Source: Tomocerus qinae (lineage: Eukaryota > Arthropoda > Collembola > Entomobryomorpha > Tomoceridae). Taken from it: a DNA stretch of 64,000 nt. Position numbers and translations under genes: made by a program. The notes below the pieces were generated by a model. That model was not told where the DNA came from. It made no database searches and saw nothing but the letters and a program-made list of their open reading frames with translations. Positions 1 through 64,000 of the stretch are shown here, piece by piece (position 1 is the stretch's first letter; each line of letters opens with the position of its first letter). The DNA lies in contig CM034547.1 in NCBI GenBank assembly GCA_020055645.1, positions 25,816,513-25,880,512 of the forward strand, read 5' to 3'.

Positions 1-544
1 TGTTGAAATCAAATTGGTGACATGTAGCTTTGCCTTCTAGCGAATTTGGAAAACAAAATCTGTAACGTTTGCAGTCAATTGAAGTATGTGAAACGACCAC
101 ACTTCCAATTTTGGAATATTTGGACTTAGATGAAAATTGGAAATTAAATTTTTGAAATGTTTGAAAAGAATTGATCTGAGTGAATGAATCATTTTGGATT
201 TACTTGGGTTAAGGGAAAAATTTTGACTTTTAGTGAAAATTTAGTGAATTGGGGAAATAGTTAAGGTTGTTTGGAATATTTGCATAGAAGTGAACAGGGG
301 AAATGAATAAGTTTGGATTTAATTGGAGATAGGATGAGATTTGAAAGGGGGAGATAAAATTTAAATTTTAGAGAAAAAAGGAGACCTGGAATGTTCGAAC
401 TTAAGTGAATTTTGTGGAAGTAAGATGGATGTATTTGAAAAAAATTGTATATAGGAAATGAGCATGCTTGGATGTAAGGGATTTTGCACGCAAGGTCTGG
501 GAGAGCTGAGATCATGATAATATGCGTCGTCTAAGTAGAATGCC
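1..544. other. AT-rich intergenic sequence, no gene seen
   Basis: No conserved protein or splice pattern is visible on either strand. The short open frames are low-complexity (F/S/L/I-rich) readings of AT-rich DNA. The stretch ends at the target-site duplication of the MITE that begins at 545. Confidence 0.5.
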
Positions 545-947
545 CAGTGTTGTGCAGTGGTTAAAACCACTAGTGGTCATAATGGTCATAATGGTCAAAA
601 TGGCCCGGTCAAAAAAAATTAAAAAGTGGTCAAAATGGTCAAAATGGACAAAATGCCTGTTTGGGGTTAATTGAGACCCCAAGGTAGCTTTTACTGCAAC
701 AGTAAACAACAAAAACAACTTTCTAAAGATTGCAGTTAAAAATGATTAGAGAGTGTCATTCTGTAGTCTGATGTTAGTAGAATAGTGTTTCATTGGTTTT
801 AGGCCATATTTCATTATCTAAATATTTTAAATTTCATTTGCTAGCCTAAGTAACTGTATACTGATATTTTGACCATTTTAGCCATTTTGACCATTTTGAC
901 CAGTGGCCCGGTCAAAATGCAAAAAAGTGGTCAACAGTACAACACTG
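545..947. mobile_element. hAT-type MITE with 8-bp target duplication
   Basis: A 403-bp non-coding element begins CAGTGTTGT and ends ACAACACTG, giving 9-bp perfect terminal inverted repeats. It is flanked on both sides by the identical octamer AGAATGCC (537-544 and 948-955). An 8-bp duplication is the hallmark of hAT transposition. Inside, repeats of 'aatggtca' (about 570-655) reappear inverted at about 870-925, so the element is a near-palindrome. It has no transposase and must have been moved in trans. Confidence 0.85.
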
Positions 948-1171
948 AGAATGCCTCTGGCTCACTTACCTCCACACTGGCTAACCCAACAATATTATAA
1001 CATTACTATACTACTACGGCTACACCACACAATCTTACAAACTATTTAATATGCATGGCAAAGATATTATGACGTGACCCAATGCTATTATGCTAATGAT
1101 ATTCGCAAAACAAAGACACGCTAACCACAATAGTATACTCTTTTTTCAATCCAGTTTATTTAGAAATTAAT

Positions 1172-2486
1172 TCAAGCTTTTGCATCTTGGACTTTGATGT
1201 ACTCCAGTACTTGGTCTCTTGCAGGGGAATCCGCTCCGAAATCCTATTCAGCAATTAAAAATATACGTTATTACTTTTCCTGTATACTACTTAGCTTTAA
1301 GCTTGTAATGAAGTAATGGCTAAATAAGGTTTTAACATTTTTAAGACACATTAAGACTGCTGGACGACTCAAGAGGAATAAAAATGGGCAATTAAATTTC
1401 ATCTGACCTCACTAACGCAGTAAAACTGCCGTTTAAAAAACGCAATAAATGAAAAGATATTAAAATCTAACCTTGATGACAACGCAGGAACATCTTACGA
1501 CCTTACGAGCCTTGCCCTCCTTGTCGATTTTACAAAGTCCAGCCCACTCGCCCAATTTCTTATTGTTGTCAACTTTGAGCAAAGGAATATTGTGTTCTGT
1601 ACATAATGCAATCACTAATTTCTTGTACATAGCCTCATCGCAGTCGTCGGCCAAGACGCACATCAATGCTTGACGCCTGTCAAAATACCATAAATAGACA
1701 TTAAGTGTATGAAAATATTTTATTGCATTATTGATAGCAATTAAAGGGTTTAAAAATGGTTTCATCAGTGAAAGCAAGCTCGGCAGGGTTAGGAGGTAAC
1801 GAATTCCTTTTACGAAGAGGGATGCCTTAGTACATTCATCATGTGTAATATAACTCTTAATTATTTAATTTTATCTTCGCAGAATATCGAAAAAATTTCT
1901 TACTTGTCTAAAGCTTTAACTGCTTCGTGAAGACCTCTGGAGAGGCCTTCGTTGATAAGGGAGAGCTTAAGAACTTCCTGAAGGGCCACATTTACGTCGA
2001 AATCTCCCGATTCGGGGGCCACTTGGATTTCATCTCTAATTAAAATATCATTTTTTAAATGAATTAGAAGTGCCAGTGCCTATCATTTGAACATTGAAAC
2101 ATCTGCACCTGCAGCATAGCTTAATTACTATTCACAAATAAACATGTGAAACACCACATAATGATGCAATATGCAATCCATCCAGCATGGAAATTCAACA
2201 CCACGGGCCAACATTGACATGCATATCAGCATATTCAATATTTGGAATTTTACAGTAACTTCTTTCAGTCACAATTTAGATAATTCAAGCAATATAAACA
2301 ATAAAGAACAACTAGGTAAAATAATTGACAAAATAAGTTAAGTTCAACAGGCCGGCATGGCATTGTCCGTCGGCCATTGCTGGATGCATAAGAGCGAGCG
2401 GCATGGCTATTTCGGCGTAATTGAAATAAAAATGTAAAATAAGTCAAATATGAGAAAATATTAACTCACCCTTCTACATCAGACAT
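1172..2486 (-). CDS. RPS12: 40S ribosomal protein S12 (eS12)
   Basis: This is a structural protein of the small ribosomal subunit. Four coding exons read on the minus strand: 2486-2470 (ATG 2486-2484), 2035-1904, 1676-1472 and 1243-1172 (TGA). Phases agree throughout and give 141 aa, the usual family size. Diagnostic blocks are [19 protein letters not shown], the central [34 protein letters not shown] and [15 protein letters not shown]. The start is the only ATG in frame with exon 2, giving MSDVEG/DEIQV. An AATAAA signal lies just past the stop (TTTATT at 1155-1160 on +). The gene is head to head with RB1CC1. Intron 2 (1677-1903) may host a C/D snoRNA. Confidence 0.96.
1761..1847 (-). ncRNA. 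candidate C/D-box snoRNA in RPS12 intron 2
   Basis: On the coding (minus) strand of the intron, a perfect C box ATGATGA (1842-1836) is followed about 68 nt later by a D box CTGA (1768-1765). The segment between them is clearly more GC-rich than the surrounding intron. RPS12 introns carry snoRNAs in vertebrates, so the position is sensible. Against it, I see no convincing terminal stem outside the boxes, no clear C'/D' pair, and I cannot name an rRNA target. Confidence 0.35.
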
Positions 2487-2864
2487 TGTAGAACTCCTTC
2501 TGCAATACAAAAAATATATTTTGAAATACAAAATAAAATTACATTGTGATAAAAATAAATGAAGAACTTACAATGAACCCAGAACATAAAGCAAAAAGAC
2601 GAGTTGAACTTCTCAGTAGGCACTGCAAAAGCAGAATGATTCAGCTCGAGAATAAAGTAAACTTCAACGTGGGATGGATGGCAATGGCGAAGATTGGGAA
2701 ATCCAAAAATTGAGTGATTTCCACCTGATGAGAGTCACAATTCACTCACCAGCGAAAATTCAAAGAGATATCTACAAAAAACAGTGAATAATAACAAAAC
2801 AAAGTGACAAGGACAGGAAAATACAGAATAGAATTTTAGAATTATTTTTCAATATTATGAGAAA
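2487..2864. promoter_or_regulatory. bidirectional promoter region RPS12 / RB1CC1
   Basis: Only 378 bp separate the two divergent start codons, and this must hold both 5' UTRs and both promoters. No TATA box is obvious. The transcription starts cannot be fixed from sequence alone. Confidence 0.5.
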
Positions 2865-5800
2865 ATGTTGTATGTCTTTCAAGTGGAAACAGGATGCATG
2901 ATGACCTTTGACATGAATTTGGCCCTAGACAGGTAGAAAATTTTTATTCCATTTAACCTTTTAATTTACTTACATTTTAGATTAGATTTTATTGTACTTT
3001 GCATTGCACGATATAGAAAAACATTTGCGCGTTTAGTTATTTATAGGCTACGTCGTAATTCCCATAATCATTACACCATTAGGAATCGCTAATTAAATTA
3101 CACAATTTGCAATTATTATTATGATGGTTTTGGATAGTGTTTCAAATTTGAAAGAAGCAATATGGAACACTTTGAGAATCCCTATTGACCGTCAAGTGCT
3201 TTTAGTTTCTGGAGGAGAATGCCTTGATATTAGTAAGTGTCTACTTCATAAAATGGATTTTTTTCATTAATTATGTTAATTAAGAGTTTAAGGCTATTAT
3301 TGTATTCTAAATTGATACAATAATTTGTTTGTATTACAAAAGAAATAAGCAATGTGAATTTAGTAAGCAATAATACGTTAATACTGACATGGTATTATTT
3401 ATCTTTAGGGAGAAGGGTCTGTAATTACACTGCAGGGACGGATACAAACCCAATTTTTCTTTTTAATAAAAGTAATATCGAGTCATCTCCTTGCAATTCA
3501 GAAGGAAATCAATCGCCCAGCAATTCAGACACACTTATTGGTAAGTTTATTTATTTACTTATTCCCTTTAAGTGCTTTCAAGCTTTCAATCTTTTTACTA
3601 CTATTTGGCAAAGATTCGGAAAGTGTAAAAGAACAAGTTGAAGGATGTTTGGCAATGCCTCCTACCTACATGACGGTGGTCAGTAGAGCTCAATTGGCCC
3701 AACAATTGTGGGAAATGGCTAAAGACGTTACAAGAAGATGTGAGCATTTAATACATGACCAGCATTTACAGCATCAAGGATGGGCAGCTGCAGTGGCCAA
3801 CCTTGATGACATTATTTCTGCCTTTCGTCATAAATCAGAGTCTTTCTCTAGTGCTTTTTCTTCTTTTTTGGCTGAGGAGAGTCAACGAACAGCGCTACTT
3901 AAAAGGTAAAAGCAATTTGTAATTTCCCTCTGGTCTCAAAATTATTCCATGAATATTTTTATAGTTTTCTAATATTACTTGTATGTATTGCTTAATTAAT
4001 AGTTTGAACTTTCCTAATATGGTGTTAACTTTTAAAGCTTTCCAAAAGCCCTGGTGGAGTTGGAAAAGGTTCCCCTTGTGAGTTCTCTCCTTTCAGATGA
4101 CGAAGAAAAAAGAAATTCTTTGTTAGATTGGATTGTTTCCCAAGACAGTCCAAACAAAATCGAAAGACTCACCGAGAGTTGTTATCGTGGGATGGAAAAA
4201 CTGGATGCGAATGTGATTGACGGACTACAGAAAGAAGCCTACAGTGTCATTGAGAAAGCTGGACAAAACTCAATGAGGGAGATCAAAGGATTGGAACAGC
4301 GTCTTTATGGATTAGACCAACTTTTAAATGAAAGTAAAAATCTAGTTCAGGAACAGTACGACTTGGCTCAGGCCTTTCAGCAAAACCAAAATAGAGCCAG
4401 CGACCTTAAAGATTCTTCTATTCTTCCTGATCTGTGCAATTCCCATCAGCATCAACTTCTGGTCATGTCCAAGAATCACCAACAACTGGAAGACATTCGG
4501 AGACGGTGTCAGAAGGCCAAGGAAGAATTGTGTGTTAATTTGAACTCTAGACTTAAGTGGGTGATTGTGATACAAAGAAGCCTATCTGAGTGCAGTTGCA
4601 AATTGAGTGTATACATGGAAAACCTGCGAAGAGTTGACCTCAATTTTAAAATCGTTAAGCAGATTGTAGAAGCAAAGGATGTTTACCTTCTGGCAGTTGC
4701 TGAAGTCATGAGGCGAACAGCCTTCAGTCAATGTTATCTACAGGTACAAATTGAGTTCATTCTGATATTTTTAACAGTTTTCAAATCGTCCTATGGTGTT
4801 ATTTGATCATTATCTATATTTACGTATATTTTTTTGTAGTCAAGTACTGAAACATTCGAAAATTTAAAAACGATTCATGGAAAGGAATCAGAAAGCAGAG
4901 ATGAGTTTATTAACAAGTTCGAGGGACATTTTCTTTCCGCCCTTTTTGAAGGCCTGGATAATGAGCCTATCCCTTTTTTTGCGAGTAAACCCTTCCCATT
5001 TGATCTTCAACTACCTGTCATACAAAATGAAGACATTGAAAAGTTAAGGACTTCTTATCCAACTTTAACTCAACCTGAAATAATTGCGCCGGAAAGCACA
5101 ACAATTGAATCCATTAAAGCCGAACTGAAACTCAAATGCGACGAGTTTGAAACATTTAAGGTCTATCATGACAAAAGTGAATTAGATTGGAAATCTGAAA
5201 ATATAGCTTTAAAAAGTCAGCTTGGAGACCAAATCGAACTTAAAAATAAAACAGAAGAGGCTCTCGAGTCTTTGAAAATGCAAATCCAGGAATTAAAAAA
5301 GGAAAACGAGCGATTAGCTCAAAAAATGCAGAGCAATATTCAAGACAATAATAAAAAAATTGAAGAACTTAATGCTGAATTTGAAGGGAAAATTGAAGCT
5401 TTGAGCGAAAATTGGAGAAAGGACATGGAAATGGAAATTAAAGATGTGAAGGAAAAACATCGTGCTGAAGTTGAAGGTTTGCGATCCAGATACAAGCTTA
5501 TCAATTCCGTGGAAAATCGTAGTCCCATGGAAGAGGTAAGTTGATTTCGCTTTATTTTCAATTCCCAAACTATAATTTACTTGCCTTAATTGTTTAAAAT
5601 TAAATTAATTAAATTCTAGAAAGAAGATTTTCGAAAAAAGTTTAATAGCGAAGAGAGCGAGGATGAAGGCAACGTAAAAAGCCTTTATGGACTGGATACC
5701 AGTGCCATTGATGCAACGGCTATGGAAGATTTCCGAGAAGTCTATGAAATGCTCATAGCGCCGCCACGTGTCGTAAGACTTTCATAATATTAATATAATT

Positions 5801-6454
5801 AATTACTTAATTTTCTTAAACGAAGTAAATTAAAATTGCAAAGCATCTGATGTTTTTGTAGATATCTGCCTCCAACAAATTGACTGCTAAGATTACTGTG
5901 ACTTCGTAAGTTGCAAAAAAAAATTTCCTACTAACTATAAAATATTTTAGTTTGTGATTTGCAATTGCAATTAATTAATTCTCTTATAGGTGCAAAGTGA
6001 ACGATAATTCTTTGATTTACTGGAACGATAAATTTCAAGCTTATCTTGTCTACCTCACTAATAAAAATGTACATTTTCTCCATACGGATTGTGTCAAATC
6101 CCTAAAACTTATGTCAGGTATGTTATCACTTTCGTTGTCGTTATCACTTGCTTAACTAATAAGTACTAATTAAACTAGAGCCGAACACAAGTCAATAATT
6201 TATAATGTTTTAAGATTCTCCAGTTGAAGGGTTTACGGCCCAAGTTACTGACAAGGAATTTTGTGTCGCCAGACGGGTAAGAGACTATAAATAAAGTTGA
6301 TAAATATTTTTTTCCATATTTGTATGTGAAATAATTAATCTGGCGAATTATTTTAATTTTGCAGTCTAATAATCGATATAAAGTACCACAAGGTTTCCAT
6401 TTTTATCGCATTCGGGTGAAAGGCATCGAAATAGTGGATTTTGATCTTCTATAG
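2865..6454 (+). CDS. RB1CC1: RB1CC1/FIP200 autophagy scaffold (Atg11/Atg17-like)
   Basis: FIP200 is the large scaffold of the ULK1/Atg1 complex that starts autophagosome formation. Eleven exons join in phase: 2865-2932, 3138-3232, 3409-3540, 3614-3905, 4038-4743, 4840-5535, 5620-5772, 5862-5905, 5990-6117, 6215-6276, 6365-6454, giving 821 aa. The N-terminal ubiquitin-like fold begins MLYVFQVETG and runs to YTAGTDTNPIFLFNK, a vertebrate-like signature. The LQHQGWAA block and the long conserved region DWI..DRLYGLDQ..SILPDLCNSHQHQL..RLKWV follow. A coiled coil spans roughly residues 480-650. The C-terminal ATG11/Claw-like domain ends YKVPQGFHFYRIRVKG. Human FIP200 is about twice this length, so the central coiled coil is strongly shortened. 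AATAAA lies at 6474-6479. Confidence 0.93.
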
Positions 6455-6706
6455 TACCTATACTGTGATCGAAAATAAAACTGCATTTTTTTACATTCTA
6501 AATATCTACCTTGTACTGTTTTTGTTTGCCATTTATTAATTGTGTATAATGATAAATCTCATCTTGGATCAGTTCAACTGTTTTAATGAAATGTTAATGT
6601 TTTTAAGAAAATGAAAAGAAAGTATTTTATTGACAAATGAGATACTTATCAACGATTACTATAATTAGCGATTCAATAAATTAGGTGGATGACTATTTAA
6701 TAATAA

Positions 6707-9700
6707 TTAAAATTGGTAGCTGTTAACATTGTAGTCGTAATAGTAGTTGTTATTGTCTTGATTGTAGTTGTGATACTCACAATGGTACTGTCCCTCATTC
6801 TGTACGACCATATGACTGCTCCCACTCCCCATGTCATTATTGTCCAAATTGAAAATATCTGACGGTTTAAATGCTTCTGGGTACGGATATGCAGTGTTGT
6901 AGCAGTTGTAGTCATTATACTCATAGTAATGTCCACTGCTGGATGACTGTTGGCAGATGCAGTACACCTGGGAGCAGTAACTGCACGTTGGCTGGATTTG
7001 CTGCTGAGGAACTGCCACTTCTTCAGCCACAACCAAACTACTCACTTTCTTATTCCGTTGCTGTCGAGGCTTCGGCTGCAATTTCAAAAATTTTATATCA
7101 ATTCAATCATTCAATCTTAAATACTCGATACTAAAATTAGACTCACCTCTTTTTTCTTGATAAGACTGCGACGGGCTTCCACTGAAGCTTTTGCTTCTGG
7201 TTTGGGGTGATCGTGGACACCTTTCGCCTACAATCAACAAATATTCATGTCATAAATTACATAGCATATCGCATCTTCGTATATTGAAAAAAAACCATAT
7301 TCCTGCTGAACAATCTCTAGTGTGCATATTGAAGTAATTAGTACTTTTTCTATTTCATTATTACCGCGATCTTATTTTGGTTTTTCATATTCGAAACTTA
7401 AAACCTTTAAGTGGCAAGTCTTTGACATAAATAATTTCATTTTACTTCATCAACCTCATTATCAAACCTATGAAAAGTTAATTAGTGACAGATATGCAAC
7501 TATAAAGCTTTTTTGCATGCTATAAGCATGCAATCTACTTTCCAATGGGAAGGTAAATGGTTTTACCGTCTTCACAAAAGCTTTTCCATGAACAATTTAC
7601 AACGGTTCTTGAAAATTGACTTTTCTTATGCCACTACTGTCCACTATAATCTATAATTCACATCTTGCTCTTCATAATTCATTGAAGTACTTGAGCAAAA
7701 GTTTCAACTGTGTGTCTTCCATCCGCCAGTTACACCTTCCAATTTCCGATCAAGACCGTCATTTGAACTAATAACTCATGACCTACCCTAGCATCCTCTG
7801 CGTTTTTTGATTTTCCACATTATTCAAATAAAAATGAAGAAATTAATTTATACAGTTGGAATAATTAGTGGAACAATTTATTGGAGTTGAATTGGAGCTG
7901 CAACATACTTTCTATTATTTGACATTTTGGTACTTCTTGATTTCCCCCAAATACACAATAAACACATAATGCACATGTTTTTACATGTATTTACTACATG
8001 TAATTACATGTTATATCGATATATTAATTAAAAGAAGCGGCATAATTAATTCTGATTGACTAATTCCCAGCAAAGCGGTAAAAATAATCTGTAATAGTAT
8101 CCAAAAAAGCGAAAAACCATATGATAGTCATGCTGATGATAGTACTTTCTCTTTTACTATCGTTCTATGCTCGGAGAAATGAGAAAGATGTTGATATCTA
8201 AATAGCGGGTATTACCTGGAAGAAGATTCCATTTTCAGTATGTCTCCAAAAGTGTGTGACTGGATATCCACAATGACCTCTGCATGGCAGAATCTCAAGT
8301 TTCCCGTTGCAGCCTCCGTTGGGGCACGGGCGGTTCTGCTGCTTCTTTCTGGCTTTGTCACAAATGGCAGGTCTGAGTCGTAACAACCCCCCTTGACATC
8401 TCAGGGAACAAACAAGCACTCCGAGACAGGATTTCTTTAAGATGTGCACATTATGATTGTTTGTGTTTCTCATGGCCCAACCCGAAGTGTGTCTTTTAGC
8501 AGCCTCAAGATCGTTGGCGTAAATGTAGCGACAGTGCCCATCCGCCCATTCTTGGAATGGATCATAATGTGAAATCTGAGGAATCTGACTGTCATTGATA
8601 TCCCAGTCTTTACTGAAAATTAACACCAAAAAAGAACAATTTCTTCTGAATATAATACAAATAAATAACCTTCATAATTCCAAGAATTTAATTCACGCAC
8701 GAAATGTGCATATACATATACATCTTAAAACTGTAATAATATTTTATGATTTTTATCCAAAAGTTATTTGCACAAGAAATAATCATTACAAAATGTTAAC
8801 TTTGGATTCTAGGACTATTATTGTACCTCTACCTAGTACATTAATTCAGCTTAATTCTAATTCAACAGATTTTACAGTATTTGAGTATGCAGATTTATTT
8901 CTAAACAATAAAACTGTAAATCTGATTTATGTGGAATGCTGGTTATTTATTTAATTATGTCAATGTATTAGAATTCTAAACAATCTATAAGCATGAATTA
9001 GATTGTCTATTTTTGCAAAGATAAATCCTTTAACAAAGAAACCAAATATTATGGTTTAAATGAATTTGGACGCAATATTTGTCTGTCTGTGAGTGTAATG
9101 TAATACTATGTAGAATTAGAGTTTAGTAGAGTGAATAGATGTTTTAATATTTTCTTCCAATTGTAATTTAATACTAGTGATGTCGGCCATTGAAAGTGGT
9201 AGTTATATAAATGCTAATAATAACTGGTATAATGGGACGATAATGTCTACAATCACGTTGATCTCTTGAACCAATTCTCTCCGGATAATTATTATATAAT
9301 TTTCTTGTAGAGAAAAATCTTTCACTCATAATGAGATTCTCCTCAATAGAAAACAGATAAGGCGGAGAACAGGAAAAGACGACGGACGGATAATCTGATA
9401 TCCCGATAGTTGAGGCTGAGTTTGAAATGGGATTCAATTACACTCTATGGGGCTAATTGAGATTTTCTACAATAATTTTTAGTTTAGCTTATTTCGGTGA
9501 GTCTCCGGATTATAGTAACATAATTAGTAACAAATGCCCTTCTTTTGTAATATTATTGTGGTAATCAATTACACAGCTGAATATAAAACTTAATTATTAA
9601 CTGCACAATTTTCTAATTCTTATAATTTGATGGTTCTCAGTTTTTAAAACTTTAAAATGATATAAATCACTTTCACTTTAGAAATTCAAAATTTAGATTT

Positions 9701-9915
9701 ATTGTTAGCAAGAGATAATGAAGAATTCCAAAAGGCCAATAAGAAATATTTATTAACCAATAACACATTTGACACGGCACAGACAGATCATTCCGGTAAA
9801 ATTCACTTAAGGGGATGAAAGGTGAAAACACTTTCATAAGGAACTTTTAAATTTTTCTAATTACTAATTATAAAAAGGAAAATAATTAAAATGACCTCAC
9901 TAACCTGTTTGCCAT
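6707..9915 (-). CDS. gcm: Glial cells missing (GCM-domain) transcription factor
   Basis: GCM proteins are zinc-containing DNA-binding factors; in insects they direct glial and blood-cell fates. The domain is carried by exons 8612-8216 and 7227-7147. It starts [12 protein letters not shown], continues [69 protein letters not shown], and ends [16 protein letters not shown]. All the usual Cys/His ligands appear present. The last exon, 7075-6707, encodes a Ser/Tyr/Asn-rich tail of unknown function. The start is uncertain: the domain exon opens at a splice acceptor and lacks an ATG. An 11-nt exon at 9915-9905 (ATGGCAAACAG followed by GTTAGT) fits the phase exactly and gives MANSKDWD, for 285 aa. 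Convergent with RB1CC1, 253 bp away. Confidence 0.92.
8613..9904 (-). other. first intron of gcm in the proposed model
   Basis: AT-rich sequence with no domain-like reading frame. If the 11-nt first exon is wrong, the true first coding exon lies here or further upstream. Confidence 0.4.
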
Positions 9916-11937
9916 TTGACATGGACCTACAGACGAAGTTAGTTGAGATCTTTACATGAGACTATTGTGAGACTTGAATTGAGATGAGATTGTTGCTGCT
10001 GGATGAATTGCATGGACTCCATGGATGAATACAACAGAAGAGAACAAGAACAAAGATAGGGATGAGAAGGACGGAATGGATCCATCTCCACATACAATCG
10101 AATCGAACTCTGCATTTACCTTCTTTACTGTTCTGTTCAACATATTTTATTGATCTCTCACAAAATATCAATAAAATAAATGATAAATAAATAAATATCA
10201 AATAAAAATATCAGCCCCTAAATCGCTTTATCGAAAATAAACTTTCACCATGTAATTGAGCTTTCTCATTTTTACTAAACTCAACAGAATGGGCCTAAAA
10301 ACTCGAAAAGCTATGCTAATTGGTGAAAGTATAAACACAACTTTCTGTTCAAGTAAAAGGTTAATAAATGCCCAAGAAAATTCGTATCTGTCATTATTTA
10401 TCAAAATACAAAACTTTTCATCTTGCTAACTGGAAAAAACTGCCACCAAAAATATTCTGAAAAATTAAGTGTATTTCAGTAATGCAAGCAATGATTTTTG
10501 CAAAAAATGAGGTCAATGATTTTTTATTACCATTGACTAAAAATACTGCAATCCTTTCTGGTACATCTTTACTATCAGAAATATCTTTAGTATTAGCAAG
10601 AATAATTTAGCCCGTTGAACGAAAGAAATGATAATTAACTAAGCATATATAGATATAGCCAAGAATTAACCTAATTAAGCATAGAAAGTAGCCACAGCGA
10701 GAAAAATTGTCGATTAATTGGTCATAAAAGAGTGGATCCGAGCTCTATTGTCGAGTGAGAGAGATAGGAGAAAGACCAGGCAGGCAGGGCAGAGGTTTGG
10801 TGCGTGGCCTGCTTGTAGGACATCCGAAACGGTTGTAGGACGACCCCCTTGAAATGTGTACGTAAGAAACGGTAGTCAATAAGACCACACAATAAAATGC
10901 ATCCAATTAATAACATGTTCTTGATCTCTTAATGTCATCATTCATTCTCTTTCCATTCCCTTGCAACCAATACTTACGGATATGTCTATAAAGAGATTCT
11001 ACGTATTCCTCTGCGATCATGTAATAAAATATTCTTTCAATAATCCCAATGAGATACATACATTATTATTATACATTCGATATGGTAATTCAGTAATCGA
11101 CGACTCAAGTCTCTCTCTCTCACTCAAACTCTTATTGCGTTAACATCCCTTGCACATTTCAGTGAGACACACTTTGCTCTGCTTACACGTAGACGGAATG
11201 CATGGAGAGAGTTCTTCAGTCAGTCAGTAAATGAAGTAGTTAATAATAAGCAATAAATTAAGGAGTGAGAGGTCCGCATTATTTTAATTATACACCTTAC
11301 ACACCTGTTGCCGTTTCACGAGTTTGTTTCACCTGCTCCTACTAATATCATCCATCTACAGATCTCTCCTCTTACAACATCCTTCTCTGCATGCTTCAAT
11401 TCAGTAGTCCCTCTATACAGCTACACTCTATCATTCATTATATCATGTCTTAATAACCTATAACTTTTCAACCTCTCTTACAAATCTTCCTGTTTTGTTT
11501 AACTTTGCCAGACTGACAATTCCATATTTCATATTTCTATTATTATTTATTAGCAAAATCCAAAGCCAATTCAACTGCCTTGCCTAACCCTCTTCGACCC
11601 CACTACACTCATCCACAGCCATAATAATAATATCAAATTATCAGCCTGTTACCATTACAAAAACTATATTATACTCTCTCAACCAAAAGAGGCTGGACAC
11701 ATCGTTCTTCGATAACATGACCTTTTCCTTTGTCATCCTTTTTTACATTTCAGTTATTCACCTTTTAATATCTTTTTATATACAACACCAGATCCTTAAT
11801 GTAAGGTTATACATCGATAAATATTATACACTTTCTACATCGAGACACAACCAATTAAACTCATGTATGGGTATTGTGATACATTTAAGACTCATGCAAA
11901 TAATCCTAAATATTTACGAATAATATTCGAATTAAAA
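9916..11937. other. intergenic region upstream of gcm
   Basis: About 2 kb without a supportable gene. It probably holds the gcm promoter and 5' UTR. Short TA-rich and CT-rich runs occur (for example near 11110 and 11340). No repeat family was recognised. Confidence 0.4.
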
Positions 11938-11989
11938 ACGGACGGACAGACTGTGCGGTTCTATAAGCTGCCTTACTCAGGCGAGCTAA
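11938..11989 (+). mobile_element. solo 3' end of the HINE-like repeat
   Basis: This 52-bp stretch matches the 3' terminal block of the elements ending at 23236 and 62136: GGACGGACAGACTGTGCGG, then TTCTATAAGCTGCC, then the imperfect hairpin AGCT-GCCT/AGGCGAGCT, ending CTAA. No 5' end or 40-bp core precedes it, so it is a truncated copy. Confidence 0.75.
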
Positions 11990-14235
11990 AAATTTAACTT
12001 TTACTGCACTCTATTAGATTTTTAGGAATTCACCATTTTAATAAGGAATCGTAAAATTTAATGTTTTACTACTTTTCAATTCTACGTTCTAAGAATTAAT
12101 CCAAAAAAATCAACACAAATATTTACAAGCATAAGTTTTCATGTACCTTTCAATGTCTTATCTCATTGCACATTGTGTGAATAAATGGAGTTTTATGATC
12201 ACAGCACAGATGTTCAAACATTCTATATTTGCAACAAGGTAATTACAAATTACATGTATTTATAGTATCCTAAAATTCGAAAACTAATTTTGTACATACA
12301 TGCTTCTAAAACACAAGTAATTATGTCCTACACTACAATTACAATATGACTGTCTTTTGTTTATCAGAAATTAGTAAATATTTTTGTAGTTGGTAAATTA
12401 ATTTTCATTTGTAACTCTAAACCATCTGTAATCATTGAAAAAGGAGTTTCAATATTTTCAATAGCCATCGCAATCACTGGACTTGCTAAATTATCTTTCA
12501 AAACATAAATTTGCAATGGAGTTAGAGCAATTTTGCATAAAAATCTTAAATTTCCGAATTCGTTTTGAAGACGAGGATAGAATTTAATTGATGAGGATGT
12601 AATTTCTATGATGATTGTCACAGTGTGGAATGATAAGTTGTTAGTGTAGGGATATAGTGGTGTAGTTAGTGGTAAAAGTGGTTAGTTAAGAAGGATAGGG
12701 CTTATTAGGATAAATTATGAAGTGGGAGTGGCTGTGTAGGTATGAGTTGTGGATGATTTCTTGTGAGTGGATGGTTAGGAGTCTCAGTTGCCCCCAAACA
12801 AAGGACGGAGGAAAGCAATTAGGCGATTTTCCAGTCTTGTGAATAAGATCAAAAGAGGATAGAGCAAACAGAGGAGAGAAGAAAGAGCTAGGAGTATAGA
12901 AGGCCATGACATCTGAAGATCGGGCATTCGGATTGAGCGGAGCGAGCGAGCGAGTGAGTGAGCGAGTGTTGCTAAACTTTCCCCTAATTGAGAGCTAGTT
13001 GTTTGGAATGGAGTCCTTTTTAGTCCTTTATCTTTAACGAAGTGGACAATTCCTTGGGAAAGGATGCAGACTATTTGTCTATCCACTTTTACTATTATCT
13101 GATTCTCTCTCCAACAAATGAATAGCTCAGTCTAAATCCAGCTTGGCTTCCTATCTGCATGCCTCGACTACTACTGACTGGCGATGGGGACATAATATTT
13201 CTGGGTGAGTTCTCTAACCTATGAATGAGTTATTGCACAGGAACCGAGCACATTCAAAGGTATTATGTAGTTCGGATTAGCAGGGAAACTTTGCACCTTG
13301 TGATAGAATCTGTCCGCTAATTGCTCTCATTTGTCTGTTCTTATCTTTTGCTGACTACGCTGACCAAGTCACTTGCACTATGCCACCCGATTATCACGCT
13401 TCGGTGACAACCCGACTATCTCTCTCCATATAACTTTTTATACTCAACTTTCTTTTCTTCCTCTACCATAGCCTCGCATTAAATTACAAGCCAAAATATA
13501 CTCTGCCCCTCTCCCCACTCTCAATTACTAAATCTCATCCTCCTCAAACAGATTAAATTGTGTCAATTACATTATTTATTTCAACCCCAAGCCAAAATCT
13601 ATTTTTTGCACTTCCTTCAACAGTCCCCCTAATACTATTATTTCTCTTGATGCAAAATATAGTGTAAAAAATCAATATTTCTATGTAGATGCTACATTTG
13701 TTTAACCAACGTTCCGTTTTCTCCTTATACTTCTCTGGCTCTTGTGAAAAGCAGATGAATCTGAATCGCAATGATTTTTCGATTTATGCAAAACTAGATC
13801 CATGCAAAATGCATGGAAGAATTAGTAAACTTTTAACTACTATTTAATCACTATTGCATATTCATTTTTACTGGTGTACATATTATGTAATCTAATGAAA
13901 TGGAATTTATGGCTTATGCCAAGTACACGGTGGCCGTATCGTGGTTTCACTTTACTATAGATGTCAAAGAAAATAGTACCATACTAACCACAGCCTTTTA
14001 TAATCAGAAAAACATTTTGGTGTATATTGCTTTTATTGATATGTAAATCTCACCTTCTAACTATAATTAAATAATGATTGTGAATCAGAAACAAAACTCT
14101 AAACAAATTACAGAAACGTTTGTGCACTTATTCCATTTACTGTGTAATTATAGAGTTATTATTATTATAGTGCCTGTTGTGTGCTTCCAAGTTTAGCCAC
14201 AATAATCATCTGAAAACATGGAATGCTTCGATTGT
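11990..14235. other. intergenic region downstream of the RGK gene
   Basis: No gene is supported. A GAGC/GAGT microsatellite sits at about 12937-12967. The open frames at 12364-12621 and 12784-13086 (-) lack recognisable domains or splice partners. The 3' UTR of the RGK GTPase should occupy the right edge. Confidence 0.4.
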
Positions 14236-17200
14236 TTAGAGAACGTGTAGATTATCGCAAGACTTTGATTTGTCACAAAATTTTCCAAAAATCTCTTTGG
14301 CCAAATTCAGTTTAGAGTTTCTCTTTTTCATCTTGTGCTCTCTTAACCGGCACTGTTTCAGGACACCGACCAGCAGTTCGTCCACATTGTGTTGAATCCC
14401 AGAAGATGTCTCAATGAATTTAGCATCTGTAGAAGTAGCCAAGTTTTTCCCTTCTGTATTCCAAATAAAAATATATCATACATCAATAAACATGATACCA
14501 TGATACAAACGTATTCCAAATATTATGTTCAGTTAAGTTTAGTAGTAGTAGACAATTATATCCATTAATACGAGTTATACAGCGGAAAGTATGATATTAG
14601 ACTCCAGGATGAAAGCGAATCCCTTTTCTGAAACATTACACTATACTATTGACCTAAATAGGCAATTTGGACATATTTTTAGACATTTAGCAGGTGCTCG
14701 TTTTATATAACAAGCTTTTTTTCCGTTTGGTAAACCTCAACATACACAAGCTCGATTTTCATCGTATTTTAGTCATTGTATCTTTATTTGAGGTCATTTT
14801 ATGTGTATATTTAGTTTTTTGCTTACGTAAAAAAGTTCATAAACACAATATACAGGTACATCGAAACTAATCTCACATTAGACGACTATCCTCTTTTCTG
14901 AATAGAGATGAAAATTGATAACGAAAACAAAAGCAAGCTCGCGATCGAGTGGGCACGATTAAAGCAACGTGGGTGGCCTCGTGAGCATGAGCCCAATCTA
15001 CTTTTGTTCTCTTTATCAACTTTTATTGTTCTCCAATCTCTATTCAGAAAAGAAAAATGGTTTTAGTAATACAAATTTTCGCATTAATGTCGATTCACTT
15101 AAACTAAATGGTCAAATTCAATTTTCCACTTCATCAATCATCTGTGAGATACCTCGGAGTTAGAAATCCTGAGAGATATCTCGTAGATTTAAGCGAATTC
15201 AGAAAACGAATGACTTTTGATTACCCTGAATGTTTGAATGAAAGATGAAATGAGATTTAGATTTAAGTGAAATCGGGAAATGAACAAGATTTACTAAAGT
15301 GATTAAATGTCTTTGGTAGGCGTGGATGCATGTATAGCTAAAAATAAATACATGGAATTTGAATTTTGTACTAACAGAATTATTGCATCAAGTAGCTTGA
15401 TAGATTTTCAATATTATATTAGCATAACATGACCAAAATAATGAACATGTAGGTGGCAGTAAATTGGAATGAAGGATTCCATAATAACATTATGGAAAAA
15501 GGTAAGGAGATTGTATTTTAATCTTACCATCAGGAGAAATGAGTCTAGATCTTGCCAAGTCACATTTATTGCCGACCAGAATGACAGCTTTGTTTCTGGT
15601 GACAGACTCTTCCCACAGATATCTGAGTATTTCAGCAGCAGCGTTGAAAGAGTTTTTATCGGTGACCGAATAGACGACGACACATGCGTGTGGGTCGTAG
15701 GTAGTCAGGCAATTTTCCACCTAACCATTCCGAACACGTCATTATATTAAATATTTAATAGAGATAACTAGACATAGATATGTCACCATGTCCTGCCTAC
15801 AAACATATCAATTTGCATTGTGTATGTAGGTAGGTTTATAATTGCTTTTGACTCACAGACATCTCACTGCTGGGATGATCAATAAAAATCAGCTCCGACT
15901 CTTTTTCCTCCAGCAACACAGAAACAGTCCTTTCTCCAAAGTCGTCGTCTATAGTCATAAAAAACTCAAGTGAATGACTATGAAAGGGCGATTGAATTAA
16001 GTTGAATAGGACGGGTAACATGAGAACCTCCTGCTCCTGACTGCGTATACAACTTATGAAAGCTGTTTCCCTGTCTTATCATCTCCCATCTCTGGTTTAC
16101 CTAACAATAAAAGAGAGACAGGCAAGACAGAACAGTCAGGAACAGGACATTCTTTAATTTCCAATGCAAAGTGCAATAAAGCGACACGTATCATAGTTGT
16201 AGTCTATGTAATGTAGGTCGATAGAAAAAATGAGCGAACCAAGCGAGACGTCGTAAGTGTTGATATACTCGCTTGTCATAAACTGCGAGACGATTGAACT
16301 CTTCCCTGGAAAAAAAAATTTGTACAATATCAAGGAAAGGCATCTTGGAATATAAGCCTAATAATGTTGACTGTATTTACCAACTCCCGACTGTCCCAAG
16401 AGAACTACTCTGAACTTGATTTGCTTGTTGTCGGATTGGATGCTGTCGGTAGACACGGCAGAGCTGCCACAACAAGAATTGTCAAAAGGTGACCTTTCTC
16501 CAGAGTGAGAGTGTCTGCAACAATACAAATGCATTATATCCCGTGTAACTTTTCAATCTGGAACACAAACACAATATTATTACATCCCATCACATATTGA
16601 TTTATGAATTAGCACTGCCACTCACTCCGTTTACCAAACGGGAACACCTCCTCCCTCCTGCAGTTTACCATTTGGGTCAACTCTGCCTTCCAAAACTGCT
16701 CTCCAATACCTACTTGCTCAACTCTCCCAAAAACTCTAATGTAAATCTAATACTTTCCCTTCCTTATTCAATGTTCATGTTATATTATATACTTACAACC
16801 AAAAATTTGCTTTGCTCTCTATAAAAACCGCGGACAAGTGTCATAGTATATACGTAGTAGGCTTATTGCACCATCAGACATGCCCTATCACAACTGTCCA
16901 TTGAAATCCCTAATAACTTCATTAAATTCTAGTACAAGGTAAACAATTTTTATATTGAAAAATGTGTAAAATGTACTGAGAAGAGATTCCTCATTTTCTG
17001 AGCAATGTTGAAACAAGTACTAAAGTCAATTTTTCATTTATAATGACATAAATCGCCGAGGAAATATTTCATGTAACGTTTTTAGGTTTCAGCATGATTT
17101 ATATTGGTCACCAACATTGATATCGGTAGTGGTACTAGATCCATATAATGACCACCATTTTGGCGTGGTTGTTCACTAAGCCTATGGCATATAATATCGT

Positions 17201-19925
17201 GTTAAAGTGACTAGTATATCATGGAACAACTTTCGACAGCTTTGGTTTAATTTTCTCTACAGAATAGAAGTCTCAGGGCATAAGTACTTTAACAATAAGC
17301 CTCTTTTCCTACTTTGTCCATCCATGTCTGCTTTGTCTATATCTCTCGTAACATTAGAGCACAACCTAACAAAGCAAAGTCCTGGTCCTTAAAAAACCCA
17401 TTATACAAACTCATCATCATACAATCGCTCACTCAACATAAAACCAAGAACAGGAAAGAAAACTGCACTAAAGAACAGACGTTCGCATAATATTCCTTTC
17501 CACTCTGCAACTCAACAGTCCACAAAGGGCGTCATTAACAATTCTCTCGGAAGGGCTTTTCGCCAAATTACGACTCTGATGTATAATACTCTTTTCCTTT
17601 TAGATAGCATCGCATAAAGACCTTTTACACGGCATATCCCCATCTAAACCACGGCTACGCTTCGGATTATTAACAAAGAGTTCTGCACTAAACCGAAATC
17701 TTTGTCCTAATAGTAAATGACGCAGAAAGAACGTTATTACTGGGAAATCGCATCTTCAAATGCAAATGGAGATATAAGTCTTTTTGACAACTCCTTTACT
17801 TACCAGCTTACGTAGTAAACAATAATGTATACAGAGTGCGTCATATATACTACCCTGTACTACTTTCACCATATAAACATTAAATATTACCTTTTAGACC
17901 TAAAAATTCGAAGAAAATTTGACACTTTCTCATTTGGACCTTCTCAGACATCGTCATTAGTATTTTTACAGACAAACTTATGCGCATGTTTTTCCCCGGA
18001 TAGCTCCCTAAAACAATAAAAATATTGAAGTCTAAATGACGAATTTACCCGGAGGTAACGGACGACACGAGTTCTTGCAACTCCATCAACTCCTACACTT
18101 CCTGAGTCTCCTTTTCTCCGGGGAAAGTTGTGCGGAAGTGAGATGAAAGATTTACATTTGACGCACTCTGTACCTACGCAAATTAGTTTGATATTTACAC
18201 CTTATGGTATACTATCCTGCGGCTCAGATTCTCAAATGCTACCACTCTAATTGGATATTTTGAGATACTTTGTTCATTGAAACTTTTAATAACAAAAAAT
18301 ATGAATGTCATAATTTTTCTCCGAAGAAAATACAGTTGAATACGCCTACGGATGGAATATTATTCAAAATAAATACAATTATTGAATGGGAAATGAAATC
18401 GGAAATAGGAGAATGCAAAGTAGCAGGAAATGCAATCCAGGGTGAAATCTGAAAGAGAGCATCTTGAGTGAAATAGCAATTAGATGAATAGGAGAAAAAC
18501 AAATCGAATAATTAATTGATTTATGTCTACCATGTAATACTACCATGTCCCTTCTAAAAGCAATTTCGTACCTAAGCAATGTGTATGCATGAGAAGAAGA
18601 CTTTGATGAAGCGAACCTGCTAGAATTGCTGGCCATGGAGTTATTTGATTTAGACCTGCGAGGGAATTTGTCTCCTTTGTTGACGACACCTTTGTTAGTT
18701 ATGCTGAAAGTCCTCAGTCGATAGATTTCCTCTCGACAAACTTGATTTTCTGGCAGACTTGACACTCTGGGTCGCATTTGGTCGCACGCTATACATACAG
18801 AGAGAAGTTTGTTAGAGAGTTCTCATGCTAATTCCAAGGACTCATTTAAAAACACCCAGTGTACAAAAGTCGTTACTCTACTTTCAAGAGAATTCATTGG
18901 AAAAGAGCCGGGGAATTAATCTAGAGACAAGAGGAGAACAAGGTTGAAGGAAAATCTTCCTTCCTCCGGATATACCATTTCGTGTGTGAGTCATTTAATA
19001 GGTAAATATATACCGTCTAGTGCAGTACAATGTATGAGTCATAAAACAATATAATACTCAAGAATGAAAGTGGAAATTCTTATGACAGGCACTTTCTCCA
19101 ACCTTACTACTGAGAAAAGACAACCTGGGGCTTTGAGGAAGTACTAAGTATATCTACCTGATAATAATATCAACTTTCGTGAAAGGTAGTAAACAGTAAA
19201 AGCTGCTGATGCTCAAGTTACACTGTTGTACTTGTAATGTAATGCTATGGCTATTCACAACAAGAGGAGTTAATGGAAAACACTATAATAAATGGAAAAA
19301 GGAACATTTAATATGCCGTTCGACGTTGCTCGAAGTAGAATAACGGAAAAGGTAGACACATAAAGAAAATCTATATACATCGTTTACCTTCCGCTTCAGC
19401 AGTTTAGTATTCAGGTTATTGAGATTACATGTTACCCACCCATCTACCTAATCTCTGCTTTTTGTCGTTAATCCACATTTTTTGGGTTATTGTCCTATAC
19501 CACTTTTAATAATAATAACCGTATGGACAAATTCTTCCAGTTAACAGTAATTGAATTAGGTAAATACAGAGGCAAGAAATATAAGTTGAAAATTATTGAC
19601 AATGGACACATTATCACGAATCATTAATTTTCAGGGTTTGGGGATTTTGGGGTAAATGATTTTAAGTGTAAAATATATATAACCGAAAACTTGTTGCTTT
19701 GTTTAACTTACTGGGCAATTCGAGAAAGTTGCTGGATCTGCGTCCGTTGAAACGTTCTCCAAAGTTTTTGGGACTGCTGGCCCGTCTGGAAGCAAGTGTT
19801 GCTAAATTTCCTCTTGGACTTGGGCTTGTTGGTCGACTCCCTCCAGGGGAAGTGTCGGTAGAAGTTGTAGACCATTCTACCTCTTTGTTGCGGCGAATGC
19901 TATTCCGACGTCTTTTCGTGCTCAT
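14236..19925 (-). CDS. RGK-family small GTPase (Rad/Gem/Rem/Kir type)
   Basis: RGK proteins are Ras-like, mostly GTPase-poor proteins that bind calcium-channel beta subunits and the cytoskeleton. Seven exons join in phase to 377 aa: 19925-19712, 18788-18572, 16514-16381, 16305-16240, 15948-15857, 15720-15528, 14453-14236. A long Ser/Arg/Pro-rich N-terminal extension (about 165 aa) precedes the P-loop GQSGVGKS (184-191). G3 is DHPSSEMS in place of the usual DxxG, a family trait. G4 is NKCD (292-295), and ETSSGIQHNV gives the G5 region. The C-terminus KSKSCDNLHVL is the RGK signature and carries no CAAX box. The donor of exon 4 is GTTCGC, unusual but forced by phase. Introns 1-2 are long and host a MITE. 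Confidence 0.93.
16515..17831 (-). other. RGK intron 2, distal part
   Basis: Intronic sequence with no domain-bearing frame on either strand. It runs into the Tc1/mariner-like MITE at 17832. Confidence 0.45.
17832..18170. mobile_element. Tc1/mariner-type MITE
   Basis: A 339-bp element bounded by 12-bp perfect inverted termini CAGAGTGCGTCA...TGACGCACTCTG with a TA dinucleotide immediately outside each end (17830-17831 and 18171-18172). A TA duplication is diagnostic of Tc1/mariner. A subterminal CCCCGG/CCGGGG pair (about 17995 and 18117) adds internal symmetry. No transposase is encoded. It lies inside an intron of the RGK gene. Confidence 0.75.
18789..19711 (-). other. RGK intron 1
   Basis: About 920 bp between the first two coding exons. 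No conserved element, repeat or RNA gene was recognised. Confidence 0.45.
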
Positions 19926-20510
19926 GATTGACGATTCACTACAGGTGAGACGAACAAATTCTTCTCAATTCCGTCTCGATACACTTTCACTCTTTTCCAA
20001 CGCATCGCATGCGCACCGATCTCAACAGTTATTGATTTTTTGCGGATTTTCTCTTTGGCGGCGACGGCGACGGATGCTAAGAAGGAGTACAAAGTACAAC
20101 ACTTTCAGTTCACTCACTCACTTTTACATGTTTTCTTTTCTAACCGAATATTATTATCATCTTATCGTTAGCGGCTTCACAATATTTTTCCTCACTTGGC
20201 CTCGAATCCTCATCTCTTACTTCGTCAAGGACCTAACAACCCACCTACCTACTTTAACCATTACTCTTTTCTGACAGGTGCACTATTCACTATAATGTAC
20301 TATTATTATTACTCTTCTCGCAGGTCAAAGACGTAAAAGCTTACTATCAAGATGCCAATATTATTGCCATCCTATCATATAATTATTTATGTCGACATCT
20401 GCTCCTTCACTTAGTATTATATGATGACGATGACGGCTGTAACCTGATATGAATGGAACTTTGAAAGGCCACAGAACAGAATACTCAATAAGTTCTAGTT
20501 CAGTCATCTT
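19926..20510. other. upstream region of the RGK gene
   Basis: Likely 5' UTR and promoter. The start-proximal stretch contains short GGCGACGGCGACGG runs around 20055. A plus-strand frame runs across this region but is the mirror of the first RGK exon and is not a gene. Confidence 0.4.
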
Positions 20511-20511
20511 C

Positions 20512-20930
20512 CGGCTGAATTTAGGCGGCAGGATCTTATTGCCTCAATTCCCCCTGTTGCCCCCTCCCCCAAGCACGTATTTAGTAGAGGGGCGGGGAGG
20601 GCGCAGCGCCCCCTAAATCTGAGAAAAAGAAAATTTTTTTCTCAAAAATGGCCTAAAATTGGAAAATTTTTTCGCGCTTCGCGCGAATGTCTTATTTTTG
20701 GTATAATTTTTGCTTCCGCCCCCCCTTGAACAAATTTCTAGATACGTGCCTGCCTCCCCCATTACCTATAGTTTAGCCACTTAACATATTACCTTAATAT
20801 ATTGCCCCCAGCAAAAATAGTGACGGGAAGCAAATGGCAAAGATAATAAGTTAAGTGGCTAAACTAGGGGTAGCGGGGTAGGGGGCAAAAGGGGCAATTG
20901 AGGCAACGAGATCCCACTGCCTAAATTAAG
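20512..20930. mobile_element. foldback element interrupted by a nested MITE
   Basis: The left arm (about 20512-20570 plus 20761-20785) and the right arm (about 20850-20930) are inverted copies. Both share the strings GCCTCAATT, TGCCCCCT and TAGTTTAGCCACTTAA. The left arm is split by a separate 182-bp insert (20571-20752) that the right arm lacks. The insert has its own termini, AAGCACGTATTTAG and CTAGATACGTGCCTG, and C-rich near-duplicates (CCTCCCCC) on both sides. It also contains GCGCTTCGCGCGAA. Confidence 0.75.
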
Positions 20931-20935
20931 CCAAT

Positions 20936-21342
20936 CTTCCTACAATATCTTTAGTATTTTATAAATAAGGGCTATTTTCTCTTTCAGCACTCAATTTTAT
21001 AAATTATCATACCAGTAAACGTGTGTGTTGTGTACAGTACAGTCACAGCCCAGAGTCGAAAGTTGGTTTGGCGGATGGTGTGTGATTTATGAATCATGAA
21101 TCAATAAAAGCCATACACAATAAAGAATATAGCAATAATTTAGCCATAATATAGCAAAATAATGTAGAAATTCAACTTGATAGAAATAGTTTGATTGCAA
21201 TACATAATGAAGTTGAACCTTCACATAAATAACCGGATCATTTTCGTTCCTGAAATACTTACCAGTTATCACAGGTTATCACGATGCCACATTTTCAGCA
21301 TGGCACATCAAACCATATAAAAAGATTCCAATGTTCGCAATC
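20936..21342. other. inter-element spacer
   Basis: AT-rich sequence between two foldback elements. No gene or repeat was recognised. Confidence 0.4.
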
Positions 21343-21701
21343 GGGTTGGGTTGCTGCAAACGGGACGCAGTAAGCAAAAATTTTCTAAGTTTTTTTCCCA
21401 ATGGAAAATCGTACCCAAATTTTTCTAAGTTCTTTTCCCACTGTAAGAATGACGAATTCAGTCTTCAGTGTATAATCACTTTTTAAGCCACCCGTCACTA
21501 TTTTTGCCTTTTTTCTAACCTAACCTAATAAAAATGAATATAATAAATGTTTGGTTGTTTCAATTTTATTAGGTTAGGTCAAAAAAGAGGCAAATAGTGA
21601 CTAGTTTTGAAAATACTTAGAAATTTGTTGCCTGATTTTTACATTGGGAAAAAACTTAGAAAATTTTCGGTTACTGCGTCCCGTTTGCAGCAACCCAACC
21701 C
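21343..21701. mobile_element. MITE with about 65-bp terminal inverted repeats
   Basis: A 359-bp element begins GGGTTGGGTTGCTGCAAACG and ends with its reverse complement. The inverted ends extend about 65 bp with a few mismatches. GCAATC directly abuts both ends (21337-21342 and 21702-21707), a likely 6-7 bp target duplication. The centre is a second inverted pair containing CTAACCTAACCTAA and TTAGGTTAGG. The whole unit could fold into one long hairpin. No coding capacity. Confidence 0.8.
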
Positions 21702-22227
21702 GCAATCGCGCTCGCAAGCATTTCAAGCATATGTACGATTCAAAATTTTTCGGGTCAGGTACTTGTCCCCTGTGGGCCAGAGCTATCTGACCCGCTATTT
21801 CAACACAGCCTATGATAGAGTTAGATTGTAGAGTATAGAGTCTATACAGCGTGCCGTGTATCTTTGCCACAAGAACCGATAACCACCTGAAACAGAGAGT
21901 CACATTTAACCAAAAAAGATAATAAATATAATATCTATAGTAGATCTGGATTTGCCGAATAAAGATAGATTTCCGATTTTCCATTCCTGGTCACCGTGGA
22001 ACACTTGGCGGTGCACGATAACTTTCTTAACGGTTTGAGCTAGACTGTTCAATTTTTAGGGCAGCTTCTTGAGGTACCACCGAGTAAGTAAATGGGCAAT
22101 ATCGGTCAATTTTCAGTTCAAAAACTAAAAATAATTTAAAATCGGCCTAACTTAGTTTCTAGTCATCCTACAACGTCATGCTGTAAACATTAACTTAGCG
22201 AAGTATTTATTGAAAATTAAAAACCTA
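21702..22227. other. inter-element spacer
   Basis: No gene seen. The open frame overlapping 21607-21831 is mostly a reading of the MITE arm and its flank. Confidence 0.4.
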
Positions 22228-23236
22228 CAGCAAGCCGTAACTGAAGCTCGCCTGAGTAAAGGTTACCGTGTACACATTTTGGTAGTCGAAAAGTACTCGC
22301 ACGTAACACAAAACGGAGCGTACAGATTTTGATCAAACTTTCAGAATTGAGTCTTTATATATGCAGCTACGACATATTAAAAATTCAGACATTGATATAA
22401 TAAGGAAACGAAGCTATATCATTTGAAATATCAACATAAAATCAAAATTGGTTAATATTGACAGTGAAAATCAACCGAAAATCAAAATCGATTAATGTTG
22501 ACTATGAAAATCAACACAAAATCAAAGTACATTAATGTTGACTATAAAAAATGAACAGAAAATCAAAGAACATTAAGGTTGACTATGAAAATGAACAGAA
22601 AATCAAAATTGATTAATATTGACTATCAAAATGAACAGAAAATCAAAATTGATTAATATTGACTATCAAAATGAAGAGAAAATCAAAATTGATTAATATT
22701 GACTATCAAAATGAACAGAAAATCATACATTAATGGTGACTATAAAAATCAACAGAAACTCAAAATTGATTAATGTTGACTATTAAAATCGACAGAAAAT
22801 TAAAATCGGTTAATAATGACTATCAAAACTATAAGGGAATCGAAAAATGAAATATAAATCCAAAATAGATTTATTTCCATCGTCTAATAGTTATTTTCCG
22901 GTTTTATTTGCATTATTATAAAATTATAAATTTGGAAGAAGCGGATGAAAATAATTTATACTATTACGGTAACATATTATAGGAAACGCCATTGAACTTT
23001 TTTAATGCCCATTTTCCACTTTGACTATCAAAATGAAGACAAAGTGAGCGCGCAGTATCTCAGCAGCCAATGGACCTATTTACCCCAAAATCAATAGGGA
23101 TCGTCACTGGGCCATAGGTATTGCTTTTGCCAAATTTGGTCAATATCCGCCATTGCGTTCGAAAGTTATCGTGGGGACGGACGGACGTACGGACGGATTG
23201 TGAGGTTCTATAAGCTGCCTTATTCAGGCGAGCTAA
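22228..23236 (+). mobile_element. Helentron/HINE-like non-autonomous element, copy 1
   Basis: The unit starts near ACAGCAAGCCGTAACTG and has a subterminal AGCTCGCCTGAGTAA (22245-22259), which recurs inverted as TTATTCAGGCGAGCT (23220-23234). The core (about 22400-22810) is a 40-bp minisatellite, unit GATTAATATTGACTATCAAA followed by ATGAACAGAAAATCAAAATT. A conserved 3' block follows, with GGACGG repeats, then an imperfect hairpin directly before the terminal CTAA. Short subterminal inverted repeats, a tandem core and a 3' hairpin ending CTRR match the layout of Helentron-derived HINEs such as Drosophila DINE-1. No helicase is encoded, and the family assignment is inference. Confidence 0.7.
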
Positions 23237-25056
23237 AACGAGGGTTGAGTATGGAGAATTGAGATGCGTCTTGCCCACGTTCGATAATAGATAACGAAAA
23301 ACTAAATATTATTAAAAAATATTAAATTGGACTTTTCAAGATTAAAATGGGAGAAGATTTACTGACTGCGTGAGTATAACGGGTACACACATATTATCAT
23401 CATATTATAAAGGTGACTACTATAGTAAAGGGGCCAAACGGCTATGTATAAATTATTGATGAATTGGCCAGGTGCCTGGATGCGACGCGAGTCTGACTAC
23501 TTTAGATAAGTTTCCTGATCAAGTTAACAGGGTCAAAATTAGACTTCCCTGCGAGGGGCATCTCTACGTGCGTTATCCATGTATGACTATAGCTAAATAT
23601 TTTCCCATTTTTACCTCAAACACTTCAAACTTTACCTCAAACGTTCTATGCACCATTATTTCTATAGGTTTTCGTCGTCTATATCATATCTCCAACTCGT
23701 AACTCAATACCTAAAATACGGAATCTATAACTTCTTTTGCAGAAATTCTGCTAAAAATTTTGACTTTCACAATCGTTGTTGTTTGACATTTTTCTACCAA
23801 TTTTCCTGTTTTTAATGAAATCGAAAAGGATTGTAACTTTTTTAAAGAGGAAATACGGTTTCCATCCTAATAATGATTCTAGAAGAATTTTTCGAAAATT
23901 TAAATTTTGAAGGCCCGGTTAAGTTTTAATATTTGTCGGTGTCAATTTATGACATTGGGCATAGTAGGCAATAGGCAAACACGTCAAAACTGGCCAAAAG
24001 ATTACGGCAAGTGGGAAAATTGGGTGAGACTGTGAGAGTGAGTGAGTGAGGAGAGGAAGGAAGATCAATAGCATGGCACATGTTGGGCTTATTTGAATGG
24101 GGCATAGCAAAAAATATTGGTAAAAGCAATGTAATTTAAATTACCTTGGGTAAAAGTATAGCATTTTTGCTAATTGTTTTTGGATTTTTCCTTTTTTTGA
24201 CAAAAAATTCCTTGGGATTAAGACAGAGCATAGGCCTTCTGGATATGTACCTGGAAAACAATCTACCTTTTATTTACATCTTTATTCTTTACTATTATAT
24301 AAACGTGAACTGGGACATGCGCATAGAATCCATATCGGCAATATAAGTAATCTATCTAATAAAAACTTAAGGAAGAAGTTTGCATTTGGGTGATGTCCCT
24401 AAAATTAGCAATTCGCAAGTCCGTATATATGCTATGCTTTCTATCAGATATCAAAATGCAACTTCTGTGTTAAGATCTGGTGTGTGATTATTTCAAAACT
24501 AACAACATCTATGATTTTGATTTGTGTTTGTAGTAGATATGCATGTTTTGTACTGCTTTTTGGGTATTGATTGTTTGTTCATCTGTGAAGGTAAGTATCT
24601 TTCTTAACTTAAAAATTGTCGACCTGGATTTTTTGCGTAACTTGCGAAAGTGAAAAATTGCGAAACTGAATTTAAGCAACAGGACTAATGCTGCTCAGAA
24701 GCAGATTCTCTTGAAAATGTGTACCAAAAAATTGACTTTAATATTGAATATCTCAGAAAGTAATGAAACTTTTAAAATAAAACTTGGCAAGTATATTTGG
24801 GTCAATATGGGGGACCTTTAGTTTCAATATGAATCAATTACTACCAGAGGGGGTGGAGATAGCCCCAGACGGAGGTTACGAGCCCTCAAAACATTTGACT
24901 GGTTCGAAATGTTTGAAATAACATTTTTACATTTCCTTCGACAGACTCAATGGATTTCAGCATTTTGAAAATTTATAGCGCTAATTTAAAATTCAGGAAA
25001 GTGTGCTATATCATAAGCATAGTAAGCTACTAGGGCAAATAGCAATGTTTTTTTGG
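23237..25056. other. intergenic sequence, no gene seen
   Basis: About 1.8 kb of AT-rich DNA without a supported gene. GAGT/GTGA runs occur near 24035. Short frames lack known domains. Confidence 0.4.
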
Positions 25057-25121
25057 AATTGTTTTTATTACTGTGATGAGTTGCCTATTGAATTTCGTCC
25101 CTTTGCTGGGTTCACTAGTAA
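25057..25121 (+). repeat. direct repeat, left copy
   Basis: The sequence AATTGTTTTTATTACTGTGA, then a partly diverged middle, then GCTGGGTTCACTAGTAA is repeated in the same orientation at 27165-27249. The end CTAGT resembles a Helitron 3' terminus, but no hairpin is clear. The pair encloses 2.1 kb that includes the hairpin at 25485 and the long palindrome at 26163. Confidence 0.6.
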
Positions 25122-25484
25122 ATATATATATTATATTATGTCTGTAATTTAAGCTACCAGTACTGCATTTTAATTTCAAAAACAACAAATTACTGTACTA
25201 AATAAAGCAATTTACTTATTTCAACATTGTTCTAGCACATTGTGCTAAGTGTGCAGCTAGTTACAGTATCTTCTCTATAATATAATCCTAGACTTGAAAA
25301 AAATTACCAATGTATGGTTGTCTTGGTAGGAGAACTTAGGAAATCTACATATATTATGTAATGCAAAACCCTCTCCCCCATGTGTAATGCCAGTGCTGGC
25401 TGCAGCACTTTTGAGTACATCCTCCTCCCATCAACTGCACACGTAATATATGCATGTTCCTTAAACGCAAAATTCGCAAGCCCA

Positions 25485-25580
25485 ATTAATGTTTTTAATA
25501 ATGTACCCCAACGCATACCTTCATGTGCTAAATTTAGTACATGGAGGTATGCGTTGGGGTACATTATTGAAAACATTAAT
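25485..25580 (+). repeat. 96-bp near-perfect hairpin
   Basis: Two 48-nt arms run from ATTAATGTTTTTAATAATGT to its reverse complement, with the core ACCCCAACGCATACC. Only three positions differ between the arms, and in a plus-strand transcript all three become G:U pairs. The centre is CTAAATTTAG, so the loop is minimal. It may be a tiny MITE or a small-RNA precursor. Confidence 0.75.
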
Positions 25581-26162
25581 TCCTTTAAACAACCGAAAAG
25601 AGTCTTTTCATATTATTGTAACGTTGTAACATCAAAACAATAGAAATTTACACAAGAAGGTTGAATGGTGGTGATTCGTGATTGAATGGAAATGATTGGC
25701 AAAAGGGGACATTTCGTAATGATCGTAACGTGACTTATTAAATAGCATTTCAAAATTTCTAATCCAAATTGGTTCTGTTATATCGACAAACTTTCAGAAC
25801 TGGGTTTACTTTTTTACTACTCTATATTGATTCCTTTGGCAGTTGGCACACCTTTTTATAGAGTTAAATAACAGTACTGGGTAACTAACTATTTATTTAA
25901 AAAAAATATTTATTCGTAAGTTGTACTCATTGAATTTGTACGTATTTCCAAAATCCCAGGGAGAATCTTATTTTTTGATTTAAAAAGGGAGTTGTTTCTG
26001 TTTGGTGACTTTGTGGGATTTTTTTCAAAAATGGAGTCTGAAATTGTTCCCTGAATTTGATGCTACGATCTACAGTTATTATTTTGGTGCAGGAAATTCC
26101 TGTTTATCAGGAAGTTGGGGCTGCAGCTAATTTCAACAAACACAAGATAATAAAAGTATATT

Positions 26163-27100
26163 AAGGACATGGCACAAATCTTATGGACCATGTGTTTCGA
26201 GGGAATAAATCCGTTTTAATATGATTTGTGGCCACTAATATGGAGGTAAAAAGTGAAAGAGGAAACGCTCTGAATGTTGACCGTTCACGAGATATTCCGT
26301 GTCAAAGGTCAACATGTCATTCCCTTATGACCCCCATCGAGCAATACATCAATCGAAAGGACTTACTCTCCTGAATCCAAAAATACCATACACTTGACCT
26401 CTGTGACCTACAGGTCAAATAATATATGCAAAAGTTTTGACTCATTTCAATATTTATGTATTCCTAGTAATGTTACCCGTCCTACGGACGTGGCATTAGG
26501 TACGTAGGTCGGTAGGTGGATAACAATGTGGTTAGGTTAGGTTAGGTTAGGTTAGGTTAGGTTAGTACAATGTGGTTACTGTACATAAAATGCCCGCTCG
26601 GCTCAGAAGGGTAACATAGCAGTAAGTAATGCTACACAATTGCATTAAAAGTGGACGCTGGTGATTCTAAATAACAACATAACTGATATATGGTTGGAAA
26701 AAGTACTAACTTATCTTCATGTTACTCACAGTAACTACATTGTTATATACCTACCTACGTACCTAATGCCACGTCCGTAGGACGGGTAACATTACTAGTA
26801 ATACATAAATATTTAAATGAGTCAACACTTTTGCATATATTATTTGACATGTAGGTCACAGAGGTCAAGTGTATGGTATTTTTGGATTCAGGAGAGTAAG
26901 TCCTTTCGATTGATGTATTGCTCGATGGGGGTCATAAGGGAATGACATGTTGACCTTTGACACGGAATATCTCGTGAACGGTCAACATTCAGAGCGTTTC
27001 CTCTTTCACTTTTTACCTCCATATTAGTGGCCACAAATCATATTAAAACGGATTTATTCCCTCGAAATACATGGTCCATAAGATTTGTGCCATGTCCTTT
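26163..27100. mobile_element. 938-bp foldback element with about 360-bp arms
   Basis: The left arm (26163 to about 26534) and right arm (about 26742 to 27100) are long inverted copies with few mismatches. Landmarks shared in inverted order are AAGGACATGGCACAAATCTT, the GGAGGTAAAAAGTGAAAGAGG block, GTTACCCGTCCTACGGACGT and TAACAATGT. About 165 bp of unique sequence forms the loop. No open frame or known transposon end is visible. The left arm carries a TTAGG tract that the right arm lacks. Confidence 0.85.
26530..26564 (+). repeat. interstitial telomere-type (TTAGG)n tract
   Basis: Seven perfect GGTTA units, equivalent to (TTAGG)7, the canonical arthropod telomere repeat. The tract is bracketed by a 12-bp direct duplication ACAATGTGGTTA (26523-26534 and 26567-26578). 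The right arm of the enclosing palindrome has one ACAATGTAGTTA at the equivalent place and no tract. Confidence 0.9.
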
Positions 27101-27164
27101 AAATATTTAAGTGTTTAAATATTTAAATTTACAAAGGTAACATAATAACCTATTGGGATGTTAT

Positions 27165-27249
27165 CGAAATTGTTTTTATTACTGTGAAGGGTGGCCTTCT
27201 GAATTTCTCTTGAGTACTAGATTTGCCCCTTAGCTGGGTTCACTAGTAA
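27165..27249 (+). repeat. direct repeat, right copy
   Basis: Partner of the copy at 25057-25121, sharing its start and its GCTGGGTTCACTAGTAA end. The middle contains about 20 extra bases relative to the left copy. Confidence 0.6.
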
Positions 27250-27356
27250 TCTATACAACAAGTTTTCATCAATGTGATTTCATCAATTTCTTTTTTATTT
27301 ATTTCTGAAGCTAGAATACTTACAAACACGACAAACCTCAATTTTGTTATACTTTA

Positions 27357-28301
27357 TTATGTTCCCATTGACACAAATTTAGTTCTGACAGCATTTTCAA
27401 TATATTGAAAGACTCCGTCGCAGCCTTGAATTCCGAATTGAATTACTTCAGGAAGATAAACTAACGGCATCAAAGAGCTTTGTTCTAAGACAACAATTTC
27501 TTTATTTTTGCTTAAAATTCCAACCGTTAATTCTGGGTGATTGCCCCTTTCTTGGGAATTGAGATCCAACATTTTGATATCCTGGGTGATTGTTGCAGTG
27601 GTAGCTATCGCATAATCTCGAATCGGAAGACCAGCATCCACCAAAGCCAAAGTCATGGCATTGATGCCTAATGCATAAATGAATTTATAAAAAACTGCCA
27701 AACATTATTTGCTAAATTATATGACAAGTAAATGATACAAGTAGTAGTGGCCATATAATAGACTTACATGCTGCATAAGCTCCTCCATCATCTTGAATAA
27801 CCTCAATGTAGATGTCCACTTGTGAGCCGGGAAATGTATCTTGAACTATCAAATCTTCTACGAGACACTGTAAATTCTTAGAAACTTCAATTGATTTCCT
27901 GTCTGATTTTGTTGACGTTTTCCTCTCATTGGAGCTAAAACATGCAGAACTGTACTCACAATTTATCACAGTTTTGTCTGTTGTCCTGTTCTTTTTCTTC
28001 GTAATCTGAAAATATGAGTTCCATTTATAGTTTTAAATCATAGGTTTACTGCAGTAGTGACAATGACAATTCATCAATGACGGTCGCAAGAAATTACAGT
28101 AACAATGCAACTTACTTCATGGGGCCCGTAAACTGCAGCGAAGACTTTTGTGTTTCCAATAGAATATGACGAGCTTCCACTGGCTTGGGGGTAAAAGACA
28201 CCTAGCTCACAACGAATTTGTCTCAATTCGTCAACTGCGCGGCCATCAGATCGTATCTGTTGTTCCCAAAGATCATCTTTTTGAGTTTTGTAGTTAGTCA
28301 T
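27357..28301 (-). CDS. EXOSC4: Exosome complex component RRP41 (EXOSC4)
   Basis: RRP41 is an RNase PH-fold subunit of the RNA exosome ring, which processes and degrades RNA from the 3' end. Three exons, 28301-28116, 28005-27768 and 27667-27357 (TAA), join in phase to 244 aa; the human protein is 245 aa. Signatures are IRSDGRAVDELRQIRCELGV, GNTKVFAAVYGPHE, INCEYSSACFSSNERK, QVDIYIEVIQDDGGAYAACI and NAMTLALVDAGLPIRDY. As in other animal RRP41 proteins it is expected to be catalytically inactive; that is family knowledge. The ATG is the first in frame upstream of the domain. Confidence 0.95.
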
Positions 28302-29408
28302 TTTCTGAAATGGAAATTGGAATAAACATTAATTTAAAAACAACTGCCCAGATTTCACAAAATAATACATTATTATGCTGCTGTTTACTTTGTGAGGCTA
28401 ACTGGAATTATTATGATACAATACAAGTAGTCTATACTTACCAGTTTTACTGTGGGATGTACGCTCTGATAAAATTAAAAATGGTTTCAAAAGTAGCAAT
28501 AAATGAAAACGAGAACAACAAAAATCGGATAGTTATATTTATTGGTGATGGAATGTCCCGAAATGATGAACTGATTGTTTTTGTTTTGTTCTCACATGGT
28601 CAGGAGAATCAGGAAATAATATTTTAGGTTCTTTGAAATCAAACGTATGCGGGAAGAAAAGAGCGGATATCTAAATCTCCCGTTTCCCTTTCATGCTCAT
28701 GGGCTGCTGGGGGTACAAAATGTAATGGTATAAATGGTATTAATAGTGGTACCTATAGACCCACCCGTAGTACTGACTATGAGTACTGCACTGGTATCAC
28801 AGTATCACTAAGCTTTTGGTATATAAAACCATCAAGGGTCATGGGTGATAGAAAAAAGGAACTGACCATGGCCCCTTCCATCTTCTATCACCGCTTAAAT
28901 CTAGTTTGCATTGCACTGGCCATTTTTGCCAGATTTTAGAGGCGATACGTATTCCTTTACGAAAAGTCAATTTTAAGGACCGTATTTGTAAAAAATGTTA
29001 AACAAGATCTGCCTCTGTGAGCTTTGGTATTAGTTTATCTGCCCCAACCGTGACCGAGGAGGTTCAATTAGAGATCGTGCATGTGTCCCCCAAAATCAGA
29101 GGTGAGGAATGTGTTTTCCATGATCTACACCATTTGGGGATGGGTAAATTTTGAAAATTCTTCGAAATGCTTGATCCCTATTTCCCTTTGTAAGAAAATG
29201 CCATAATGCTTTGATTTATTGTGTGTGTCCCATTTCAACAGAGTCGTAAATACGTACTTTCCTGCTAACCTATCAAAAAGTTTTCGATGTAAAAATAAGT
29301 TTCAAATTTGTATATTAAAAAGAAACCTTGCGTTTATTTGAATAATAATGTCTAATAAGGAATCTAAAAAATGGTCCACAGAACAGAAATAAATGAAAAA
29401 ATGAGTAA
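28302..29408. other. intergenic region between EXOSC4 and Neto
   Basis: It holds the EXOSC4 promoter side and the Neto 3' UTR. A plus-strand frame at 28310-28627 has no recognisable domain. GGTA/GTACT-rich sequence at about 28720-28800 has no assigned role. Confidence 0.4.
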
Positions 29409-31510
29409 TTAGTAATTTTTTTCGATGACCAAAAAGTCAGCAGAGGTCTTTTGAACAGGAGATATCTCAACAGCGTCTTCCCTAGCCAGTGGAGCTCTTT
29501 TGCTACTGCTACCCCAATCCCGCGTTTGACAAGCCGAGTCTCTGACTTCGATGACTCTGTCTCTTTCTGGACTCCGGCCCTTGTTTGTTGCTTGTTCTTT
29601 GATTTTAGGGTACGGGGGAGGAGGAGAGTAAGGAATATCTGCGGCTTTTCTTTCAATGACCGTGTCTTTACTTTCACCGGAATTCTGTGATGACAACGCT
29701 GGACTGATTTCAGATTCTTCCTCTGGGGGCGGCGGTGGTCGTTGTTGAAGTTTCTGCAGTTGAAGTGCGGGAGGAATGGAAGTTTGTGACTTTTGTAAAG
29801 CCTCCTGCAATTACTTTTCAATTAAATTAGTCCTACAAGATTTAAAAATAATTAGAAACCCAAAGTGGAATATCATACCCTTAATTCCTGCAACTCTGCT
29901 TTGTCTTTCATGAGTTTTCTGTAAATATTGAGAAACATTCCACTGCACATTCCAGCAATGAGCAGACATCCGAGGAACGCTATTATGATTATGTCTGTTG
30001 ACAATTCAAACTCTTTGGCCTAAAATTTCGATTCAAAGCAAATAATTGTTTGCGTAAATATCAGTGCTAATACTTAAATAAAATGCATTTTGTTGTAAAA
30101 TATGCCCACCTTATTCCTGCATTTTTCGTCCTCATCGTTTCTTAATTTGCAATTGGGTCTGTCATTACAAAGCAGTGATTTATCAATGCAGGTACCGTCC
30201 GTGCAATCAAACTCGTCATTTGTACATGTTTGTCCTAGATTTTTAAAATTAGGATTTGTATTTGTATTATGGCTCCCGTTTATATATTTCAGTATTGGAA
30301 ACGTTTAATAAGATGAAAAAATCCAAGTACCTTCCCTGAAAATAGTGTAAGATGCCTCAAAAAAGGTTTTGAGGGGTTTATCAATGTGTTCATACATTGT
30401 ATAGAAGCGAAGATGAATGATGTTCCCTTTGGAAGTGACACTGTCTGTCTCACTTCCGCAGAATTGCTTCAGTCGTCCTTCTGGACCTTCAAGTTCCGTC
30501 CTTGACCCGTAAACTTCAATGTAATTGAAAGTACAATCATTTGGTTTTTCTAAACTGTAGTCTTTGAATTGCAAATAAATTTTCTTTCCTTCTTCCGCCT
30601 GAATGACCCACGTGCAGTCAATTGGTATTCCATAATTTCTACGATTGGAAATCACTTCTTCTGATAGATTTTTCGTGAGAATATGACCTTCCAATGTAGA
30701 CAAAGTATCAGAACAATCTTCGAGATCCGGTCTAAAAACTATTTTCAGAAATAGGAAATATTACTTCATATTTACTGCATTTCAACTAATTGAAGGTGTT
30801 GTTATTACAAGTGACCTTGAGAGGGCAGATATTCAAACATGGCCCTGAAACCGACGTATTGAATATCCCTGTCCGAATGAAATCGTAGCCACAAGTGCCT
30901 TCCTGAACTTTGGAGAAAAGACGGAGGGGTCGTTCCGCAGATTTTTTGAATCAGTGACGAATAGCCAAATTGGCCATCGCGAACTTCTAAATAATCGTAT
31001 TTGCACGAATCTTCTCCTTCAATATTGAAATGATCTAGGAACTTTATTCTTATCACTTGACCAGGACCCGCTGCAACCAAACAAACAATTTCCACAAACA
31101 ATAAAGTATTAACTACACTATTAATTAAAATTCAACAGTTTGAATTTCCCAACGGCTGGCTGAGGATTTTTGGAGTTTTGGATGTAATTGTTGTTGGTGT
31201 GTAACTGACCAGAAATGATCTTGATACAGTCTGTCTCCTGAGGGTAGTTGTAAGGGTAGAGGGGACTGAAGAACTCCATGTTGGTCCCATTTGTGAAATT
31301 GTCACATACTTCACCTCCCTGAAGAAGTGAGTAAGGGGCATCGTTGGAGACGGGAAGGGCACTTTCGTTCACAGGCTTCCCCTCCGTAGTTGTCGTTATG
31401 AACACTGCGCCTCAGAAAAGGGGAATTACGTAGTGAAGTGAGAATTATTTAAAATAAATAAACTAATTAGTTGATTTACCTGTGAGAGAGAATAGAATGA
31501 AAAATGCCAT
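29409..31510 (-). CDS. Neto: Neto (neuropilin and tolloid-like) CUB/LDLa membrane protein
   Basis: Neto proteins are single-pass auxiliary subunits of kainate-type glutamate receptors, needed at the Drosophila neuromuscular junction. Seven exons join in phase to 516 aa: 31510-31480, 31404-31210, 31070-30809, 30731-30331, 30234-30110, 30019-29879, 29804-29409. In order: a signal peptide (MAFFILFSLT..), CUB1 with CKYDYLEVRDGQFGYSSLI and RFHSDRDIQYVGFRA, CUB2 with CTWVIQAEEGKKIYLQF, an LDLa module (residues about 299-337, FDCTDGTCIDKSLLC), a transmembrane helix (about 347-368), then a proline-rich tail ending VIEKNY. The RDGxFGxSxLI motif in CUB1 is typical of Neto rather than neuropilin. Confidence 0.9.
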
Positions 31511-32073
31511 TGTGTGTGATAGTTGGGTAGACTGTGCATCGTGTGTCTGCACGCAAATACATGTGGGCCAAGAATAGAAAACTATAAATAACCACAAGCG
31601 AGCCAACACACGCATCTTTATTAATTGCTTTTATTCGCTTTATTTTACACACTCACTTGTCTAACGTCTCGTCTACTACAACCTTACTATTTTTATAAGC
31701 TATAAGTTAGGCAATCTTATATATTTCTACTTTATTTTTATAATGGGACAAACAGATATTAGACATAGGAGGTCATACATCAATGTACGTACATCATTCA
31801 GGACAGGATATGGAGAGGAATGAATGCAACTGGCATCACTTGGCACCGTCGTCAAATCTATAGCTCCGAAATACAATAATAATACCAATATTCGAACGCT
31901 CTGAGGGTTTACGTAAAGAATACATAATATAAAGAATGGCAAAGGAATATTGGAAAAGAATTATCCAGAATTTATAACACAGTGCGATAAAAATCTGGTG
32001 AGGTAAATAAAAAGGTCATTTCATGGAATTGAAGATTACTTTCTTTGGCAAGTCTTATTGGAATAAATGATGC
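31511..32073. other. intergenic: Neto promoter and GUK1 3' flank
   Basis: No gene seen. A minus-strand frame at 31727-31942 has no conserved features. Confidence 0.4.
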
Positions 32074-33073
32074 TTATTTCCTGAGATTTTCAATGTCGGG
32101 AAGAATGAAGTCCTTCAGTTTGTTGTACGCTGCATCCACATCGTCATTTGTTATTATTATGTTAAAGTTGCCAGGATTTAACCCTGACAATTTAAAAATA
32201 ACAAAACATCGATCGATAAGTATTTTAATAAATTAAATTATTCTTCCAAAAGTTGTAATGTTGTAAATATCAAACGAGAAACGAAGTACACTTTACAGTA
32301 ATATTACGCAGAACGTACTACTTACCATATTGCATTTCATCAATTGCTGCCTGCAGCCTTTTCGAAAGACTTTCTGGAGTTTCTGTACCACGGTCTTTTA
32401 ATCTTTTCTCTAGCTCTTCAATACTAGGTGGTTGAACGAACACCAGTCTAGGGCGTAAATCCGTCTTTTTAATTTGAATCACTCCTTGGACATCAATATC
32501 TAGGATACAGATCTTGCTTTTCTCTTGAACATCTTCTACAGATTTTTTGCTAGACAAAGGAAACAAAGAACATTTTCCTTAGAATTTTTTAATCCACATT
32601 TCATAAATGTTTTTCAACTTTGTTTGGCACACGTTTTTAAAAAGCTCAAAAAATATTGACAATTCAAAAAAGGCAAAAATTGCAGAACATATTGACAGAA
32701 CCTACACAACTAAGCAAAATGTACGAATGCTATACCTTGTTCCGTAGAAGTTACCCGAAAATTCAGCGTACTCAATAAATTCTTCATTTTCGATTTTTTT
32801 CTCCATAACTTCTCTAGTGACGAAATGGTACTCACGGCCATTTAACTCACCTTCACGCGGGGATCTTGTCGTATGCGAAATGGAAAATCCAAAATAGTCT
32901 CCAAATTCTTGCATTAGTCTTTTCACTAACGTAGATTTTCCGGAGCCTTTGGAAAAGATGATGATTATTAAAATTATTATATTTTAATATCACCATAATA
33001 TTACATAAATATTGCAGTAGTTTTGAACTGTACCTGAGGGACCACATAAAACCAGAGGCGGGGGTCTGAACAT
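32074..33073 (-). CDS. GUK1: Guanylate kinase
   Basis: It phosphorylates GMP to GDP with ATP in the cytosol, a core step of purine nucleotide metabolism. Four exons join in phase: 33073-33034, 32946-32736, 32549-32326 and 32183-32074 (TAA), 194 aa; the human enzyme is 197 aa. The P-loop GPSGSGKS is at residues 11-18. The GMP-binding segment [49 protein letters not shown] and the lid-region [14 protein letters not shown] with RGTETPESL are all intact. The start [14 protein letters not shown] gives the family's usual short N-terminus. Confidence 0.96.
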
Positions 33074-34263
33074 TCTTACTTAGTACTGGAACAGAATTAC
33101 AAGGAATAATGTTAAAATACAATATTTACTTAATTTATAATACACGAAGTTACAACCTATTTTCAACTAAATAAGCATACAATAAAAGCAATTACCTCAA
33201 AAAGGTTAAGGTATGTTTTCTATCTAATAGACAATTATGATCTCCGCTCTGACTCAAACAGCTAAACCGGCTTTATAGGTGGCAATGTGGAAATTGTCCT
33301 TGGTTTTCCATATCCATATTAGCAAATTGAGATCGATAAAAGTCGCAATCGCAAATCGCAATTCTCGTTTCGTGCTGAGCTTATTTCTGTGCAACGCAAA
33401 GTGCAAATAACTTGGAATAGGAAAAACTTGCACAAATCTACAAGAAACAAAGGCGGGCAATGGCAACCCAAAGGTCCAAATATATCAGGCTGTAAAGTTA
33501 ACTCTAATTATTTATTAAACTGTCTTGTAAACTGTAGTACTAATATTACTATAATATGTCCTATTAAATTGTTAACTATAATATAATTTATATCTGTTTA
33601 GCTTGCTGTAATAATAGTACTGCGTGCTTTTGATGGATGTTTTAAGCTATGATTTTTAATGTTATAGCATTATTTCAATTTAAGGACGCTGTTTACGTTG
33701 GTTGCTAACGAAAAAAATATAATTTCCAAAATTTAACCCGTCAATTGTCACATCCGAAACCCCATAGTTAACCTACCCGGCCATTCCACTACCTCAAGGG
33801 GAAGTTTTGGCAGTGCAATATTGATAAACAAGATGCTATCAAGTCAATAACAAAATGAATTCCATGCGGCATAAACGGCCGTCTTATGGTATAATATTTG
33901 TAAATCTATTGGTTAGTACTTTGGTTAGTACTATATCACTATGACTACGGTGTCAATGCTTGTACTTGATGGCCGTTTATGTCACATGGACAATAGACAT
34001 CTTTGATAGTAGTTATAACAACCATGGTTATAACTTAAACTTACAAGTATGAATGCATTGAAGCAAGATGCAAACAAAAAAGATTTTGTACTAAAGTATT
34101 TGTAATAACATTGCCAATGACGACAGGTGGAAATGCTACTATACAAGTCAGTATAGAAATCTTTATAATATAATACACTTCCCCGTTTCCTAGAAACTAA
34201 TTTTTTGGAATTGCATTGACTTATGCCCTCGGTATTCCATCATCAGCAATTCGGGTCAACCTC
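33074..34263. other. intergenic sequence, no gene seen
   Basis: It contains the GUK1 5' region and about 1 kb of unassigned AT-rich DNA. Confidence 0.4.
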
Positions 34264-34634
34264 CATGCATTTAAAATTCATCATAATATCTTTACATCGA
34301 CTGTTATAACTTCCGGAGGATCAGTCTGATTTTTATGGGACCTACATTTTTGGAACCGTGGACTATCAAGGAACAAAAGTTACCATTCGGAATTTTGATA
34401 TAGTTGTTTTAAATGCATTTAAAAAAATCAAATTCCCAAAAAAATGAGTCATTTTTAGTTTTTTATAAAACGTTGATGTTTTTGGTCCATTTAAAGCAAC
34501 TATATCAAAATTCCGAATGGTAACTTTTGTTCCTTGATAGTCCACGGTTCCAAAAATGTAGGTTCCATAAAAATCAGACTGATCCTCCGGAAGTTATAAT
34601 AGTCGATGTAAAAGATTTTTTAACATGCATTTTG
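34264..34634. mobile_element. foldback element with about 145-bp inverted arms
   Basis: The left arm (about 34266-34420) and right arm (about 34486-34630) are inverted copies with few differences. Shared landmarks are CTTCCGGAGGATCAGTCTGA, TTTTTGGAACCGTGGACTAT and AAAGTTACCATTCGGAATTT. ATGCAT occurs at both outer ends. It is about 370 bp, non-coding, and unrelated by eye to the other foldback elements here. Confidence 0.8.
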
Positions 34635-35398
34635 ATAGTCCCCTGTGGTTGCTATGCAGGGCCAAAGTGTAACCTTAAGCTAACTTAATTATATTATATT
34701 CACAGTTATTTAAAATTCACAGCTTGGCTACCACTGTTTTTTAATAAAAAAATATGGCGATGGTAACTATCATGGGATTATTTCAATGAACAGGTATAAT
34801 ATGTTCATAGTACTTTTCGTTGCAATTTTTTCAATTCATATCAAATCTAAAGTTATCCTTCAGAAATGGTTGACAATTATCTCTGAAGCTCATTTGATTT
34901 TTATCTTGAGAGCATCCCATTGAAGCTCCAAATTCACTGTTAAAAATGGTGACTTATTATAAAATTTTCAAAAATTTTATCTTTTCATACTTTGTACTAA
35001 CTTTCTAAATTATATTGCAAAACATTCAGATATTGGATAAGTGGAAAGTAATAACTGTACTTTGTGGAATTTTAAGATGCGTTTTGTTTGGGATGCCCAC
35101 CTTTGAACACGATTATTTGTGCAGCAGCAGCTGAGTGATTTTGCTAATATGCGATGCGATGTACCTTTCTGCTGTTTTGCAATGAACAGACAACAGATTA
35201 CACAGATATAGATACATTGATATTGATACACATTCGCAATTCGTATTCGCCAACTGCTATAATACAAGCTTTAGCTTAGAGAATACGTACTACGTACTAT
35301 AATGGACAGTAAACAAAATTATTATTATTATTGTTAATCTTTAACTGTAGTTAGTGGTCTGCAACTGCGCGCGCACGGTTGAATATACCTGGACAAAA
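34635..35398. other. upstream region of the GPATCH2L-like gene
   Basis: Promoter and 5' UTR are expected at the right edge. Nothing else is recognised. Confidence 0.4.
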
Positions 35399-37271
35399 AT
35401 GGATCACTTAGTGGACGATCTATCTTGTGCCTTAGAAGAATCCAAATTAAAGAAAACATCCTGGAGACATAACCGAAGGTCTAGGTCTACCAGTAACTTA
35501 TTGCTATCCGTACCAGGTAATTACTTTCGTACACGACAGCGAGCTTCAGGTTTCGTTGTTCGTATGGATTCCTGTCCAGGTTAATAATAGTATCTTTTTT
35601 ATCGATGTACTCCGTTATACGGGATATATTCTAAATGTAGTAAGAAACAAGAAAGGGAATGAGCTGTGCCAACACAAAATCGACAGTAAAAGGATATCCT
35701 TTGGGAAAATATTAGTTTGGTAATTAGGAATCAAATCGTTATTCTCGAAGGACTGGAATAATTGGAAATATTGATTTATACAGGACACACGAAATCAAGC
35801 GAGGATGAAAATGACAGCGACGAAGCTGAGAGATCGCTTGCAAAATTGAGCTTGCAATGCAAAAGCAAACGGAAAGTTTGCCCAACAAAAATTGTGGAAT
35901 CGGACAGTTTCAATGAACTTTTTAACAATGGCCCTATCCCCAAAGTTTCCCAGTCCAAAAGGTAAAAATAAATTATAAAATGAATGAAATCATTTTATTT
36001 ATCAGCTTATCCAATTTCTTCGTAAACAGGCGGAGGAGGTACAAAAGAATGGCAATCGACATGGAGAACCGCTTAAAGGAGAAGAAGAAAGAGGATATAG
36101 TATTCGACGCTGGAAAACGGAAAAGAAACGTTAAAAATATTGAAGAAAGTTTAATAGTGTGTGAGGATCAGGTAATCTTATTAGACATTGACACTATAGC
36201 TTGCTTATCTGTTAAATAGGTTTAACATTCGGAACGGTCACGAAACAAAGGACATAAATATTTTTTCCTCGCAGCAGTTGGATTCTAACCCATTTACCAC
36301 CCATCCCATACTAAAGAATGAAGTTATCATAGTATTATATTATATCATACGAAGCAACATGGCTGTGTATCTATTACTTTTTGAAACATTACATTGATTC
36401 ATTAATTCGCCGAATTTTAACACTAGCATTTATTTTCAGCACCAATTTCCACTGTTTTTCATGTTAGGAAACGAGTGTATCAAAAATTTGAATGAAAACA
36501 ACGAGTAACACTCCAAAAGCCATAGTAAAATTGAGATTTATATGGAAATCCTCTTTCTGTTTTAGAGACTCCAGCTAATTAGATGAGGACAATGATTTAT
36601 GAGTTCTAATGTTTTTATTTGATTTGATTTTATTTTAAAGGAGATGAAAAGTGAAAGTCACAGCGAAATCAGTGAAAGTGATAGCGATTGTTGTAACGAT
36701 GGAGGAGAAGGTAGGTTTAAAATTCAGTTCTTGCAATTTTGACTCGGTTATAATCATCCTAAATAGTAAATTTTATGAATAGGTGATGACGAGCATTCAG
36801 ATTGGGTTGGCGAAGAAAATTGGCTAGAAGAAACGGATGAAAATCTACTTCGTCGTTTGAGAGAATATGCTCCTAGTAGAGAAATTCGTGCTGGGCGTCG
36901 AAGGGTACATACAGGAAGTAAATCTATGTTTTCCATCAAAACCTCAGCTAATGAACAGGTTTCAAAATTTTTGCAAGATCCTCGCCAAAGTGAAATCAGG
37001 TATGTGCAAAGGGAAACTATAATAGAACTTGCAATACTTACAATAACGATGAAAAATATTACTTTCCAGATTACATCCAATGAAAAAAGACGAACGGGTA
37101 CAACTGAGCCGATTAGCCCATTTATACTCATTGCGAATGCACTATATGAGAGAAGACGAGCATTTAACGTGTCCAATTTTAACTAAAACAACCAAAACCA
37201 CTCAAATGGATAAAGGCGACGAACCTGTCAATTTCCTGGTCGAAAGTGACCTTAAGCGCGTTAAAAAATAG
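35399..37271 (+). CDS. GPATCH2L: GPATCH2/GPATCH2L-like protein lacking a G-patch
   Basis: This is a poorly characterised nuclear protein family. Six exons join in phase to 308 aa: 35399-35516, 35784-35961, 36030-36171, 36641-36710, 36783-36999, 37070-37271. The family blocks are MDHLVDDLSCALEES at the N-terminus, RRRRYKRMAID (residues about 99-109), the acidic GDDEHSDWVGEENW, and RRRVHTGSKSMFSI..ANEQVSKFLQDPRQSEIR. The last block matches vertebrate GPATCH2L rather than GPATCH2. There is no glycine-rich G-patch at the C-terminus, again as in GPATCH2L. Rich in basic and acidic runs, consistent with nuclear localisation. The gene converges on the CREB3-type bZIP. Molecular function is unknown. 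Confidence 0.8.
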
Positions 37272-37866
37272 ACAACCTTTTTGAAGTGCAACGAAATGCA
37301 CTCCAAAAATATTTAGTAGTATTTATTATTTTAGTACACGTTCAATAATGCATTCGTGCCTTAAAGCACACCACACAAAATAACAAAAATATTGTCGAAG
37401 TCCAATATAAATGAAGTTAAGCCTTGTATTATGTCCACAGATTCTTCAAGCTACGAAAAATATGCCGATTCATCATTCAATAATAATAATGATGATTACG
37501 CAATAATCTATAATAATAGCCGCATTTGTGACTTGAAAATATATATAAGCAATAATATGTAATGTATTGAATATTTGTACAGCGCAAGATTAAATGTACA
37601 AATCCTTTTTGTGTTTACAAGAAATCGGGTATTAGTTTGTAACTACCGGTCTGTTAGTTTTAATTTTATATTTTAATCTTTTCTGGTCTGGGCACTCGTT
37701 ATTTAGTTAATTTTCAGTGAACCAGTGTTAGTATTACTGTTATCGGAAACATTAAAATGATCATGTTACATGATTTTTCAAGTAAAAAAGAACAAAAATA
37801 CTTATTTTCCCGAATGGTTCATTTATTTTCCCCAGCACCGATATACAAATATAGAAATCTTCCTCA
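37272..37866. other. convergent 3' flanks
   Basis: AT-rich 3' UTR sequence shared between the convergent GPATCH2L-like and CREB3-type genes. No gene seen. Confidence 0.45.
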
Positions 37867-39983
37867 TCAGTAATCAACTTCATTGTCCATTAAATTGTAC
37901 GGTCGGTTGAATTTTAGCCCGCCCGAGAGGACTTTCTTTTCGCTTGCGTCCAATTGTTGGTGCTAGAAATACAATCCAAAAATAAGTAAAAAAATACGAT
38001 TTTAAAAACTAATATTTTAATAGCTAAATTAGTTTTCTATTCGGCATTTTAAGGCTAAACTTGAGTAAGCTAATAATATTTTAAAACTATAATATTACAT
38101 AATTGAAACGGGGAATCTTTATTTTCGGCTCATCTTCATCTGGATCTAATGATTTCCAGTTTCGTAGTAGTGGTTTTGGATCCGGAGTTAAATTCATCAT
38201 TGTTCGAGAACGACCTTCACAAAAAATCATGAAAAATATTATCTACTACGTAGTTAACCGACTAATAAAATTGAAACAAATAATGAAAAATATGTTGTAC
38301 CAGCCAGAGAAGAATTCTGATCTTCAAAAGTGACGACCTCTCCGTTATCCCGCTTTACAGTGGGCAACACAACGAGGGCCAAGGACAAAATGAGAACCAA
38401 TAGAGTAGTCGCAGCAGGCATGTGCGTCTGTGCGCTTTGCTTTGAGGTCGCGTTCGACAGCGCCGCTTGCAGTCTCTTCACTTGCGCTGACAATTTTGAG
38501 TTGGCAGCTTCCAGTGTACGAACCTTCTTTGCCAAGTTTGACTTTTCTTCTTCCACTTCTTGCACTCTAAAAATTAAAAAGAAGTAGCTATAAATAATAC
38601 TATCATTCGATAATAATATTTTAAAAATACGCTTCACTCATTTCATGCTGAAAATAACGTATCAAATCGTTTTAAATGTTTCATTGCATTAAATAATTTC
38701 AATAAATACACCAAGACACTTAAAATACTTTAAAAGCATATGCGCCATGTTGTTTTACATTGGTGCTTTAAAAATGTTATCTATCGCATGAGTATAATAT
38801 ATCTGTATCTTTGTTCGACCGAAGTAGGGCGATATAGGCTTTACTTTTATAGCTTCATACTTAAAATCCAACGTCAATGTTAAATTGCTTGTAGTGTACG
38901 TGACTCTACTATTACAACATACATATAATATCCATAATATACTATACTATACATACATCTAGACTAGACTACTAAGTACTGCATGTTTATGTTTGACAAA
39001 TAATGACGTCAGCGCAGCAGAAGGCGATAAAACGACCGACTGAGTGAACAGAAAATGTGCACTTTGGACAGGGAATGTTACCTGCTCTGCAATTTGTCGA
39101 GAAACTCCTTCTTCCTCTTCCTGGAATCTTGGGCAGAAATTTTATTACGAATTTTCCTCCGAATTCGTTTCAACTCGCGTTCCTCATATTTAGTAAGAGG
39201 GTAGTGAGAGGGTAAACTGATTCCTTCCTTATTCAACAGTCTCTTTTCTTCCTCTAAATTAATAAAAATCAATGTATTACACAGTTAAATCTGGGTCAAG
39301 GATTAGGTACTAAATGTTTAAAAAAATGTTTGCATAAAATCAGAATGTATGAAATGATCAAAGATGGATGCTAATGGTGCTTACCGGAAAGTTTAAGTTC
39401 TTGGTAGTTGGTTTGTTCATTTTGGTCACTTTCAATGACTTCTTCAGTGATCATATCGTCTTGCTGTAGAATTTGAATTGCCTGTAAAATATTCAAAAGT
39501 AACTTCCACCAATACATTGGGTTTCCAAAAAAAACTAGTTTCAAATAGTTTGAAATTAACCTTGACTCCCGGCGGAAGAATTCCCACGAGCTGAACAACT
39601 TTAACATTAACATCTTCAAACTGATCAGAGGAGGTAGAACAAGAAGATGCGGAACACGGACTCAAGGTATCTTCAGGCAGAAAAATCTGATCCGAGGTTT
39701 CGGTGATTTCCTCCATTGTCTCGATCTTGTCTCCGTATCTGATTGATTCTAAAAATTTGTCATCATCCAAGCACCAGCTTTCCTGTTTTGAAATCCAAAT
39801 TATTCTATATTTATCTCCAAATTGATGAAACGAGGTCAAACACGTGAATAATTAATAGCTGATCTTATATTTTAAAAAAGAAGAAGACAAACTAACCCCA
39901 TCGAGGATGTCGAATGCGTCATCTTTCAAAAGACTGTCCTTAGCATTAAGGAAAATGTCCAAATGGTCCATATGTGACGTCAT
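37867..39983 (-). CDS. CREB3-family membrane-bound bZIP transcription factor
   Basis: CREB3 proteins sit in the ER membrane and, after cleavage in the Golgi, move to the nucleus to drive secretory-pathway genes. Seven exons join in phase to 351 aa: 39983-39897, 39782-39561, 39481-39385, 39253-39082, 38566-38301, 38214-38099, 37962-37867. An acidic N-terminal activation region is followed by the basic region [20 protein letters not shown] then QDSRKRKKE (157-185), a leucine zipper (about 190-232), and a transmembrane helix [18 protein letters not shown] (246-263). The placement of a TM helix right after the zipper is specific to this family. A TTTGCAG acceptor just before the ATG suggests a 5' UTR intron. 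Exons 6-7 are supported only by phase and splice sites, so the C-terminus is less certain. Confidence 0.88.
39004..39011. promoter_or_regulatory. perfect CRE palindrome TGACGTCA, intron 4
   Basis: Full consensus cAMP-response element inside an intron of the CREB3-type gene, 71 bp downstream of exon 4. bZIPs of this class bind CRE-like sites, so autoregulation is conceivable. Confidence 0.5.
39975..39982. promoter_or_regulatory. perfect CRE palindrome TGACGTCA at the start codon
   Basis: The site overlaps the initiation codon of the CREB3-type gene (ATG at 39983-39981 on the minus strand, codons Met-Thr-Ser). It could be a regulatory site or simply the coding sequence. Confidence 0.4.
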
Positions 39984-41833
39984 CTCTGCAAAGTTAGTAA
40001 ATAAATACAGTTAAAAACCTTCATACACTTTCGGCGGATTTTAACTACGCAATTTCTACTCCCTTTCACTCAATATACTAAAAGTTTCTACGTGATTGCA
40101 AAATCCATTCCTTTTCTTATCGCAAGGTATATAAAATTAAAATTAAAAATGTGTAAAAGGACGTAATTTACCGAAAAGGAATGTATAGTCACAGAAAGTG
40201 TGACAGACAGACACAGACAGACTGTACTATCCAACAATCTGTTCAACTAAACCAAAAGCAAACTAACCCTTCCCTAACATGTTGACATTTCTTCATTCCA
40301 TTCCTAACTCATAGAGCCCTCTGTCTCCGATTCCTTTCTCATTTTCATTCACGCACAGGAAACAAACGCTACTTACTAATGTAACTGTAAATAATAATTT
40401 TAACTTTCATACACACTCCACACACACACACTTGCATAAAACTGTAACATCTTTAACAAGCACGTTCGGTGTTCGTTGTTATGTATCATCATCGTCCTAA
40501 TTAGTTAACACAGCACCGGGTTTTGCTTTGCTTTTGCTTGTACAATGCATCTCTTCTGCAGCGGTATTAGTGTACAAGAATAATACTTATTGCATATACA
40601 AAACGGTGCAATATCCTATTATTTCTTCCAAACGACCCAGCCAAGAAGATAAAACCCAGACAAGCTATAAACTCAAACTATCTTCCTGACTTTTGTCACT
40701 ATTTGTGACTATTGTGGCCGTGACTATGTTGTGTGATCTATTTACCGTAACAGAGACGCCAAGGCACTAACCCAACAAACACCTACTCTCCGTATACTGT
40801 ATACCTAGCAAAACAGAAATAATTACTAGACAAGTGAATGAAAAACACTGGAAGGATGAAATGCTAATTTCACTAATTAGGGAGCAATGATCCACAAGTA
40901 TGATAATGATAATTGGCTTACTACTACGTGCTTACAGCCTACGTGATTTGATTTTTTACACTCCTACAATCACCTCTTAACAATCTCCTTTGCCTTCATT
41001 CATTTCTTACATAGTGTAAGCCAAGCCAATTGCGTCGCAAATGTGTTCGGATTAAATTAGCAAATTATTACAGAAATAAATTATTTGATGATTAACTAAA
41101 AATGATATCAAATCTCAGGTTTCATATCTTTCAACCGATTATACAAGGTGTTCGAGAGATATGGCCAATTTTTCCACCTCTGCTGTTAATCTTTTTAGGG
41201 CCCTGCATCAATTTCTTTTCAATTTTAAAATTATTGAACATAAATTCTTTTTATTTCTGTAAAATTATTAATTATTTAATTTATATTTTTATTATCAACT
41301 TATATATACCATGGACAATCATTTTATGTAACTAATTAAAGTACCTTGGAAAACTACTAAATGGAAAGCTACTATGAAGTCATTACTATTTTTATTTTAT
41401 CAGCACTACATTTTATAGGACCGCAGCCAGAAAAAAATTTCGGAAGGGGCCTTACAAAATATAAGTGGAAAAATTTTTGGGTTTAAAGGGCCCTCGCTTC
41501 GCTGCGTCTCTGATATTTTATCGGCAATTTTTCATCCTCTAAGATTTAACAGGGCCACGGTAAGAAATCTTTTTGACGGGGCGCTGGAAAAAAGATCATT
41601 TTTTGGTGGAGAATGTTTTGCAGTTTTTATGAAAAATTTTTCTTTATGGAGGCGGGTTGGTAATTTTTATAAAATCATCAGAACACCTTTGAATTTGAAT
41701 ACAAAATGAAAATTCAATTTCATAGCTTTCAACTTTCATAACATATAAGGCCTTAAATAAATAAACATAAAGACTTATATGGTTTCCAGTATTTATTTTT
41801 TATTTCTGTTATGCGATGCCATTTTCAAAATTA
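39984..41833. other. intergenic region, no gene seen
   Basis: It probably holds the 5' UTR exon and promoter of the CREB3-type gene. Around 41430-41520 lies GGGCCCTCGCTTCGCTGCG-type sequence, which resembles the GC-rich patch in the nested MITE at 20680 and may be a repeat relic. Confidence 0.4.
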
Positions 41834-44625
41834 TTAGGCAACAGTGAACACTTCATAGTCAACAATAGTGAAATGATAGGAAGGTGTTAATACAAATTCT
41901 CCATCACTTTCATAAGAATGTGGAAGATTGCTGTAAGAATCAGAGTTTTGGTTGCAATCATTGGAAATGTACAGATCTGCACCTGCTCCAAATATTGGTC
42001 CACTACTATAATATATAAACAAACACAAATCGAAATTAAATTAGATTTCGATTTCAATACCGTTTAAATTAAAATCATAAGAGTTTGATAAAAGTTCGTT
42101 ACGCTGTACTTTGGATCGTGACATAAAGCAAAATGTCTTTTGACGATATTAAATTTTTTAGGTTCATTTTTTCCATCGTAGCAAAAGAGGAAGGCAGCGT
42201 TTGAAGATGAATACTTTGGTGTCTTTGTATTTTGAGACCTGTGACAATTGCAATAATTTTAATTAAAACATTAAAATTTAAATACATATTAAAATAAAAA
42301 TATAAATTTAGAATAAATATAAAATTGAAACATTAAAATTTAAATACATATTAAAATAAAAATATAAATTTATAATAAATATTAAAATTAAAACATTAAA
42401 ATTTAAATACATTAAACAAAAAATATAAATTTAGAATAAATATTAAAATTAAAACATTAAAATTTAAATACATTAAAATAAAAATATAAATTTAGAATAA
42501 ATATTAAAATTAAAACATTAAAATTTAAATACATATTAAATTAAAAATATAAATTTAGAATAAATATTAAAATTGAAACATTAAAATTTAAATACATATT
42601 AAAATAAAAATATAAATTTAGAATAAATATTAAAATTAAAACATTAAAATATAAATACATTAAAATAAAAAAGATAAATGAAAAGTAAAATATTTATAAT
42701 AATTATTTATGAATTATATAAAAATAAAAATTAAGACACGAAGTAGATTGATAGAAATATAAATTCTGATCCAAATGCTAAAAAGTTTTTTACCAGGGAG
42801 CGTCAGCAAAACCTCCGCAGATCCATTTTGACTAAAAGAAAATTTTTTGTCAAAGAATTAATAATTAAATTAAAATTCAATATTTATGACTTAAAATAGA
42901 TGTTTTTACCTCTAGCAAGGTCACGACAAAAGTTGGGGTAGCTCCTGCAACTCGACTATGAAAATCATCTGCCCCATAGCCGTGACTGCTTGCTCTGTAA
43001 ATGCATTTCCAGCTTTGCTTATTATTTCCATACCATTCATTTAATTTTCTCCCGAGGATTATTCGGTCATTATTTATTATTGATGATTGAAATAGTCTTG
43101 GAGAATTTCTGGGTGTTAGCCGGGAATCCTCGGTGAATTTATGCGGTAGTGCGGCAAAACGATAACGCTCCAGAGAAAGTTCCATTGGAACGCAACCCGT
43201 TTTCTCTATTTCGTTTGCAAATAAATGGCTGTCTAAAACAAATACATTTTAGCAATCAGTATTTCATTTTCAGAAATTATTACATGATCATTGATGAATT
43301 AATTTAATTTAAAATGTAACTAAATACCAATGAGTAGTAGTCTGACATGACTAATGACAGGGGCTAAAAACTTTGAAACTTTCAGCCTCTCCTCTTCCGT
43401 CCATTGGCTGACATGAGTATCAACTTTGGCTTGTCTTTGGGACCATTTTAGAACACATCTCCAGACTTCTTCTTCTTCCAAACATAACTAAAATTAATTA
43501 AATGTACATTTAGTAGATTAATTAAAATTTTCTATGTTAATTTGCATTTATTTACAAGCAAATATGATAATACAGCGGCAAAATCCAAACAAAACACGGT
43601 TATTACTATTTTACTCCTGGAAGATACTTTAAATTGTACTAGATTGTATTTTTAAACTATAATTTAAATGATGATCAAATTAATGTTTCAAAATTAAATA
43701 TTGAAAATTCAAATAGGAACTTAAACCACATAGTTTCGCAGCAAAAGGCCCAAGGGCACGTGCCCGTCCCCGAAATTGAGAGAAATATTTGTTTCAAAAC
43801 GTTGTTTCGACCGGCTTAAGTATTTTTTCAGATTCAGCATGTGAAAATGTGGGAATTTCGTATTATTTTATGAAATGAAAAGTTATTTCTAAACTGTCTG
43901 ATAATGTTGCCACTGAATATATCTACTTCCTCTGCATAAAAATTTGTCAATAAAAGGGACCTGGTCGGAAGAAATAATGGCAACAAGAACATCTTGATTA
44001 ACTGAGAAAAACTCTTCGTTCAAGCATTCTCCGGGATTGTCCCCAATGTAAGCGACTGCTTTCGAAATTATATTTTCTAGCCCTTTTTGTCCATTGGAGA
44101 CTTTTCCAATTGCTTCTTTCAGTAGATTGATAGCACTGATTGGTTTCATATTACAAAATAAAATTTCTTCACATTTTTCTGTCAGGTCATCTAGTTGGAA
44201 TTGCAAAGATAAGCAGTACAAGTCCAGCGTCTTCTCTGGTACTAAAGGGAGCTTTTGAAAACGATTCAAAACTTTAGAAAACCAAAAACATTTGCAAGCA
44301 GAAGATAAAACCATAATAATACTACCTCTCCGGTGTATACGAAGTCAAGAAAATTAGCAAAAACGGCACAATCAACGTTAATTTTTTTCTCATTGCTAAT
44401 GGAACACCTGCAAGACACGAAAGAGCTATTATGCAAAAATAATGATGGAGAAAATTGGAAACAGCTTTTATTGCGAAATAAAATAAACCTTGTTTGTAAT
44501 ATCAGTGAGTGAGCGTGAAAAGGAACTTCATTTGGACCAATGTAAAATGTCAAATCCGCGGATTTACTATCCTTCTGGAGTGCTTTCAAATCTTTGAGCA
44601 ATTGGTTGAGTCCCAAAGGGAGCAT
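41834..44625 (-). CDS. BTB-BACK-TLDc domain protein
   Basis: BTB-BACK modules usually recruit Cullin-3 ubiquitin ligases, and TLDc domains are linked to oxidation resistance and V-ATPase regulation. Eight exons join in phase to 443 aa: 44625-44489, 44407-44326, 44251-43961, 43487-43328, 43232-42910, 42831-42794, 42238-42110, 42005-41834. The BTB domain (about 15-100) shows SADLTFYIG, VPFHAHSLIL and FLDFVYTGE. BACK (about 105-230) shows LEEEEVWRCVLKW and ISHVRLLLI. TLDc (about 260-443) shows SWKCIYRASSHGYGADDF, CGGFADAPW, AFLFCYDG, the diagnostic FGAGADLYIS and NSDSYSNLPHSY. The join of exon 7 to 8 (AA/GTACAG to TATAG/T) was chosen because it restores the TLDc core. Substrate and role are unknown. 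Confidence 0.88.
42245..42670 (-). repeat. AT-rich ~60-bp minisatellite in TLDc intron 6
   Basis: About seven tandem copies of a ~60-bp unit containing AACATTAAAATTTAAATACA and AAAATATAAATTTAGAATAA, with a few indels between copies. It fills most of the intron between the exons at 42794 and 42238. Confidence 0.85.
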
Positions 44626-46325
44626 TCTGAAATCGGTTGTCAATTGTTAATTAAAAATACTGCTTAAATATTCGGAAACCTAACTGGAGACTTTTCCTAC
44701 AATTTGTACTAGAGGTAAAGGAATGTTTAAATTGTTTTCTAGCCTCGGGGCCTGAATTCCATCGCATTCGTTGATTCTTCTTAGTCTCACTCTTGTTCAC
44801 ATAATGTCTTATGCATTTGTGGTGCTAGCTAGGGCTAGTTGATGCTACTCATACTCATACTCATGTACTTAAGTTAGTACCTCAACTCAGTATTCAAATG
44901 CACTAGTCTTAACTAAAACTCAAATCCACACTATCCTCAAGATGTTATAGAATCCTGATATGCAAATACGACCGTTCTTCCCTCGTCTTACGCATAAATC
45001 AACAAAAATCATGTAGAAATATACTCTAGCCAAAATACTATGGGCATTGATAATTTTCATAATTTTCTTATTATACAATTTTTCATAATAGGAACAATAA
45101 TTTAAGTTATAAAACTAATTTATACCGGGTAGCAAATTTTTCACTAGCATTTTGAAAGATTATCATAATAAAAATATAAAACGTAAAGAAATGAATGGTT
45201 TTCAAGCATTAACATAAATTATTGTGAGTTAAAGGAATTACTGTCACTTGCATTTTTTGCGGATTTCTTAGCGATAATGATAATACATACGAAATTCTAA
45301 TAGCTTTAGTAATTTAAGTAGCGCCACTAAAGTTACATTCATTTGGGTGCTACTATATTATATTGTTCTTGAAAAAATTGCTCAGTGCGGTCCTTCGAGC
45401 TATTTTCAACCAGTGAATCATGAATTTGACATAATTTCATTTTGTTTCAATTCACAAGTAGATTAAGCAAACACCATCATTCATTTTAGCACAGTAGTCA
45501 TCCAGTAATGAAGATGAAGACGACAAATCCGCAGAAATTCTCAAGTGCTGAAGTGTAGATAAAATGTTGGGATCTGAATCTGAGAGCATGAATTTTATAA
45601 ATGGTGATGGCGAATGGCGATTGAATATTATTGGAAGGCTTCGTACGGGTGAGAAAATGGCAACAATGAAAAATTCCTGTGTGCGGATGAAAATATAACA
45701 ACAAAATAAGTGGTGAAGGTAAATCTAAACAAAAGAGTAAAAACAAATTTAATGAATGAATTGGGTGTGAAGGGACAGATGAGTGTGAAAAAGACATAAT
45801 TCATGAAAAAGACAATAAATGGTGTCACAAGAGAAGAGAAGATGGCGAGGAGGAGATTTGGTGAATAATTATGAAGTGATGGTGGGGAGCGGAAAAAAGT
45901 CCGAAAAAGCAATAAATAAGAATGATGAATGAGAGTAGCAAGTGCAACGAAACAGACTTTGCAAGAGTCATGCTCATGGAAGAAGGGGAAACCGAAATTA
46001 TTGATTTTCTACAGAGCAAGCAACGCCCTTAGATCACACAGTCGAGCAGAATCCCACGTAATCCACATTAGTGTGTGCAGCAAGCAGTAGCAGGGAAAAC
46101 GGAGCATCTCTCTGAAACACAAACAGACTAGACACACTAGTCGACACAGAGAGATTCAGCAGGATTTTCCATTCGTTTACATCGTCGTGTTGTGGCAATT
46201 GAGTTTTACTCGGAATGGCTTTGTAATTCTGATAAAGTCTTCCATAGCCATCACATTAGATTATAACAACGCAACATTCAAGTGCAAATAAAAGATAAGA
46301 TAAGAATTATGTAGGATTATTCAAA
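44626..46325. promoter_or_regulatory. divergent upstream region of BTB-TLDc and Frizzled
   Basis: 1.7 kb separate the two divergent start codons. The minus-strand frames around 45500-46020 are F/S/L-rich shadows without domains. The right part (about 46020-46325) is less AT-rich and probably holds the Frizzled 5' UTR. No core promoter motif is certain. Confidence 0.35.
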
Positions 46326-49017
46326 ATGGAGTGGATTTTTCTCCTTTTCTCAACTTTTTTAGTCGTTTTTGCAAAAGATCCAAAATGTCAAGAGATTTCC
46401 ATTCCTATGTGCAAGGGTATCGGCTACAATTTGACTGAGATGCCTAATCCCTTCAATCATGACTCACAGGTTCGTTTCAATCTCTCTCTATATCAAGCAT
46501 TCACATACAATCTTATTATCTATCACGCTAAGACCCAATTCTTATACTGATTTTCATATGTAATTTTTTGGGAAAATGTATTTTCAGGAAGAAGCAGGAA
46601 TGGAAGTCCACCAATATTGGCCCTTGGTGGAAATTAAATGTTCTCCCGATCTACGATTTTTCATTTGTTCTCTTTATGTCCCGATCTGCATGGAGGATTT
46701 TGCAGGAACAGTTCCCGCTTGCCGTTCTGTCTGTGAAAGGGCAAGGGTCGGCTGTGAACCTGTCATGTATGCAATTTAGATATCTTAAGACGATTTACTA
46801 TTTTCTAAACGACGCAATCATAAAATAATTTTTCATTTGGGTTTTGTATAGGGTTCAGTACGGATTCCAATGGCCAGAGAAGATGCAATGCGATAGATTC
46901 CCAAGATTTGGCAAGAATAACTTGTGCATGGATGAAAAGAAAGGGGAACAGCCAATTGAAACTACAAATGTAGTCAACCCGGAGTTACCCATCAATAAGA
47001 ACCCAAGTGTTTCAAAATGTAATTGTGACTGTCGAAATCCCCTCGTTCGTATTGCCAATAGTCAAGAGATTGGCAACAAGACTTTAATACGCGGGGTGGA
47101 AAATTGCGCTTTACCATGCCGAATGTATTCCAGGTAAATTGTTTTTAAATTCGATTTTTATAACATTAAAAATTACAATAATATTGGCATTTTTAATTTC
47201 CTAGTGAGGAGGAAGTTTGGTTTTCCAATTGGTGGCTCACTTTATGGGCTGGTGTTTGCTTCTTCACGACTTTCCTCACAATTTTGACTTTCTTCGTAGA
47301 TGGAGGAAGGTAAAATTACTTTTTAAATGACCGTTTTCGAATAATATAACTTTTCTATGGATGCTTGTACTAATTATTGTGCTTTGTGATAGGTTCAAAT
47401 ATCCGGAACGCCCGATTGTATACTTATCCGCATGTTATATGATGGTGTCAATAGGCTACATAATTCGGCTATGTAAAGGTCACGATGAAGTGGCTTGTAA
47501 AGGAGAGATAGTTAGATACTCAATAGAAACAGGCGCTGCGTCTGCTTGGTGTACTGTCGTCTTTCTACTCATCTACTACTTTGGAATGGCCTCATCCATT
47601 TGGTAAATCATCCTTCGTTTTAAATGTTTATGTTAGAGTAGGAGAGGCTTCTTTGTTGTAGATATATATTTACTAATTTAGAATTTTCCGACTCTTATAG
47701 TAGAGGTTGACCATGGAAAATGAATAACACGAGAAAAACCTCTTTATTTAGAAGGAATTTATCACATTTTTATCTTTGCTTTCTAGGTGGGTTACACTTT
47801 CACTGACTTGGTACTTGGCCGCAGGATGTAAATGGGGATCAGAGGCAATTGCTGCACACGCACATTTATTTCACATCGCAGCATGGGTACTTCCAGCGCT
47901 GGGAACCTTGGCTGCCATTATGGATGGAGCCGTCGATGGAGATTCTATTTCCGGGATTTGCCTAATTGGCAATCAGGTATGTTTGGGGTCTTTTTATTAA
48001 AAATGAAATTATCACCAAACATAAAAAAATAAAATTATCACCAAATATAAAAAAATAAAATTATCACCAAATATAAAAAAATAAAATTATCACCAAATAT
48101 AAAAAAATGAAATTATCACCAAATATAAAAAAATAAAATTATCACCAAATATAGAAAAATAAAATTATCACCAAATATAGAAAATAAAATTATCACCAAA
48201 TATTAAAAAAAATAAAATTATCACCAAATATAAAAAAATAAAATTATCACCAAATATTAAAAAAAATAAAATTATCACCAAATATAATAAAATAAAATAA
48301 TCCCAAAATCTTGTCCGATTTGAAAACAAAACGGGTATTAATTTATTGATATTTACAGGACCCACTGAGATTGTCAATTTACATTGTGGCTCCTCTGTCC
48401 CTTCTACTTCTTCTGGGAACATCGTTCCTACTCGCAGGCTTCATTGCACTAGTCAGAATCAGACAGGTATTAAAACTGACTTGTAGTTAAAATGTTTTTT
48501 CATCGACGAATGTAATTTCATTAACATATAAATATTTTAGGTAATCGCACGACAGGCCGGGAGACAGAAAACCGAGAAGCTGGAAAAACTAATGATTCGA
48601 ATTGGAGTTTTTTCAGTACTTTATACTCTCCCTGCTTCCGCTGTCATCGCTGCATACTTTTACGAAATGTCAGCCAAGAAACTTTGGCTGGAAAGCATAA
48701 CCTGTAACTGCAAAGTAGGGAGCAGTGGCAGTGGACAAAACAAACCGCTATACTCAGTTCTAATGATCAAGTCAGTTATTTCAGTATTATTATGTCTTAT
48801 TTATTTTAATCTCCTTTTCCCCATTAATAACAGAGTTGTTCTAATTCTGTCTTCTTTTAGATACTTCATGTCTTTAGCGGTGGGCATAACATCAGGTGTG
48901 TGGATTTGGTCAGGGAAAACGGTGGAGTCGTGGCAAAAATTTCTGCAGCGATTGTGTACGCGTAAATATTCTTCAGGTGGCGTTTACCACCCGCCCGGAA
49001 AGGGGACTCATGTCTAG
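46326..49017 (+). CDS. FZD5/8: Frizzled receptor, FZD5/8 subfamily
   Basis: This is a seven-pass Wnt receptor of the plasma membrane that signals through Dishevelled. Nine exons join in phase to 534 aa: 46326-46469, 46588-46766, 46852-47133, 47205-47309, 47393-47602, 47787-47976, 48359-48466, 48541-48770, 48861-49017. It has a signal peptide, then the cysteine-rich domain (about 20-130) with [56 protein letters not shown] and [15 protein letters not shown], all closest to FZD5/8. The 7TM region includes [20 protein letters not shown] and [26 protein letters not shown] (502-507) is the Dishevelled-binding KTxxxW motif. The tail ends GTHV, a class I PDZ ligand form. AATAAA lies at 49103-49108. 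Confidence 0.95.
48015..48300 (+). repeat. 26-bp minisatellite in Frizzled intron 6
   Basis: About eleven tandem copies of AAAATTATCACCAAATATAA plus an A-rich spacer (roughly 26 bp), with variation mainly in the length of the A run. It lies inside the intron between 47976 and 48359. Confidence 0.9.
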
Positions 49018-49774
49018 TCGAATCTCATCTCATGAACACGAAAACTTATTTGTAATTTGTACATTCTGTAAAGACTTCATCTACAGGGTATTTTTCTGTG
49101 CTAATAAAGCTTTTTTTTACTCGTAAGTACTAGACCCATTTTCTTGTAGGTATTCTCTCGCACTAATAAGTAAGATAAGGTCAGAGTCAGAGTCAGCCAG
49201 AATATCTCCCGTCGCTCGTGTTTGTCAACGTGTGTATGTTGTTTGGATGCTTGTGTGAGAAGAAGCTCATTATAAAATAGAATTATTTTTATTAGCTAAC
49301 GTGATACTGTGCTGGCCAAAAGCCAGGCAAAAGTAGAGCGAGTCAAAGTCAGAGTATCATAATAATATTATTATGGAGGTACTTTATATTTGGATTGGCC
49401 AGTAGACAAGAAAGACGGAGAATTGTAAGTAGTGCAAAGCCCACGATCATCGGAACGTTTTTGCTACTGCGCTCGTCGAGTGATATTTTGATATCATTTT
49501 GGCGATGCGATGGAAGAGTTGATATTGGAAGAAAGGCCATTGCAAATTGCTGGGAGTATTAAATTATGGCGAGATGTGTGTGTGTGTCTTGTTGTGGGCT
49601 GACTGAAGAAGAGCTAGCAAATCCTCAGCGCCACCTTCAAATGGCACTCCGGAACTAAAAAAATAAATAGAACAATCCCTGCCCCAATCAATAGACAATT
49701 TTCGAAAATGTTCATAATTCGGACGCAGTCCTTAATTTGAACACTTTACATTTTTAATAGTTTCCTTTTAATGA
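49018..49774. other. intergenic: Frizzled 3' UTR and SNRK upstream region
   Basis: The polyadenylation signal of Frizzled is at the left. A GTGTGTGTGTGT run occurs near 49575. No gene seen. Confidence 0.45.
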
Positions 49775-52732
49775 ATGATGAAGAAGACACTACAGCCAAG
49801 TGAGCGAAAGGCCCCGTTTGTAAATAAAAGTCAAATGGCCGGATTGTACGATTTAGAAGAGACCCTTGGAAAGGGACACTTTGCCGTTGTTAAGGCCGCC
49901 AAACATGTTTTTACCGGAGAAAGGGTTAGTCATTTATATCCTCATTATTTTTCCCGAATAAATTATTTAAATTTTTTTCCTGACGAAATTATGCAAAAGA
50001 AGACATTAATGAATTATTTTGGCAGTAATATTAATATCCGGGTGAGATACGGTTGGGTGATAATCAGAACATGAAATTTAAATTTTGTAAACTGTAGTCA
50101 GTTACTATTGCGCAGAGTTTTAATTTTTTATTTGTGATTCAAATTGAAGGTGGCGGTGAAGGTGATTGACAAAACGAAATTGGACGCAATCAGTCAGAAA
50201 GCTTTACTTAAAGAAGTTTTATGTATGAAATTAGTTCAGCATCCGAATGTAGTTAGGCTCTATGAGGTTATCGACACAACAACTAAAATGTATCTCGTCC
50301 TGGAACTTGGCTCAGGAGATCTTTATGATTTAATTCTGAAACAACAGGGTAAAGGACACAAAAAAGCCTTGCAAAATTATTTTTGTAATACATAGCCTTT
50401 GTTAAGGATGATAATACTAATGAATGCCCTTTTTCTCAGGCGGGTTGACTGAAGAAATTGCCAGGAAATACTTTTCGCAAATCTTATCAGCTGTGAGTTA
50501 TTGCCATAAGTTACACGTAGCACATCGCGACTTAAAACCAGAAAATGTCGTATTCTTTCCTGCCAATGAGGGAATGGTTAAGTTAACTGACTTCGGGTTT
50601 TCTAACAGGTAACATAGAATCTAATTACAGGTTTAAGTATAAAAATATTCATTGTTGTCTTTATGGTCGGCCAGAATTACTTCGCTTATCGGGTATATGT
50701 TGTGGGAAACATTCAAAAACTTTTAAGTTAGGGAGGTTATTTTATGGTGTCCTACCAAATTAGAACATAGTTGATTGTCATAGTTGAACATATAATTCAC
50801 ATACTATTAAATACAGATATTCATTACTTTTTTCTATATACCTGAAAACTGAAAACAAATCGTATCAAAATTAAGTGATTATGTGAGGTTTGACGAAAGT
50901 GATAAGACGTATTGACAATCCGTGTTTATTCCAATTACCTTTTCAATTTGCATTCCCTTATAGATTCTGCCCTGGTGTAAAATTAGATACTTCTTGTGGA
51001 TCCCTGGCGTACTCTGCTCCAGAGATTCTTCTCGGTGACGCGTATGATGCCCCTAAAGTTGGTAAGTTGTACCAAATTTATAATTTTAGAATGTTCAACA
51101 AATTGGCATACTATTTAAGTTTTACGCGTTTGTATATTTATTATACGCAATTAATTTAGAACATTTTTTGCAGATATTTGGTCATTAGGAGTAATCCTGT
51201 ACATGTTAGTGTCTGGTCGAGCTCCTTTTCAGGAAGCTAACGATTCAGAAACGCTGACGATGATCATGGACGTTAAGTATTCAATTCCTCCACATGTCAG
51301 TAGCGGTTGTAGAAGTCTTATCCAAAAAATGCTCGTTAGGTTTCCAGAGCAAAGGGCTACACTCGAAGAAATACAAAATGATCCTTGGGTTATTCTTGTG
51401 AGTAAAATATAGCTTTTTCTTTGTGACATAGACATAATACTATTTATCAAGAGAAATAAGAAACCTGTACATCGATGTTTCAGGACGGTGTGCAGGATTT
51501 CCAGAGTCCTCTGATTTCCGCCCATAGGTTAACACCCGACGAAAAAAATTCGATAATTCAGCAGATGGTAGGAGGGCTCGTGGCTTCCAGAGAGGAAATT
51601 CTCGAGTAATTATAAAACTGAACTTAGCAAAATTTATCCGACCAACCTTGTGAATTGACTTTTATATTTTGGTGTTTAGGGCACTGAACAAAAACGCGTA
51701 TAATCATGTAACTTCGACATTTTTCCTACTCGCTGAAAAATTATTGAGGGAACGTAGTGATGATGGTGACCGACCGGCACTCACTGCATCTCTAGAATCT
51801 CTACATGACCGCAGAAAAAATTCTGGTGCTTTATTGTTCGAAATCTAAATTAAAATTAAAAACTAAAATAAGTTTTCAAATAAAATGCTGACATTTTTAG
51901 GTCAATCTGACAACGACGAATTAAGTGAAGAGGACACATTAGCTCCGTTAGACTTAGAAGTCAATAATAAAGACCGGAAAAAGCTGATGATGGAACTGGA
52001 TAAAAGTCTTCCTGTACTTGAAGAAGATGTTCGCTTTGGGGAAGATGGTAATTACAAATTGCAATGATTTAGAGGTGGGCTATAAAGGAAGTGTATTGTT
52101 ATATTCTGAATTCTTTATGACGTTTAGTGGACACTCCTTTGCCAAAGTCTTCCCACCGACACCGCTACAGTCGGCGCCCACCACTACACCCTCAAACGTC
52201 ATGTTCCTCGTCTGAAGATGAAGACTCAGAGAAGAGAAAATCGTTAAAGAAAGCATTGCCACCGCCAAAGAAAGACGATACGTTTAAGGATGACTCAAGT
52301 GACGAAACGGGTAGTGGGAGCGGTCGCGGTGGGAATGTTAATGTTAGTAGTAGCAATGCTAATAGTGAGAGTGTTCATAATAGTGGCAAGGAGCAGGGTC
52401 AATGTGTAGGCGGCTCTTCCGGTGGAAACTGCGATAGTGAACAAGTTCCTGGACAAGATGGACAGTCTGGAGATACGAGAGAGTCTGGATCGAGTGAGAA
52501 AGTGAATGGAGATGTGGGTGGACAAATATGTGTGGGTGGACAGTGTGAAGATGAAAGGTGTAAATTAGTTGAGAAAGAAATGAAGGGGAGAAGAAGATTT
52601 TTTAGCTGGTTTTTTCTACGAAAGCGAAAAAAAGATTGCGAAAAAGCCAACAATTTTGGCATTTATAAAACAAGGAGTTGCGCTGAGTTAAAAGTAAATT
52701 TGTTGAGATTGGATGTAAATCAGAATCTTTGA
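49775..52732 (+). CDS. SNRK: SNF-related serine/threonine kinase SNRK
   Basis: SNRK is an AMPK-related kinase activated by LKB1. Nine exons join in phase to 619 aa: 49775-49924, 50150-50348, 50440-50608, 50964-51061, 51174-51397, 51484-51605, 51680-51825, 51901-52047, 52128-52732. The glycine loop is GKGHFAVV, the ATP lysine is K54 in VAVKVID, the catalytic loop HRDLKPEN is 145-152, and DFG is 167-169. The activation loop [14 protein letters not shown] has the presumed LKB1 target T182. The region after the kinase ([11 protein letters not shown]-type) fits the SNRK UBA-like part. The last exon is a Ser/Gly/Glu-rich tail with a basic [15 protein letters not shown] patch. The exon 7 donor (GTGCTT) is weak but fixed by phase. 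AATAAA overlaps the stop codon. Confidence 0.94.
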
Positions 52733-52934
52733 ATAAATAGACAATACACATCAGTCCTTTTTTTACTTAAAATGAAATAGTGACCTTAATGGCATATTTA
52801 TTACCTAAGCCCATTACTAATTAATTACCGTACGATAGTATAGTACAACATTTAAAGATTGTTATAATATTGTTTTGAATGGAATAGGTAAATAGACAAA
52901 AATGTAAATTTAAATGAGAAAGACATTTAAAAAT

Positions 52935-54180
52935 TTAAGACAATGATTCGATAAGGGCTGTTCGCATGTTCTCTGTTTGCTGAGGTAATGTGGCTGTGGT
53001 ATTTAGACGGAAAACGGCTTCGAGAAGACTCACCTCTGTTGCCGTTGTGTCAGCACCGCAGAAAAGTGCCCAGTCATTGGCCACAAGACCAGCTCCTACT
53101 ACTTCACTGCCACGATTCACACTCCCCGCCTAATCACATTGTGAATTTGCAATATTAAAATAACATTAATTATGTATGACCACTCTAATTTAAATTACTT
53201 ACAACTAAGGGGACTTGTAGCAAAGATGACAGTTCGTCTTGTTCAGCTGTGTTTGTCTTAGGGTGCACTATTCCTCCTTGGTTCGTAAAACAGCAGTAGG
53301 ATCCTACCAGAACATTACCGGCAACAGATTGGCGGAATACTTCGACACCCAAAGTATCTTGAAGTATTTCTTCTGTTTCCTAAACAGATCATAATATTGA
53401 AATGACACACTTACTGTTTCCACACATATAAATAAATAGATAAAGATTCGTACGAATATTATGTATATATTAGCAATTTGTAAAACTTGGATAATTATTG
53501 GATTTAGCTGAAACCGATATTTTAATTGTACACCAAAGTATTTTTTTTTAAAACCTATACAACAAGAATGACAAATATGTTGAGGAAATAATTGATTTAA
53601 TGTTTAAGTATTATTTCAAAAACAATTATTAAATGGTTATTGTTACAAATCTAAATCATGTTAATGGTCTTACTTTATCAAGGTCCGGATGAACCAACGC
53701 AACATAATCGTTACAACTGATAACATTCCCCAAGGCTGAAAGTCTCTCTTCAACTCGCTGAATTTTAACAGAATCAGGTAATGAATTTCGCAGATGTTGT
53801 AACTCCTGATCTGTTGTAGCATTCGGTACTAAAATACCATGACGGTTTCCAACTGTTAATCTCCCAATAATACGACAGCCTCCAATAGAACTGTGAACAA
53901 CTGGAATCGTTTCAGACAGCTCACCTTCAAAGGTACTAAAACATCCCAATACAGTAATTTAAGTAATCTACAAACTAAAAAATTACTATTACTCATGACT
54001 AAAATAAATGACATCAAAAATCGACAAAAGTACTTTAGAGGGAATATTATTCTTAATGATTGATCATACTCACCTGTAAAAATTTTCGGATCCTCCGATG
54101 GCAACCATGCAGTACGCATTAGTCAGTTTTGAAAAAACTCCGATTTCGTTATTATTCTCGAACTGGGTCCTTACTGCCAT
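52935..54180 (-). CDS. EIF6: Eukaryotic translation initiation factor 6
   Basis: eIF6 binds the 60S subunit, is needed for its maturation and prevents premature 40S joining. Four exons join in phase: 54180-54074, 53935-53674, 53379-53203, 53129-52935, giving 246 aa against 245 in human. The near-invariant N-terminus [20 protein letters not shown], then [83 protein letters not shown] and [20 protein letters not shown] are all present. The gene converges on SNRK, leaving about 200 bp between stop codons. Confidence 0.97.
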
Positions 54181-55428
54181 TATTACGAATATCACGACAA
54201 ATTTTTGAACCAAGTAGTTTTAGAAATACGAATGACACAATGACAAAGTCAAAATTGAATGTAAAATTAAAATTTTTGTTTTACAAGAGAGGAGAAATCG
54301 GCAGTTGTGTCGTGCTAGAATAATAATAACAAACCTAGCCTCGTCCTCGTCTCAGCGTGCAATGTGCAAGGCTGCAAGCAAGTCAGCAGTAGTAGAATAC
54401 CAGTGTAGTAGAACATACGAACGAATTATTTCAAAAGTGCCAAACCTAGATCCGTTCTTTCTCAGACTTTAGTTGCATTAAATATTACGAAGCAGCAAGC
54501 AAAGCATCTTTTAGATTCACTACACCTCCTCATTCCTACCGATTCGTCATCATGAACATACTTAGTAGAACGGTCTTGAAGTGACTGCTGGATTGCAGGC
54601 TGGAACCATCATTCTCCGTGTTGGTGAAAGAGGAAATGTTGCATTTTGCTTTGCTTTTGCTTGACCAAATAGTAGGATCAGTAAGTAAAGATAATATTAT
54701 GTCTTTTGACCAAATGAAAAATAATTGTTTATTAATATATTATTATTGTATTCATTAAATTATTCATTATTTTACGAAAGCAGGAAACGACCTTTTCAGT
54801 CTAAAATGGAGGAACAGAGTCGGTCCTATAGCTTTTCTGGGCCCTGTTAATAAATAGCATAAAGGGTTAAGCAAAATCATAAGCCTTAATTTTAGCAGCA
54901 TTTAACACGATTTCATCTAATCTAATACCTGCTGAATTTCAAATTGCCCATGGTGAGCTCATTGTTGTATATGCACACGAGCTTGCCATTGCGACAAAAA
55001 TCCGCAAAGTCCATGGCATAGGACATATTTGCATATAGATAGGTGGAGACTGATACTTGATACATAATATTATATACGAGAGAGGTACAATCAGCTTCAT
55101 TTATCTTTGATGATCCCAAATGCGAGAAAACATTTTGTGACGATCGGGATGAAAATTGAAAACGATCTAAATCTACGAAAATATTTCAAAATCTCTCTAT
55201 CGCAATACAGGGTACATTTCTTAAAAGCTTTATTTCGGGTTTTTCACTTTTAAGTAACCTTGTAAGTTAAGGGTCATATCAAAAAATACGTTTACCATGA
55301 AAATAGTCGCTATTCAGTACCGAAACGATGATAAAACTAAGATTTTCATGTAAATAAGTTGATGGAAACTAGATTATATAAACAAAGCTTTATTTTAATT
55401 GGTGCAAGTAAATATAAATACAAATAGC
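54181..55428. other. intergenic: EIF6 promoter and ATAD2 3' flank
   Basis: No gene is supported. The frame at 54922-55119 (-) has no domain. The EIF6 transcription start should lie in the first few hundred bases. Confidence 0.4.
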
Positions 55429-58400
55429 TTAAATATCGTGAATAATATTTTGTAACTCAGCTATCAAGTGAAGTTTGTTAACACTCTTCTGATGTTTCTC
55501 GACTGCCACACACAGTTTATAGCGAACTTCAAGCATGTCAAATACGCTCATTTTTTTGGAAACGGCTGTAACACTTTCCAAAAGTCGTTGCATCTCTGAC
55601 GTGTACACCAGCAAAGTCTTGGGAGCTACAAAATGAACATTTTTTATTATAAAATATCAACGAGTATAACTTAATTAGACAAATTAAAATAATTTTGATT
55701 GGTTGAGGTAAGATAATACGTGTCGAATTTGGTTTGGTCAGTGGAGAAGATGTTGGAGAATTAGAAGGCGTGGTAGTAGAGTCCAGTCTTCTGCCCTTCC
55801 TTTTAATGGTACCACGTTGCCAGGAGCTTCTCTTCCGTTTCTTCTGACTATTAGTAACCAAAGATGGTAACTCTTCCTCCTCTTTAGGTTCTTCGTTGCC
55901 TTCCGCAGTAGTGTTTACTACCGCCACGACGTCTCTCTCTTTGCGACTTTTAATAATATCTGGTCAAAAATGACACCAAATATTGTACAATATTTAATTT
56001 AATATTATTATAATTGTGTCATATAGAAAGTGAACTCTTAAGAACCCCAAATGCCTCCATCTTTTAAAAAACAATTAACTCATCCATTTAATATTTCTTG
56101 CTTTGCTCTAATTAAATAGGCTAATAGTTCATCTCTATTTGACACAACTTCCAACTTCAATTCATCTTTAATTTCAATTTTAAAGTAAAAAACCTTTGCA
56201 GATTTCTTCGAAATCCGAGTCCATTTCTTTGTCGATTAGATCCTCTGCACGATCTCTCAGTTGCTTGGCATGATGGCGTAAACGCTAAACCAAATTAAAA
56301 TTATAATGATTATTAACCTAAAAACGTTTATCAAATTGTAAATCTAATAATAATTACGTACTCTGTCCGCATCATTTGTGTCAGGGTTGTATTGTAAAGC
56401 ATTCTGGACAATCAAATTGATATCATGAAGGAACATTTCAGCGCTTAAATAGTAACCCACGTCAATCTTGCTCATCATAGTTTCAAAATCCATAGGATCT
56501 TTTATTATTTCACCGTAATCTGGCACCTCTTCCAAATTCACTGGCTTAGTAAATTCCACGAAACTAAATATAATCATAATATTTAGTATACAATACAGTT
56601 AATTTAGTAAACATCCTCTCTATGTCACTCATCAAAAATCGCCTAGCAAAAATGATCCGAAACAAAATGAGTATCCTACACAGCCAAAGTAATTTAATAC
56701 AAATAAACATTAAAACCTTCGATCTCTTGCAAGTTTTGCCAACATTTCTCTAAGAAATATTCGAAGCTCTCGCAAAGTTGAGTTTTCCTTCTTTTCAATT
56801 TTACGCAATTCGTCCTCAGTCAAAACTTTCTTTTCGATGGGAGCCAAAGGTAATTCTTCCATAGGAGCTACATAATTTGTAATATTGTGTATGTATTAAT
56901 AGAATATTATCATCTTTGTATCACAATATATAATCAATTGAACAGTTTAACTACCCAAAAACTTATTTTTTACCTTGAACGTCCTGTTTCACAATAAGTG
57001 CCTGAGTAAAAACACCTTCAAAGAAAGCTTTTCGCTCTAACTCCGTTGGTTCGTCAATTTCTTCTTTTTCCAAGAAAAAAGCATCAAATTCCTCTATAAA
57101 AGATTCCTCAGAAGTAGCTACCACCAGACATGGTGAAGTCACACTAGAAATTAGCTTAGAATGCAATATAGCTTTTGAGACATCTGATAACATTTTAAGC
57201 AAACTGTCCAACCGGGGGATGTAAAGGATTGAGGGGTCCTTGTAGTTTAAGGGAGCAGAAGCCAACTAAATTAATTTCCAAACCCAAACATCAGTATCAA
57301 AACATTTAAAAACCAAGTAAAATAACATTTAGACTAACGATTGAAACTGCTGCATCTTGGTCTTCCCGCAGAATAGCAATTTCGTGCAAATCGAGGCGAA
57401 ATATCTTGACAGATTCGAATCGATGGAGAATTCCAGGAATTATGAATTCCTCAATCACGTCTGCATTTTTTGAATAAATGAGCATTCGTTTCAGCGACGG
57501 CTCCAAGACAACTTCTGTGTTCATGGGGAAAATCTCGTTTATTTTCCTTTCGATCGTAGAAATATTTCTTCCAAGCAGAGGCATTAATTGCGGAGGTAAT
57601 GGTTTCTGGATCTGTCGTTGAATTGGTCTTACTGCTTTTAAAGATATTAACCAATCTTCCCGAGTCACTTGAACCTTGTCAAAATCAACTAAAAGCTTCT
57701 GTTTCGAATTGTAAATCTGTGGAAAGGATCTTCTCAGTGAAGACATACTAGACTAGAATTTTAAAAAAAATACATATTAAATTGCGTTTGCAGTTATTTT
57801 CTCCATAAAAAAATATTTTAAAAATTATACCTCCGAGCAGAGCAATTTGAGATCTGCACCACTGAAGCCACTCGTTTTTTCAGCCAATTCATCCAACAAA
57901 TCCGGTCCCATAATAGGGTCTGCAGTTTTATTTAAGTGAACTTTTAGGATTTCCTTTCGTGCCTAAACAACATCCGATTACGCTTTTAACGAATAGTGCA
58001 AAAATGATTATGTGTGATTGGCTTTTTTACATTTAACATGGTATATACCATACCTCTTTGCCAGGGAGAAAAAACGGAATTTCAAAGTCAAATCTGCCAG
58101 GACGTCTCAGTGCAGGATCAATTGAATCAATTCTGTTTGTAGCTCCAATAACGATTATATCACCACGGTCGTTAACACCGTCCAATTCAGCAAGAAGAGT
58201 GGAAACAACGCTGTTGTGGAGTTGCTCCTACTCATAAATATTCATTTTAGAGTAGGTTTGGTGATTGACAAGAGCATCAATTTAATGTACCTTTACAAAG
58301 ATTATTTTTATTTTTGACAAATTAAATGAGACTCACAGACTTGGAAGACCGTATTGGAGCTAGGCCTACAAGAAAAGTTAGTATTATTATATTATTTGCA

Positions 58401-60221
58401 ATGTATTGCTATTTGAAATAAAAGCCAATGCAATTACAAATTTAAAAAAGTACTTTTGCTTACCGTCGATTTCATCGAAGAAAATAATAGATGGCTGATG
58501 GGCAGCTGCTTGTTCAAACAAAACTTTTAATTGTCGTTCCGATTCGCCAACCCACCTATGCAACGAAGTGAGGTCAAACGTAACAATACTTTGATGCAAA
58601 TCAAATGAAGTTGGGTAAATAAATTTAAATATTTCATACCGATTGAGAATATCAGCCCCTTTTCTGAGGAAAAAAGAAACTTTTTTCCCACCCACACTGA
58701 GACATTCATTGGCCAAAGCTCGAGCCATTAGAGTTTTTCCTGTGCCTATAATTGAAAATAAGTTTGAAAATTAAAAAACTAAAAATATCTTAATGTCTAT
58801 AGGTCATAAAATTAATCCATTTACCTGGAAGTCCATGAAATATTATCCCTCTCGGAGGTGTGATGTTCCTCCGCACATAAAACTCTTTATAAATCAAAGG
58901 GAAAATTGTCATTTCCTTCAGTTTGTTTATGTGGTCTGACAAACCTCCTATTGATGCAAAAGTTACAGACGGGTCCACTTTAATAGGCTGTAAGTCACTC
59001 AGAAACTGACGCTGTAACACACAAATACAAAACACATTTAACACGTCAACGACTACAGGTTACTTCGATTTATAATTGTACATTAGACTAAATAAGAGAA
59101 AGGGCTCTGTTGCTGTACCTGTTGTGCTTTAAAGGATCCTTTGTCTATGCCAATAGCATTTGAATTGGGCCTCTTTTTTGGCTGATACTTGTCATCGTCA
59201 GAAGAAGAAGATGAGGAAGAAGAAACACGGCGACGTTTCTTGAAACGATTTGAGCGACGCATATATTCGTGAAGGGACGGTGCAAAATCTACCAATTTAT
59301 ATTATTATTAATTTTCCCCTTTTTGATGCTGGGATTTAAAATATAAATTCAAAGTTGTATCAAAATTATTCTTACTTTCTTCCTTTTTGACTGGCTTCGG
59401 GCGTTCACGTAAGCGCATGGCTACTGGCTCGACAGTTTCTGACCTTCGACTGTCGTAAAACTTTGTTTGTTGAATTTTTCGTCTCGAACTTGTTCTCTTC
59501 ACTCTTGTGTACATATCCTATTTATAAAATGGCATTAATAAGGAAAAGACAAATAAACACAAATATATATCAATTTAACTGACATCTGACTCTTCGCAAC
59601 TTCCATTCACATCGCTTTTTATTGGCCTTTCTCTAACACGGTCTGATCGGCGGATGGGCATTTCGTCGTTTTCAATTTTATTAGGTGTACTGTCTTGTGG
59701 ATACCCAGGCGCTGTTGGTCCTGTACCTCCAAAAATCCAAGACTGATTATACGAACCGTAACGTAATTTCCTTCGTCTAGTTGAGCGACGGAGACCTAAA
59801 GGGATATTACACCTTAGATAATTTCTCCCTGTTAATGTTGGTGAGCATGGAATAAAATTACAAAAGATCAATAATCACGACAGGCAAAATTGACAACAAT
59901 AACTTACTACTAGTCGACCCACACGTATCTTCATTCTCTTTATTGTTCTCGTTTTCTTCGTAAGATTCTGTTTCGGAAAAGTCAGTCTGTTCTTCCTCCG
60001 TCTATAGGAAAAATTACAAAATATGGTCACCATTAAACACGAAATATGGCAATTAAAATTACGAAATAGGTTAATGATTACAAACTTTCAAAATAAAGAT
60101 CATAACAAAGGATTTGTCTTACTTCGATATGATTGGAGTTCATAGTAAGCCTTGCTGAATTCCTAGTAGTTATATTGTTCCGGGGAGTGACACTCCCAGC
60201 AGTGCTGGAGTCTTCTCTCAT
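55429..60221 (-). CDS. ATAD2: ATAD2 / Yta7-type AAA+ bromodomain protein
   Basis: ATAD2 is a nuclear AAA+ ATPase that reads acetylated histones and affects nucleosome density. Eighteen exons join in phase to 1007 aa, upper to lower: 60221-60123, 60001-59908, 59795-59584, 59517-59376, 59288-59119, 59011-58825, 58745-58640, 58555-58464, 58365-58337, 58227-58054, 57962-57831, 57752-57339, 57265-56974, 56867-56717, 56563-56362, 56284-56194, 55959-55720, 55625-55429. The N-terminal 240 aa are acidic then Arg-rich. AAA1 has Walker A GLPGTGKT (about 298-305), Walker B IIFFDEID, sensor GATNR and RRPGRFD. A degenerate second AAA region follows (about 480-715). The bromodomain (about 750-850) has [22 protein letters not shown] and the acetyl-lysine asparagine in ALQYNPD. 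Exon 9 is only 29 nt. Confidence 0.95.
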
Positions 60222-60868
60222 CGTTGTCAAAAATAATTGTTTTTTTGTCACGTAGAGGTAAAAGGTCAAAAATCAGCTCTCTTTATTATTTATCACTTGT
60301 CCCTAACCAGGACTTTGGCAGTGAGTCAGTAGTGAGCTTTGAGCTAATAAAAGAGCGAAATGGAAGATAGATGAGCAGGAGCGGAGAGAGAGACGAAAAA
60401 GACAGAAGAGCAAAGAAGCTCTTTTCTCTGTTTCCCAAACAGATTTCAAGTCTGCCTGTAGAATTGTAGATACATACAAACAGTGCAGTACTTATTACTG
60501 TCGTCTGCAGTCTTCCCGCTCCTTTCCGCTCTTCTATATCGATTTATGCAACTTCCTTGGGGTACAACAAGAAAATCAGCTCTGTTACACTTTTCCCTTG
60601 TTAGAATTAAATATTCGGTCAGGAAACAGAGAGGCCCAACAGTCAAAGTAAAGTTCAACCGACGGTGACAAAATCGTATCGTGCACTAATGACTTGTGAC
60701 TATGACTGATATATGGATGACTACGACTACAATAATATCTATCTTACTATTTGAAAGTCGCATGTCCACGTATGTGTAGCCCGATGACTCATCGTATCGC
60801 TTGCTTTGCTTTCCTTCCACCCCGCTCACTCAGCCGAAGCCAAAAGTTCGGCGGAGCCTAAGCTGAAA
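60222..60868. promoter_or_regulatory. upstream region of ATAD2
   Basis: It contains the presumed promoter and 5' UTR, with a purine-rich GAGAGAGA stretch at about 60383-60400. No gene is supported. Confidence 0.35.
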
Positions 60869-60883
60869 CTATAAAAACGAATT

Positions 60884-60993
60884 GGCATTTTATTCTGAAT
60901 ATTTGTAACATGTATTATTTTATTTTGTGTGATGGGCGACAGCCCGCTGGAAACGCAAATAAAACCCTACTATTACTACTACTACTACTACTA
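60884..60993 (+). mobile_element. 5'-truncated non-LTR retrotransposon tail
   Basis: A 110-bp insert is flanked by the 15-bp target duplication CTATAAAAACGAATT (60869-60883 and 60994-61008). It ends in AATAAAACCC followed by a (TAC)n tail and carries the small hairpin GGGCGACAGCCC. A microsatellite tail, 5' truncation and a long target duplication are typical of LINE-type target-primed insertion. Superfamily is not assignable from this fragment. Confidence 0.75.
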
Positions 60994-61159
60994 CTATAAA
61001 AACGAATTAGTAGGTGCCAAAGTTTCGGCGGAGCCTAAAGTGCTATGAGACCTCTATGCTGTATTGCTATTGCACTACCGAGGACCCAATCTTATTTTAG
61101 TCGAACCTGAATACAACCAACACCTGACTATTGTCGGAGCGCCAATCGAATTCCTCCGA

Positions 61160-61215
61160 TTAAATTCAAGCACCTCCAAACAAATTCGAGCACCTCCAAA
61201 TAAATTCGAGCACAT
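61160..61215 (+). repeat. left remnant of the 20-bp satellite
   Basis: Three to four units of AAATTCGAGCACCTCCAAAT lie immediately upstream of the second HINE-like copy. The array resumes at 62137. Confidence 0.8.
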
Positions 61216-61233
61216 TCGAAAAAATCTTAAAAA

Positions 61234-62136
61234 CAGCAAGCCGTAACAGAAGCTCGCCTGAGTAAAGGTGTCCGTGTGCACATTTTTGGTAGAATAATAG
61301 AAGTAGATTTATTTTGATTACTAAAGTGAACAGTAATACAAATTAGATGATCATTTTTCAAAATACAAAAATAAATTAACGTTGGCTATCAAAATCGATG
61401 GAAAATCAAAATAGATTAATGTTGAGTATCAAAATCTACAGAAAATCCAAATAGATTAATGTTGAGTATCAAAATCTACAGAAAATCCAAATAGATTAAC
61501 GTTGAGTATCAAATTCTACAGAAAATCCAAATAGATTAATGTTGAGTATCAAAATCAACAGTTAATTAAAATTGAGTAATATATTGAGTATCAAAATCAA
61601 CAGGAAATCACAATTGAATAATATTTAGTATCAAAATAAGCAAAAAATCAAAATTGATTAATATTGAGTATGAAAACCAAAAGAAAATCAAAATCGATTG
61701 ATATTAACTATCATAACAAAAGATACTTCGAAAAATGTAAATTTGTCTGTCACCACATAATAGATTTATTTCCGTTCTATAAAAGTTATTATCCTGTTTA
61801 TTTACTTCAATATAAAATCTTAAATTTGGTTGAAGCGGAGTTAAATATTACATACTATTAATTGAACAATTTTTAGGAAACACAATTGAACTTTTTAATG
61901 TCCATTTAATGCCAATTTTTCATTTTGACTATCAAAATGAAGACAAAGTAAGCGCGCGGCATCTCAGCAACCTATAGACCGATTTGAACCAAATTGAATA
62001 GGGTTCGTCAGTGGTCCATAGGCATTGTTTTTGCCAAGTTTGGTCAATTTCCGTCGTTGCATTCAAAAGTTACAGTGTTGGCGAACGGACGGACGGACTG
62101 TGCGGTTCTATAAGCTGCCTTATTCAGGCGAGCTAA
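61234..62136 (+). mobile_element. Helentron/HINE-like element, copy 2
   Basis: It shares with copy 1 the 5' start ACAGCAAGCCGTAACAG, the subterminal AGCTCGCCTGAGTAA (61251-61265), the stretch GTGTGCACATTTTTGGTAG, and a 40-bp tandem core (unit GATTAATGTTGAGTATCAAA then ATCTACAGAAAATCCAAATA, about 61400-61700). It also shares the 3' block with GGACGGACGGACTGTGCGG, and the inverted TTATTCAGGCGAGCT (62120-62134) with terminal CTAA. It separates two parts of the 20-bp satellite. Confidence 0.75.
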
Positions 62137-62890
62137 AATTCGAGCACCTCCTAAGAAATTCGAGCACCTCCAAATAAATTCGATCACCTCCAAATAAATT
62201 CGAGCACCTCCAAATAAATTAGAGCTCCTCCAAATAAATGCGAGCACATCCAAATAAATTCGAGCACCCCCAAATACATTCGAGCACTTTCGAAAAAATT
62301 CAAGCACACCCAAACAAATTCGAGCACATCCAAACAAATTCGAGCACCTCCAAATAAATTCGAACACCTTCCAATAAATTCGAGCACCTTCAAATAAATT
62401 CGAGCACCTCCAAATAAAATCGAGCACCTCCGAATAAATTCGAGTACCTCCGAATAAAATTCGAGCACATTTGAAAAAATTCGAGCACCTTCGAAAAAAT
62501 TCGACCACCTCCAAAGAAATTCGAGCACCTCCAAAGAAATTCGAGCACCTCCAAATAAATTCGAGCACCTCCAAATAAATTCGAGCACCTCCATATAAAT
62601 TCGAGCACCTCCAAATAAAATCGAGCACCTCCGAATAAATTCGAGAACCTCCAAATAAAATTCGAGCACCTCCGAATAAATTCGAGCACCTCCGAATAAA
62701 TCCGAGCTTCTCCAAATAAATTCGAGTTCCTCCAAATAAATTCGAGTTCCTACGAATAAATTCGAGTTAGTACGAATAAATTCGAGTTCCTCCGAATAAA
62801 TTCGAGTTCCTCCCAATAAATTCGAGTTCCTACGATTAAATTCGAGTTCTTCCAAAACAATTTGAGGTCCTCCGAATAAATTCGAGTTCT
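62137..62890 (+). repeat. 20-bp satellite array, about 37 copies
   Basis: Tandem AAATTCGAGCACCTCCAAAT units with scattered substitutions; toward the right the unit shifts to AAATTCGAGTTCCTCCGAAT. Since 20 is not a multiple of 3, three units give a 60-bp, 20-codon reading on the minus strand. This produces long apparent frames (62044-62855) that are not genes. Confidence 0.95.
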
Positions 62891-62904
62891 AATATATATA
62901 TATA

Positions 62905-63720
62905 AGTGTTATTTTAGTCTTCCTAACAAGAATATAGAGCCACTCAGTCTGTCCGCACCCACGATAATTTTCAAATGGAATGACGGATATTGACCAAATT
63001 TGACCAAAACAATGCCTATGGTTATTTCTATTGATTTTTATTTGACAATTATTTCTATTGATTCTGGAATACATGCGTCCATTCCATTGCTTTTGAGATA
63101 CCGCTCCCTCACTTTGACTTGATTTTGATAGTCCAATTAGAAAATAGGTATTAAAAATTTAAATTGCTGCCAGATAGTATTAAATATGTCACATTGGTTC
63201 CAACAAACTTAATATTTTATAATGAACCATTGAAAAACGGAAGTATAACTTACTTTCGAAATCTATCATACACAGGGATTTCAGGACGGACAGACAGAAA
63301 CAGTATTGGTATACAAAGCATATATACTAATTTGAATAAAGCAAATAAAACTAGGAAGTGGTGAGATAGGAACGAAATTTATCTATTTCGGATTTATATT
63401 CAATTTTACAATCATATGTTATTAATCGAAATCCTATTCATTTTGATAGACACCCTACTTTGTCTTTATTTCGAATTTGTTGGTCAATATTAATCTATTA
63501 TAATTTACTTTGATTTTTATAGTCAACAATAATAGTTTTCTGTTGGTTTTATTAATTAATGTACTTTTACTTTCAATTTCTATTCATTTTGATATGTAAT
63601 ATCAATCTATTTACAATTTCTTAGCACTATTCGACTTTCCCTTAATAATATTGATGTACTTTAACTTTGTATCCATATTGATAGTCAATATTAATCTATT
63701 TTCAATTTATTAGCACTGCT
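62905..63720 (-). mobile_element. diverged, inverted HINE-like copy
   Basis: Read on the minus strand, this stretch has degenerate 40-bp-type repeats (GATTAATATTGACTAT-like, about 63440-63700). The family 3' block follows: TTTGGTCAATATCCGTCATT, then GTGCGGACAGACTGAGTGGC. The terminal hairpin sequence differs from copies 1 and 2, so it belongs to a related subfamily or is decayed. Its 5' end is unclear and may lie beyond the window. Confidence 0.55.
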
Positions 63721-64000
63721 TTTTCAACGAAATATTCGAAGTGAAATAGGTACAAATATTGAATTTGAAAAACGTGAAATTGCCCTGTCAATCTGTGACA
63801 CGAAAGAGGTGTGCGATCTTGCGTTGTTTAGCTATAGAAAAGGAGATTTAAACAAAGTCTGTGTCCCATAATTTTAAACCGGCCATTCATTTTACTTTGC
63901 TTTCGGATGTATCACATTGTAAGTCAAAACGAAAGGTTTTCCCTAAGGAACGGAGTTAATATATAGTTAAACCTATAGAAACATTGCAAAATGACTAATG

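Follow-up and report, generated by a model that had tools for sequence, protein, structure and literature searches.

How did a telomere-type repeat come to stand in one arm of a palindrome and not in the other? In the window, which is the whole 64,000-nucleotide stretch of DNA that was analysed, a foldback (inverted repeat) spans about 26164-27098 with a loop of about 145 bp. Its left arm contains seven GGTTA units, and its right arm contains none. The features of the locus are as follows.

26161-26163, no strand: TTA left of the foldback, matched by 27099-27101, a candidate for the element's target duplication at 3 bp (weak evidence in AT-rich DNA)
26164-26582, plus strand: left arm of the foldback by arm alignment, insert included, starting with AGGACATGGCACAAATC and ending with CTGT
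26523-26534, plus strand: copy 1 of ACAATGTGGTTA, whose last 5 bases double as the first telomere unit of the tract
26530-26564, plus strand: perfect (GGTTA)7 tract, equivalent to (TTAGG)n, 7.0 units, with the G-rich strand heading toward the loop
26565-26566, plus strand: GT between the tract and copy 2 as read from the sequence (alternatively, G from one more unit, followed by T)
26567-26578, plus strand: copy 2 of ACAATGTGGTTA, an exact copy
26583-26727, no strand: loop of the foldback, since the local arm alignment stops at CTGT
26728-27098, minus strand: right arm of the foldback by arm alignment, without the tract
26732-26743, minus strand: empty site in the right arm, ACAATGTAGTTA, which reads TAACTACATTGT at 26732 on the plus strand
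27099-27101, no strand: TTA right of the foldback, read directly from the sequence

Read toward the loop, the left arm runs from copy 1 (26523-26534) through six more GGTTA units (26535-26564) and GT into copy 2 (26567-26578) and CTGT. Tandem Repeats Finder (TRF), run on the 64-kb window, placed the GGTTA tract at 26530-26565 with 100% matches. The two copies starting at 26523 and 26567 were the only exact occurrences of ACAATGTGGTTA on either strand of the window. The letters and coordinates of the tract and of its two flanking copies were therefore as the original prediction had given them.

On its minus strand the right arm carries ACAATGTAGTTACTGT a single time, from 26743 down to 26728. 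This bore out the claim of one site copy and no tract there. Ungapped, the arms could be compared over 361 nt at 98% identity, and with 44 bp (26535-26578) omitted from the left arm, 364 of 376 aligned columns were identical, so that the arms were indeed otherwise alike. As a single strand the palindrome folds into one long hairpin of -449 kcal/mol, versus a mean of -95 for 20 shuffles.

The long near-identical inverted arms (364/376), the short spacer and the candidate TTA flanks resemble those of foldback or MITE-like elements. The foldback is presumably a long-inverted-repeat MITE-like DNA element. Unlike typical foldback elements, it showed no second copy within the window (blastn; 26100-27160 matched only itself). 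None was found with exact arm patterns either, two searched in viral contigs and one in prokaryotic contigs, a result that tells little because of the nature of these collections and the demand for exact matches.

The surroundings contain other repeats. A direct repeat of about 72-88 bp (25057-25128 and 27168-27255; 63 of 89 columns alike) flanks the foldback, its copies lying 2.1 kb apart. A palindrome at 25484-25581, with two 49-nt arms that are 94% complementary and no spacer, lies within a minus-strand stop-to-stop open reading frame (ORF). An inverted repeat at 34291-34612 has 87.6% identity between its arms. A 20-bp minisatellite, AAATTCGAGCACCTCCAAAT, is present in 37.5 copies at 62136-62886, with a block of 3 copies of a nearly identical unit about 1 kb off, at 61162-61225, and a 40-bp minisatellite family occurs at 22424-22828 and 61369-61713. 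Ten of the 69 stop-to-stop ORFs were scanned against Pfam; five gave matches (CUB, guanylate kinase, Frizzled with an E-value of 7.9e-26, eIF6 and AAA) and the other five gave none. These genes indicate an animal genome. Two introns of the eIF6 gene, read by eye, end in TTTTAG and GTTTAG, which speaks weakly against a typical nematode; the eIF6 protein had an arthropod-like look, an impression that does not amount to a test. Searches with satellite patterns gave no match. The window yielded no tRNAs with ARAGORN and no Rfam matches at the gathering threshold.

How well does the right arm define the insert? Omission of the 44 bp raised the local arm-alignment score from 687 to 695, a gain of 8. 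Seven of the 16 best single deletions beat 695, with 48 bp from 26515 giving 699 and six others giving 696. The right arm by itself is therefore not enough to delimit the insert. The flank joins were common to both arms: ATA joined to ACAATG on the left, in copy 1, and GTTA joined to CTGT on the right, in copy 2. Past copy 2 the arm homology consists of CTGT (4 bp) only, which places the insert at the arm/loop border. The wording that the tract was inserted in one arm is thus fair, with the qualification that the place is this border. An alternative pairing of the arms, between GTTAGTAC after the tract and GTTAGTAC on the loop side of the right arm, was treated as chance, since random 60-mers shared an 8-mer in 148 of 2000 trials, although it would account for the GT filler.

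The flanking duplication had been put at 12 bp. Two exact 12-bp copies are present, but 5 of the 12 bases form one telomere unit and belong to the tract, which leaves an independent duplication of 7 bp, ACAATGT. This part abuts the tract on the left and lies 2 bases off on the right. Since the GGTTA of copy 1 also belongs to the tract, the target duplication measures between 7 and 12 bp. With this duplication and the 2-bp filler, the flanks are changed as in end joining, by a test so lenient that unchanged flanks would pass as well. The bases in register with the telomere repeat number five (GGTTA) in copy 2 and four (GTTA) in the tract-free right arm. Such bases at the break end are common in short ITSs (interstitial telomeric sequences) made in break repair, though not obligatory.

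Chance expectations were taken from 200 first-order Markov windows with the same dinucleotide make-up as the real window. The longest GGTTA array in them was 1 unit in 186 and 2 units in 14, and none exceeded 2, versus 7 in the real window. For arrays of any pentamer, the longest was 2 units in 164 and 3 units in 36. In the real window the tract was the sole GGTTA array of at least three units and the sole perfect pentamer array of more than three; besides it, two pentamer arrays reached three units. The TTAGG class, one of 102 for pentamers, holds 1.06% of the composition-weighted mass (weight 0.0106). The motif GGTTAGG/CCTAACC occurred 7 times outside the tract, above the Markov mean of 4.0 (sd 2.1) but inside the range (maximum 10 in the 200 windows). 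This lack of clear enrichment gave no sign of further scars in the window.

The duplication was treated similarly. Under a loose rule (offsets of up to 8 per side), 422 of 20,000 pseudo-tracts placed at random in the window, its tandem arrays included, had a duplication of at least 7 bp. For the tight placement, with 0.273 as the match probability, the expectation for 7 bp is about 3 x 0.273^7 = 0.0003, and 0.0008 was computed for 7 offsets. Six perfect arrays of 14 bp or more, with units of 1-6 bases, were found in the window; the 7-bp flank duplication of the GGTTA tract was the longest among them, the other five having 3-5 bp. All four IMG/VR loci with GGTTA arrays (6, 11, 8 and 8 units) showed flank duplications of 2-4 bases; these four viral contigs make a poor control.

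The differences between the arms are not spread evenly. Of the eight substitutions, seven fall in 26413-26534, the loop-side third, and there is also one 4-bp indel. Divided otherwise, the outer 250 bp of 26163-26534 has one substitution, and the inner 122 bp has seven and the indel. The clustering gave P = 0.0023 with a boundary picked after the data had been seen. Within 23 bp to the left of the tract there are two substitutions and the 4-bp indel, and one further substitution lies in the first tract unit. Conversion may keep the outer arms alike, or extra damage may have hit the inner ends.

We propose, at a probability of about 0.58, that the tract is a short interstitial telomeric sequence (ITS), made during break repair by telomerase or from captured telomeric DNA, with a target duplication. 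A staggered break would have struck a pre-existing foldback element at the inner end of its left arm. The left break end, ...GTGGTTA-3', which matches the telomere repeat in register over five bases, would have been offered to telomerase. About six GGTTA units would have come from the enzyme or from a captured telomeric fragment. Once the opposite break end had been filled in, its joining to the extended end would have left the GT filler and the duplicated ACAATGTGGTTA.

The pieces of this proposal that can be read directly are the GGTTA tract, both copies of ACAATGTGGTTA, the GT filler and an opposite arm that lacks the tract. The left flank of the tract-free arm carries on in copy 1 and its right flank in copy 2, which is the pattern after insertion at a staggered cut. 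We infer the break, the enzyme and the direction of the change (gain in the left arm over loss from the right). We also assume that the chromosome ends of the host species are TTAGG, so that the tract would match its own telomere. Against the proposal, the right side is anchored by CTGT alone, omission of the insert gains only 8 score units, and the inner arm stretch has been altered in other ways too, by the substitutions and the indel. The earlier suggestion of a break filled by telomerase or telomeric DNA thus kept its empty-site logic, and scars of the same class are published, but its duplicate proved to be partly tract and its right anchor to be 4 bp. A joint origin of palindrome and insert appears unlikely, since the arms are long and nearly identical and their short flanks match, which gives the palindrome the look of an element.

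Scars of this kind have been described in mammals. In primates and rodents (PMC2246262, 2007) and in human and horse (PMC7215372, 2020), ITSs are reported to appear in one step at breaks, with in-register bases far above chance (PMC2246262, PMC7215372), and they are set apart there from microsatellites born by slippage (PMC2246262, PMC7215372). Target duplications are given for 6 of 130 loci in rodents and 4 of 25 in primates (PMC2246262) and for 3 of 66 in the horse (PMC7215372); at one horse locus, a duplication is accompanied by GG in register (PMC7215372). Of 40 loci scored for in-register bases (9 with none and 31 with at least one), six have at least four and two have at least five (PMC7215372). 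The consensus of a repeat element serves as the empty state for ITS loci (PMC2246262), and inversions or inverted duplications were made with the insert at 3 of 66 horse loci (PMC7215372).

The present locus resembles these mammalian ITSs, as they are described there, in having a short pure internal telomeric tract and a tract-free counterpart. It also shares the flank duplication, found at some of those loci, the in-register bases, and an insert in a repetitive element judged by the element's own sequence. It differs in the repeat, which is TTAGG here and TTAGGG there, and in the tract-free state, which is the other palindrome arm here and an orthologue or a consensus there. Unlike the three horse loci with inversions made alongside the insert, the palindrome here looks pre-existing, as we infer from its structure. 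TTAGG is given as the ancestral telomere repeat of arthropods and insects (PMC8977481); most nematodes are reported to have TTAGGC telomeres (PMC9071541), and TTAGGC is reported lost in Trichinellidae (PMC10844300). Among titles and abstract openings, no published telomeric insert in one palindrome arm was found.

Could the tract have arisen as a microsatellite, with no telomerase or telomeric DNA? A local tandem duplication of ACAATGTGGTTA with GT filler would then have been followed by slippage of GGTTA in the first copy. Copy 1, GT and copy 2 would make an ordinary small tandem duplication, GGTTAG would supply six bases of the repeat from the start, and the adjoining GTAGGTCGGTAGGTGG stretch has a 4-bp indel between the arms, as slippage can produce. 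The perfect tandem pentamer is also what a pentanucleotide microsatellite looks like. Unlike such a microsatellite, it coincides with the arthropod telomere unit (one of the 102 classes) and its flank duplication reaches beyond the unit. Moreover, two independent events are required, the array must grow from one to seven units without any imperfect unit, and nowhere else in the window does a perfect pentamer array exceed three units. We regard this origin as somewhat unlikely. The earlier argument that slippage would not easily copy a 12-bp flank holds insofar as a separate local duplication would be needed, but duplication followed by slippage stays a rival.

The tract may instead be ancestral to the foldback family and have disappeared from the right arm, for instance through a deletion that ran from one 12-bp copy to the other. 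When direct repeats recombine out in this way a single copy stays behind, and the result mimics a never-filled site exactly. The right arm had been taken as a record of the unbroken state, which agrees with the way copies 1 and 2 continue its flanks but is open to this objection. A second foldback at 21342-21702 has (TTAGG)2 in both inner arms, which favors an ancestral tract, although there the motif runs the other way with respect to the loop. On the other hand, the right arm reads AGTTA and not GGTTA, so that an extra base change is needed, and blastn within the window found no homology between the two foldbacks. Overall this loss appears improbable. Still less credible, and in our view a marginal case, is that the sequence from 26535 on is loop, with a simple repeat at the arm/loop border, a chance CTGT match and an arm that was never interrupted. 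The short homology past the tract (copy 2 and CTGT only) and the scores of 687 vs 695 agree with it. Of the 16 positions of copy 2 and CTGT, however, 15 match the right arm, and CTGT alone would match by chance at about 0.273^4 = 0.006.

The second foldback is more diverged, with 130 of 200 aligned columns alike. Its inner arms read CTAACCTAACCTAATAAAA on the left and, on the other strand, ACCTAACCTAATAAAA on the right. The (TTAGG)2 motifs are TAACCTAACC at 21516 and AGGTTAGG at 21571, and the C-rich strand runs into the loop. Their presence in both arms may mean that such motifs belong to the elements. They may also be chance, given the 14 of 200 Markov windows with a two-unit array.

Within the proposed break repair, the palindrome might have caused its own break, by cutting of an extruded hairpin at the stem-loop junction followed by telomerase healing. 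The insert ends 4 bp from the end of the arm homology, and a hairpin cut would account for where the insert lies, for the stagger and for the neighboring cluster of differences. We consider this cause doubtful, and quite unlikely as matters stand. If it is true, foldback elements would be breakage sites, and in a TTAGG genome they would bear healing scars, each with a built-in control in the other arm.

The most likely reading of the locus is a repair scar of a known kind at an unusual place. As a single locus it is an example, and not a test, of telomeric break repair. If the reading is true, the use of telomeric DNA in break repair, established in mammals, would also have marked a TTAGG-repeat genome, and palindromic elements would supply an internal tract-free control for each scar, without a second species.
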